A stretch of 64,000 bases of DNA from Bolinopsis microptera (taxonomy: Eukaryota; Ctenophora; Tentaculata; Lobata; Bolinopsidae). Made by a program: the position numbers and the translations under genes. The notes below the pieces were generated by a model, which worked only from the letters and a program-made list of their open reading frames with translations, did not search any database and was not told where the DNA came from. Positions 1 through 64,000 of the stretch are shown piece after piece (positions within the stretch are counted from its first letter, which is position 1; each line of letters begins with the position of its first letter). The stretch lies in the NCBI RefSeq assembly GCF_026151205.1, contig NC_087076.1:15646419-15710418 (forward strand), given 5' to 3'.

Positions 1-201
1 CACTTATGTGCATGTACACTTAGACGAATTGGGCCGGCCACTCTTATTTTGTTGGTTTTAGAAAAAGACAAATCAATGTTGAAACCAATTCTTACATTTC
101 ATTTTGATTGTAAAATAAAAATCCAGAATACAACACAAGACCTTGAGATTTTATTGATCGAATAAAGATCTAGTGCCAATGGCAAATATCGATGAAACCT
201 T

Positions 202-3200
202 TCATACTTTTTGTTCTTCATCGACTGCGGGCAGCAAAGATTTTGAATCATTTAACTCCGGGTCAGAGCTATGTCTATTTCCAAGATTTTGCAACGGAGT
301 GACAGCTCCGCTACCCCCCTGAGAACTTGTCATATCTGACAGCTTCCTTCCGACAGTGCTTTGCATTAAAGAAGCAGTGAGTTCCCTTCGGGTTATCCGG
401 TTGCTGCAGAAGTAAATCATGGGATTACAGATACTGTTAGTGTAGTAGAGCGTGACGGTGAATACTTGCGCTATCTTGTAGTCTAGTTGGATTTTGAAGG
501 TGGTGAGAAGGTGGTCAGGGATGACGGTGATGAAACCGGTTAGGATTATTGCTGATGTTATCACGAATAACCTCTTGCTTTCCAAACCTAGGTTAAGATC
601 ATTAGTCATAAAGTCTTTATAATTAAATTAATTCGCCATCTGGAGAGGATTGTTCAATTCTATTATGGAACAATGCGACTACATGTATTGATATCAATAC
701 AGGTAGTCACCGAAGGTCATCTGGCGACTACCTGTATTGATATCAATACAGGTAGTCACCGAAAGTCATCTGGCGACTACCTGTATTGATATCATGGTAA
801 AACACGTGTACCTCCTTCAATATCGAATATTGAGTACCTGGTGAACTAAATACAGTAATACTCTGATTTACTGCGGAGTTAAGGAGAAAGAAAAAAAGCC
901 GCGGTAAATCGAGGTTTGAGGTAACTCGGGGTTTTGATTGTTAACATTATGTTAATATGTATGCTGAACCCTGTATTTAGGGGAAGGAAATGGCAGCGGT
1001 AAATCGGGGTTTGCAGTAAATCGGGGTTTTCTGTGAATCGGGGTTTGTGGTAAATCGGGGTTTGTGGTAAATATGGGTTTGCGGTAAATACCTGTTTTGA
1101 TGACAAAGAAGAGCATGGTGCTGTACATTAAAATGATAAGAATGAAGGGAGCCATCAAGAACACTATCGGCTGGTAAAATCTTTCGTTTTCAATCACACA
1201 ACGGTGAAATACCGGCTGATGTGCTATCTGGGGAATAACAAGTTATATTAATTTGATTAATATTAATGATATTACTTTACTTTAGCCAAGTTGAATGATT
1301 GGGCAGTTGTTTAATAACTGCATCTGATTTGTTAACTGTTAATATTTCCTTGAGCAGTTTGGCTGTTACACTGTCAATCAATTGTGTACCGCAATAAAGC
1401 AATTAATTTATTCAACTGTACCTTGAATAGTGGTTAAATAATTCAAATGAAATGTCCTGAGTAGAATGACAGAAATTTTAATTTATAAGCTAGGAAACCT
1501 TTTAACCATTTGATTCTAAAGATCATTTGAATGGCTGTTAAACTGTCAATCAATTGTGTAACGCAATAAAGCAATTAATTTAAACTGTGCCTTTGTTGAA
1601 TGGTGGTTTTAAATATTTCAAATGAAATGTCATGAGTAGAATGACAGAACTTTTAATTTATAAGCTAGGAAACCTTTTAACTATTTGATTTTAAAGATCA
1701 TTTAAATAGCGCATGATTTACCTTTGTGTGTCCCGTGGAGTAAGTGACACTATCGTATATTAACAATCCTATTAGTGGGAGCCAAGTAATAACTGAAATG
1801 TTTTAAGACCATTAGGATCAGTTTTAATAGTAACTTCTTTTAAACTTATACTTCCTAATACTTAAATACTAATACTTAGAAGAAAGGCCATTCGGATGAG
1901 ATTTTGCTGATTAAAACGAAACCAAACGTGTATGGAACGTCTTAGTGCAAAGCCTGGAGACACTCTGCGGTGAAATTTCAAAGGAATCCGACCATTACTT
2001 TTCGATAATATCTTCTATAGATTTTTTGTTAAAAATACTAAAGTTCACGAACCAGAAACTGTCTGGGGTATGAACTTGGTATTGGCTGTCATGAAGTTGT
2101 CCTGGTAGTTGGCCATTATGGAATATGGATCTATCTGTGGTTCAGATTTAAGTCTAAAATAAAAGGTTACATTTTTCCTCTTGAAACTGCCTTATACCCC
2201 TATTACAGCTGCCCTATTTCTACTGGCTTACTAATTACGTATGTGAATTGTGAATGTTTACCAAAATTTTCTCAGAACGTCTCGCTGTCAAAGAGAATCG
2301 CAAGACAAGCTTGCAATCCTCCTTGATTGATTTTACTAAATAAAATAAATTATGTCATTTTATATCAAAGTCTAATGGTGACAGCTTTCGGAATTCGGGT
2401 GTCTATTAGATTAAAATCATGCTTTTTAATTTGCAAGCAATTTTATATGTCTGGTAGGAAAATCGTGTACCAGATACAGCACTACCATGCAAGCATGCAG
2501 GGGCTCCACCCAAATTCCCATGCGCCCCCCCTCCCCCAACGCACAACCACTAAAATATTTTCATCTTGAAAATTCTTGAAGACTATTCACTATAAGACAT
2601 TGCCCCACTGAACTATCTAGCATTTTTTTGGATGTTGCAGTCAAGTTTGTCAAAGTTTGTCAAAAATTTAAAGTTAAACAATTAAATGACTAGGAATCAC
2701 TAAAATAATTGGGTGCATGCTCGCATTTATGTGATATTAATGTAAAAGCCTAAAAAAGCTGACCGTGGACCGAAGACGTGTGCAGGGATATTTTTGGTAT
2801 AACCCTTTAAAAGCGTACCTGACCTTACCTTAATAAAATATATGTTAGTATAAAGCCTTTATATTAAGATAAGGTACGGTCAGGTACGCTTTAGGGTTAT
2901 ACCCAAAATATCTCTGCACACGTTCATTATATTATACAGGGTTAATGTAAAGCGTACCCGAGAAGGCTCTGCTTGTTTCTTTGTTAACAAGTGACTTATA
3001 CTGAAAAGGGAACACTATCGCGAGGAATCTGTCCAGTGTGAGTGGTAACAGCACCAGGACGGATGCACTCCTGAATAAAATGGTTCTCATTTACACTTAA
3101 TAAAAGTTGAATTCAGTGATGTGTTCCAGGAGTTTTTAAGAAGTATTCAATGAGTATTTAACGAGAGAAAAGATTGCTCACCAAACTGTGTTTCCGACAA

Positions 3201-4447
3201 GGGGGTATATGTGACACCATTGTAATATTTCCCCTTCTCTGGTAACGCCAATGAATACCGGAGAGGCTACCATTCCTGGAAATTGTATTGCTCTTTAATC
3301 TTAATCATATAACAAGAGTCAACATTGTTAGGATACAGTGAAATATTGCAAATTGTGCGACTAAGGTGCATGACAATTGCCAGTTGGCAGATACGTCGAC
3401 CTTTTCTGAGCCCAGCTTAGCCTTCTTAGTGGAAGGTGGTGAGCTATCTAGTCTGCCGATCTGCGTATGATGATTCAGCAGATACTGGACCCTTGCCAAA
3501 TTAGCAACCCACAAATTGGCAACAATTTCAATTTACAATCTAACTAATTACTAACCGAGGCCTCTGATGATTCCCACAGTTGCGTTCAGGATATCACTCA
3601 CTGCTACATTTAAAACGAAAATGTTCTGAGGAAAGTAATTTGAAATTAGTTCATCAGATTATATATCACAAGCTTGAGTGGAATATAATATACTCCGTAG
3701 TCCGTATCGATATCATAATCATATTATTACGATAATGCACATCAACATTACATCACAGATCGTTCTCTAATGGCCTTCTGCGACCATTATAAAGCTTCGG
3801 ATTCCTGATTAACAAAAAATGTCGTTTTTGATTTTCCTAATTGATTATTTGTAAAACTGTGCGTCTCCTACAAACCTGACATAGGGGTAGTTTAACGTGG
3901 AATATGAGACAGTAGATTGTAAAACTGCTCAACAGGAACCCTGTACCGGCGATTATCGTCAATGCGGAGCCCTGGGAATAAAAATGTCAAATTGAGATAA
4001 CCAGCATGCACAAATGTCTGGGAAATTTGGCTTTTTGATCCCTTTTACAATTACATAAAACTGGGATTTTGACAGTCATGATAATTAACAATCAGCTTTG
4101 AATCCCATTGGAAAGAAATGTTAAATCACGTGCTAAGAGGTCGTTCACATATTACGTAATCAGCCAAGGAGGAAGGGGGGGGGGGTTCCAAATGATTACG
4201 CTAGTGTAATTTTGACACAATAGCTATGTGTAAAACTGATTACGGAGGGGGGGGGGGGGGGGGGTAAAAATTGTTCAAAATTTGATTACGTAATATTATG
4301 TGAACGACTCCTTATTGAGAAAGCAGCCCTGGTGAACTAGTCCTCCTCCTCCTAGATATATATAATATAACTCACGTTAGCAACTTGGAAGGGACAGGTG
4401 GACGAATAGTTTCCCGCACAGTCGCTGTCTCCGATATTGTATCCCAT
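202..4447 (-). CDS. Class A (rhodopsin-like) G protein-coupled receptor, complete, 8 exons
   Basis: Membrane receptor expected to couple an extracellular ligand to heterotrimeric G proteins; the ligand cannot be read from sequence. Exons, in transcript order: 4447-4376, 3971-3876, 3625-3556, 3275-3182, 3070-2958, 1792-1722, 1227-1092, 587-202. All junctions are GT-AG and all phases agree, giving 345 aa. The start ATG at 4447 follows an in-frame TAA. The N-terminus has an N-glycosylation motif (NYSS). TM1 is in exon 2, TM2 (LNVAVSD) in exon 3, the conserved TM3 cysteine (QWC) in exon 4, LDRF (DRY equivalent) in exon 5, TM4 (TWLP) in exon 6, the loop-2 cysteine and TM5 in exon 7, and TM6, TM7 (NPMIYF, the NPxxY motif) and the tail in exon 8. 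DRY is DRF, and the usual TM6 CWxP is absent, so ligand class is open. Family call is from motifs; exon joins are inferred. Confidence 0.9.
677..796. repeat. 49-bp tandem repeat made of a perfect 32-bp palindrome
   Basis: Units start at 677, 726 and 775 (the last truncated). Each carries gactacctgtattgat followed by its exact reverse complement, then a 17-nt linker. The first unit has one mismatch. It lies in the intron between the last two GPCR exons. Confidence 0.9.
897..1097. repeat. 17-18-bp minisatellite starting at a GPCR splice donor
   Basis: On the minus strand the TM5 exon ends at 1092 and its intron opens directly into degenerate units of the type atttaccgcaaacccc. About six lie in 994-1097 and two more in 897-941. 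The donor itself (GTATTTACC) is part of the first unit. Confidence 0.8.
1363..1708. repeat. Direct tandem duplication of about 172 bp
   Basis: Two copies, about 1363-1533 and 1534-1708, share long blocks such as ctgtcaatcaattgtgta and ttataagctaggaaacct. They differ by scattered substitutions and small indels. The duplication lies in a GPCR intron, next to the TM4 exon. Confidence 0.85.
2776..2923. mobile_element. Foldback (MITE-like) element
   Basis: Arms at about 2776-2838 and 2859-2923 are near-perfect inverted repeats (acgtgtgcagggatattt against aaatatctctgcacacgt) around a short AT-rich loop. There is no coding capacity. It is intronic, just 3' of the GPCR TM3 exon, and one arm nearly reaches that exon's donor at 2957. 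Confidence 0.75.
4139..4312. mobile_element. MITE with poly-G tracts and TIRs reading ggtcgttcacat
   Basis: Terminal inverted repeats (ggtcgttcacatattacg at the left, tattatgtgaacgactcc at the right) flank about 125 bp holding two poly-G runs, one of about 18 G. The internal motif tagctatgtgtaaaactgat also occurs in the element at 25.6-25.8 kb, so both belong to one family. It lies between the first two GPCR exons. Confidence 0.75.
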
Positions 4448-7400
4448 CAAAACATTTCGTGGGTCTTCTAATTAAATATTGGGAGATTAGTAATGTATCT
4501 TGTCAGTTTAAGTAGAAACGGCTGAAGTTATCTGTGATGAAACGGTAAACAACTAAACAAAATTAATTTCTTAAAATGACCAGAAGGGCAAACCGCATTA
4601 AAACAAAACCACTTTCCGAATTAACTTAGTCATTAAGTTATCACGTGAACAATTAAACGGAAAACGTACAATGCACTGCACAATTATACGACATGAATAT
4701 GATGTAATTATTGAAGATTCAAAATGATACATTATGTAATAAGTTGTTTCTAATAATTGTGGAGAATAATTCATAGTTCATAGTGCCTTGTGCGTAAAAA
4801 GTTCTTATACAATCTTTTAAGAAATAAATGAATTTGTTCAGTGAATTCTTATTAGTTTATTAATTATATCTTTTAAGTAAGTCGACAAATCTGGTTTTGA
4901 AGGCAAAAAGCAATGGAAGAGAACTTTAAGGGTAAATCTTTTTGTGCCAATAAGATATCAATGGGTACGAGAAACAAAAAACGATAGCAAAAAAATAGAT
5001 ATAAAATGACCGTTCATCTAATGATTTGTGGCTTATCTCCTATCACCTGACACGAGTCTGACGCGAGGCTGACAGGTAGTGGCATTATTATATGTTATCA
5101 AGAAGACATAAATTAATTATCCTCCTTTCTCTGTCATTCATCATCATATCAACACAAAACCTGTCTAACTGATAATAGATTTACCAAATTCTGTCAAAAC
5201 ATTATCACCTAATACCTGAACAATGAAAAAGCTGGTACAATCGCACAGAAAAACAAAAGATAGTGATCTTAGTAGCCAATGACTAGACGGAATGGTTGAA
5301 ACAAAAACAATCAATTGTTGCTTCTGGACAACCTCACAGCGAACTATCAATGATGGCGACTAGTAGACTTGTCATAATATTAAAGAGAAGTTGCAAAACT
5401 GTACGGGCGGTGTGAAAATCAGCGGACCTATCTAGTTATTTGATTAGGTATATGAGATCCCCTCTCTGTGGGGTGATCACACGCTGTGATGGCTTTGTTC
5501 AAGCTGAACGAATCTCAGCATAAGTAAAATATCTAGCGTAGAAAATATCCAGCGACGATCTGATCATACCCTTGAGGTAATGGTCATGATACAGCTGCTG
5601 AACGATTAAAGGAAGGAGGCATCTTTTATCCTTTCCTCATTAAATACTGACTCTAATCAGATAACAGGACCTTGAAAAACTGTACAAAGAATGACAATAT
5701 TTTCACAGCGTAGTTAATGAGTAGTTGATAGTAGAGTTAGCACTGGTACATTGGTACGATGGTCAATGTACAAGCTTACTAAGTAAGATTTATATGATAT
5801 GGTGAAACTGGTACAGACTTGACAAAATGTTGTTTTAAGCTGATAACTAATAAACTATCTGAGTAGTTTTAGGAGAAATACAAACACGGCTGTGTTACCT
5901 ACTGCTAAATGAAGTAGAGTGTGCTGCCTTTAATAAATTTAACGGAGGGAACTGTTATTATACTACTCACCTTGATTGTCTACCACAACTTCATGTTTAA
6001 TGTCATTAATTATAAATTACCCACCATTAGCATTAGGATAGACAAATTACATTGACATATATCCAGGATGTCATTGTACTGAAAGTAGCAGATACAATTT
6101 GGCTAACTTTAAATGTTGTATGTAATCTCATTTATCGCAATTGAGTACAAAAACGGGTAGTATTAATGGATATAAGTTTTTCAATTTACGGCCATGTTGA
6201 ACTATCAACGGTACTGCGGAGAGGGTTTGGGCATAAAGTAGGAAGCAATGGCAAGGTCTGTATAAAACTCAGGCAGATTCGTAAATAAACGGCAAGGTTT
6301 GAACTGCACTAATGTACAAAGGATAAACGTAGAAAATGTGTAATCATATTAACGGCTCAAGACGCTGAATCTGCTGTCAATTTCCCCAGTGCAGGAATAA
6401 AATCTATTCGAAAGGAACGTGCATTTCTGAATTTAGTGATTACTGCTTGACTATGAACCTAATACAATGAATAGTTTAAGGCTACAACAAACCAATGCAA
6501 ATGTCACGTTCTTTGTTTGATCTAATAAAATTAAAACTACAATGCAGATTCCAGAGTACTGGACTACGCTTCACTTCAAAGTCACTTCATTGTTAAGTCT
6601 CCAATAAATCATGTTTTAAATGGATTGTGAAATTAAAACCGCGCCATTTGGTCGAGGACGTTCCTTGCTTTTAACACGGGACTAAAAACACGTGACACGC
6701 ACAAGGATCACAGCATTTAGTGCACGTGCATTTATTTTTGAGTGATTCAATATCGATGTCATTCCTTTAAACAGTTGACTGATAAGGTTGTATTGTGATC
6801 TATCGAAATTATTTGAGTTTACCGATTCTTTCCGATATGAAGAGAATGGAGAAAGTATGTCTCTTTGTCTACCGATTAAAAACTGATGAATGGTCGATCA
6901 TAGACATTTTAGTCTGTTCTTTCGTTTTAGATATTTCATCACCCAGTTGACAAATTTATCGGTCTAAAACCTACTGGCAAACTATGTATTGCGAAGTATA
7001 AATGTGCCCAAAACAGGATAAAACATTGACATAAATATAATGATATTCTCAGCGCGGCGGTATCACAAAACGAATTTATACTTATAGAGTATAGACGCAT
7101 TTGTATAATTATTTAAAGTGGACCCGTTTTGCGAAAATCATGACCACCCGAGAACAATGCAAATTTCATCAACGCGCCACAGTCTGACTATTTGCAATGA
7201 TTAATTGATTATGTAGGTTTAAATTAGCATATCATATTTGGCTGAGATTATCAAGTGAGGCCCCTGCTTTGTCAAATTGATCACGAGAGACAGTATATTG
7301 CTATCACGTAGCTTTGATTATGCACTTAAAATAGGCCAAACCATATTTAATTATTCATTTAAAATATTTCTAGCGAATTTATAAATATTCATTGGAAACC

Positions 7401-10400
7401 ACTGGACAATGCCGATTTCCACGTGACCATCTCTCTCTCGAGACTGTTACATCACGGGTGTTCTGCAATGAAAGTATATATTTTATAAGTGACTCTTGCT
7501 TTGACCCTTCGATATTCATCTATAATCTATGTCGATCCTCAAGCCTGGAGTAGGAGGTATATAATATACAGAACTTTAACATTAGCTCGTAAAGAATACA
7601 TCAACAACAAACAAAAAACACCAACTAGAGTATTATTCACACTATAGCTTGGTTCTGTTAATTCGTGTAGGAGACTATAACAAATCGAAAAGAAAGAACA
7701 GTTGTTTATATTGAGATATTGAGTCAGAGTTCATATTTCATAATAATATTCTAAATTTGTACCTTGTCTTTAACTGATGTACTTTAATTACCAATATATT
7801 ATACTCTTAGATTAGGAAGATTCCGTGTTATTTAATTCTTTAAGTTCCTTTTATATACCCCGTACTAGGTTATAATATTTCTGTAGCTGTGGTTATATTA
7901 TTTGCCCCCAATAATTGAAAGGTCTCTTTACTCATTGACGTTACCCCACAGCTTGCTTAGTGCTGCTTTAAGCTGGGACCGAGTCTCCGTCACACATCCT
8001 CACAGGTTGAGGGTAATAAAAGGGGTTTCGTTTGTAAAAGAGTCCCTTTGGACACATTAGTCAAGGTTTAACTAAATCGTGACTTGGCATCATGTACTCT
8101 TAATTCCAGCCAATGCCATTACGTTACTTTTTATTACGATTTGATGGTGGATTTAATGGATTTAGTGGCGAAGTGTTATCTCAGATCATAAGAATCTAAG
8201 AGAGGAATTAATGTCTACACGTGTGTGGGCGATGGTAATGAGCTGAACAAGAAATGCGGCCGCTTTTCTTTTGTGGATGGCCGCTCAATTTCCCGATCTG
8301 TGATGGCGTATTTATCATATTCCATACAACCTGGGGACGGCCCAGTCTTTACTGTTTATATAAACATGCAAATATGGCGAAGTGACATGCCGACTGCCGC
8401 CCAGTTAATATAATTCTATATTGAATTTGAAAATCGTGTATACTTCTATGTAACCATATGTTTATTGTTTATGCAACCTGACACGGATCTGTGCAAGATA
8501 GTAATACTAACTCAAAATAATAATAATATGCTATTAATCAGTGCCTAGTGGGATACGTACATGATGAAATTAATAATGTACTTGGTTGGTTCAGCGCCGC
8601 GCGCCAACAATTATATAATTCAGATTGTCACGCAAAATAACTTTGCGCAGGTAGTCACGTGGGCGATAACAGTGCTCGCAGGCACGTACGGTCGCACACT
8701 CGCACACACGGTCGCAAAGCTACCATTAAAAAAAATCGATCGTTAAGCCTTGTCCTTGACTCTTTTGTGCCTTCGGCACTTTGAGTCATGGATCGGGAAA
8801 AAATCAACAACAAACTAGAATAAATTGAAGTGAATCAGTTCCCAGGGTCAATTATAGCGAACTCTTTGCACAACAATATAATAAAACATTCCAGTTCGTG
8901 TCCAGGCTTGTATTGTATGACTTCAGCACTAAGGTAATCGTCAATATCACTGAATTTAGCTGTAAAGGTTCTGTAAAGAACATTGTAGAGACTCAGCTCA
9001 GCTCAGTACCAGCTATGTTGTTAACAAAACGAACGTAAAGACATTTACTTTGGAAAACAATTATCCCGTTTATTGCCGGACTCAATGGTAGTATATTTGT
9101 CAATGCATTGTTACTTTGTATTGAGCATAATGGTAGTTTTAATATTGAAATTCGATCGTCAACCGAAGCTTTATTTTATGTCTTTACAAGGCCGTTGAGA
9201 GAGAAAGATGAATAATCCTGCATAATATATAACGTGGAAAATATTTCATTCAACCACAACCAGCAGTTTTAATATGCTATTCCATTCGCAGTTATGCGCT
9301 GTAAATTTAGGAACACAATACCGTAGTGTCTCATATCAGCCCTCCATCATCTCAGATATCTGCTCACTAAAGTTCGTCCCTATTATATTTTATTAATGTG
9401 TTGGAGAACTGATAGAGAAGCAATCGCTGCCTTGAAATCGAACAATCTAGTATTAGTTATTAAGTAAGGCCTGGGAACTTGGTATATTTGTAATTGTTGC
9501 TCCATCCCTATTTGAACTACTTAAATTGGGTATTTTTAGATGATGTTCTGAGTGGAGAGCTGTCTCCACTAATCAGCAAATAAACACAGCATAAATATAA
9601 ATATAAAACGGTTTGAATGAAGATCGAAGCTGGTCACGTGACATCTACTTAGCAAACGATTTGAATATTATATGCATATTATTATAATATCGACTAGCGA
9701 TCATATTGACGATTATGGATGTCCTGGACGATAAAGTCAATATTATTGGCTGTAATTGTTTATTATAATATTGTATATATAGGTTAATACTTAAACGTTA
9801 TATACTCGAGTGCAGACTGCGGTTCATATTCATCAACTTGATGCGATCTTATAACAATATGTTGCCACAATTTTGCCAAATAAACTACAAGACTAATACT
9901 GGGATGGCAATTTGAAAAGGATTATTGCGACTTAGTGTCGAAACACATTGAATTCAATAGTTGTGTAAAAATTGTGTGTTCAAATAAAACAAAGACCGAA
10001 ACCAAAATGCAGAATTGAGCACTTCTGGTGTCATATAATCGGGTAGTTGGTGCTATCATTGTTCAGATGACGTCAGACATGATCACGTGACGTGATGTCG
10101 TCACGTCATGATGACATCATGGCGTCATACTGGGCTGGGTCCCACCAAAACGTCCCAGGATTACTTTATGTGATTTGATTGTTGGATCTGAATTCCGGAG
10201 TCTGTCATGATGATACGTTGTCATGTGGCAAGACAGAATGTAATCATGAAGTTGTCGGATATCTTGTCATTTGAGATAACATAATAAACCGATTATAATA
10301 CCGGTATTTACTGGAGTGTTACATCTCGTAATAACGACCGATCTAAATAGTTCTGTGATCGTTACTCATTAATAATTAATACCCAAACATTCCAGAGGAA

Positions 10401-10495
10401 TTATCGATTTTCTGAAACATAGCAGCTAATTCAGAGTTTTCAACAACAAAAAAAAGCATTTATGTTTAAAGCAACTAAACCAGGCTGAATTTCAG
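4448..10495. other. About 6 kb with no recognised gene
   Basis: AT-rich sequence with no exon that I can assign. Earlier WDR82-like exons (+) are expected here but were not found. A stretch at about 8828-9040 (+) stays open for some 68 codons without an ATG and is not recognised. A cluster of CRE/ATF-like TGACGTCA and TCACGTGA palindromes lies at 10066-10130. A short piece near 8385-8412 resembles the GGGCGGC repeat family seen at 39.8 kb. Confidence 0.5.
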
Positions 10496-11991
10496 GTTCT
10501 CAAGATGGTCATTTACACGTCTGGTCGGTGAAGACTGGAAACAAGATCGCAGTACTGGAAGGCAACCACCCAAACCCTATTGGCTGCGTAGCCTTTAATC
10601 CGAAGTACATGATGGTGGCATCTGCTTGTAACAACGCGGTCAGTTTTATTCTCACTAATTTATATTTTATCTTACATTTTGATGATTAATGTGTGTACTT
10701 AAGATTTTTTAGATATCATTGAGCATAAGCAGTGATACAACGTATCTCGGGATGATCCGTAGAGTCTCGACTAGTTTCGGCTTACCGCCATCAACGAAAG
10801 TATAAAAGCAAAATTCAATTTTCCTTTGAATTTTGCTTTTATACTTTCGGAATGTTGTTTATTGATATTTGATTTCAAATTTCCCGCTAGATGATTCATC
10901 GATCCTGTTGATGGCGGTAAGCCGAAACTAGTCGAGACTCTACGGATCATCCCGAGATACGTTGTATCACTGCTTATGCTCAATGATATCTAAAACATCT
11001 TAAGATCCTAACGTATTTTATCTTGGGAGGATTGCGGCTAATTAACACCCTTGCTGGACAATCTCTACTTTCCTTAACGTCAGCGAAAGCTTTATCAATG
11101 TGTGTACTTAACGTTTAATTGCGAACAATGTTTTTGTTCATATAATTCGTGTACATTCGGGTACGATGTTGTATAATTCAAGCATGCAATCGGAGTAAAG
11201 AGTGAACGAGAAAAACAATAGAACAAATATAATAGAACAACAGTGCCGTTACCAGAAATATATAAACTGATATTCGATCCGTTGTTAAAAGCCTATAAAT
11301 TTTATGTTACACGATGGTGGCATCAAAGTTAATTTGGAAGAACAGTTTCTTAATTTGTAAAATTAAACGAAAGGACAAGTTGACCCGAGCAGTTATCGAT
11401 GCCCGGAAACATTTTTAAAATAATAAATTAATATATGATAGTCTACACGCAGATGACCCAAATGTCGATGAAACGTCCATTTTTAATGTTTTGCAAATTA
11501 CATAGAATAAGTTGTTTCACCTAGAAAGTTAACAACAAATGAACAAACGCTATCAAACTAATACGGAAGTGCAGGTGCAGCAGTTCCATTATGTTACTAT
11601 ACAGTAAGGAGGAAACTCAGCTCACTTAAATTGGAAACACAGCCACACACACACACAATGATTTGTCATTGTAAGTGGTATATTTTGTTCTAACTTTGCA
11701 AATGGAACATGATCAAACACAATCTAGAGGAATGTTAACAGGCTTTAACTTTCTACCAAATTCAGAGCTCACTCTGTGACAAGATAAGATGAAAGAAAAG
11801 CACTGAGGTCCGCTAAAGTAGATAAAATATGATAATTTATGAGAAATGAGAGCTGATTTAAGTATTATTATTACACGATAATGAAATCATGGGGAGTAGA
11901 ATTTTGGCAAACGTATTAACATTCAATCATGAGAATAAGACATCAAATATTTCAGGCATTTTGGATACCGAACTTAGAAGAGCTACAATGA
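10496..11991 (+). CDS. WDR82: WDR82/Swd2-like WD40 protein, last two coding exons
   Basis: WDR82 (yeast Swd2) is a WD40 adaptor of Set1/COMPASS and of PNUTS-PP1 termination complexes, acting in the nucleus with RNA polymerase II. Exon 10496-10638 has a TTTCAG acceptor and a GTCAGT donor and encodes a final blade: GSQDGHLHVWSVKTGN (the first Gly comes from the split codon), then IAVLEGNHPNPIGCVAFNPK and ASACNNA. Exon 11956-11991 follows TATTTCAG and encodes AFWIPNLEELQ and a stop. Both match the conserved WDR82 C-terminus (SEDG..HVW, FNPK, ASAC, FWLP), and their phases agree. Upstream exons were not found between 4.4 and 10.5 kb. They may be small, overlap the GPCR, or be missing, in which case this is a partial copy. 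The intron contains a large palindrome. Confidence 0.8.
10698..11011. mobile_element. Long palindromic foldback element with a nested hairpin
   Basis: The arms at 10711-10795 and 10907-10991 are perfect 85-bp reverse complements, and weaker pairing continues about 13-20 bp outward on each side. Inside the loop a second near-perfect hairpin (10796-10850) pairs gaaagtataaaagcaaaa with its complement. It sits in the last WDR82-like intron and is non-autonomous, since any ORF in it is just the arm read twice. Confidence 0.85.
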
Positions 11992-13365
11992 TAGAAGAAC
12001 CCTCCCCTTTCAATTAATCAGACAAACTAATCAGGATGGAGCAGACCTGTCATCACCGCACTTTTGAGGACTGATAATATACAAAGTCGAGAACGAACAA
12101 TAATTAATTCTTGATTACCGCGAGTTTTTGTGACGAGCATGCGCTTTCAAGGTTCGGTTAATTTGCCATGCTGTGGAGTATTACAATCAGATGCAACTAT
12201 AGGGAAAGCAGTTATTTTCGAATATGGCGATTTAAAATTAAAGCAAATTTGACGATTAAAAACAATTCGGCAAACCAAGTTCAAGAAGTAAAGTTTAGCC
12301 ACAATCCAATCTTATCATTATCTTCAGCACAACAAGAATTTGCAAAATAAGTCTCATGTTAACAGGTTAAATCTTATCTTGAGTAAGTCACATTATAATA
12401 TAACGGAGTTACGACACGTTCATTAAAAAACAAACTGGAGTACTCGTTCATACGACGTTACTAATCTGGGGCCGGGCCAGGCCCATCATTATCAACAGAA
12501 AGTAACAGTAAAGAACTGATGAAGTGGGTCGTTAACACAATCCTTCTCCCGGCCCCCACCCTGCAGCCTGGTGATGTAATATACAATTATCGTGTAACAT
12601 GATCTTACCCAGAAGTGGGCACAGGGCATGGGGACAGGATTTATAGGCTCTTACAACCTGTTTAGCACTCTTATAGACTGCCATAGACTGTCGAACAAGT
12701 GTGTACCAGACTACTAATGACATTGTAATGGGGGCATGGGTTAGGTAAGGTAATTTTAGGTAAGGTATGGTAATTGTGGTCTAGTGGGAGCTTCTTTGTT
12801 AGGGTAAGCTCCGGCTATTGTAATTAACAATGTTGTGATAGGTTTATATAGTGAAGCAAGTTACCAGATAACGTGTTGGGCACACCAGGTCTTAACAAAA
12901 TTTTAACAGCAGGTCCTCAAATTGTGCTGTTTAAGGTGAAATCATGAATGGTACAGACTTTTCGGCAACGTTTCTTAAAATGAGCTCCAGAAAATCAGGT
13001 AATTGTTTTTCAACAATTATCCTCCACCCATCCCAGACACGATTAAAGAGCTGGAGCACTCCTACAGCATTGTTAAAAGTAGAGTTTCCTAGTGCTCCGG
13101 AGCTGTTCCTGGCATTAGAGTGGCTATTTAATTAAATAACTTATTTAAGTTATTTAAGTAAATATGTCATAACAGAAAGAAAACTCATTGGGCTGGCCAT
13201 AACTACAAAATAAGATTTAAGTTGGGCTATTATTATTTATAAGCGGCTTCGTGTCAAAAAGGAATTTTAAATTTAAGTTCAAAAAGTTCATTTATTTAAT
13301 TAGAATGAAGTCGTTACCAAAAAAAGGGGACCCCCGGCCCCAACCATGTAGCTGATACACGTCCT
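11992..13365. other. Intergenic, no gene seen
   Basis: AT-rich spacer after the WDR82-like stop codon. Short ORFs at about 12168-12350 and 12944-13135 show no recognisable motif or convincing splice sites. Nothing else could be supported. Confidence 0.5.
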
Positions 13366-13447
13366 CACAGCGAGTAGACCAAAGTGGTTCTTGCTTGTAA
13401 AAGGTGCATCAACTACCCGCCGAAGCGGTGGGTTGAGAGTCCTCCCT
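13366..13447 (-). mobile_element. Short LINE-related fragment
   Basis: Read on the minus strand, this stretch (aacccaccgcttcggcgg, agttgatgcacctttta, accactttggtctact) closely matches 38273-38340 on the plus strand. That copy leads into reverse-transcriptase C-terminal coding sequence. Here only the 5' edge survives. Confidence 0.65.
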
Positions 13448-14030
13448 GGGATCATTTCGTCCGTAAAATGTCTGAGAGTTGTCTGCTCTTTTTCTTCTTC
13501 GCCCTACTGCAGTAGGGTGGAAGTTTATATTTATCCGACAAAGCCCCTCAAATCGTGACTATCCTATACTCGAATAAGGGCTCTGCTCTGGGTACAGGGT
13601 ACAGTTTTGCAATAGAGAAATAACTATACTAATGTACCCTTTGATCGGGCTTTGGCTGACGTCCGATCTAATGAGCATCCCAGAGCGGAGGTTGTCCAAT
13701 CTGTCCACCAGTGTTGCAGAAGTGGATAGGATTCAGGGAAGGATAATAACTCCTGGTGGGCTTGTCTTTAAAATGTCTGAGATAGAGCGGACACCAGGTC
13801 ATAATGTTCGGCATAGAAGGAATATAACACTAGAAAAATGTGTCGTTCATCTAAGTTGACTCTGACCTTTGAGGAGAATTAAGTTTGTGTTTCCGTGCTT
13901 TGTTTGGTGAGTATACTTGTTGGCTGATGCATCATGATGCTCAGATCAGAAATGATTACTTCTGCGGCAGTGGTTTCTCCATAGCTTCATACATGTGGAG
14001 AAGTGAGAGAAAAGCCTTCACGTTTTGGGC

Positions 14031-14422
14031 CCATTGGGGGGGGGCCAATGACTACTTTTGGGGACTTGGGGAATTACGTCAACGATTTTACCCCGAGTCC
14101 CCATGATTTTTAGTCCCCATTAGTCCCCAAAAGTCTCCATTAGTCCCCATTTAGATGATTTTTAGTCCCCATTAGTCCCCAAAAGTCTCCATTAGTCCCC
14201 ATTTAGATTTATCCTACTCTCTTCTTGGACAAAACATCTCGATCGTATCGTTATTAAACTAACTTGAAAACCATAAATAACTGTCAAAAATTCTGGGGAC
14301 TTATGGGGACAAATGGTGAATTACGTCAACGAGTTGACCTCTAGTCCCCATGATTTTTAGTCCCCATTAGTCCCCAAAAGTCTCCATTGGTAGTCATTGG
14401 CCCCCCCCCCCCCCGCCCATTG
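14031..14422. mobile_element. TIR element with poly-G/C ends and internal 52-bp repeats
   Basis: The left end (caatggg... with nine or more G, then ccaatgactac) and right end (ggtagtcattgg, 14 C, gcccattg) are inverted repeats. Inside, a 52-bp unit containing agtccccattagtccccaaa is repeated at 14105 and 14157, with a third copy near 14346. The internal motif tggggacttggggaattacg recurs in degenerate inverted form near 14295. There is no transposase ORF, so it is non-autonomous. Confidence 0.75.
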
Positions 14423-14893
14423 CTTTAGCTTTGGTTTGATGTTTAGAACAGGACAGAATGGAATCCGAGCGAGTGATTTGGCAATATTTGTGCGCTTTGC
14501 CGCGCATACATTTTTGGAGGACGCGGAAGAATCTGTCATAATGTGTAGCATTCTTTGCACGACGTTATATATTTTCAAAACCGCCGAATTCAAGCTTTCC
14601 GCCATAAAGTTGGCATTCAAACGTTGGATAATCGTGATTTACTGTTTTAAGCTTTTGCTTGCTCGATCAGGTTTTCGCTGAATCAACTTTGTTCTTACCT
14701 AAAACTTTCTCAAATAAGACTAAATTCCAAAAAAGTTCCTTTCTTCGTAAGCTACTCAGAACTTACAGACAGCGAAAAGAAAAACTTCTTATTTAATATT
14801 TATATATCGAACGTGCCTCGCGGTTATATGTTAAACATTTTATTCTTTCAATTGTTGATTTCATTTTACAGAACTTTAATAACAATCAATAGT
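14423..14893. other. 3' flank of the ECT2L-like gene
   Basis: Both strands have an ORF of about 90 codons at 14397-14681, overlapping the poly-C end of the neighbouring TIR element. Neither resembles a known protein. The remainder is the AT-rich 3' flank of the minus-strand gene. Confidence 0.4.
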
Positions 14894-17800
14894 TTACATT
14901 GTTTTCTTGGGGCTGATGTACACATTTGGGACTAAAAGTTTCGGAGCGTTCTGTATGGCCCCGTTAATGTGATCAACCCACTCCGCCATACCTTCAAGAG
15001 TTTCAAATTCAAACAAATAAGTGCTCTTGGGTGAGTAAAGAAGAAATTGTGACTGTCTCTGACCGTTCTTGACCCTTATCGCTGAAAGTGCGTACGAGTT
15101 TACAAAGTTTTCGATCTCCCGTGTTTGGGCATCGTAGGGTTGAACCTCGTATGTAATCCTAGATAACATGATCGCATCATCGAACAAATGTAACTTGTAT
15201 TTCTGGTAGTGTGGGAACTTTCTGTCTTGAGGGAAGGTATGAGCGGCCCCTGACTCGTCAATAATTCCCTTCACCCGATATACATCCGCCTCAGCGATAA
15301 TCCCCCTCTTTTTATCAGTCAGTATCGGACACTCAACCACTTGATGCTCTAGCTGCTTCAGCTCTGTCAGGTGACAGTATTGTGTTCTGGATTGTTCTAT
15401 AAACCCAGATAGATTTCCAAATTCACTTTCGCATTGTTTGAGCATTGTGTGATCGGAATGTTTGGTTGGTGTGTAGAATATGAGAGAGGAAACTAAAGTT
15501 TTCAGAGACTCGATTCTGTACATAGGCCGCGACAGAAGTTCAAAAAACTTTGTCCTGTTGGAGTTCTTACGATCAAAATGTTCTACAAATGCCCAGAAAG
15601 CTGGGTTGTCATTGATGTTCTTACGATAAATCGTTATCGTTGAAGGGTAATTATTGATATAGTTAGAATAACAATCGAATCGTTGAGCAAGCTGAAGAAA
15701 CGTATCACCGATTGTTTGATCAGCCGACCAAATCAACTGTTTGTGTTCCAATCTTTCCAAGAACACTTGGTGGATTTTCCTAACTTCCAGGAGATCAGAA
15801 AAGCAGATACGGAGATTTGCTGGATTAAGAATAGGTTTTTGATTTTCGCTGGCAGCTGAATATAGTGGAGTGTAGAGTTCTTGGTCTATTGTGTCCATTT
15901 GTCGTAAAAAGGTCCTTTCGGTCCGTACTATCTCCTCCAAAATCGTCATTCTTTGATCTACGACTACCCCTAAAAAATTGGTCGAATGATTATGCCTATT
16001 ATAGAGCTAAGCAACTCTTAAAACTATTGTTGCTGCAAAGCCAAGTTTAAAATCGTTTTAGCGTACAAACCTTTTGGGAAGATGAGCCTATGAGAATTGG
16101 TCTGCAAAGAAAGGGGAACTGATCTGTTCATCCATTCTGAAATGAATAAAACATGGGAATAACCAGCAGTTTACTTCAGTGTGCTTAATGTTCAATTAAA
16201 GGGTAATAAATATGATGAATAAATCTTCTACAGCTGGTATTACAATTTACGACCTTAAGTTTAACTCATCAATGTGCCCTGTATTTCCACCCACCTAACA
16301 TCATCATCACATCTTTGCCCAATGCCACGGGATCTTCTGACACATCACTGACTTCCTTTTCCTCATCTCCCTTCATATCCTCCAGATCCTTAACAAACTG
16401 GCTGGACAGCAGCACATCCACCAGCCTCATGCACAGAACCCCCCTTTTTACCTGCTCACTCTCGTTTGGAGGGGGAGATGAGGAGGGTTCTGTGCAGAGT
16501 TGTGAGAGGCTGTAAAACAGGATGTCTGCCAGGTGAACGTGCTCTGATTTGGACAGGAGTTCAAGACCTGAAGTTTAAGATTTGAATTCTCGACCGGAAA
16601 GAAAATGTCTAATATGTTGCCACTGACGTGCCGTGTAACGTCTATATGGTTTGGTTTGATTTATGAAGTAACTTGACATAGCCATTAAAAAACATCGTTG
16701 ACCGGTGTTGTTTCTTACCTTGCCTCAGAATAGCATTGACGACCCTATGCAACCCCGCAGTGTGTTGAATGTGTAGTCGGTGGCTGAACTGAAGTCTTAT
16801 ATCCTCAGCTATAGTTTCCAGCTGCTTCGCAAACAACACCCATGTTCTAACCTGAGATAAGTTCCTATGTTGGTTGCTCTGGAGGACTTTCAATTAAAAC
16901 TCTTCAATACATAGTCGTCTCAGTTGTCTATTTTTCGCGTTCGATGTACTAACTTCATCTGGAAAGTGGTATTGCCACAGTTTTATTGCCATATTCCGTT
17001 TTGTGAGTTTGTTACCTTGTCTTCCCTCAAGTAAATACTGAGAGGATGGACATTGTCTGGGTGGAGAAGCCAAGTCCCACAAATCTCTGCCCACTCCCCA
17101 TAAATGCCACCAAGGGGCGCATTAAATGGTACTGAAGTAACTCCTGCTAGTCTGTAGATTATATCCATTCCGAGAGATTGGTTGACAGTCGATACTCCCA
17201 CCGAACTGAAATAGTTCTACTGAATTTAAATCTCACGGACAGTGTTGAAATTTCTTGTCTTTCTTAAAATCAGTGGTACTGTGCATTCGGAACAACAGTT
17301 TTTCTACTAAATTGTTTTTACCTGAAAATGTCAATTCTTCCACCAAATTTTGGTACCAAGAGAAAACCACAGAGCTCTTTCCAAAATTCTGAATGAAGTT
17401 CAAGTCCACTTATATGGATATGCCGGGTAAGGTTCAGATAGCCGAGCTTGCCCGGTGCAAATATTCCCAGACTCTCAGCTTTCCTCCCGTTCAATGAGTG
17501 CTCGACTTGATTAAGAATAGACCTCAAAGAAGCTTTTTCAGCGTCATAAACCAATCCAATTATCCCTGGGTATATTGTTATTGATCAATGATGATATCAA
17601 TCAACCAGAGCAGCTTTAAAGAGCAATCGTATTTTTTATAATATCAATCTACAAATTGCCCCCGTACCCATCGAGCCCTTGTGGTTGGTACCTGTAACCA
17701 CAGTGCCGACTATCATCTCATACGCAGGAACATCTGATGATATAAGCAGAACTTTAGGGTGAGTGTGACAGGGCAGGTTCTCTCCCCACACTGCTCCGCA

Positions 17801-19960
17801 TCCCACGTCAGCAGCTAGCTCGGGTTTCTGGACCGTACCATATCCTCCTGGTGTGGGACAGAGTGGTTTATAGTTCTCCTGTTATGGATATAAATGGCAA
17901 CAAGTGACCCATGAGAGCCAACAGGCAAGAATCACTGTTAGACTACTGAAAATTTCAGTAAAACAATAATTACTGAAGACAAATTTAACAAGACTTTCCG
18001 ATAAAAGATAGGAATAAATGTTTTGAAATCTCTTTTAGAAAAATAACATTCCTAGAAAACTAACTGTACCTAGCGATGGAATGGTAGGTTTATCAGGTTT
18101 CTGTAACCAGTAGTTTATACTCGGAACTGTAACACCCTTCTTGGTTAACAAGTGTGGCTCTTTAACCAGAGTCCCATCCTCTTGTTGAAGTATTCTGAAC
18201 GATCCATGTTCACGGTAGATCTCGGTGATAGTTGAGACGCTCTTTGACTTAAGTTGACTTTTAGGGTCATCAGACTTTTTCAGAGGACTATTGCTGGACG
18301 CGTTTAGCTGTGTGTAAGACTTGGATCTTGCTTTCAGTTTACTTTTCTGACAATGTGTACTCTGGTTAAAACAGTCTAGTCTAAAAGGGTATGACGGTTT
18401 AAGAATTAAGAAAGAAGTGAAATAGAGTATTTATCATTGATTTTACTGTTCAGTGTAGAGTTTCTTTTTTACCTGTAAAAACCTGACATCTGGTCGATAC
18501 TCCTGACTTGTAGCTTTTCCCCAGTTATCCAGATCTTTTGGGTGCTTGTTCGGATCAACCCACCTATCTTTGAACAAGCTCGTATCAATATCCTCCACTT
18601 CATGCCCAGATTTCTCAAATATTCTACTAGGACTTTCTGGTTCTGGTACTGGATCATCGGTGTTCACGTAGTACTTGCCTAGTCTCTCCAGATCAGATCG
18701 GCTGTACTGGTTCTCTCCTGCTGTTGGTTCCTTCTGAACCGAGGGCAATTAGTTTATTTAATAAATAAAAGTCTGTTTAGACACAGATGTGGCACACTTA
18801 TAAATTGTCTCAAATAAAAATGTCTTGAGTAGATATTCCACACCTACCCTTTGATGATCCACCAGTAAGCTAGGTTTCTCCGAATTCTTAACACACATGA
18901 CATAGTACTGTTTCCAGGCACCATGTTGGGTGGGCGGGGGACTGTAGGGAAGGAACCAGCCCCTCGCTGCTGTTCGGTGTCTCCACAGGATGTCCTGCTC
19001 TGACAGATATCTCCAATGAGAACTCACCTGAGGCATGCCGGGATGTTCAATTTCTTACATGTGTTTGATAAACTCAATACTCTGACTCGAATCAAAAAGT
19101 TGGATAAGATGTACAAACTACAAGTCTGTATATATGCTTACAATATCAAGCTCATGTTCCTTGTAATGTTAAGTTTAACGGAAAGTACCTTGCTGGCAGT
19201 ACAAAGTTCAGCTGTGGTAAGGTAAGAGAAAATATGTAACATGAGCCATTTTGGCAGAGCGGACGTGGGATCGGCTCTCCACTGTGGTTCCGGCATCTTC
19301 TTCATGATCCACTCCCTGATACTAAACATCTCGCTCTGAGTTGTACGCTGGAGCAAGTGGACCAGCAGCTGTTTCCTTTGCCTTTCGTTCCACTTGTCAT
19401 GCCTGGGACAAAATCATGTAATTTGATAAATCCATGTAACCTAATTAAATGGGCAACCAGGCATCATACGTATACCATATCAACTCATTTGTTCAAACAC
19501 AAGACATGCACCGATCAGACTGATAACACAGTGACATTTATCTGTAACACCAGTGTGTGATAACACTTAACAGTGACATTTATCTGTAATACCAGTGTGT
19601 GATAACACTTAACAGTGACACTTATCTGTAATACCAGTGTGTGATAACACTTAACAGTGACATTTATCTGTCATACCAGTGTGTGATAACACTTAACAGT
19701 GGCATTTATCTGTAATACCAGTGTGTGATAACACTTAACAGTGACATTTATCTGCCATACCAGTGTGTGATAACACTTAACAGTGACATTTATCTGTCAT
19801 ACCAGTGTGTGATAAGAGACACTCTTTCCAGGAACAGCTTGTGATTGTCCTTTGCATCAAGCTTGGGGGTCCATGCACTTCTGTTGGTCTTCAAGAACTC
19901 CGGTTCAACTGGCTTCAACGTGAAAGATCTCAAAGAACTCTGAGATCCTCTTACTGACAT
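14894..19960 (-). CDS. ECT2L: ECT2L-like F-box and RhoGEF (DH-PH) protein, complete, 12 exons
   Basis: The F-box should bind SKP1 in an SCF ubiquitin ligase; the DH-PH module should load GTP onto Rho-family GTPases. Exons: 19960-19803, 19402-19189, 19027-18848, 18733-18473, 18361-18065, 17878-17692, 17565-17322, 17205-17016, 16851-16719, 16567-16295, 16136-16071, 15969-14894. Phases agree throughout, giving 1,092 aa (human ECT2L is shorter, about 900). ATG 19960 follows an in-frame TAG. Residues ~100-140 are an F-box (LPKWLMLHIFSYLTTAELC, then SSHWRYLSEQDILW), followed by GWFLPYSP and GAWKQYY, both typical of ECT2L. Residues ~395-560 weakly recall DUF4347, without its usual His and Cys motifs. 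DH is ~742-930 (EEIVRTERTFL, RPMYRIESL) and PH ~945-1075. The exon 5 donor is GTTAGT at 18064; an alternative four bases upstream would break the frame. Confidence 0.9.
19529..19824. repeat. 42-bp minisatellite that contains the ECT2L-like exon 1 splice donor
   Basis: Six complete 42-bp units run from 19561 to 19812 with a partial unit on the left. Read on the minus strand, each contains TTATCACACACTG then GTATKACAG. The rightmost copy is the true exon 1 end (19803) and donor. The array fills most of intron 1. Confidence 0.95.
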
Positions 19961-22888
19961 TTCATACTTTCTCTAAGAACTACAGAATATGGTTCGTAGT
20001 TCGCTGGTAGTGGTACGTTGCAAAGTTAAACGATCGTCAACACAAAATTTAAACGAGGCAACAAAATTTTAACCGGACAAATTCAAAACAATAGCAACGA
20101 CGATAGGACTTAAAATGCTGTATCACGTAGCATTAGGTTGCTGGGCACAAATTAGCCAGCGATAAAGTATTGAGAATCACCATGGCAACGCAATTCGATT
20201 ACTATCGTATTTCTGGGTTAAGCATGCTATTTAAGGGTCGTTATGTGCCGCAGCTTCATACTCATTAACATGACAGTTCAATACTCATAATAACAGTTAA
20301 AGTAAAATGATTATTAATTAATACTAATAGATCCTCAAGAGGCTTTAATTAAGTAATTAACTGTTGGTAGTTTTTAGTTACTGTAACAGACAATTTATAT
20401 GATCGATCACTCGTTAAACCTTGTCAGACGTAATTTGACCGGACATTGTGTGAATGGACGTAATTCTGAACAAACATTGCATTATTACATAAATGCTGGA
20501 GGTATTTCAAAACGTTTTTTTGGCGATTTCATAAATTAGAAAAAACAAAAGTGGAATCCGAAGAAAGTTTTTCTATAATGCGATCAGCCAAAACTCGCTG
20601 CTTATTTAACTTTTTTTCATAATAACTTATTTCTATTAATCCGATGATATCATTTAGTCCGAGACAAAATTTGAGCAGACTTTGACTTGGACGGACAGCC
20701 TATATTAAACGGACATAAATATAAACTTTAGGGTCTCCAGCGTCCACTGTGTACTGTTAGCTGACATACTGTGAATGTGCCGAGTGTAATATATTCACTT
20801 TCACATCTCCGGTGGCACTGAAATTTTGCAACTAAATTATCTGCAGGGCACCTTGTGTGTTGTGCCAAATACGATTATGGAGAGACCTAATTGAAATGGA
20901 TTTATCAGCACTATGCTAGTGGATCCATCGGCGACAAAGGTTGACTGAGCGAAACCCCTTTTTTTATTTCGCGACGAAGTAATGAATAAAAGTGTTCAGC
21001 ACAAGTAGTTAATGATCATTATAGCATATTATTGTGATTTTTAATGACCACTACGTGCAGTGGACCCAGAACAAATGGAGGCCACTGAAATTCATTCGAG
21101 ATGTCATGGATCCAAAGACGATGGACTTGGAGGTATACATTTCATCTACTGATTTGCGCCAATAGATGAGGATCACCATTGGGGACAGGAGTTGTCCCTA
21201 TATGAAACCCAGATTTTGTGCAAGAATAATCAAACAAGAAACTCCACATCAAGATATGGAAGGCTAAGGACTGTTCAGGTTATATTTGGTATGTCACTCA
21301 TTAGGTAATGAAGTGTGTGTAACCTTTCACTTTCTCAGAGGGGGTCCCTCTTTTGTTAACATGCACATTCCACGTGGCCCAACTCTCAAACTTTGACTGT
21401 GTTGTCTGTCGTTTTGTAACACAAAGTAACTCTTATTACACTTGACTCTGTGTAAATGGGATAGACTGGACTTGGTGCTGTTCATGTAGATACTCATAGT
21501 ACTTTTTTTCCACAACCATAACTTATTTTAACTAGACACATGCTTTCATAGCGTGATCAGTGATGTATGTCAAAAAGTTTTCCAAATTACACACTCACTC
21601 TCCCAAATCCAGAATGTTCCGAAACAACAGATTCACGGGTAGTGGTGCATGAATCAAAATAAAACAGTCTATTAAGTCAGTATTGATTTTTAAAGAGTTG
21701 ATTTTATAAAATAATAATTTACAACGGTCATCGATGATAATGATTCACGGGACACTTGACTGTGTTTACTTCACCTTAGCAAAGTTAAATCTCTGTTGCA
21801 CTAGCAGTATCATTTGAAGACAAATTCATAATAACAATGATCAAATTTGAATCATGAGCCGTACTCAAAGTAAATTTCATTCTCAAGGCTCACTGCTGAC
21901 TGTCGATTCTGGTAAAACTATAGATTTACATTATACATCAAAATGGATCCGGAATTTTCTTATATAAATGATCAGATAGAACTGACGAAGTGCTAACCGC
22001 CAGATTCAAGCTCGGCGCATTCAGTTGTTGAATTGCACAGAGTATAATTTCCATTATCATTGTCAGTCAGCAGCATTTTCAGACGGTTTAGAAAAACTTT
22101 TCGTATCTTAATATTAAATTTAAAACTCAAACGTGTAAGCAATCACCATTAAATTAATGCTCGAAAATACACGAGCATGTATAATAAACAAAAATCAAAT
22201 CCAACACCATATTCCCCTTCACCTTAGTAACCTTCAAATTCCCGTTCTTTTACACTGGAATAAATTACACGCTAAAAACATTAAAAAAAGTATAAAATAA
22301 GAAGGTTGTAAGCCCGAAAAACTAAAAATTCTGTCAAGTAAGGTGGCCAATTACAGCGAAAGACACCGACCACGTTACACACAATAAAAGTAGATGATCA
22401 TAACCGAACATCATGACTGAATATAACTGAAAATAATTCGGACTGACGATTAACTTAAATAATTTACATTTTTTTTAGACTATTTTGTTTCTGGAGATAA
22501 AGTCAGGGATAAAATCGGAGCCACAATTACAGAGTACTCTCATACAGCTCCAAAATTATAACTCTTAATGAAATGACAGTTACATGCTCTGCTGAATAAA
22601 TGCTGTCCAACAAACACAATCATTAAAGCAGCAATCTATATTCGTAATTGTTAGCAACGAAATATGGCACCATCAATTTGAAAAATAATTCAATAATAAT
22701 AATAAGGTTTCCTCCATTTAAACAACTTCATCCGCCGAAGACTTTCTCGAATGGGTTTCAGGGTTCATAGAATGAACAATTTTAAGTCTATCACTAGGCT
22801 CAGTACCTCTTGTAAAACAGTTGCATCCATATAGTGCAGTCCAGTGCACGTATATATAACATTCAGGTAGTCATGAGATAACTAGAGG
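19961..22888. other. Spacer between two minus-strand genes, with one exon-like segment
   Basis: Mostly AT-rich with no recognised gene. At 21061-21132 (+) a segment has a TGCAG acceptor, 24 open codons (beginning WTQNKWRPLKFIRDVMD) and a GTATAC donor. No partner exons or family were identified, so it is only a candidate. Confidence 0.35.
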
Positions 22889-22981
22889 TAAACGCACGTG
22901 ACCGGATTTAAACGCACGTGACCGGATTTAAACGCACGTGACCGGATTTAAACGCACGTGACCGGATTTAAACGCACGTGA
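22889..22981. repeat. 20-bp tandem array, five CACGTG boxes
   Basis: Five copies of aacgcacgtg (at 22891, 22911, 22931, 22951 and 22971) are spaced exactly 20 bp apart by accggattta. Each has an E-box core CACGTG. The rightmost copy encodes the last residues and the stop codon of the minus-strand gene ending at 22968. Confidence 0.95.
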
Positions 22982-24844
22982 CACCATAGTTCTCCAGGTT
23001 CTCGTCCCCAAACTCGTCCCCAGATACCTGAACGTCAGTGTCGGAATCTGCCAGCTCTCGTATTTCTGGTTGGGATGACAAACTGAGGTCGAACGCGGAG
23101 TCACCTTCCTCTGTCGTCTGGTTAAGCTGGGATAGTCAGGGTTAGATCAGAGCAATAGAGCACTCAATCGATTAAACAGCAAAAAAACTTAATTTTTCTT
23201 GAGTCTTAAGTGTAGAACAGAGTAAAATGCTGACTATCAATAAGATAAAATCTCACTTTAGCAATGTGTCTCCTCTGTATAGGAAGCCTGATCCTGTCTT
23301 GTTCGGAGGTTTCTGCCCCGCTCTCTATATCTGCGTGAGCTCCTATACTACCACGGGAAGATGTTGAACTGTCACTCTCGATCGGGCTCTGAGTGATGTA
23401 CCAGATCAGTTTTTAGAATGCAACATTAGTTTACTTTTAACATTTGATAAACGAAAGAGTTATCTACGGTAAAAATTTAAGAATTGATCTTACCACGTAA
23501 TCGTTATTCCTGTCGAATGGGCAGCAGCTTTCATCAGAAAGAGGTAAGTTTTCTGGTCTGGATTTGGCACCGAGAGTATTGGCTTTAGGTGTCTGACACA
23601 ACCTCACACTGTCCGTTATCTGAAACAGGACAAGTCAGAACTGCAAAAGAGAATATGACGAAAGCGATTTCTGTTTTCAAGATGTCTTTATTATTTGAAT
23701 ATTCTAGAAGATGTTTAAAAATACATAGTTTTAAAACTAACTCTGTGAAGGGTGTTCTTCTCCGTGATAAGAGGAGCGGAGACTGTGCGAGTCAAGGTCA
23801 CGTGGTTCTGATTTGAAAACAGGAGGGATGTTTTGCTGGTTGATTTTTTCTTCTTTTTGGACGACTTTTTCCGAGTTCTGGTCAGCGTCGGTTCTTGCCC
23901 TTTCTTTAACTTTTTGAATTCTTGGTACAGATTATTGTAGCTTGTCATCAGGGCGTTGTACCTGAGACAATTAGTATATGTTAATAATATGCAGTTTATA
24001 CCAAAAAGTGGGATATGGTTAATATGATATCCTGAAATCAGCGATATTAACGAAAAGTGGTTATCTTAAAGATCAAAACAAAGTAACCGTACCTCATTTG
24101 AAGTAGTCTATAGCACTCCAGATCTTTACACCACTGTTTTATCTCCTCCATATCAAACTCGTACTCGTCATACTCGCAATCCTGTCTCCAAGACATCTGG
24201 CTCTGTCTGTAGCTCTCATTGGAGGTCAACTTCAGGTCGCCTTCCAGTACTTCGAGATGTTTCTTGATGTACAGCGCTCCAGGCCGAGCTTCTGGAGCTT
24301 GCTTCCTAAAACAGAGCTCTAGTTTAGCGGAAATCACTTTCGTTTTGGGCCAGGGATTGAGATTATTATGTGCGTCGTGAGGGCAACGTGTCTTTGGTTC
24401 TACAATATTTTGGCTAAATTCGTACGTGCGCGCAAACACAATCAGGTCAACAATCGCTGCGGCCTACAAAAAGTGATGTATATGGCGCGAAAGGCATCTC
24501 GTGACTAGTTCGACATGCTACCTGTGGAAAATTCAATGAGGGAGTAGTGAGTGATGCTAATAATAGCCCGTCCTATCAAAAGGTCGGAGGAACCGAACAG
24601 ACCAAAACAATAGTCAAGATTTGGCTGATTGACAAGAAAGAAAACAAGAAAAGCATACGACACGGCCCGGTGCCAGGGAGTCTTTGTATAATCATGTCAC
24701 TCTATTGTTCACACCGCATTATTACATTGCTACTACAACTTTATTAAATAAAATTAAAGAGGGTGTGAATTAGTGTGTTACCGAGCCCACATTGAACGAG
24801 TGCACGTCCGACACGTAATTGAGGACATGACCTCGATCCAAGCA
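22968..24844 (-). CDS. Unrecognised acidic/basic low-complexity protein, 3' part, 6 exons
   Basis: I do not recognise this gene. Exons, in transcript order: 24844-24782 (5' edge uncertain, weak acceptor), 24463-24093, 23961-23742, 23619-23494, 23388-23257, 23126-22968. All internal junctions are GT-AG with matching phases, and about 356 codons are covered. No in-frame ATG precedes the first exon, so more 5' exons must exist. The N-terminal part seen has an ordered, hydrophobic look (VDLIVFARTYEFSQNIV), then an acidic helix (CEYDEYEFDMEEIKQW) and a coiled-coil-like stretch (YNNLYQEFKKLKK). A Lys/Ser-rich basic patch (SSKKKKKS) and an acidic Ser-rich tail follow. It lies downstream of the kinase gene on the same strand. 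It could be that gene's 3' part, but no linking exon of the right phase was found. Confidence 0.7.
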
Positions 24845-25631
24845 CTAACCTGTCTCCACCCTCCAGTCTCCAGTTTCAAAACAAACTTAAATCACCGCCG
24901 TCCAGATGGTGCAGCAAATTAGCAGTTTGATTACAATTGCACAGAGCTGGTTTGCACACAGGTAGCATGGTCTCAGATAAACAAAACATGTCACCAGTAT
25001 TTAGAATCATAGAGGTTGAAGAGAGAGAGCGCCCTATATTAAGTTCTAATAATATTACGAAGGGTGGGGTACATTAAAGGTCCATATTTCGGTTTGGTTT
25101 CAGAGTTCTAAGTCGGCCGTGTTGGGGATGGGCTGAGACAACAGGTCTGGAAATCAGTGATTTAACTTAAGTTGTAAGTGTTTCTGGTCATCTTCCCTCG
25201 AATAGAAGGCTCCAAAAACAGTGAACATGCTCCAGACGGTATATGCTGCATACTGATTACTGATATGATGTGTTGGTGTGAATTGTATTAGAATCCAGAC
25301 ACACCTATCTCGCTACTTCTATTACTGTAGCAAGGTTCACTTTATATTACCGTGGATGTAAACAATTCACTAAATATGGTTCCTATCATAATATGGTGTG
25401 GATTGAGTGCCAAGATAGATCTTTATTCCACTGATGATATTCTAAGACGACATTGCACAACACGTGTACCACACAGATCTTAGCTAACAGCTAACACACG
25501 TAGCCTATACATGATATATGATGGTAATCGTTACTTATTTTTCGTCACTAATATGAGACGAGTAAATTAAGTCGTAAGGGATTGTTCACATATTACATAA
25601 GTTTTTTGCCATTTTAGTCTAAAATGTTGAA
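24845..25631. other. Gap with a possible kinase terminal exon
   Basis: A segment at 25132-25108 (-) follows a good acceptor (TTGTCTCAG). In the phase required by the last kinase exon it reads CPSPTRPT then stop, recalling the RPT signature of kinase subdomain XI. The match is short and the conserved Trp would be Cys, so this is only a candidate. Confidence 0.3.
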
Positions 25632-25812
25632 AGGGGTTTGGATGTGCTAACGCATATAATCTAATTTTTAGCCAGTATCTTGTGTGTAAAAGTGATTACG
25701 GAGGGTGATATAAAACAATTTTAGACTACCCTCCATAATCCATTTTACACATAAGAATATAGCTATTGCGTCAAAATTAGATTATATGCGTCAGCGCATC
25801 CAAACCCCTTTA
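25632..25812. mobile_element. Foldback MITE related to the 4.1-kb element
   Basis: Inverted arms (aaaggggtttggatg at the left, catccaaaccccttt at the right, with gcatataatctaatttt paired inside) flank a centre holding tgattacggaggg and its complement. The motif tagctattgcgtc and the tgtgtaaaa block match the element at 4139-4312. An outer attgttcacatattac at 25584 resembles that element's TIR. Confidence 0.7.
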
Positions 25813-25846
25813 AAGTTTCAACTAGACAGGTTACTTAACGTCTGAA

Positions 25847-26071
25847 CTTCTTAGTTCCCAAACATTTGTAGCTGGGGAGAGTATGACTTTGATGTTGTGT
25901 TATAATCATGTATGCCCACGCTAATCGAGAGCAAAATAACCGCGTCTCTAAAAAATGAATGCTCAAATTTTTTTCCGCCCAAACAAATCCGAATCTCCTG
26001 CCCCAATTTTCGGTACTCAAATTTATTGAGCCAAAAGTGTTGGCACACAAATATTTGGGAACTAAGCTTCT
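25847..26071. mobile_element. MITE with ttagttcccaaacatttgt termini
   Basis: Terminal inverted repeats of about 20 bp (cttagttcccaaacatttgt, acaaatatttgggaactaag) bound a 225-bp AT-rich segment directly beside the previous foldback element. The small ORFs on both strands inside it have no recognisable domain. Confidence 0.7.
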
Positions 26072-26426
26072 GATTATAATCCAGATAACAAGCAATAATC
26101 GTACGAGGTGTAAAATGTTACCGCTTGTAACAAGTTCAGTACCGTATGTGATAATTTCGAATGAATACAGTTTAAAGTTTCATAATCTGCATCTAAATTC
26201 TTCAAGCATATCTTATTTCTTAATACGTTTTGCACACATTTCAATCTTCTTCAAAGTAGTGTCATTCATACATGCAAGATCTACTTGACTCTCTACAGCA
26301 CAAGAAATAGATCTATTAATACATCTCAGAGTATTTTCACCACAATTTTCACAGATACATCTGTTTTACTTGTTGGGAACGAACACAAATAAAAGCAGTC
26401 AGGTTATCCTAAATTTATCTATTAGC

Positions 26427-26445
26427 GGGGGGGGGGGGGGGGGGG
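26427..26445. repeat. 19-nt poly-G run
   Basis: An uninterrupted run of 19 G in the presumed 3' part of the kinase gene, about 110 bp downstream of the last identified kinase exon (minus-strand sense). The length may be an assembly estimate. Confidence 0.9.
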
Positions 26446-26558
26446 TATTTGTTGTTAAAAAATAGCACCGCTCTAGATAGTTTCCTTCTAGTTTCCTTCC
26501 CGTAATAACATCAACAGAAACAAGAAATAAGTAACACTCCAGTGTATGGGTTACTTAC

Positions 26559-29500
26559 CAGCACATTTGCAGGAGAAGTTTGATACCATCCGGGATATCA
26601 TCGGGGATAGGGAGAGATATCTTGTTCATTCCTATACCGTAAAACACGTACTGCTCTTCTTTTCCCTGCACAAATATATATTTAAATGATAAGAAGTAGA
26701 TAAGAAGTAGAACCACTCACGAGCTCTTTATACATGATATTATGACAATTTATTGATTAATTTGTCGGTGTTTAGTACTGATAATATGGCAAAGGAACAG
26801 TCAAAACAAATGTAATTAGGCCGGTGATCTCGTGCATGTGAGTGTTTCATTATTATTAGAACATTCCATACTCTTGCTATGCTTTGTGGCATAGTTTTTA
26901 GACATCGCCAAATATGGTAGGAGAAGGGGGGACGGCTGCCCCTTTTCCTAATTAAGTTGGCGATTTGTTCAAAACATTACCTTATAAGGCGGTTTTAGGG
27001 TAACCATCTCCCACAGGACAATACCAAAGCCCCTGAAAACATAATAACATTAGAACCAGACCGAGAGAGATATAGAGGATAGAATGTTGGAAGTTAGGGC
27101 TCACGAGGCAAAAACAAAACCCACGAGAGTCAATAACAAAACCCGGTTAACATGCGCAAACTGCACAGAAGTAAAAGTGGACGCGAAATATATTAATGAG
27201 CCACAGAGCATTTCAAACTGACACACATAACAGCTTTATAGTATATTGTTAATACTGCATTTTAGTACTTTCAAACTCGTTCACTTCACTCCTTAGTACT
27301 TACAACACTTGGCTGTTAACCAACTTTAGCTCCTAGATTATTTCATTAAATCACGGTCTAATAATGTCTTTAAATTATTCAGTCAAGTTATTAGTTAGAA
27401 GTGTATATTCCCTTGAGATAGAAGGAAGACTTACTTTAGCATTGATATGGGTTATAAATTTATAATAATAACATTGATGACATAAAAATCGATATAAGTG
27501 TCAATGTGAAGTTTGACCATTGAATCTTTAATTACGATTTCATTTATCAAATTATCACAATTTGGGAATGAGATACAGAAATAAGAAATAGACATAATCT
27601 TGTGAAATTTGTCGATTATGTAATGGAATATGATGATAAAGAGACTGCCTAAATTAACAATCTGGTGCACAAAGCTGTTATTGGGAAATGTAGACGCTTT
27701 ATGACAAATAATGTGGAGAATGTGACGTACCAGATGTCTACCATCGTGGTACAAGGTAGCTGTTTAATCATCTCGGGGGACATGTAGGGTGTAGTACCCC
27801 GTGCTTGGGTTACCGGCACCTGGGTGGAATGTGGGTTAGGAATGTGCTGACTGATATAGTTATAAAGGAGTCAAAATATTTGGTCATGTGTACAGCAGGT
27901 CATGTACAAGAGTTGGAAACAATTACTCGAAATGAACCCCAGCTTTCAGCTACATTTTCAACATTGTCAACATTCCAACTCACCTGATCAAGACCTTCAG
28001 GAACTGTGATAGAACTCTCTAGATCAATTATCTTCAGTTCCATTTCACCTCTACTATCGTCCAGCATTAGACTGAAATGTCAGCTAATGTAATATAAACA
28101 CGCATATAATTTAGCCATATAACACAAAAATATGCTATATCAAAGTGAATAATGGGCAATGACCTGGCTCACAGCCAGTAAAGCATAAAGACACGCTATA
28201 CTCTCTATCTCCCTGGCTTGCAGCCAAAGAATTGGACAAGATCGGGCAAGTATTTTGTCCTCTAATTTCAGATGGACGTCAGCCGTTGGAGTATAGTAAC
28301 TAGTATGAAGGTAGCGCAGCAGGTACAGACGCAGGGCGGAGTCGGGTTCATTAATGATAATTTCCTATCTCTTCATGGCGTACATAAAAAACCTACGATG
28401 CGTGGCAGGCAGATTGAACCGTACGTGGATTGAGGTGGACGCCACAAGGAAGGCTCCTGGTTAGTACATGTGGTTTGGTAGGTATAATTCTATAACTGGT
28501 CACCTTCCCACCAGATAGCGACATGGCGGTAATTGGGGTTGTAAATATTTGTATACCCATTCCGTATAATACGAAATATATGATTTTGCTTGCAAGTTCT
28601 GGGCAGTCCAGCTTTTACACTAGCTAATTATTAATCCATTCGGAGCTGAATCACACGTTTACAACTTTCACTCAAAGCTAATAAGAAGTAAGATAAATGA
28701 GAAAAGGGTATAGTAAGTTCGAGTACGCTACTTGAGAACTGAGAGATCGAATAATTTGGACTTAAATTTTGAAGGGGTGTGATTACAACTCATAGTGAGC
28801 ACTGCTAATTTGTATTTTCTATCCTTCATTATAAACAAGCTCATATCCAACGGTACTATGACCACTGTGTTAGTGCTGAGTTTAACCACTAATCATGAAT
28901 AACCGCGCAAAATATTCGTGGATGATCCCTTTGCCCTATCCGGGCCCCGACATTCTGATATAAAGCGTCTGATGCCCTGAAGAGATAACGGAACTTTATC
29001 ACACGTGATTTAAACGAATCAACGAATGCCGTTTCTTCTGCAGCTGGCGAATCAGCATTGGCCAAATTTATAATTGTCATCTGTACCGGGGAATTAGAAG
29101 AATAACATAAAATCGCGTCTCCAAATTTGTAAATCTAATCTTGTTAAGAAACAGGGAGGAACCACTCAAATTTAATCGTGATGTAACGAATCTCTTAGAG
29201 TTAGACTGATAAGGATTTAACCTGAATCTGTTTGATATTTAAACTTGTCTATACTAAAACTTTTCATTATTTCCGTACATTTTGTTTGGTATAAGTCGAC
29301 TGTTTGGTATATTACTTACTTTCATTTTAATATATTTACGCTTGCATAATACACAAATCAGGTCAATGTCTCTGAAGCTATTTCGTAAATTTTCCAAGTG
29401 ACTTGTAACTCAATTTAAGGGGACCACAGAAGATTGTATACTGTAATACCTTATGGCCAATAAATTTGCAATAATAACTGCAATGCATTATTCACCTCAA

Positions 29501-32500
29501 TTAATGTTATACTGAAATTTTGGTCTGAATAAATTTGGTTTACACCAATTTTAGTCAAAGTTTTGACTAAGCTTATGGTAGACTAAGCTTTGCCTACCTC
29601 TGGGGTATGGCAGTCCTATAGGAGGATGCCGGAGGAATCAGAATGTGTAATGTAGGATGATGGTAAGTGTTGTAAGATGTGTCGTGTATGAACGCTTAAG
29701 TGGCAACTGGCAGCTGGGTGTGGAAGAGACAGGTGAACTAAGACGACGTGTGAGTAGTCGCTATGTCACACCAGTCTGGTCCAGGTCCTCTGGCACAATT
29801 AAGCGTTTGGTGCGGTTTGCTATTTAAACACATACTCTGCTATTGTGATCGAAATTGATTACTTTGACGTCTAATTTCTTATTGCAGGCAGTTCAGCTAG
29901 CAGTTAGATCTCTAATTCTGTTTTTCCAGGAATGTCAAACCTCTCAATTTAATATCGCAGGCAAATCAGAAAGACCTCTCAATTTCCTTTTGCAGGTAAG
30001 TAAAATAAATATATCATTTCTTTATTGCAGATACATCTATAAAAACTCTCAACATTGCAGGTATTTCGACCTCTCATTTTCTTCCCGCAGAGATTTTAAC
30101 TTAACCCATTTTTTTATTACAAGGATATCAACTAATCCCCCTCATTTCATAACAAATTATCCCAGGGATGTCAGGTGAACGTGAAAACCCTTCGAGTATG
30201 GTCAGTAAGTTAGAAACGATCGAGGAGGCCGTGGATCGCATTTTGGAAAAAATAAACTTGAAGCTGGTAGTGATCTTCATAGCCATGCTGTGCACAGTCA
30301 TCAACACCGGTGCAGTTAGTTGTGCTACCATTTTCACAGGCTTCATTCCTTACAATGATTGGGAGTGTAATTCAACCAAGTGTTTTAATCTTCAGACCAA
30401 AGCTGAGGAAGCAGAGGACGCCGACAATTTCTTCTCGTACGAGACCATGTGCGGAAACGATTTTGTGGAAGGATCTGATTTCAAGTGGACCTCCAAGATG
30501 CACACATTCTCCATGGACTGGCATCTGTATTGTGGAAGAGAGGCTATCTTCTCCCTGCTAAACGGTGCAATAGGTTTAGGGTCGCTAATCGGCCTCTTAC
30601 TATCCACGGACTCTTTGATAGAATAGGAAGAAAGAAGGGAGGAATTGTAGGCAGTGTCATATCCATGCTTTCTGTGGCTGCTTGTTCAGTCGCTCCCAAC
30701 TACCAAGTCCTCTTCTTTCTGCGACTGGCGTCTGGGTTTGGCATCTTTGTCAACTTCACTGGAACCTTCTGCTGGATTGCTGAGTATGCGCCCACTCGTC
30801 TGAGAATGGCCATGAGTGTTTCTGTTTCTCTCGGATGGTGTGCTGGACTCTATGCTACCATCTGTTTAAGCTACCTAATAAATGACTGGCAAAACGTGTT
30901 TCTGGGTATTGCCGGAGTGAACATCTTCAGTCTCCTCACGTACTTCTTGATTCCACTTCCTGAGTCACCGAGGTTTTCTTTGATTCAAGGAAAGGAGGAG
31001 GAAGCTAAGAAGACTTTGAAAAGGCTAGCCAGGATTAGTGACAGCAACGTGGACGTGGATTCTCTGGATATCATGTTTGAAACGAGAAAAGAATACAATT
31101 ATTTCAATCAGCTTAAAGATCTAAAGAAATACCCTAACATGCTGAAACAGACCCTCCAAGGACTCTGGGTATGGTTTACAGTGGCCCTCATCGCCTACAG
31201 TTCCAATTATGGGTGGGGTAAGCTGGGCAGTGACTTGTACGCCACCTACTGCTTCTCAGCACTGAGTGAAGCTATAGCTTACAGCACTTCTGTCTTCGTT
31301 TGTGGTCTGCTGGGCCGCAAAAACGCCATTATCTTCTACCTAGTGATGATGATTCTGATGAACTTTCTCGCCATGGTGGATGTCCAATTTGCCAGTGCCT
31401 GGAGTCTGGAGCTTGTAGCTGGCTTGGTTGGATACGTAGCTACCTCGGCTGCTTTAAACATGCTGTGGCTCTTCTCAGCAGAACTAGCACCAACCTCGCA
31501 CCGGGGCATGATTATCTGCATGAGTTCCAGTGCAGCTAGGGTCGGTGCTACCATCGGCCCCTACACCAATCTTCTGTACGGAGTGACAGATAGGAAAGTA
31601 CCACTCGCTCTATTTGCTGGATTTACGATGCTGGCATGTGTTGCGATGTGGTTTCTGCCTGACACCACAGACAGGTCCATTGCAGAGACTCCAGAAGATG
31701 TGGAATTAATGTCGAGAAGGAAAAGTAAAGATAAGGATGAAGAAGAAGGAGATGAGAGTGATCCAGAGACGGAAGGAGTGGTGATGGAGAACAGGACAGC
31801 AGGTTCTGGTGTGTTCTCATGAGCTGATAAAACAATTAGTATTACGACTTAAGGGCGAGACTGACAATTGCAATATTTAATGATTTTCATAACAAACACT
31901 ATTAGATTTAACTCAATTACATATTTGGGATATTTTAAATATGTATTGTCTATAAAGGGCATCTATTTTATCTATTAGTCTACATTATCTTTACTTTCTG
32001 CTTAGACATTTTAATTCCAAGATTACTGCAAATCATTCTAAAATGTAGCATGCTGACAAATTTGAAGCCACACATTTTCTTTCATAAAGGCCTCGGATAA
32101 GCACTAAGAGCCGTACACTTCAACAGTAAGCATACCGGGACCCGGACATTCACTAACAATCCAACAAGATCGATTAACGTCAGGTCGTCAGGGTTGGACC
32201 TAAGTAGGATCACAATACTCGAGTACCTTGCACAAATGATTAATCATTAAAGGACCTGCTTTAGTATACTAACCGCTGCGTGTGGAATGTCTATACTTAC
32301 TTAGCTGACTTGAGATCACAATGTATAACATTGAGTCGGTGCAAATGTTCCAGGCCATTCACTATATTCCTGGACCATCGTATCAATCGCTTGGGTGGGA
32401 TTTCGCCTGAAAAATAAATCTTCATCATTGGACATAAATCAAAATTAATATTATGCTAAAATTTCAGACTTGCTTCGGCCCCTTATTTAAAAAACTTCCG

Positions 32501-35500
32501 AATAAAGGCTAGTTAACAAAACTAAGTTAGAAACTATGGTGCGGTAATGTGCGGTTATGTGACGTAATGTGCCGTAATGTTCCGTAATATCTCGCTTGAC
32601 ACCCGAATAACCGCTAATGAAAGTGACAGACAATACTCTAGATCTAGTATACTGCATCATAAACTCTCGTTAACAAGTCACACCCAAAAGGGGGCAGTAC
32701 AAACCTCCACCGCTGATAAAGTGGGAGAGTGTGCCGTGGGGGAGGAACTCCATGATGTACTGAGGAGGTTCCATGGTGTGACCCCTGGGGAGAGGAGGAG
32801 ATTTACTTGTCAGTATATTGTTGTATGAGGGCAAAATCTAAGTAACTGTAATCTGTTAACTGTAACTGGTAATAACCTGCTGCTTTTCCCTAATCTAGCC
32901 GTAATCTCCGGTAAGTTGCGAGGGGCTTAGTCGAGATTGTGTAAATCAATTACACAATCTTCATGGGCCAAGATAATTTCTTATTTAACAACTCTGTGTC
33001 TGTGTACAACTTTTATGAGCAAAGATGATTTAATCACATTATATTTGTCAAGTTAATTTGTTTGTCATTTGTAGATAATATAATCGGGCTCATTAAGTTG
33101 TTCCTTGTCGGTAAAGCAATGAAGAAAGTATTGGTTCCCGATAAACTAATCTAATTCCTGAATTCTCATCATGCACCCTTCAATGGTTACTGAAATTGGC
33201 AAAACGTGCCCTTCTAGATGATAACCATTCTTAAGGTTGAGTAGTATATAAAATACATTATACCCATAGTTCACTGCATACTATCCCTATAGATCATGCA
33301 GACACATGACTTACTCGTCTACAGTAATTGCCAGCAAAAAATACAGTTTACTTGTAACTGCAGATTACAGCTATCTAGGTCACGTGACATCTTATAGGTC
33401 ACGTGACTTCTTATAGGTCACGTGACTTCTTAGCCTTATAGGTCACGTGACTTGAGCCTAGTTGTTGTCTACCAGCGGAGAAACTAACCTAGTCAGTGTC
33501 ACTAATCACAACACTGACTTTTTAACTTCGGATCTGTTAAAAGATTGAACAGGAGGAACAGGTGTCGTGAACAGTTGTTTTGTCAACTTGTTGTTATCCA
33601 GCACATTGTGCAATTTATGTGTGCGGTGGGTGGAGTTAATTTAATATATCAACCAATCGTAGCTTATCTGGGATTATTTTACACGAGCTTTTAACAATAA
33701 CATACCGCGCTTTTAACATCATAACCTCGTCATTTTAATGAGCAAAACGGAACGTAGAGTTGCAACAGAGCAACAGTACATACTTTTTACTATTTATATA
33801 ATTTTACTATCTAGTTGACTTATAATTTAATATTAGGACTTTAAAAAGTTTATAAAACATTGCTTGTTAAGTCATGATCAGGTCACCTTATGTTGCAGCG
33901 CATGCAGAATTAGGAATATTCTGTATTATCTTATCATATCCCACAAATAACACGTATAAGTATATAATGAGATACAAAAAACGGGAAATGGAGCGGATGA
34001 CGGTGCAATCCAAAATGACGTCATATGCAGCTTTACATTATGTGAGGTGACGTAATGTGACGGCCCCCTACGTTGCATGCTAACAGATGGTTACTCGACA
34101 AGCATTATATCTGAACATTAGCTCAGAAGCTGGTCTCCAGAGAGAGAGCGCTGCTGGAAACATGTATTGTGTTACTACCAGCTAGAGGTTTAACTGTTCT
34201 GAGAAATATAGTGGACTACTCAGAGTGTTTAATATTGAGGAAACACGGTGTAAGTCTGTGTGGAGTCTGTGTGTAAGTCTGTGTGTAAGTCTGTGTGGAG
34301 TCTGTGTGTGAGTCTGTGTGAGTGTTAGTGAGGACGAGTTATGTAACTGAAAACTGGGGATCCTTATCTGTGTATACAGACACAGTACACACAGTGTGCA
34401 CTTTCTCATTCATCAGTGTGTAGGTTGTATAATCTCTAGTTATAGATCTGTTACAGTACAGTTATGAGAAAGTAGAATGTAGATTATAGGACCGTGTTGG
34501 CACGTGATTACTGTCTGTGTCTTTTAAAGGCTAACTGTTATATTCAGATCAGTCAAGGGTCATCATTAACAACAAAAGGGACGCTTCTCCCATTAGCTAT
34601 ATCAAATATATCGAGTGTATTATTATAAGGCACTATATATACACCAACACCTAACATGCATTGTATGATCATTTAAGATGATCGTATAATTCGGGACCAA
34701 GTATGAGAAGTTAACCAATTGCGGCTGTCTTTTGTTGGAGGAAGCTAAACAATTAATTGATTTTCTATTTGCCCATAAAGGATCTCTTTGTATCGATAGC
34801 ATTTAAATTCTTCTGTCATAACTCACGTGAATGCGACTATGTTGTCGGGCCGCAGCCGAGCTAACATTTCAATCAGCTCAGGGTTATACGACTTCCTCAG
34901 AACTAGCCTCTTTACCGCCACCTGCAACATTCTTTAGTGATGATCTGCACATGGTGGAATCTTAGGAATGGTGGAATTCGGAGAATGTTTATGATTCGCA
35001 TGGTGGAATGTAAAAATTACTTCCGTTTAAGCGGTTTTTGGAATAAAAATGTGAATATGTTGGAGATACATTTCACGTGCAAAGTAAACCAATGAACCAT
35101 ATCTTTTCATCTTTTTAACCGTTTGAAGAGATGGTGGAATTAAAGAATTTTCCATGATTTGCCTGGTCATTTACATAGTGGAATGTGAACATTATTTGAG
35201 CGGTGTTTGGAATAAAATTATGATTATATTACAGATAAAATTCACATGCAGGGTAGCCTTGAAGAGATAAAGAAGTTTAAAACTAACGTTGTTGCCCATG
35301 AACCGTGTTCTGTACACATTGCCCTCCATTCCTTGAGCGTGGAGGTCTCGCACCGTATCTAGGTGGATATCCTTACCGTCTATCTTATACGGGTTGAAAT
35401 CTGAAATTTAATTATATTCGATTACGTTTATTCTTGAGTGTTTCCCTCTTCAGATCAACTTAAACATGTCTGAATAATTTATGGAATCATGTACGGAATT

Positions 35501-36874
35501 TATTAAGGGTCGTTTAGAAGTTAGATCATCATCAGAGATTGTGATAACATTTTAAATAATTCGAAATTATAAAGGAATTAATATTAAAGGGAATACTAAA
35601 GCAAAAGTTTTGGGAGCTATCAGTTTCTTAACTATGGACTTAATTAGTTTTCGGAAATTTTATACTAGGAATTTACGGAATTCATTTAGGGCCCATTAGA
35701 AGTTAAATCATCATCACCATGGATTAGGATAACATTTTTAGCATGTAGTGAACGCAGGCTAAATTATTCCTGCCTGTGGCAATTTATCACAAACAGAATT
35801 TTAAACATTTCCTGTAACCATGCACATATAATATAACTTGCAATAACCCATCCTGGCATTTCCCATACTTTTAGTTCGTCCATAAAGTTATCCAAATGTG
35901 ATGGATAAATGAAAGGGGCGTTTTCTACCAATATTTCTTGTTTTAAAAAATGCTTCTATCATTTGGATCAATAACTGGATTGTGAGGGGAGACGTTGGAC
36001 GCTTGATTTTAACCACCTGTACTTCTATCAATATGTGCACATACAGGTAACTCATTATTTAAATAAATCATATGAAAACTATTGCAATTTGCGATCTCCC
36101 AATTCAAATGAATTTAATGATATCAGTAATATTTAAAACATTGCGAATTAAATTGATTATTTATTATGTTCATGCAGTAATAATATTACATTTCGTTTCC
36201 TTGTTTGTATAGAAATTTTGGACATTTATCCTAACATTAAACTTACATTCGGTAACGAAAGCAATTAATTTACGAAACAAGTGCTTATAAACAAAGCAAC
36301 TTCTTGTTTCATCAATCGCTGAAAATATGAGACTTATCTCTGGGTTAAAAAAAATAACGTGATATGATATGACAACAAGGTATTAGAAACTTGTTAAAAC
36401 ACAGCTAAAACCAAACAAATATGTTTGAACTTACATCCTTTCATAGAGGAGTAAACTGATTTGACTGGTTGCATGCAGTCAGTAAAGCCGCCAAAGAGCA
36501 AGGATATGGTCGAGGTGGTGCTGGTTACCGAGTAGGGCTGCTCTCTTATTTCAAGGTTTATATCATCAAACGATGTCGGTTCGTTCTGAGAGTGAAATAT
36601 TTACCGTTTCTGAGTTGAAAGTACTAATGCCACATAATTTTTAATAAATTTTGTTGGCAAGTTCTGAAAAATCAAATAAACATTTGATATCATCTTATTA
36701 GGTCATGTCAGTTATTATCATCTTTTCTAGACTTACCCGTATCGTAATGGTGTCGTCAAACATTGCAGAAACGTTGTAAATTTCCCTGTCCCGCACTTCA
36801 AAGCTGGAATCATTAATAGAATACTGATTGTCTGTTGTTGGATGACTTATGTATCCGGATTCTACCCACGACAT
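26559..36874 (-). CDS. MAP3K/DLK-like protein kinase, 10 exons, 3' end unresolved
   Basis: Probable serine/threonine kinase of the TKL/MAP3K type. Exons: 36874-36737, 36585-36435, 35400-35288, 34921-34827, 32784-32705, 32406-32301, 28071-27984, 27819-27731, 27032-26981, 26665-26559. Phases all agree, covering about 339 codons from ATG 36874. Kinase landmarks: Gly-loop GMEGNVY (120-126), VAVKRL with Lys138, catalytic loop VIHCDLKSAN (Asp223, Asn228), IIDLE where DFG is expected (Asp244), TTPYMSPEM, FGIVLWEM, and GIGMNKISLPIPDDIPDG. The last recalls MAP3K12/13 (GVGSN..LPVP..CPDG). HRD is HCD and DFG is DLE, but Lys, both Asp and Asn are kept, so activity is possible. The exon 10 phase requires one more exon that should carry the subdomain XI Arg. 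The family is inferred from motifs. Confidence 0.85.
29878..30165 (+). repeat. Tandem array of nine 3'-splice-site-like units
   Basis: Nine pyrimidine-rich stretches each end in AG, at 29887, 29929, 29960, 29995, 30030, 30060, 30090, 30123 and 30165 (spacing 30-42 nt). Several share the core gacctctcaattt followed by GCAG. The copy ending at 29995 is followed by GTAAGT, so it could also serve as a donor. The array ends two bases before the transporter start codon. Confidence 0.8.
30168..31822 (+). pseudogene. SLC22-type organic ion transporter with one frameshift, intronless
   Basis: SLC22 proteins are 12-TM major facilitator carriers for organic cations or anions at the plasma membrane. The reading starts at ATG 30168 and shows the family signature: TM1, a large Cys-rich extracellular loop (WECNSTKC, then MDWHLYCGREA) and TM2 (IGLGSLIG). 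It then hits TAG at 30624. The sequence continues in the -1 frame from about 30602-30608 with GLFDRIGRKKGG (the MFS loop 2-3 motif), PESPRFSLIQGK, and ELAPTSHRGM near TM11, ending at TGA 31820. A single missing base explains the break; mended, the length (about 551 aa) is normal. The rest is undamaged, so an assembly error or a very young pseudogene fits equally. It lies antisense inside the kinase intron between 28071 and 32301. Confidence 0.85.
32538..32588. repeat. Short tandem repeat of gtgcggtaat type
   Basis: About five degenerate 10-11-bp units (gtgcggtaat, gtgcggttat, gtgacgtaat, gtgccgtaat, gttccgtaat) lie in a kinase intron. Confidence 0.75.
33374..33455. repeat. Tandem array of four GTCACGTGAC palindromes
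   Basis: The 10-bp palindrome GTCACGTGAC occurs at 33379, 33398, 33417 and 33442, mostly 19 bp apart within a cttataggtcacgtgactt unit. It equals the published CLEAR/TFEB-type E-box consensus. It lies in a kinase-gene intron; function is not shown. Confidence 0.85.
34248..34325. repeat. Minisatellite of gtctgtgtg(t/g)a units
   Basis: Imperfect 11-13-bp units (gtctgtgtgtaa, gtctgtgtggag, gtctgtgtgtga) are repeated about six times in a kinase-gene intron. Confidence 0.8.
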
Positions 36875-37437
36875 ATTTTACCTATTCACTCACTCATAAC
36901 AGGACAAGTAGGTCCACGTAAGCACTCTATATAATCTGTCTTTGCTAAAACAAGAATTGTTATAAAAGGAGTTTATAACTAAATTATTACTGTTTATAAG
37001 AGAGAAGAGTGTAAGCGAATTTGATTCAACATGTAAATACAATTCTGAAAAAGTATGTACAAAATCAAAACTGATAACTTGAGTGACCCAGACTAGTTTA
37101 ACATGTTATTGAGATAAATTTATCATTTAGTAAAAAATAGCTGTGGTTCCAAAGAGAAACAAATTTTAAAACAATTTTAAAGCTAGTTGCTGTGAGGAAT
37201 TGTTTTGTCTTGTCTGTAAGTAGCATGCAAAAGTGTCATAGATTGTGCTGCAGTTGCTTGACCACAATTGTTGGCAAAATGTGTCAGCAGCTAGAAACCA
37301 TTAAGGAAATATTGCTTAGAATGGGCGGACAGTATGCCTCTATGCCAGAAGATGCATTCAAAGTTTAAAATGGGATCAAAAGCTATGAAACACTGTACAA
37401 GCGTATCTGGCACCTTTAATATCAGGAAAAAGACCTG
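36875..37437. other. 5' flank of the kinase gene
   Basis: AT-rich sequence upstream of the kinase start codon. Its promoter must lie here or beyond, but no TATA or initiator element stands out. Confidence 0.4.
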
Positions 37438-37573
37438 GTACTCCACGATTCAACTAAAACGCAATAAAAATATAAAAGAGAATGATTGAATATCAGAACT
37501 AACAACTTAATAATAGAGTTGTCTAGAGTTTGTGATTGTTGTTTGTTTGTTTGTTGTTGTTGTTTGTTTGTTG

Positions 37574-37575
<2 letters not shown>

Positions 37576-37604
<29 letters not shown>
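37576..37604. repeat. 29-nt poly-G run
   Basis: Uninterrupted run of 29 G directly after a (tgttg/tttg)n stretch, at the downstream edge of the dispersed repeat copy at 37438-37535. Confidence 0.9.
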
Positions 37605-37605
<1 letters not shown>

Positions 37606-37765
37606 TCATGGTGTCACACTCAAGAGAGTTATGCTTCATCAATCATAAGCAACCAGAGTCTAAATCAATTTGCCTCACGTTGTAGGCCCGCCACGCACAA
37701 TGCACAGCTGTATCATGGCTTTTGCCCTGATACTTGGCGAAATGAAATGACCATGAGGGTCACGA

Positions 37766-37881
37766 CGTGAGAAAAAGTCTATCTTTTGTAGACTGGAAAT
37801 CCTTAATTTGACAACGCTGGCAGAGCGGCGAATACGTGGGGACCTTATTGAAGCTTTTAACACAATGATTATCTTTGGTTT
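37766..37881 (+). mobile_element. LINE reverse-transcriptase C-terminal fragment
   Basis: In one frame it reads REKKSIFCRLEILNLTTLAE then RRIRGDLIEAFN. This is the conserved stretch after the RT domain of CR1/Jockey-type non-LTR elements (RL..L.L.TL..RR.RGDLI). It is truncated at both ends. Confidence 0.75.
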
Positions 37882-38289
37882 CATCCTTATGTAGCAAAGA
37901 AACGTTTTATAAATCTTTACTCCACTGGGAAGTATGAATAAATTAAATTTTTTAATGTCGTTGTTATTCATGATTGATATTTGATAAATTATTACCTTTA
38001 AATTTGATGGAGAAATAGTTACTGTATATTTTTCCATGTAGTGCAATGATATTTCGTAGACATTAGTGATGATGTTATGTCATAATTTTTACTTTACTTT
38101 ACTTTACTTTATAATTGTTGGCAGTGCTAAATTAATATCGAGGGCACTTGACCTATTATACAAATGGGTCATGTGAAATTGCCACAAGACTTATTTAGTT
38201 CACTAAACGAAAAGAAATGAAGACGACCTTTCAGCACAGTTGAGATATGTTCACTTTTAAGAACACAGGGGGGACTCCCAACCCACCGC

Positions 38290-38878
38290 TTTGGCAGGTA
38301 GTTGATACACCTTTCACAAGCAAGAGCCACTTTGGTCTACTTCTGGTCATTTGACAAGCTGTGGTACCAGGGATCAGAGAGGAGTCAGATAACTGAGAAG
38401 AGAAAGATCAAACTCTACGACTCACTAGTAGTATCAGTGCTCCTGTACAACTGCTGCTGCTGCGCTGTACCTCAGCATGTTCTAGAGTCTGTAGATGTTG
38501 TTCAGAGAAAGCACCTCAAGCGCATCCTACACATGTATTGGCCTAGCTCAATATCTAACAAGGCCCTCTACGCTCGTACCTAGACCAGGCCCCTTTCCGA
38601 GAGTGGAAAAGGCACAGTGGACAATGCTAGGTCATGTTCTACGCAGTGACAACGACACGCCTGCCTACCAGTCTCTGTTATTTGCTACACTAGGATGTCA
38701 AACACTAAAGGAACGAGTGGGTAGACTCAGGACTAATTTGTATGATATTATTGTGAAAAAGGACCTATTTAAGAGAAAAATTTATTTGAAAAACGAAGAT
38801 GATTTTACCAACTTAGTGAACTTAGCAAGAGATAGAATAGGATGGAGGAGTTTATTTACTTTGAGACATATTGAATGA
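38290..38878 (+). mobile_element. Non-LTR retrotransposon RT 3' fragment, frameshifted
   Basis: Two overlapping frames (38302-38583 and 38495-38878) carry ITEKRKIKLYDSLVVSVLLY, LESVDVVQRKHLKRILHMYW and SSISNKALYART, then QWTMLGHVLRSDNDT. This is the usual order in the C-terminal part of LINE ORF2 proteins. The frame change and missing 5' part show a dead copy. Its 5' edge matches the fragment at 13366-13447. Confidence 0.85.
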
Positions 38879-39194
38879 AGGAGTCTTCGAAAGCGTAAAT
38901 AGGCCAGCACTTTGCTGAGCCTCTTTAGGTGCTCTTTTGTTTATATTATTATTATTATATTATAGATGTTATTATATATAATAATAATTCAAACTTTTAT
39001 ATTATAGTGGCACAACAACTTAAAATGCACAGGTGTGCCACGAAAACAGTTCAGGATACAATAAAACCTGAAAAAGCAACCCACATTTATATTCTAAACC
39101 AGATAAGGGTGATTAGACTTGATTCACTAAATAAACGATAATGTGTATGCATTTTCCAGTAGAACCAAATAAGGAAAACTAGGATAGAAAAATA

Positions 39195-39505
39195 TTAAGA
39201 TACAATATTATGAGCACGTTTGAAAAGAAATGTTTTCAGATACACTTTAAAAGAGTCCAATGTTGTACAATTCTTAATCTCAAATGGTAGTTCATTCCAT
39301 AATTTAGGGCCAACTTTCTGAAAAGATCTTTCTCCATAATGTGTATGCACTCTAGGTTCAGTCAAATAGATAAGATGATTATAGTTTGCAAATTTAAACA
39401 TTGTACTTGAATAATCTGGTCCCATGCCATTTAGACATTTATAAACAAGAAGTAATAACACCTTACTCAAGAAAACAACAAATTTTTTCAAGAAATATGG
39501 ACTGG
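39195..39505 (-). mobile_element. LINE RT C-terminal fragment, opposite orientation
   Basis: Encodes LLVYKCLNGMGPDYSS, then RSFQKVGPKLWNELPFEIKN and LDSFKVYLKTFLF, the C-terminal signature of CR1/Jockey-type elements (LWN.LP...FK..LK). The upstream part is missing. A GGCGGCGCTC-type repeat abuts its 5' end. Confidence 0.8.
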
Positions 39506-39930
39506 ACGGCGCTCGCCCTGTCAATCTGCCATATCGTCGTGAACACAAAAGCCTGAGTAGAGGACCTAGGTTACGCAACACCTATCATTATTACTTCAAG
39601 AAAATGAGGAAGCAAGAAGTAATTGCAAGTGCCGAATAGAGGCAATAAGTCCCGAGATTCTGTGCTATACCCAGTTAACATAAGAATAGATAAAATATCT
39701 TCAAATGCGATGACATACATTTGCCAACGACAGATTAAAAACAGAAACAACTCTGATTTGCGCAGTTAATATTTGAGCTGATAGTTTAGATAAGCCTCTT
39801 TTACCAAATGCATTAAACTTGATAATTATAATTTGCCTATACTATACGTGTTACTGGGCGGCGCTCAGCCTGTCATTCCGCCGAATCTTTATTATATGTT
39901 TATGAACATAATAGCCTGGGGTCCTCAAGT

Positions 39931-42510
39931 AATATACGTAATGGTCGTAGTAAGTGGGATGATGGACAATCTGCAATGAAAAAATATAACAGTGGTTTAC
40001 AATTTCGACAACGATAGCTGTGTTGATGACTTCAAAGTCAAGTTTGTGCAGCTTCGCATACATTGCTATACTACGACGCTATACTACAATTGACAGATGA
40101 TACATAAATGACACATAAATCATTGTATCTCTTATATGTTTCTAACCCAACTCCACTCAGATGATACTCGTCTAAATTTCTTCGAAGTAGCGCGCGCCGG
40201 GTCGTTTACAGTCCATTGATTAAAAGACACAGGTATGCACGCTGAATTTTAAACATAACATTTTTGATTAAAATTTAATTAAAAAATAAAAAGTATAATA
40301 TTCGAATTTTACGCCGAATTTATACATTTCAATGATGAAAGTGCATAAATTTCCAAACTAATAAAGCTTTTTATATAATAGTACTCAAATTTATGAATAG
40401 TACTGTACTCAAGTTTTAATAATTTGACGCTACGACGAGTTCATTACATGCTACGTAGTGCTATTATTCGATAACAACGAGTCAAATCTTTCGAAGCTAA
40501 TAATTGGTTTAATAAGCGGGACTGAAAAAGTAAAATGATCAAACATTTTCTATAATAAATACGACACTTCAATTTACAGAATTATGCTTGCTAGAGATAA
40601 GACAAAATATTATCAGACTATACATGCAGCATGAGTAACTGGTGGATAAGCCTTCGGTAAAAACGGATCCGGAAAAGTCAATGCGGCACTCGGGTCCTTG
40701 GTATTGTTGTCGGTATATTGTCCATTATCTACGTTCTGCTTTCGTAGTTTAAACAATAGTGAGTTCTAAATATACAGCTTTAAACCGATTAAGTATGAAT
40801 GAATGAAATACCTGACAATCCGCACTCTTATAATCCAAAAGCATGAGTAACTCGTAGTGATGTATGATTTCTAGAAACTTTAAATTAAATTTGGCGCTCA
40901 CAGGTCCTCATATCATGAATATGTGATCGCCGCATAAGGTTCTGTAAATGCGCAGGGCACCTTCAAGCTTAAATTATTCACCTTACTGAGGCAGTCAACC
41001 AACGCGCGGCTTTATTTTTATGATATGATATGTTTTGATTGTTATTAATAAATACCAAAATTTAAATTTGTTTTCCTAAAATTTGTTTTCCCTCTTAAAC
41101 AATTTATTTCGAAAATACAAAATATCAATAAAAACAATAAACAAGGATTTTTGCTCGATCATTTCATCATTGTATGCGCGGCTTATATTTAATTGACGAT
41201 GTCAATTCATGGCAGCTCGGCGCGGCACAGTAGCGCATCGCGCTACAAGGCTTATATTAATTTTTAAGTTATCCTGCATGTGCGCGCGCGTGAGGTTGAT
41301 CCAGCGTTACTAAAATCGAGCGCTACCTGACCAAGTCTTTCTGTCACTTACAATCGACTCAATTTGTAATACAACTTGCATTTTTTTCCCTACTCTTGCC
41401 GAAGGCAAAAAGATCGTAGGGAATAAGTAATCGGGTTTGGATATATGAGGTGGCCCGACGGTCCTACGGTGTCGACAAAAGTCTGCTCCTTCGCAATATA
41501 GACCACTCCCCTATAATTATGTGTATAAAAGGAGTCTATTTTGCGCGCGCGACGCTGGTTATGAGTTAATTAATTACAGGCATAGCAACCAGTTTTTGGT
41601 GCTTGACGACTGTTACAAACGGATCAATCATCAATATAGGTGTTATTTGTGTGAAACAATCTTAATAAATTACCGAGTGATAAAATTAAGCAAGTCAAAA
41701 CAAATAAAATTATGATGTCAGCTGATAAACTCGTGGCTGTGGGCTGATTATTTAACAGTTAATCGACACTGAATGGTAGAAAGCATTGGAATACATAGTT
41801 GAGAACAAATGTTACTTCACAGTTACATTTAAGAAGCAACTATAATATCAAGATTGTGGTATTCTTTTAAAGAATCCTATATCAAATAAAAGGCTCGAAA
41901 GTCGATGGTGCTGTGATGTGTCGAGTAAGAATCAAAATGTATTAGTTTATGTTAGATACAAATAATAACTAAGACGAGACAGCATATTTTATTACAGTCA
42001 ATAAGTTGGCATACGATGCAGTAATATGACGTGACATGATACGCATATCGTTATTGTTAACACGAAACAAAACCGCGCAAAGTATGAAATGATCTACAAC
42101 CAAACCATATACAGATCGACGGCGACACCTCAGATGCGCGCAGGATTTTTCAAGTTCTGCACGCCTAATATAATATAAACGTTTATTACATTGTACATGC
42201 GCCAAACACCTCTCTGGGATACAATAAAGTACAATTAAATTGTATGCAGTAGGGAAATTTGATCGTGCGTGGTGTTACCGCGGCGAAATTCTTGTTTTAA
42301 TTTGTTTGTCCTATCACGAGTTTTCGTTTTCTGTTGTCTTTCAGCCATGAAATTCAAACTGAATTCGATCGATTCTTGTACTGTCCTTATAATATGAAAA
42401 TTCCAAATCATAGTTTTGCAATGTTTTCACCTTTGCATATTACAGTATCTACTAAAAAGTTGAACATGAACATTTAATATGCACTTAAAGTATTTAGGAA
42501 ATCAGTGAGA
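39931..42510. other. Intergenic, no gene seen
   Basis: AT-rich spacer with no supported coding exon. GC-rich patches (gcgcgcgc) near 41285 and 41545 interrupt it, and a TATAAAAGG box occurs at 41524-41532. ORFs on either strand here lack recognisable motifs. Confidence 0.5.
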
Positions 42511-42582
42511 TGTTTGCTGACGATGATGTGATCACATTAAACCATTTTTCTTGCGACCCTACTTATCTTCTCGAAAATTATT
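42511..42582 (+). other. Probable 5' UTR exon with an upstream ORF
   Basis: ATG 42511 opens MFADDDVITLNHFSCDPTYL and runs to a strong donor, GTAAGT, at 42583. Joined to the acceptor before 42992, the frame stops within a few codons, out of frame with the CID start at 43007. It therefore looks like a leader exon carrying a uORF. Confidence 0.45.
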
Positions 42583-43006
42583 GTAAGTCAGTACTGATAC
42601 TTCACGATTCAACTAAAATGCAATAAAACTATCACAAAAGAGATTAACTATTAACTGTATATCAGAACTAACCACTCAATAATCGTGTTTTGACTAGAGT
42701 TTGTGAGTGAAGCGTATATTATTGCCCACGTTAACGGGCCTGTTTACAATTTATTAAATTATTAGCTATTTTAGATTTAATAATAATAATGTGAGTGAAT
42801 CCTCTCTAAAAACTATCTGATTTCATGGGATAAAAGAGGCAATCAATTTTCAATAGTTGTCAATTCAATGAGCTAGGTTTTCGAGAATATCATTCTCGAC
42901 ATTTTCGATTGTTTTGTTCATTGTTGATTTGATATCGATCATCATTATATAACTAAGCTGTACTTAAATAACGCTATTTCAAATTGCTCAGGTATGAAGG
43001 AATGAA

Positions 43007-46000
43007 ATGTTCATCAAAGATTCTTTCGTTGATCTACTGAATGAGCTTTCAGGTGCTCAGGAGAGTATCGAGAAAGTTTCTGTGTGGATACAACAATACC
43101 GAGATCAAGCACCTGTCATAGCCCAGGCATGGAAAAACTTCTATCTTGAAGGTACGTGTTTCTTATTCAAAAGGATTTTGCGAACTCCTACATTTTGATA
43201 AATGTATGTTTTGTTAATTTGGGTTGGGAATTATCATCACCATCGTTTTCGCCGTCCCCTAATTAGTAAGTACAGCTATATTTCAGCTTATCAGAGTATC
43301 AGAGCATCAGACATATTTATTTTTTGATTTTTCGGAATTGACTGCAAAATGATGCCCATTTTTGCCAATTTATTCCTCAACTTTTAGTCTAACGGAATTC
43401 CCACCGCCTCCCCATGTCTACATTTACACCCTTACTACCAGTACAATCACAATATCGCTGACTCTGAAACCACACTGTTTATTTCGGAAAATAGACAATT
43501 TACTTAGTGATCAGTGTACTGTCTGAATTATTGAAATTTGAATTGACAACACAGATTTATTAAGTGGTATGGGAAAGGAGCTGCACCATCAATCAACAAA
43601 ATATGTAAGTACGAATCATTGTAGATAATACTTTCATGATAATAGTTTTATGAAATCATGAGTCCTTTCGTTTTCAGCGACTCAGGAGAAAAAGTTGACT
43701 CTTTTGTTCCTCGTGAACGATGTACTGCAACACAGCAAACGGAAAGGACCTCAGTTCGTCGATGCATTTGGTCATATTCTTCCCAAGTGTATGTCTGAAT
43801 GCAAGAATGCTGAGTCCAAGTCTCAGATTGAACGCATGCTCGACATTTGGGAATCCAGAGAAGTCTTCCACAAGCACATTATCAGCGCTATGAAGTACAA
43901 TTTAGGTTTGTTCTCTCAACTGTTTGACAGCTTTAAGTAATAACTGAATAATTCGCTAGGGAATTATAATATACGTACATTTAGTTAACCTCATCATGGA
44001 CAATTGACATCCCTACATTGTAAGTACAAATAACAATCCGTCAGATGAGATTGGGATGGACGAGACTTATGTTAAGTTGACAGACCTAATGGATTCGCTC
44101 GACCTGCTGCGTTCTCACGAGAAGAAATCTTCTGAGGTGCTCACCAAACTGAGTCACCGTCTGGATACCACAGATTTTGCTAATGCCTTCAATGTGACAA
44201 GTAAGTCGTGATTATCTTCAGAAGTTTGAGATGAACTGTTACTTCAGAGTCTCTTTTCTCCAAAAGCTGCAGGTAAATTGAGTTGATATTCTAAAATCAA
44301 TACCACATCTAGGCAGGAAAGAAGGAGATAAATATGCAGCTGATTTCGACGAAACAGCTCACTTCCTCGATCAGTACTGTTCTTGTCTCCTGAAGCAGAC
44401 TGAAGCTCGCAGTGAGATGATAAAGAAGGTAAACAGTACCATGTTTCAGATGGAAAAGGCTGAGGAAACCATCAAAACTCAAGACAAGGTAAAGTTCGTT
44501 ATTACTGCTCTGATAAGTGTCATTTTAGTTCAAGTTTCAGGTTCTTTGAGAAACAACTTTTTCTTCACCATTTAGCTATTGTATTTATGAATATGTTAAA
44601 CCGAATTTTAGTTCATTTAATATTTTCTCGCTTATTTTAGCCCATTTAACTTTGTTGTCTAGCAACATGCTTTCCTGGGCAATGATCTTGTATTACATAG
44701 CTACAGGTTGGTTAGGCTGCTAGTTAAGGATTAGCTGCCCAATAGCATGCCGGGTATAAAACATGAATGATAACATAACAAATCTCAGGAGTACAAGGAC
44801 CAGCAAGGAACCTTAGTCCGAACTAGAAAAGCAATCACTTCCCGCCTCATGCTCATAGACGAGGGAAAAGTGAACTTTGGAGACGAAAGTCCCGATCGAG
44901 AAGAGATCGAGAATCTTACCAGCGAAGAGGAGGATGTGGATATTGAGGGGATGGAAATCGTCGAGTGAGTAGATTATTTTTATTTTAATGAGATCTTTTA
45001 TACTTTCAAATTTATTATGAAGACACTAGTGACACTACACATGTTATTTCCGAACAGTTCTTGTGATTTACCATTTCATGTCACGTTCACTGCCATTCGT
45101 ACATCTTAAAATTGAAAACCTTATCTCTTAAAAATAATCGGCGCGGTAATTGATGTTAAAAGACAAAACTGAACTATAATGCTCATGTGAAACATCTCAC
45201 AACATAGCTGTCAGAAAAGAAACATCTTGTGGATTGTTCCCGTTCGGTGTTAGTTCTTAATCAGCATTTTTCGATACATCATAGTAAAGGAAGTATAACC
45301 GCGGAAACTATATTTAGTTTCATGCAACAAAACGACCCAAAATAACAATTAGCTATCACGATGGACCTTTTCTTGTTGATCATGCTCAATAACTTGTTCC
45401 ACTGCAGTTGTAAATATAATATTATGTCGATTGATGTGTCATGGCGAAGAAAGTCGTTTTTTCTTGGCAGTGGCAATTAACTGTTGATTGGAATTGAGTT
45501 TAGTTTAGTTTCATAACTAAGAGAGTAGTTCTTAAGGAAAGAGTTCCCAGAGCTGAGTTACTTTTGCATTTACAATTTTAGTCATCTTCTTACCGATAAC
45601 TCTATTAATTTCAAGTATTTATTTTGTGTTCTCGCATCCATATTTTAAAGTTAAAAAAAGCAATACTCTGCCTTTAAAAGGAGTAAAAAATATGCAAATA
45701 CATACGTGTTACCATGAAGCGTGTCGTTTTGTATATTTGTCTTAGTTTTGTGACTTAGTTTCCAATTTTATTGCTATTTCAGTAATTGTTAAAGTGACTG
45801 ACATTTACGTCAAATCTGTCAAATCTATTACTTCTAACTCTCTCTGAAACTTTGTTGCTCGTTCGTGTGTGTAGTTCCAAGAAATTGGTTTTTCTTGGAA
45901 TTTGTTTTTCTTGGAACAATTTTTAAGTGTTTCAATCTATATCATTTAACCCTAAATTGACGATTCCCAAATCGTATAAAAGCCACTGCAGCCTTTATAA

Positions 46001-49000
46001 CTGCCCTAGTTATAACTAGTTATATCTATTAATGCCCGAAAGTTAACTATTTACTACCTAGCTCTAGCAGTACTTCAGCTTCATTAAAATATAATTATCA
46101 TATTTAGGAATTAGGGTTGCTTATTAACGTAGTACTTGCACTGTAATTATATTTTGGGTTGATTATTTTAGCAGTAATCGACTCTCTAAGTTTCTTGCCA
46201 GTGCTTTAATCATCTGTTTACTTGGATTGTGGCTTACCAAGCTCCTTTTATTTTCGTGATAGCTCGCAAATTTTAGTGTAATTGTTTTTTAGCAGCTAAA
46301 AGTTGTGATGCTGATCATTTCTACTTGTTTAAATAAAGTTGAATAATCTAAATATAGGACATTTTACCTCACGACCTTCTGTCGTGAACTACAATTTGTA
46401 ATTAGAATTGAATAGGGATTATTTAGTTTAAGGAATGCGGATTTCAATCGCCCCAAGACATCGACCATGGCCCTTTCGGTCCTTTAAATTAGTACAATAT
46501 ATATACATAATATTATATAATGTGTACTTCAAACTCTTTTACATTCATTGTTTGTACATTAACATTTAGCAATGACCTTATACTGACATACAGTAAATTA
46601 TGATTACATGCAGTTATCCTTACATAGAAATAACCATAAGTCCGCCAGACTATTAAGATTGCAGCGGACAGAAGATTCTGCTAAATTTCAGTTTCAGATT
46701 CTACACATATTATTTAAATGCATACTTATACAAGACTGTTGACTAGTCTTGCCAATCCTACTTATTGCACAGCAGATGAGTGGAGTATTACAAACTCTGA
46801 CACGGGTTCAAATCTGCCTATTTTCTTGCTTTAAACTTGTGAACAATCTAATTCGTCTAGTACTAATTTTCCACATTTAGACCTTTTCCGTTTGATAATT
46901 TTTCATTCTGTTATTGAATTATTAATATCCAAATTATACTCAATCAACTTCGTGTAACCGGCTACTCAGTAGACTAGAAGGTTAAAAGTAGTTGACTGAA
47001 TCTACTGCTTTAAAGTATAATTTTGATTAACTACAGGGGCAAAATTCAGTGCACATACGTTTGCATCGGATCATATAACATGGCCATGTTTCATATTTGG
47101 GACCTATAACTTGATAGAAGGAATGCTACTCATTTGACGATTCCGTCGCCAAAATTTGAATTCGATTTTTAGAGGCCACATCCAATCAACACTGAATTGC
47201 TTTAAATACTCGTGTTTGTAGACCTGCTAGAAATTAGGCTTTCTGCACGATTCCCATAGTGCAGATCTAGTGTCAACCCAATCATCTGATCCCACGTAAT
47301 AGCTGGAGCTCCAATGTTTTCAGGATAAGTTTATCTTAAAAATTTATCTTAAAAGGCCAAACATAATATATTACAATTTGACTCGACCTGATCATTCAAA
47401 ATATCTGAAAAACGCAAAATTGAACGTTAATTCGGAAAAAATGAAGATTGTTATTATTTGATTTGATATATTCGTCAAATGAGTGATAATAGCAAGTTAA
47501 ACATTATGTTTATAATTAACATTATGTAATATGTATGTGTAATGACCCCTGTAGTTCGCAATCCTGCTTAATTAACATTAATTGTTTGCTTGTATCGTTG
47601 TTGAAACATTAAACGATTTTAATTTTACATGTTTTCGAAACTGTCGTGAGAGCGTTTCTCATATTTATGTCCATAATCTGAATGCTTGTCAATACATGTT
47701 TAATGTTCTTATCAATGAACAGATTCTTATGTTTCTGTGTCATTACTGTTGCATTGTTAATATTAGTTAATTAACAACTTAGTAGTAAACATTTAGGATT
47801 GCTTAGCAGGATATATACATTCCTTTGTTGTAAGGGCGTCGGCCTCCTGAAATATAAACAATTATTAAATTCACTGTGCTGTCCTGTAATGAGCTATTGT
47901 AAATAAGCCACAATTTTAAGAGTTACTGATCAGACTGGTGAAAAAAAGGTTATAGCACAATCTTGAATCTGCAGTGGCAAACAATTATTATGTAACTTTA
48001 GAAGCAACCCTAATTAAGATAAAAATGTTTGTATTTTCTTGCAAAAGTTTACGTTTTGAATCTATCTAACTTTACTTTTGCAGGTATCAAAAGCTGGACA
48101 GATTGGACAGTGATGGCGTCCTTTTTGCACGCTTTGCCTCATTTTGCTTCAACATAGAGAGCAATTCCATCTTCCAATCCATTCTTGAACAATATGACTT
48201 CTGCAAAGAATGTTGCCCTGTTGAGTGGGTCTGTGTCGTTTACATTTCGATAAGGATGATTCTGCATGCTTTCATGAAGAAACGCAAACTCAGTCGACTT
48301 CGTGACATTGGAGTATCTCCCAAGATCAGAAAATCTTCACACCTCAGTAAGATTGGCACCTTTCATGATGTAAGTTTTGTGGTGCGCTCACTTTCGGTGA
48401 ACCAAGTTTTCATGATGAACGGAAGGTATGGCCCTAGTTTACCGCAAGCCAATTCGAACACTTCTAATCCTGGAAATTATGGTCCTAGACTTCCAAATAC
48501 AATGAATCACGACGTCTTTCACCCAGAAATACCTCAACAATCTGCTCAAAAGTTTGGACCATCTCTTCCAATTGGTACATCCTCTGGGAATTTTGGGCCT
48601 CCTCTACCGAATTTCCAGAGAAGTGGTGGTATGTTTGGACCAGGTATACCTGTGAGGCCCACATTGCCAGAAACTTTAAACAACTTAGTGAATAATCCTG
48701 ACAAGTTTGGACCTCCTCTTCCCATACAATCATATCCGATATATAGACCTACTCTTCCTTCTGCTCCAGTATTTTCATCCTTTCCCGGAAATTCTGCTGC
48801 TAACAATGAACAGTTCAAGCAGCCTGCGGATGATATCCAGAAAGACAAGATCATCATATCTCAAAGTGATGACATTCAACCTGTTCCTGTTCCTGAAAAC
48901 TGCCACACAACTATAGAGAGACTATTTCAGCTCTACAATACTGAGCCTGTGGTCCTTCCAAGCAAAACTAATTTGCAGGATGTATTTGGGGGGAATGCTA

Positions 49001-50202
49001 GAGGTTTTGATCCATCTGATGACAAGATTGAACCAAAGATTATTTCCCAAAGTTTGGAATTGCTTCCTAACAAGGAGCACCAGCCTGAAGAACCAATTGA
49101 AGATCCTCCAACCTCAAATAACCCTATCTCTAATGTTCTTGAACCAATTCTTAAAGCATACATTGGTTCATTCCAACCACCTACATTCAGTTTGTTTCCT
49201 TCAGATGTAGTCAATGCTGTGATTAAGGGAAAGCCAGATAAAAGTGACTCTAATGCAGATCAGAAGGGTGCTCATCCAGAGCAACCTGCCCATTCTCCTC
49301 GGCATCGACATAATTCTCCACCACGGCAGCGGCAGCGGACTCCTCCACGGCAGCGGCAGCAGACTCCTCCAAGACAACGGTCTCCTCCAAGACAACGGTC
49401 TCCTCCAAGACAACGGTCTCCTCCAAGAAAACGGTCTCCTCCACGTCAGCGGACTCCACCTCGCCAGAGGACTCCCCCACGACATCGGGTTTCTCCACGA
49501 CAGAAATCTCCTAATCGACAGCGTTCCCCTCCGAGACAACGCTCTCCCAGGCGAGAAAAGTCTCCTCACCGCAGACGCTCCCCTCATCGTGATCGTAGAC
49601 ATTCTTCACATCGTAGACAATCCCCAGCACGAGATACAAATTTTGATAGGTCAAGATCAGAAAGTGGGAGACAGTCTGATCGGGATAGAGCTCCAGATAA
49701 ACATGGTCCAATGATGGGGGACCCATTAGTTCTGGGACCTCCAATGTCATCCCCGAATATTATGCCTCCAAATAATATGCAACAAAACAGGTTCGGGCCT
49801 CCTATGCCACCAAACAACATATCACCCGTTAGATTTGGCCCTCCCATGCCAAGAGGTAATATGCAAGCTGGTAGATTTGGTCCCCCTATTCCTAATAATA
49901 TGCAAGGGGAACGGTTTGGTCCTCCAATGCCATCAAATAATATGCAGCATAATCGATTTGGTCCACCAATGCCACCAAATGATATGGGGAATATGCAGGG
50001 ACCTAACAATTTTGGGGCCTTTCAGCCACCTGGCAACCGTTTTCCACCTGGAATGAACCAGAATTTCCCTCAAAGACCAGGAATGGGAGGTTCTGGTCCA
50101 ATGAACAACATGATGGGAAATCCTCAATTCAACAGAGGTTTTAATCCTCAGCAAAGAATGATGCAACGTGGTCCTGGTCCATTTCGACCTAGAGGGATGT
50201 AG
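43007..50202 (+). CDS. RPRD-type CID protein with RS-like and FGPPMP-repeat tail, 7 coding exons
   Basis: RPRD/Rtt103 proteins bind the phosphorylated RNA polymerase II C-terminal domain in the nucleus. Exons: 43007-43151, 43555-43604, 43686-43905, 44045-44200, 44313-44488, 44789-44964, 48084-50202. Phases agree, giving about 1,013 aa. ATG 43007 follows an in-frame TGA; a four-codon uORF (ATG 42994) precedes it. The N-terminus is a CID (LLNELSGAQESIEKVSVWIQ, KKLTLLFLVNDVLQHSKRKG, ERMLDIWESREVF), followed by a coiled-coil region in exons 4-6 as in RPRD1/2. Exon 7 opens with an odd hydrophobic stretch (48.1-48.4 kb) that may be a retained intron. Then come FGPPLP motifs, an RQRSPP-rich segment (49.3-49.65 kb) and FGPPMPPNN repeats. 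Length and tail recall RPRD2 more than RPRD1. Exon 3 has two acceptors 8 nt apart; only 43686 keeps frame. Confidence 0.85.
44965..48083. other. Long intron of the CID gene
   Basis: A 3.1-kb AT-rich intron, much longer than the others in this gene. A B-box-like gggttcaaatctgcc at about 46806 follows a loosely A-box-like stretch and may be a tRNA-derived SINE remnant. No coding exon was recognised. Confidence 0.45.
49318..49650 (+). repeat. Coding minisatellite: RQRSPP repeats
   Basis: Repeated 18-bp units (ccaagacaacggtctcct and variants) encode a run of Arg-Gln-Arg-Ser/Thr-Pro-Pro units. They pass into Arg/Ser-rich sequence (HRRRSPHRDRRHSSHRR). This is an RS-like region inside exon 7 of the CID gene. 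Confidence 0.9.
49770..50000 (+). repeat. Coding repeat: NNMQ..RFGPPMP units
   Basis: Six or so degenerate units of 14-16 codons, each containing RFGPPMP or RFGPPIP followed by an NN(M/I) step, form the C-terminal tail of the CID protein. Confidence 0.85.
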
Positions 50203-50228
50203 ATTTTCATGATTGTGATGATTCAGAT

Positions 50229-50234
50229 AATAAA
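50229..50234 (+). promoter_or_regulatory. Polyadenylation signal AATAAA
   Basis: Canonical AATAAA 27 nt after the stop codon of the CID gene. It supports a transcript end here, even though a related coding block follows. Confidence 0.6.
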
Positions 50235-50800
50235 TTATTTGTGACTTTAGCCAAGTACAGCTTTTCATCTTTATTAGAATATTATAATCAGTACAAGATA
50301 ACTGAAGACAATTAACGTGCTATCAGAATTTTCTGCTGGAATCTAATGATGTTTTTTTCTAAGAAGTAAGGAGTCTTATTTCATTAAAATAATTGCATTG
50401 CTGGTTATTCTTTGTATTTTTTTAAGTACAATGTAAATTATTTAGTATTACTGTGTCCCACTGTTTGTAACAAAGTACGTTTTACAATCTTGAACACAAA
50501 CATTTATGGAGAAATACCTTCCAAAGTTCCAAGAAAATTCAGTAATTCTGCATTTCTGCAATCTTAGTTTACTAAATACAGAACTGCATAATAAATTGAT
50601 CAAACCCGCTAGGCAAAATTTGTAAGATTCTTTAAACCAAATCAAACCTTTATCTTAAGTAAAAGTATTCCATCGAAACACAGGTGTAATGTCACGTTAA
50701 TTTTAGCACTAAACCTGATTCCAGTAATATTTGACAGCGTAATTCTACGAAGCTATGTCGGGCTCCTTGGATAGTACCATATTTTCATGATCAGTCATGT

Positions 50801-50840
50801 TATCAGAATGTATCAGAATGTATCAGAATGTATCAGAATG
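50801..50840. repeat. Four perfect 10-bp repeats (tatcagaatg)
   Basis: Exact tandem tetramer of tatcagaatg, in the spacer between the two low-complexity coding blocks. Confidence 0.95.
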
Positions 50841-51257
50841 TACAGTGTCGCTTTTAAATTCGGATTTAAATTGGGGCAAATAGTTCTCGAAAATAGCCAG
50901 TTAAATTTTTTTTGGGACAACTTAACCAAGTACTTAATCAAACACACAATTGTTTACGATTTCGCTTTCTTGATGCTTTGCTTGTATGTTGCACAATTAT
51001 TTGTATTTATTGGATGCTTTTGGGTTGATTTAATTTTTTGTTAAGTCAGCTTGGTGGTTAATTTTGTTACAGTGCCACACTCTTGGAGAGACAATGGGGC
51101 TTTCAAACCGTATTCATCCACCATGACCCGTCCTTGAAACTGAAAGACAGGGCCCGGCTGGGGCCATGGGTTGAATTATAGACGGCTGGGACTACATGTT
51201 TTTGCTGTGCTGCATCATTCAGTAAAATTTGTGATTTCTAAATGATGCTGCTGGCAG

Positions 51258-51899
51258 GGGAGAGAAAAGGATATCGACAAGTAAGAATTTTAATATTTCT
51301 CAAAAATATATATTTTGAATAATATTATATCTACTTTTCATCTTAAAGAAAAATTCCATTTTGTTTTTCCATTTTTCCCCACGATTGCTCTTCAATTCTT
51401 CTTCACATAATATTATCATTTACCAGCTCATTTTCAGATTTTCGTGACTGTGGTACAATAACAGTCTTGACGGTTAACCCAGTACAAGTAAGTAACATCT
51501 TAAAACTTTAATTAATCTTGATCTCTGATTCATTTGGACCAACATTATATTTTCGTTTTAAGTAATCGGTGATTAATTGACTGATTTATCACAGCCGAGT
51601 ATTGCAAGAAGAAGATTAACGATTCTGTTTGAGAGGTAAAGCAACTTTACTTAGATTATCTTGATTTTTGCGTTTGAATATCAGATTATACATTTATGTA
51701 CTTCCATCTAAAGAAACTGCTCATAGCATAGAAATCTTTCAGATAATTAAACCGTGGCAGCTGTTTCCTAATGTATGCATTCCATGTTTTCAGGTTCCCA
51801 AGGCTATATGCACCTAAAACGCAGACAGGACTTTATCTCAAGTCTCGATAGTTGGATGAATCTTATTTAAAAAGGACTTCTCCTTCATCTACACATCAA
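51258..51899 (+). other. Chain of four small exon-like segments
   Basis: Segments 51258-51280, 51438-51487, 51595-51635 and 51794-51899 are bounded by AG acceptors and GTAAG or GTAAA donors. They join in one frame (FRDCGTITVLTVNPVQ, SIARRRLTILFER, FPRLYAPKTQTGLYLKSR) up to TAG at 51849. No ATG precedes in frame. They may be cassette or alternative 3' exons of the CID locus, or non-coding leader exons of the next block. The protein is not recognised. Confidence 0.4.
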
Positions 51900-52626
51900 G
51901 TAAGTGGAGAAGGCTTTTAAGTCTTAAATTCACTGCTCGATCATCAACGCTTTCAATCGTTTTCTGAATGTTTCATGGTCTGTAGATGAAGATTCTCTGA
52001 TTGAAAACATTGTTGATTTATATTTCAGGTCAGAACAAACAGTAATCAGTATGTCTACAGAATGGAACTGATGCGGATAACTATTGCATTGATTTAATAT
52101 TTCTGTTTGGATGATAATATTAGTTAGAAATAAACCTTCATTTTGAATCCTTGCAGCATTTGTTTTAAAAATAAAATCGAGAGGTTTTTTCCATTGTTTT
52201 AGATGTCTGAAAGCCCTTGCTAAATATCTTATTATGAAATAACCGTATTTTTAATAACATAGCATATAATATGTGGTACTGGTGTTTTTCTTCTTGGTAC
52301 ATAGGAAAGTGACCACTGCTTCGTATTCTTCATCTGCTGATAATGTTTTAATCCCAAAAAGATGTCAGAAATCAAATTAAATCATTTGAAATACGATCTT
52401 CCAGTCAAATATTCCATAAAAAACATTCCTACCATATTCACATTTCATATTATTCACATTTCATATTATCCCTACCATATTCACATTTCATTTTATTCAT
52501 ATATTTCATATTTCTACATTTCGTAGACATTCAATCAAATTTAATGTAATCGATTCTCAGGTCTTCTGCCGAACAGTGAAGAAGATAATTAGCTTTATTT
52601 AATTCTAACGTTTAAAACTGTTTCAG

Positions 52627-55600
52627 ATCGTCAAGAAGGAACGATAGAGACGATAGAGACAGGTCTGATGATCCTTTGGCTGATGACTTCAACGGAAGTT
52701 TTGCTGATGATGGAATACGGCCAGAAGATGCCATAGACGAGCAATTACCATACGCCAAACCTCGAGAGCAAAAGAAACCAAAGAAGACAACAAAGAAACT
52801 GCCATCATATGATCCACGCCAGATTTTATCTTATGGTTTTCGATTGGATGCACCGCCAGATGGTGAGCAAGCTGTTGGCTTCATGTTACTTCCTGATGGA
52901 ACTTTGGCTGCAATACCTATCGCTCCCCACATGTTCCTTGCTAAACCGAAACCAGTCTCTCCAAAGGCAGAGGAGGTTGAGGAAGAGGTAGAGGGTCCAA
53001 AAACTCCTGAAGGAACACCTGCAGTTCAAACTCTTGAAGAAGCTGATGGCAATGAAAAGACTGGTCCAAAAACTCCAGATTTGGAAGATTCTGAGCTAGA
53101 AGAAGGTGAAGTTAGTGAATCAGAAAACGAGGAAGAAGATTTAAAGGTCAATCCTGGTGCTGCGAAATATGATCCTACTTCTGAGTATAATCCTGAGCTG
53201 TCTGGGAAATATAATGATGAAGTTGATGGTGTTCCATTTGACATCGGTGAGGATGGATACATTACTGATGAATACAAGGATTCTGCTTCCTCTGCTGGCA
53301 GTGCTCCCTCTATGCCATCTCCGGAGGTTTCTGATGAAGAGGACCCCCAGGCAATAGCCTTGAAAAATGTTGAATCGTGGAAGGACGATTATAATGAAAT
53401 TGATGGTGAGGCACTTGAGGAAACCAAACCACCTGAACCGTCTTCATCAGAGGAAGGGGAATTGTCTGATGGAGAAAATGCCCCTCCTGCAAAATCAGGT
53501 ATGACTGGTCTTGCATCATTCCTTGATAGATTATCAGATGGTGAAGAAAAGAGTGCTGTTCAAGAGGAAAGATCTGAATATGAGCAATTCTATCCTCCAG
53601 GATATCTCGAAAATTCTAAAATCGAAAACAAGTCTAGTAATAAATCCCCTCCAGTTAAACCATCTAAACCTGCATATCTGATGGGAGCAATGTAAGCCCT
53701 GACAGGTCTTTAGATTCATCTCGCAAAATATTTCATCAGGAGGATAGCCAACCTCCACAAGGCTATCAAGACATGATGGGTATGGACAAAACATCTCCTG
53801 AGCCTAGGATAAGACACAACTCATTTGGTTACAACAGTATACCTCCAATGAGGCCTAATGCTCCTCCCTACAATGGTGGTGGGCCAAGATTGAGGTATGA
53901 ACAGAGAAATCCTGGTCCTGGAAATGAAAGAGGATTTCCTGGTGATTATGTGAGACAGAGACCACACCATGAAGTATATTCCCCATCTCCTCCCCATTAT
54001 CAACATTCTCCTCCATCCCTTTGTAACAGATCACCACCCCCACCTAGGTCACCTCCAAGAAATAGGTCACCTCCCCGCAATAGGTCACCACTGCGGAGTA
54101 GGTCGCCTCCTCGCAACATGCACATGATGTCACCGCCTCCCATGCTGCATCAGCAACATCAGATAAGACCCCAGCCTTCAGGTTCTCGTGACTACCAAAG
54201 ACATCCTCGACCTTACCCACCAGCACCTGTACAGAGACATGCTTATCCTCCTCCAAGGCATCCTCGACCACTGAGTTACTATTCTGCTAGACCTCTTTAC
54301 ATTAATCCTAATTCCGATGACAGAAGGGAAGAGGATTTTCCTCCGATGAATCATTTTTTAGGGGTAAGCCCCCGCGCCATGCGACTCGAGGGAGTTGGCA
54401 GCGGGGGTACCATTAAAGCAGCTGTTCAAATGTTCCAAGTTGTTCATTTTACAGTTAAATGTGCAGTGACTCTGTGTGTTTTTGCTACTATCATAGAAAA
54501 GTTGAAAGTCAGATTAAAACTGATAGGGTTACTCCCTAAAAAGTCCAAAGATGTATCAAGCATATTTGGGCCGAACTTTGCCTCTCAAGAACAGATTTTG
54601 GTGTATGTTATGACTGGTCACTCTTATGGTCCACCACTACCACAAAGACCTGCTGTACCTGAACAGACTGCTTACTCTGAGAGCTCACAAAGTCATGGGA
54701 GCTATTCAGGGCATCAGCAGAGACATGCAGATCATCAGGAACAAACATATTACGCAGAAGATCCACGATATGAATCGAGACGAGAAAGGCACCATGGTGA
54801 TGAATATGTTCATGGTACTAATCCAAGTTCTGATAGACATCCTGACAGACAAAAGTCATCAAAAAACAGAAGGACCATAAGCCCTAATCAAAATATTCGT
54901 TCAATTAACCATTCAGGGCACTATCCAGGTCAATCCTTTGGATCTGATAATCCATCTATAGATGGAAAGCTAGTTATGCAACAAGAAACTGCTCAAAACA
55001 GTGAAATTCAACAGTATCATACAGATGGCATTCAAAGGTACAATACTCCTAAAAAGTTTGGTCCTCCTTTACCCTCTGCCCCATCCAACAATCCACAAGT
55101 CTATTATAAGGATGATTCTGATGAAGAGTATTTCAAACCACGAGTGCAGCAATACTCCTCCAGACCAGATGTTCCTAGTAGAAGACCAGATCCTGTATAC
55201 CCCCGACCAGATCCTGTGAACACCCGACCAGATCCTGTGTACGCCCGACCAGGTCCGCCTGAACTAAAGCAAGAACCGGTAAAACCACCGTTTGAGGACC
55301 AGGATAGGCATAGTGTTAAAAAAAGCAGGGAAAGAAAAAGACCTCAACCAGTAGACATTAGCAGCAGTGATGATGCTATGTCTGAAAGTTCTGAGGATGC
55401 ATCAGAAGCTGTTCAAGATATTAATCATGTTCCCTTTGCTGATTTGCCAGTGCCAAAAGTAAATTATTCAAAAGAAAAAGCCAGTAAGCCCTTCAGTGAT
55501 ATACCAGCACCAAGAATTTCTGCCCTGCCTCATACGGGCATGGACTCCTTAAATTTCAAGCCATTTGATGAGTTATTGTTGAATGAGAAACAGAAATTCA

Positions 55601-57510
55601 AGCCAATTGAAGAAACCGGTGAGGAACCAAAGTTTTCAAGCTTTCCAAAGTCAATCTATGTTATGCTTAAAAATGAAGAATTGGCAACATCCATTGACAA
55701 AATTCTAGGAGCATACGATATGGAAACTATCCTAAACAAGCAAGATAGTGAAGATGAGGGAGCTGATATTGGACCATCAATTTTACAGTCTATTTTTGGT
55801 GGAGAAAGCAGAATGGCCCCAAATTATGACATCATGGACAAAGAAGAACAAATGGAAGAAAGACGATTAGAAATGCAAAGAAGGGAACCTGCAGAAGCTC
55901 AGGCACTCAAAGAAAAAGCACTAGCAGATAAGACTCCTGAGAAAGAACCAAAAAAGATGAAAGACAGACGGAAAAGAGGAAAGAAATCTAATGTTGAAAA
56001 ACCAAGTTCTTTGAAGTCTCAATCCTCTTCGATGGCTGTCAAAGCTTCACCTTTGCATTCATCCATATCCCCTTCAGTACCACAAACGGTGTTATCCTCT
56101 GCTGTGACTAGGCCAAGTAATGTACCAACAGTTGCTCCAACAACCACTGTGGTGACTAGCAGTTCAAAGCCAAAGATACTAGATGCAGATATGGAGGCTA
56201 AACGTGCCGAGGTGTTAGCTAAAATAGCTATGTTCAAGCAGCAAAATGAACAGGAGAAACAAGAACTTCAGAAGTGGAAAAAGGAGAAAAAAGGGGATGT
56301 TGTTATCAAAGATGTTGATCCCAAAACCTTGACGAACTCTGGGAGAAAACGATATACTTTCAACATCGAGGAAGCAAAAGCACAGCAAGAGGCAAAAGCA
56401 CAGCAAGCTGCTAAAGCTAAAACTTCAACTACACCTGCTCCTTCCGCAGCTACAACATCATCAGCTACGTCTACTATTACATCTGTGTCCCCTTCTGTGA
56501 GTAGTGATACCACATTAAGCACACTGCCTAGATTTTATCAAGCTGCAGTTCAAGGCATACCTCCGACTCTGGAGACCATGTCAAGTGTTGGATCTTTACC
56601 TCCCTTACCAGTCATGCCTACTCCTCCTGGTATGAATCCAGGTTTTAATCCAGGTTTTAATCCAAATATGCCAATGAACATGGGTATGCCAAATATGCCT
56701 ATGAACATGGGGATGCCAAATATGCCAATGAACATGGGAATGCCAAATATGCATATGAACATGGGGATGAATATGGGGAACCAAAATTGGTATGGGCCTC
56801 CTATGGGCAATTTTAACCAATTCCCAAATTCAATGCAGAATAACTATAATGGTTTCAATGCTCCCCAAGTTAGACCTTCCCCCCCTATAATTTCTGCTCC
56901 TCCAACTATCAGACAGGTTGGTCCCAGACCAACTCCACCCGGACTAGAAGGGCCACAACCATCAGGGGTCAATCCAACTTGGTCTGCATCAGCTGGTCCA
57001 AGAGCCGGGTCCTTCTCTTCAAATGCCTTGCCTACATCTAGCACACCCCGATCTTCTATACCAACCATAACCATGTCTACCAAATCAATTCCAACAGTTC
57101 ACAGTTTACAGCTTGCCTCCTCCCATGTTTCAGGAGTGCCTCAGACTATTACTGTAGGTTCACACAGCTCTTCTAAATCTGCACAAACTAAAAAACAAGT
57201 GGCTATAGATGAAGAGAAGATGAAGAAGGCACTAGAGGTGAAGCAAAAGTTAGAGCAAGGAATGAAGAAATTTCATGAAATGAAGGAAAAAGGAATGGTG
57301 GTCAAGAGGAATAGGTTTGATGTTACTCCAGATGAATTGAAGCTTCAAGGGACAATGAGCAAGACCGAAACTATGTCTACTCCATCTACCCAATCTAGCC
57401 AGCAGCCTGCAAAGTCTATATCTGATGAAGCGGCACCTGGTGTTGATTTGGATGATATTGACAATCTTGTTGATCTGAAAACTGATATGGAGTTAGATCT
57501 TGATTTTTAA
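52627..57510 (+). CDS. Long disordered Pro/Ser/Arg-rich protein block (possible 3' part of the CID locus)
   Basis: Begins after a CTGTTTCAG acceptor with SSRRNDRDDRDRSDDPLADD and has no early ATG, so it needs an upstream exon of phase 2. The first frame (52627-53695) contains an ordered-looking VGFMLLPDGTLAAIPIAPHM and acidic LEEGEVSESE motifs, and stops at TAA 53693. The frame +1 relative to it continues to TAA 57508-57510. Removing GTAAGCCCTGACAG (53692-53705) joins the two exactly into about 1,620 codons. Later parts have SPPRNRSPPRNRS, KFGPPLP and YGPPLP motifs shared with the 48-50 kb exon, a PNMPMNMGM repeat, and Lys/Glu-rich helices near the end. A phase-compatible GTCAAG donor at 49650 could link both blocks (inference). 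The hydrophobic stretch at 54364-54600, opening with GTAAGC, looks like an in-frame retained intron. Confidence 0.7.
56666..56777 (+). repeat. Coding 27-bp repeat (NMPMNMGMP)
   Basis: About four units of nine codons, rich in Met, Asn, Pro and Gly, lie in tandem within the long disordered coding block. Reverse-strand ORFs here are shadows of this repeat. Confidence 0.9.
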
Positions 57511-59668
57511 ATGATGGCCTCTTTGATCTGAGCTGATAATTTTCTTGTTTGAAAATTCGTTGTGCAAGGGGTTCCTCAACTTTCTAGCTAAAATTATTTT
57601 CTTTCACCGTTTTTATCTATCTTTATTTATTTTCTTCAAATTATACTAATTGATATTGATTGTTATAAAAAAGAATTTTCATTGTTCGCTCCAAAACTAT
57701 GCGACTAAATTACAGTTTACCAAAAATAACTACCTGATGCAATGTAATGATAGTATGTGCTGCAATTCCCAAGATTTTAGTGCCAACCTCCTCCTTCTTA
57801 AACTGTTTTATACTGCCCACATCTGGATAATCTGAAATTACCTAATTTGTTCCACGATATTTTAGTCCCCCTACCCTGACTCGGACATATGGCCCTAACT
57901 AAAACCTACAATTGCAGCACTGTTTCCGAAGCTACATAACTGTCAATTATTCTATGTGCATTTGCAATGTTACGGGGGCCATCTATAAATTGTGCTGTTG
58001 ATTTTTGAACTGTTTTTACACCCCCTGCTCCCAACCAAAATTTAACTGGCATTATTTGCATTTGATGTGGCGTTGGAAAATATTTTATACTGGGGGAAGC
58101 ATTCACAAAAACATAAGCTGACATCAAGGGGTCTCCAAACTGAATAATTATAATAATAAATAAATTCTAACATTTATTACACGCTTCGACATTAAAATAT
58201 ACCCAACAAAGATGTAATTGATATAAGTAACATCCTTTAAAGCAGTGTGAGCGCACTCTAATCAAGTGATCGTGGGTTTGTTAAGTCACGTGGTCTGTGT
58301 GAACAGAGAAATGAATATTGGCCATACTTATAATACGCCACATAAACAGTACAAATCAGAATACAGTTCCGTACAGAGCGCCTGTGAATCCTGTTTGGCA
58401 ATTAAAGTCGGTCACAAATTTTCAGCGTGTTTGTCGTAAACGGAAGGCGCGAAACGCTTGACTCACACAAATGACCTACCTCTTCAGCACTAACACGTGC
58501 GAAGTCTAGCGCGCCGATATAGCCATAAAACTTAGAAGATAATAGTTGCGGTCCGAAAGCTTCGGAGTTCTCTTCGGAGCCCGTTTTCGATTTGTTTATT
58601 TACACCGAAGTTCACGAAATTTTATTTTCAATCATCACAACCAAAACTGGCGTCTTACTATATCCCCCGATGCATTTACAGATTAGCTTAGTATTACATT
58701 GAACATCGACCGCTACATGTCATTATTCAAGTTTCAACAGGTCCTCTGATTAGCAGCTTACCCGGGGTTATTATGTTCATACACATATATATTCCGCCGA
58801 ATAGAGATTTGTCGGAATGACAGTCTGAACGCCGCCCAGTAAATTAGCAGCTAGAATAAAATATGAAATGGGCCATTTCCAGCGTCCAGTGTGATTGCTA
58901 TGACAAAGATACTAAACATGCTTCCAAATCCTACCATATTGCTGTACACTAAATTCGTGTGTAATTTAGTGGTAAGAATAACAAATTACATCAGATTAAT
59001 ACTAAACTAAGTCTGGGTATTTTAGCAATTTATGGATTTAGCCACCTTATAAACAAGTGTGTCTCATTTTCTGTGTAGCTACTACTTTAAAGAGGTGTAA
59101 TACGTTCTTTAAAACCTTTAGTATCCTCTGCTCTGTTTTGACACATGAAAATCAATTGCAATGCAAGTATGTTTGTACACCGCCTTAACTGTCACTAACT
59201 TTATAGCTACATTGAACCAATGTGGCTACAAGTTCCACTGACTTTTTCACAAAATAATTATTACTGCGTTTAAAGTTTAGACACTAGATTGTAATGGCAG
59301 GCGGTGTAAACCATACCATGTCAAGTCAGTCACTCAACTATTTTTCAAGTCTGTGATATCCTTTTAAAAATCAGGCAGCATCTGCAGTCTGCATATTCAA
59401 TCATCTAGTTTTGTCCTAAACAACGTAGTTACACCGGTCCCACTTGTTCAGAAATGGGGTCATACAAAATGTGAAGTACTATTTAAGTCGGTATTAAAAC
59501 GGTATGGGTTCAGTCTACTTCTCAAAATTACAAATTTGTCTTCACTCTTTATAATAAGCTTAGTTGTCTTCATGATTAAATTTGAAAGTATGTCTTAATA
59601 TCAAATAATAAAGTGTTCTGAAATATTTTAAAATTGTATTCGAAATTACAAAAAATCACCATGTACTA
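57511..59668. other. Intergenic, one reverse-oriented dispersed repeat
   Basis: AT-rich 3' flank, then spacer. 58757-58850 is an inverted copy of the GGGCGGCG(C/T)TCAG repeat also seen at 39850-39930. A segment ending at about 58482 on the minus strand (GALDFARVSAEE, GTAGGT donor) is exon-like but unlinked. No gene is supported. Confidence 0.5.
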
Positions 59669-59816
59669 TTATTTAAAATTAACGGTGCTTTGTATTGATT
59701 CAAGGATGGAGATGAGATTATCAACTGTACGCTCGTTTTGTTCGAGAGATGGCGACAAGTTCAGATTTAGCTTCCAATCAGAAATGGTCACAGTCTCGAT
59801 TTGATGCCCCACCAAC
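59669..59816 (-). CDS. Terminal exon of an unrecognised gene
   Basis: Follows a strong acceptor (ATCATTTTGCAG). In phase 2 it encodes 48 codons, including HQIETVTISDWKLNLNLS and VDNLISILESIQ, ending in TAA. The helix-like ending and the WKLNLNLS stretch loosely recall COMM domains, but the spacing is too short for that call. The opposite strand is also open here in part, so the strand is not certain. Confidence 0.4.
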
Positions 59817-60355
59817 CTGCAAAATGATCAGGTTAAAGACTGACAAACTTTTCTTAAATTCATCTTTCTCCAACTACAAAATTGCATATCTGCATCTCTT
59901 TATTTGTGCCTGGTGCTGATTGATAACAAACCTCTACAACTGCAGGTGAACGGAGCGATAAGCGATTACTTTCTTCTCACTGATAAGTAATAGTATGATG
60001 TGGCTAGACCTCTTTCTCAATTAATGTAAGTTTCTTGCTTCCATTAAGGTATTATCTGCTGTCAGTGAATTTAAATTCATCGCAAACGATCAATTTGATC
60101 TCCTTGAACAATTCTGATGATAACCGGAGTATAACCGGGGCCGGAATATACCAAAGTCAAGATCATCCTTGCTTGAAGAATGCATCCAACCAGTTTTATG
60201 AACTGTGTGTGCAGATTGCGGTTATATTAGGATCCCTATATTATGGCTCATATAATATGAGGTTATTTATATTACTGCACCCGATTAAATGGTTTAACCA
60301 CTATTTCACTACAGATCTAAAATATGAAAGATAACACTTCTATATCACTCTGACA
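59817..60355. other. Spacer with plus-strand exon-like pieces
   Basis: A short piece at 59947-59991 (+) after ACTGCAG reads VNGAISDYFLLTDK then stop. It and the ORF at 60035-60334 have no recognisable motif or partner exons. Confidence 0.3.
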
Positions 60356-60668
60356 ATGGATATTGGAAGGGAAGTGTATGTAGTGGTGGAAAAGATGGCT
60401 TACAATCTTAATAGAGATAGGTAAGTAATGAGAAAAACTATTGATCTTTGGCTTTTTGCATAATACTCGAGAAAATTGAGGGTTGCACTATTTATACTTG
60501 AATTATTGAACCAATCACTCTGGTTACTACTTTGTGATAATTTATTACTAAGCTTTGTCTCACATCAGATCACACGGTTTCTGTGAAGAAGATATGAGGC
60601 GGACTGTGGCGAGCAACGGTGAATCTAACCTGAACCGAAGACACATTTCTCAGTTGTCAGTCGTCTAA
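60356..60668 (+). CDS. Possible small two-exon gene, 54 aa
   Basis: ATG 60356 follows an in-frame TAA and opens MDIGREVYVVVEKMAYNLNR up to a GTAAGT donor at 60421. The acceptor CACATCAG leads to 60569, continuing RSHGFCEEDMRRTVASNG and ending HISQLSVV, TAA 60666-60668. Phases agree. The protein is not recognised; it could also be the tail of a longer transcript. Confidence 0.4.
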
Positions 60669-61666
60669 TTTTCAAGTGAACTAATATTTATGGACCATTC
60701 CATCACAAGATTGCAGCAAGGAACTACTATATTCAGAAGCACCACATAAATTACTGTATTAACTTTTATCGCTTATATTGCTGCACCCAAGAAAAGAGGA
60801 AAAATAAAGATTTTTTGTTGCTGAAGATTTTTGTTTAATAAGAGAAGAGAAAGAAAAAAAAAACAGTATATGTAGCTTTCTTTCTGCATGAGATGCGGAA
60901 TACCTTTTCCAGCTCCCTGCTATTTGCTTGTCAGGCGACTTCACCATTTTAAAGCTTCATATATAATACATTTTGGATAGATTTAGTGAAATAATTAGAC
61001 TGTTTTTCGTATTTTTATTACTTGAATTAAATGAGTTTTTCACTTCATGATAGACTTAAAAGAGGGTGGGATGGTAATATAAGATTGTTGTCTATCCTGT
61101 CGGTTGCATTAACAGATCATTAAGAAAAGCCTGAATTAGATAACGACATAAACCAAAATTATAATATGGAAAGACTAATTTATCGTGTTAACTATACTTA
61201 ACAATTAAATCGTGTCTCCTACGATTAACATGCAATATTATGGACATAACCACCATGGTTGTACGATTAAAATCTGCGGAATTGCCAATATTGTCTACAG
61301 CGCGTATTTTAATTATGTATGTAGTGCACATATAGCGCGCAGCGCATGGGGTTCTCGCGCGACATGTATCATCAAGTTTTCTTCAGCGTGCTCCATCAGT
61401 AATATTTGGTAGACCCTTCCAATAACGTTATCTCAGGATTAGGTCTCCCTCTAAGTGTGGTCTCTTGGGAGTTTAATTATATGCTTGTGTCTTGTATGAT
61501 ATGTATATAGATCGGCCGTAAAGAAAAGTGAATTTTACAAAGCAAGACTGTCAACCGTCTGAAATTGATCAAAATGGTATAAATAATATAATTCGGGACA
61601 GATATGAACAATAAACCAGACAAACGCGAACTGACACAATTACAACCATCGCTGATTTTAACATAG
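60669..61666. other. Spacer, no gene seen
   Basis: AT-rich, with a GC-rich patch (cgcgcagcgcatggggttct) near 61335. No supported exon. Confidence 0.45.
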
Positions 61667-61755
61667 TTGTTGGGTTAATGAACGAGCTCTTAGCGGTTTC
61701 TGACAATACAGGAAGCCTCAACAGAACCTCTGGTACTGTTCACACCTTAGCTCAG
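61667..61755 (+). CDS. Isolated exon, unknown protein
   Basis: Bounded by a TTTTAACATAG acceptor and GTATGT donor. It is open for 29 codons (VGLMNELLAVSDNTGSLNRT then SGTVHTLAQ). No partner exon could be linked, and the sequence matches no family I know. Confidence 0.35.
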
Positions 61756-63679
61756 GTATGTTCAAGTATTTGGATGTGGGACATCTCGCTGAGTTGGGAA
61801 TTTGTAGAAAGTTTTCGAGAAAACTGCCCGGGGACAACCAGTCCGTACTCCGTATTTGGTCGTCATTTACAACGAATCACCGATATTACTGATATTGAAT
61901 ATCGTTACAGCTAGCTTGCTAATCATCCTTCCAAAATATGTCATTGCCTAATATTTCCTGTTACCACTTTATAGTGTCGCCATTATAACTGAATGCTCGG
62001 AGACAAAGTTCGCAGCAACTTATCCCATAATTTGTCTCTTTGAACAGCTTATTAAGCATCTATTTAATCTTTTAGTCTTAGGAGTGTGGATTCAATACTT
62101 AGTTAATATATGTAAAATACAATATAAATACCTAACGTCATATCAGCTTGAGGAGATTGAAGCCTAACTAGGGAAGTTAACTAGTCTTAACCTGATATTG
62201 TAAACACGTTGTGCGTGAATTAGGTTATGTTTTTCTGAAACGCTTAACTGTATATTATCAAACTTAACGCTGAAGTAGCAGATTTTAATCCGTGGATAAT
62301 TACATACTTAATTAACGACACGATTATATCTCTCTATGTAAACTGTTGTTTAAATAATCTTATCGAGTTTGCTTTAAATCACAATTCCTCGTTCCTCTGT
62401 TTAATAGTGTAAATAATTATCATTTGTAGAAGAAACCAGACCTATAAATCAAGTTTAGACATCATGCAAATTAATGCAAATTGATGCTGTTAAATTGCTG
62501 ACTGCTACTTCTCCATCATATTGAAAACAAATTGACGACAAATGATGTCAAAATTTTAATCAAACATGAAATAAATTAGTTACAAATGTAATTTTATAAG
62601 ATATAATGTGTCAACAATTAAAACATTATATTAAACATCCATTAAATTATTAAACATTATAAAACATTTAGCTAGAAACATTGAGCGTCAAAATGTGGTT
62701 ATTCTTGACAGAGCAGTCATCTGAAAAGTGAGTACCGAGCCTGTGATCACGCCTCAAAAGTCAGAGACGAAAACTGCAAGCAAGTGTAAATGAAGGAAAA
62801 TCACAATATTCATATTAACATGATATAATTATTATTATAATTATTACTTCTCAACTATTTTAGGCATCATCATTTAAAATCATCATAAGGCATACTTTAA
62901 CGAATAGAGCAAGCAATAAAAACATGCAAGAGTCAGAGAATTTGGTTAAACATACATAAATAAATTATAATAAATTACTTGTGTGTAAGTTATAATATAG
63001 AATTGAATAATTTGGCAGACGTAACATTAAAACAATCAATTTAAATTTTCATAGGTCATCAGATCTTTTTACACATTTAAAAATATATCGCTCGTGCGAT
63101 TAATATAAACAGCAAATAAACAAATCAAAAACAAACTACATAATTAGTTAATCCATTTAGCCCGTTTTAAAAACGTGTGAAAAGCTCATTCCGGTTCATG
63201 TTTACTGTTTTATTACTTTGTATTGTTGGAACCAGTAAATTATATAAACACGTCCTAACAGATTTATCGGAACTTTTAGGAAGTAAGAATTAAAAAAATA
63301 GGAGGAAGCAAATTTTTGTGGGCAATCCAGCTTATACAAACTTCTGCTAAATCAGGATTTAGATTGACATAATATCTTATTAATATGTACCGTTTTAGTC
63401 GGGGCAAGTTTACACTGCTACACTTATACGGATCCAGCCAATTAATTTGGTTCTTGACAAATATTTGTTACAAAGAGTGGTGGCAGCAGACAAAAGACGT
63501 CACGGACTTTAAACATTTAGTCCGTGAAATTGAAAAAAAGGATTGTGTCTGATAACAGTCCCCTGTCTATACAGTGTAAATACAAACACGTCCTAACTTA
63601 TAGATGAAGACGTCTCAAGATAACACCACTGAAACGGGGAACCTTTCTGATCGTCTCTAACAAACAGGGCTAAGTATTA
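61756..63679. other. AT-rich spacer, no gene seen
   Basis: Very AT-rich sequence with no exon-like segment that I can support on either strand. Confidence 0.5.
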
Positions 63680-63845
63680 TTAGTGTTGGAGGGAGCAGGT
63701 TTCAGGATCCTTCCCGAACACATAGTCCCTGAGGATGGGAGCCAGCACATCAAGGTAAGGGCTGTGGAAACGGGTTGTATCTTCAGGAGGAGGTCTGAAT
63801 AGGGTCCCCAGCAGAACACTGTCTGTCATGGTGGTAAACACGAAC
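63680..63845 (-). CDS. Terminal exon of an unrecognised gene running off the window
   Basis: A good acceptor (ATATCCTGCAG) leads into 54 codons ending TAA, including FVFTTMTDSVLLGTLFRPPP and PYLDVLAPILRDYVFGKDPE. Codon use and sequence look like true protein. The family is not recognised, and the earlier exons lie beyond the right edge. Confidence 0.6.
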
Positions 63846-64000
63846 CTGCAGGATATTATTGGATATTATAGGGTTTGATTAAACAAGGAAACAAAAGTGA
63901 TAATTACTTTATTGAGAACACAATAGTAGTAATCCTGAAATAATTTAAGTTGAAAACAATTCCAATTATTTACAAATATAGGCGTCATGTAGCCTCCAGG

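Follow-up and report, generated by a model that had tools for sequence, protein, structure and literature searches.

Introns close in size to the segment considered here are described in Stentor coeruleus, where they measure 15 to 16 nt; their branch A usually occupies position 10 or 11, with a tail of 5 nt behind it (PMC9505925). In Arabidopsis, 48 predicted introns of at most 30 bp were submitted to RT-PCR, and cDNA was obtained for 31 genes, all of which kept the segment (PMC6161759). As to human RNA-seq data, a survey of short introns states that non-canonical ends are the prevailing kind among introns under 70 nt, and that the aligner has perhaps inflated the share of canonical ones (PMC5435141). 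Finally, gene-breaking indel errors in long-read assemblies are themselves the subject of several published papers.

The locus under study lies in a window of 64,000 nt (the whole stretch of DNA that was analysed), on contig 5 (23.6 Mb) of an assembly of 264.65 Mb in 232 contigs. Its elements are the following:

52616 to 53692, + strand: frame A, the upstream coding part of the gene, an open frame with codon starts at 2 mod 3
53668 to 57507, + strand: frame B, the downstream coding part, one base off frame A, 1,280 codons open, codon starts at 1 mod 3
53668 to 53692, + strand: overlap of frames A and B, 25 nt, from the last frame-B stop (53665) to the frame-A stop (53693)
53692 to 53705, + strand: GTAAGCCCTGACAG, proposed as a 14-nt intron and read here as frame-B coding sequence

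The initial annotation had described a frame of 339 codons stopping at 53693, a frame of 1,245 codons opening around that stop, and a 14-nt GT-AG segment whose removal joins the two. The listing of open frames agrees with this description: frame A, which counts 339 codons from its first TTG, is ended by a TAA at 53693-53695; the open stretch of frame B is 53668-57507, with 1,245 codons from the ATG at 53773; and deletion of GTAAGCCCTGACAG (53692-53705), which starts with GTAAGC and finishes with CAG and hence has the GT and AG ends, joins A to B with no stop left. The segment had also been said to bridge the frames exactly; it does so, but it is not unique in this respect, as two GT..AG segments of 56 nt and one of 338 nt (53692-54029) join A to B as well. 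The claim of a perfect donor has to be given up. The exon ends in T instead of G (AAT before GTAAGC). With an approximate scoring matrix, the + strand of the window has 3,642 GTs, of which 88 equal or surpass the donor at 53692. The acceptor of the 14-nt segment is matched or beaten by 542 of 3,683 AGs.

Compared with the systems above, the segment resembles the Stentor introns by a length within 1 to 2 nt of theirs and by its GT and AG ends, and differs from them in the position of the branch A and in the tail, in a genome that from its genes looks animal and in which two presumed introns are longer. With the Arabidopsis cases it shares the situation of a very short segment taken for an intron, one of those being of 14 bp; those, however, were annotation predictions found retained by RT-PCR, whereas the segment here is a proposal made from raw sequence. 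The presumed error here would resemble known single-base deletion errors of assemblies in the one-base offset, the long overlapping frames and the occurrence in several genes of one assembly.

We consider that A and B very probably form one coding exon from which one base is absent in 53668-53692, be it through an assembly error or in a real allele. According to this scheme, the two frames would belong to one uninterrupted coding exon, in an animal gene present as a single copy; the absence of one base within 53668-53692 would shift the frame by one and create the stop at 53693, and the GT and AG flanking this stop would be a coincidence. The overlap and the one-base offset that a one-base loss leaves are both present at the A/B junction. 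Any one-base loss must sit within the overlap, 53668-53692; frame B being one base behind frame A, a one-base gain anywhere in this interval would equally join the two. Together, A and B extend over 4.9 kb, in which there is no further stop or frame change. An old pseudogene was therefore set aside, there being no other lesion in these 4.9 kb.

As to the origin of the missing base, the assembly probably retains a single-base deletion error; that the sequenced haplotype really lost one base is possible but rather unlikely. Both the missing base itself and the preference for an error over an allele are inferred. Breaks of the same offset are found elsewhere in this genome, in genes that have intact relatives. 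The first of these lies in the window:

30153 to 31822, + strand: SLC22-like (Sugar_tr/MFS) gene with a one-base break, matching Pfam PF00083 with E = 3.3e-35 in its second half

We take this gene and its relatives to be SLC22-like. The search of the same genome gave 45 rows for the family, the window copy included: 24 are frames of at least 470 aa without a stop, 3 are long but interrupted by stops, and the remaining 18 are shorter. Since 24 of the 45 rows are stop-free over this length, single-exon structure is common in the family. Ten of the 18 shorter rows, corresponding to nine genes, were analysed and eight were left out; breaks were placed by tblastn with three intact relatives (L025, L027 and L030). 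Four of the nine genes carry a one-base break, namely the window copy, L026 (on C9), L034 (on C6) and L035 (on C11). In each of the four, the frame of the second open reading frame minus that of the first is 2 mod 3, as at A/B, so that all five breaks are of one offset.

The comparisons with intact relatives locate these breaks as follows. In the window copy, aligned to L025, the change of frame falls between window bases 30564 and 30608, with 44 nt in place of 15 residues. In L035, the halves join at locus base 1335, at which residue 336 of L027 is followed by residue 337 with one base too few, and the tblastn halves of L026 are likewise one base short. For L034, tblastn is ambiguous, giving one base short against L025 but, against L027 and L030, overlapping parts that a gain of two bases would explain as well; its DNA alignment with the intact tandem neighbour L040 (a 547-codon frame) has one single-base gap, at the break, the proteins being 94% and 86% identical over the two halves. 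From these alignments, no intron is needed at any of the four transporter breaks. GT..AG bridges are nevertheless found there by chance: L026, L034 and L035 each have one of 20 nt, L026 and L035 each have a second one of 8 nt, and the window copy has two, of 11 and 14 nt.

With some 28 genes of around 1.5 kb each, the break rate is roughly one per 10 kb, which predicts about 0.5 breaks for the 4.9 kb that A and B occupy, a rough figure given that the eight short rows left out stand outside the count. The four transporter breaks could also be real gene lesions instead of errors. Two lesions of another kind look biological. In L029 (G000:C1), an 8-nt tandem duplication at about 2443-2475 breaks the frame; L029 and L027 are near-identical transporter genes on C1, with 17 substitutions in 1,647 alignment columns. 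In L028 (G000:C12), a short in-frame insertion with a TGA is found at about 2759-2775 of the reverse complement, in a gene otherwise open. L037 has intron-like gaps, and the presumed introns of L037 and L026 measure roughly 250 nt and 1.26 kb. The type of break in L038 was not resolved by the comparison, and the second half of L036 was not found within the stretch covered.

How readily a one-base loss brings about a GT..AG bridge was estimated by simulation, one base being removed at 12,769 positions in a set of eight unbroken coding sequences from the same genome. L027, L030 and L033 in this set are close relatives, and two members are taken from the very gene analysed here. A subgroup of 2,858 simulated cases had a frame overlap of 10 to 45 nt. 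A bridging GT..AG segment of at most 14 nt was present in 47.6% of all 12,769 losses and in 31.1% of the 2,858 overlap-matched ones, and the proportions rose to 86.7% and 71.2% for segments of at most 32 nt. An equally high-scoring donor was found in 7.7% of all simulated losses and 4.2% of the matched ones. The requirement for a GTAAG donor together with a bridge of up to 32 nt reduced the proportion to 0.85% of all losses and 1.5% of the matched ones, this share ranging from 0 to 2.7% across the simulated sequences. Thus, the length and the AG end of the bridge at A/B are expected by chance in 31 to 48% of cases, and its GTAAG donor in 0.85 to 1.5%. This donor is the one unusual feature of the segment; it was spotted after the fact, and we judge it to be outweighed by the other evidence. 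As bridges of at most 14 nt occur in a third to half of simulated one-base breaks, short GT..AG bridges are weak evidence of introns.

The coding signal was also compared between the readings. By codon log-odds, the coding signal is that of frame A as far as about 53665 and that of frame B beyond about 53685; within frame B, the log-odds are positive in 60 of 64 bins of 20 codons, scores for which the training set included much of frame B itself. Among 28 possible points for a one-base switch between the frames, 21 score above the model with a 14-nt intron and 7 below it. The best switch points, at 53674-53676 (16.7 bits) and at 53692-53694 (16.5 bits), are not separable by codon score, and the intron model obtains 14.0 bits. 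With training that excluded this gene, the one-base switch has a best score of 5.1 bits and a median of 3.8, against 2.9 for the intron model. The codon scores thus lean to the one-base reading and are not decisive, the evidence at the junction amounting to 1 to 3 bits.

The joined product of A and B is long and rich in proline, RS and methionine, and the protein is seemingly disordered. Neither frame has a match in Pfam at E up to 0.1 or in PDB at E up to 1, and no second copy was found in its own genome with a 501-bp DNA query, the frame-A protein or the first 231 residues of B. Searches of Rfam at gathering scores and for tRNAs gave no useful result for this question.

Two observations concern the gene outside the junction. 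Inside frame B, the segment 54364-54611 has a hydrophobic translation, and its bins 54448-54567 are slightly negative for coding; it begins with GTAAGCCCCCGC and a GC-rich inverted repeat, seen by eye, and has one copy in the genome. It could be an ordinary intron with a length that is a multiple of three. Upstream, a neighbour gene at 48103-50202 is proline- and RS-rich with YGP.LP motifs, as is the gene at 52616-57510, and matches frame B weakly (E = 0.008), away from the A/B junction. The two are possibly an old tandem pair.

Among the explanations that dispense with a missing base, an intron of normal size would use the same donor at 53692 and an acceptor at 54029 (338 nt), the part of frame B that it encloses being untranslated. 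Both its length and its phase are such that A runs on into B, and its acceptor, TTTGTAACAG, is strong. However, a tested run of 107 codons within it has no stop in frame B and scores as coding there, with 12.9 bits against -22.5 and -51.3 bits in the two other frames (training without this gene); a stop is absent from 22 of 12,210 noncoding stretches of equal length, and a score as high is reached by 10 of them. We regard this intron as very unlikely. A 215-nt intron at 53499-53713 was rejected: its donor is strong, but it would cost about 28 bits of frame-A coding signal.

The 14-nt segment could, alternatively, be a functional spliceosomal intron, in which U1 and U6 would read GTAAGC, the A of CTGAC (position 11) would serve as the branch, and CAG would be the acceptor. 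Besides the GTAAG donor and the AG end, the segment contains this CTGAC, which we take to be a branch-like motif, and its removal restores the frame. A human RNA-seq study also counts hundreds of short introns in bins from 10 to 70 nt, with the reservation that those with canonical ends are possibly inflated by the aligner (PMC5435141). Such an intron is opposed by the T at exon base -1 and by the frequency with which short GT..AG bridges arise by chance. The only As of the segment are at positions 3, 4, 11 and 13, and a branch A at position 11 leaves a tail of 3 nt, in contrast to 5 nt in Stentor; the arrangement of most Stentor introns, with the branch A at position 10 of 15 and a 5-nt tail, is absent from the 14 nt. 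An intron of this kind would be shorter than the 15 to 16 nt of Stentor and far below the other introns seen here, the two presumed ones measuring some 250 nt and 1.26 kb. Human ultra-short introns from one screen are of 37 to 65 nt (PMC4463651), and the Arabidopsis predictions of at most 30 bp were retained in 31 of 31 cases with cDNA, one of them 14 bp long (PMC6161759). We hold such an intron to be highly improbable.

Of the three readings offered by the initial annotation, an indel error is the one that the same-offset breaks in conserved genes favour. The mini-intron and the collapsed intron are disfavoured, since they rest solely on the letters GTAAG...AG and short bridges are common by chance. 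Most likely, the GTAAGCCCTGACAG region is ordinary and contains no mini-intron. A 14-nt animal intron, if true, would challenge the accepted size limits of splicing. Some coding genes of the assembly carry one-base breaks, and gene models are affected by them.

Programmed -1 ribosomal frameshifting would link A to B at the level of translation, and the sign of the offset is the correct one. No X XXY YYZ heptamer is present in 53640-53700, however, and the RNA fold predicted for 53640-53760 does not surpass those of shuffled sequences (z = 0.06); we hold this mechanism to be very unlikely.

Removal of the XBP1 intron swaps reading frames, and the sites of IRE1 are CNGCNG motifs, in hairpins at both ends of the intron. 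Unconventional splicing of the IRE1 type, known for the short intron that XBP1 mRNA loses without the spliceosome (PMC5435141), is exceedingly improbable for the short segment here, as CNGCNG is absent from 53668-53720, the nearest ones in L001 mapping to window positions 53292 and 54091, and as the RNA fold of the region is average.

Elsewhere in the window, a RhoGEF exon was recognised on the minus strand at 14894-15949 (Pfam PF00621, E = 2.4e-32), with a weaker PH match (PF00169, E = 0.0029) that is below its cut-off. Two tandem arrays were also noticed, at 19528-19815 and at 675-794, with units of 42 bp and 49 bp, respectively.
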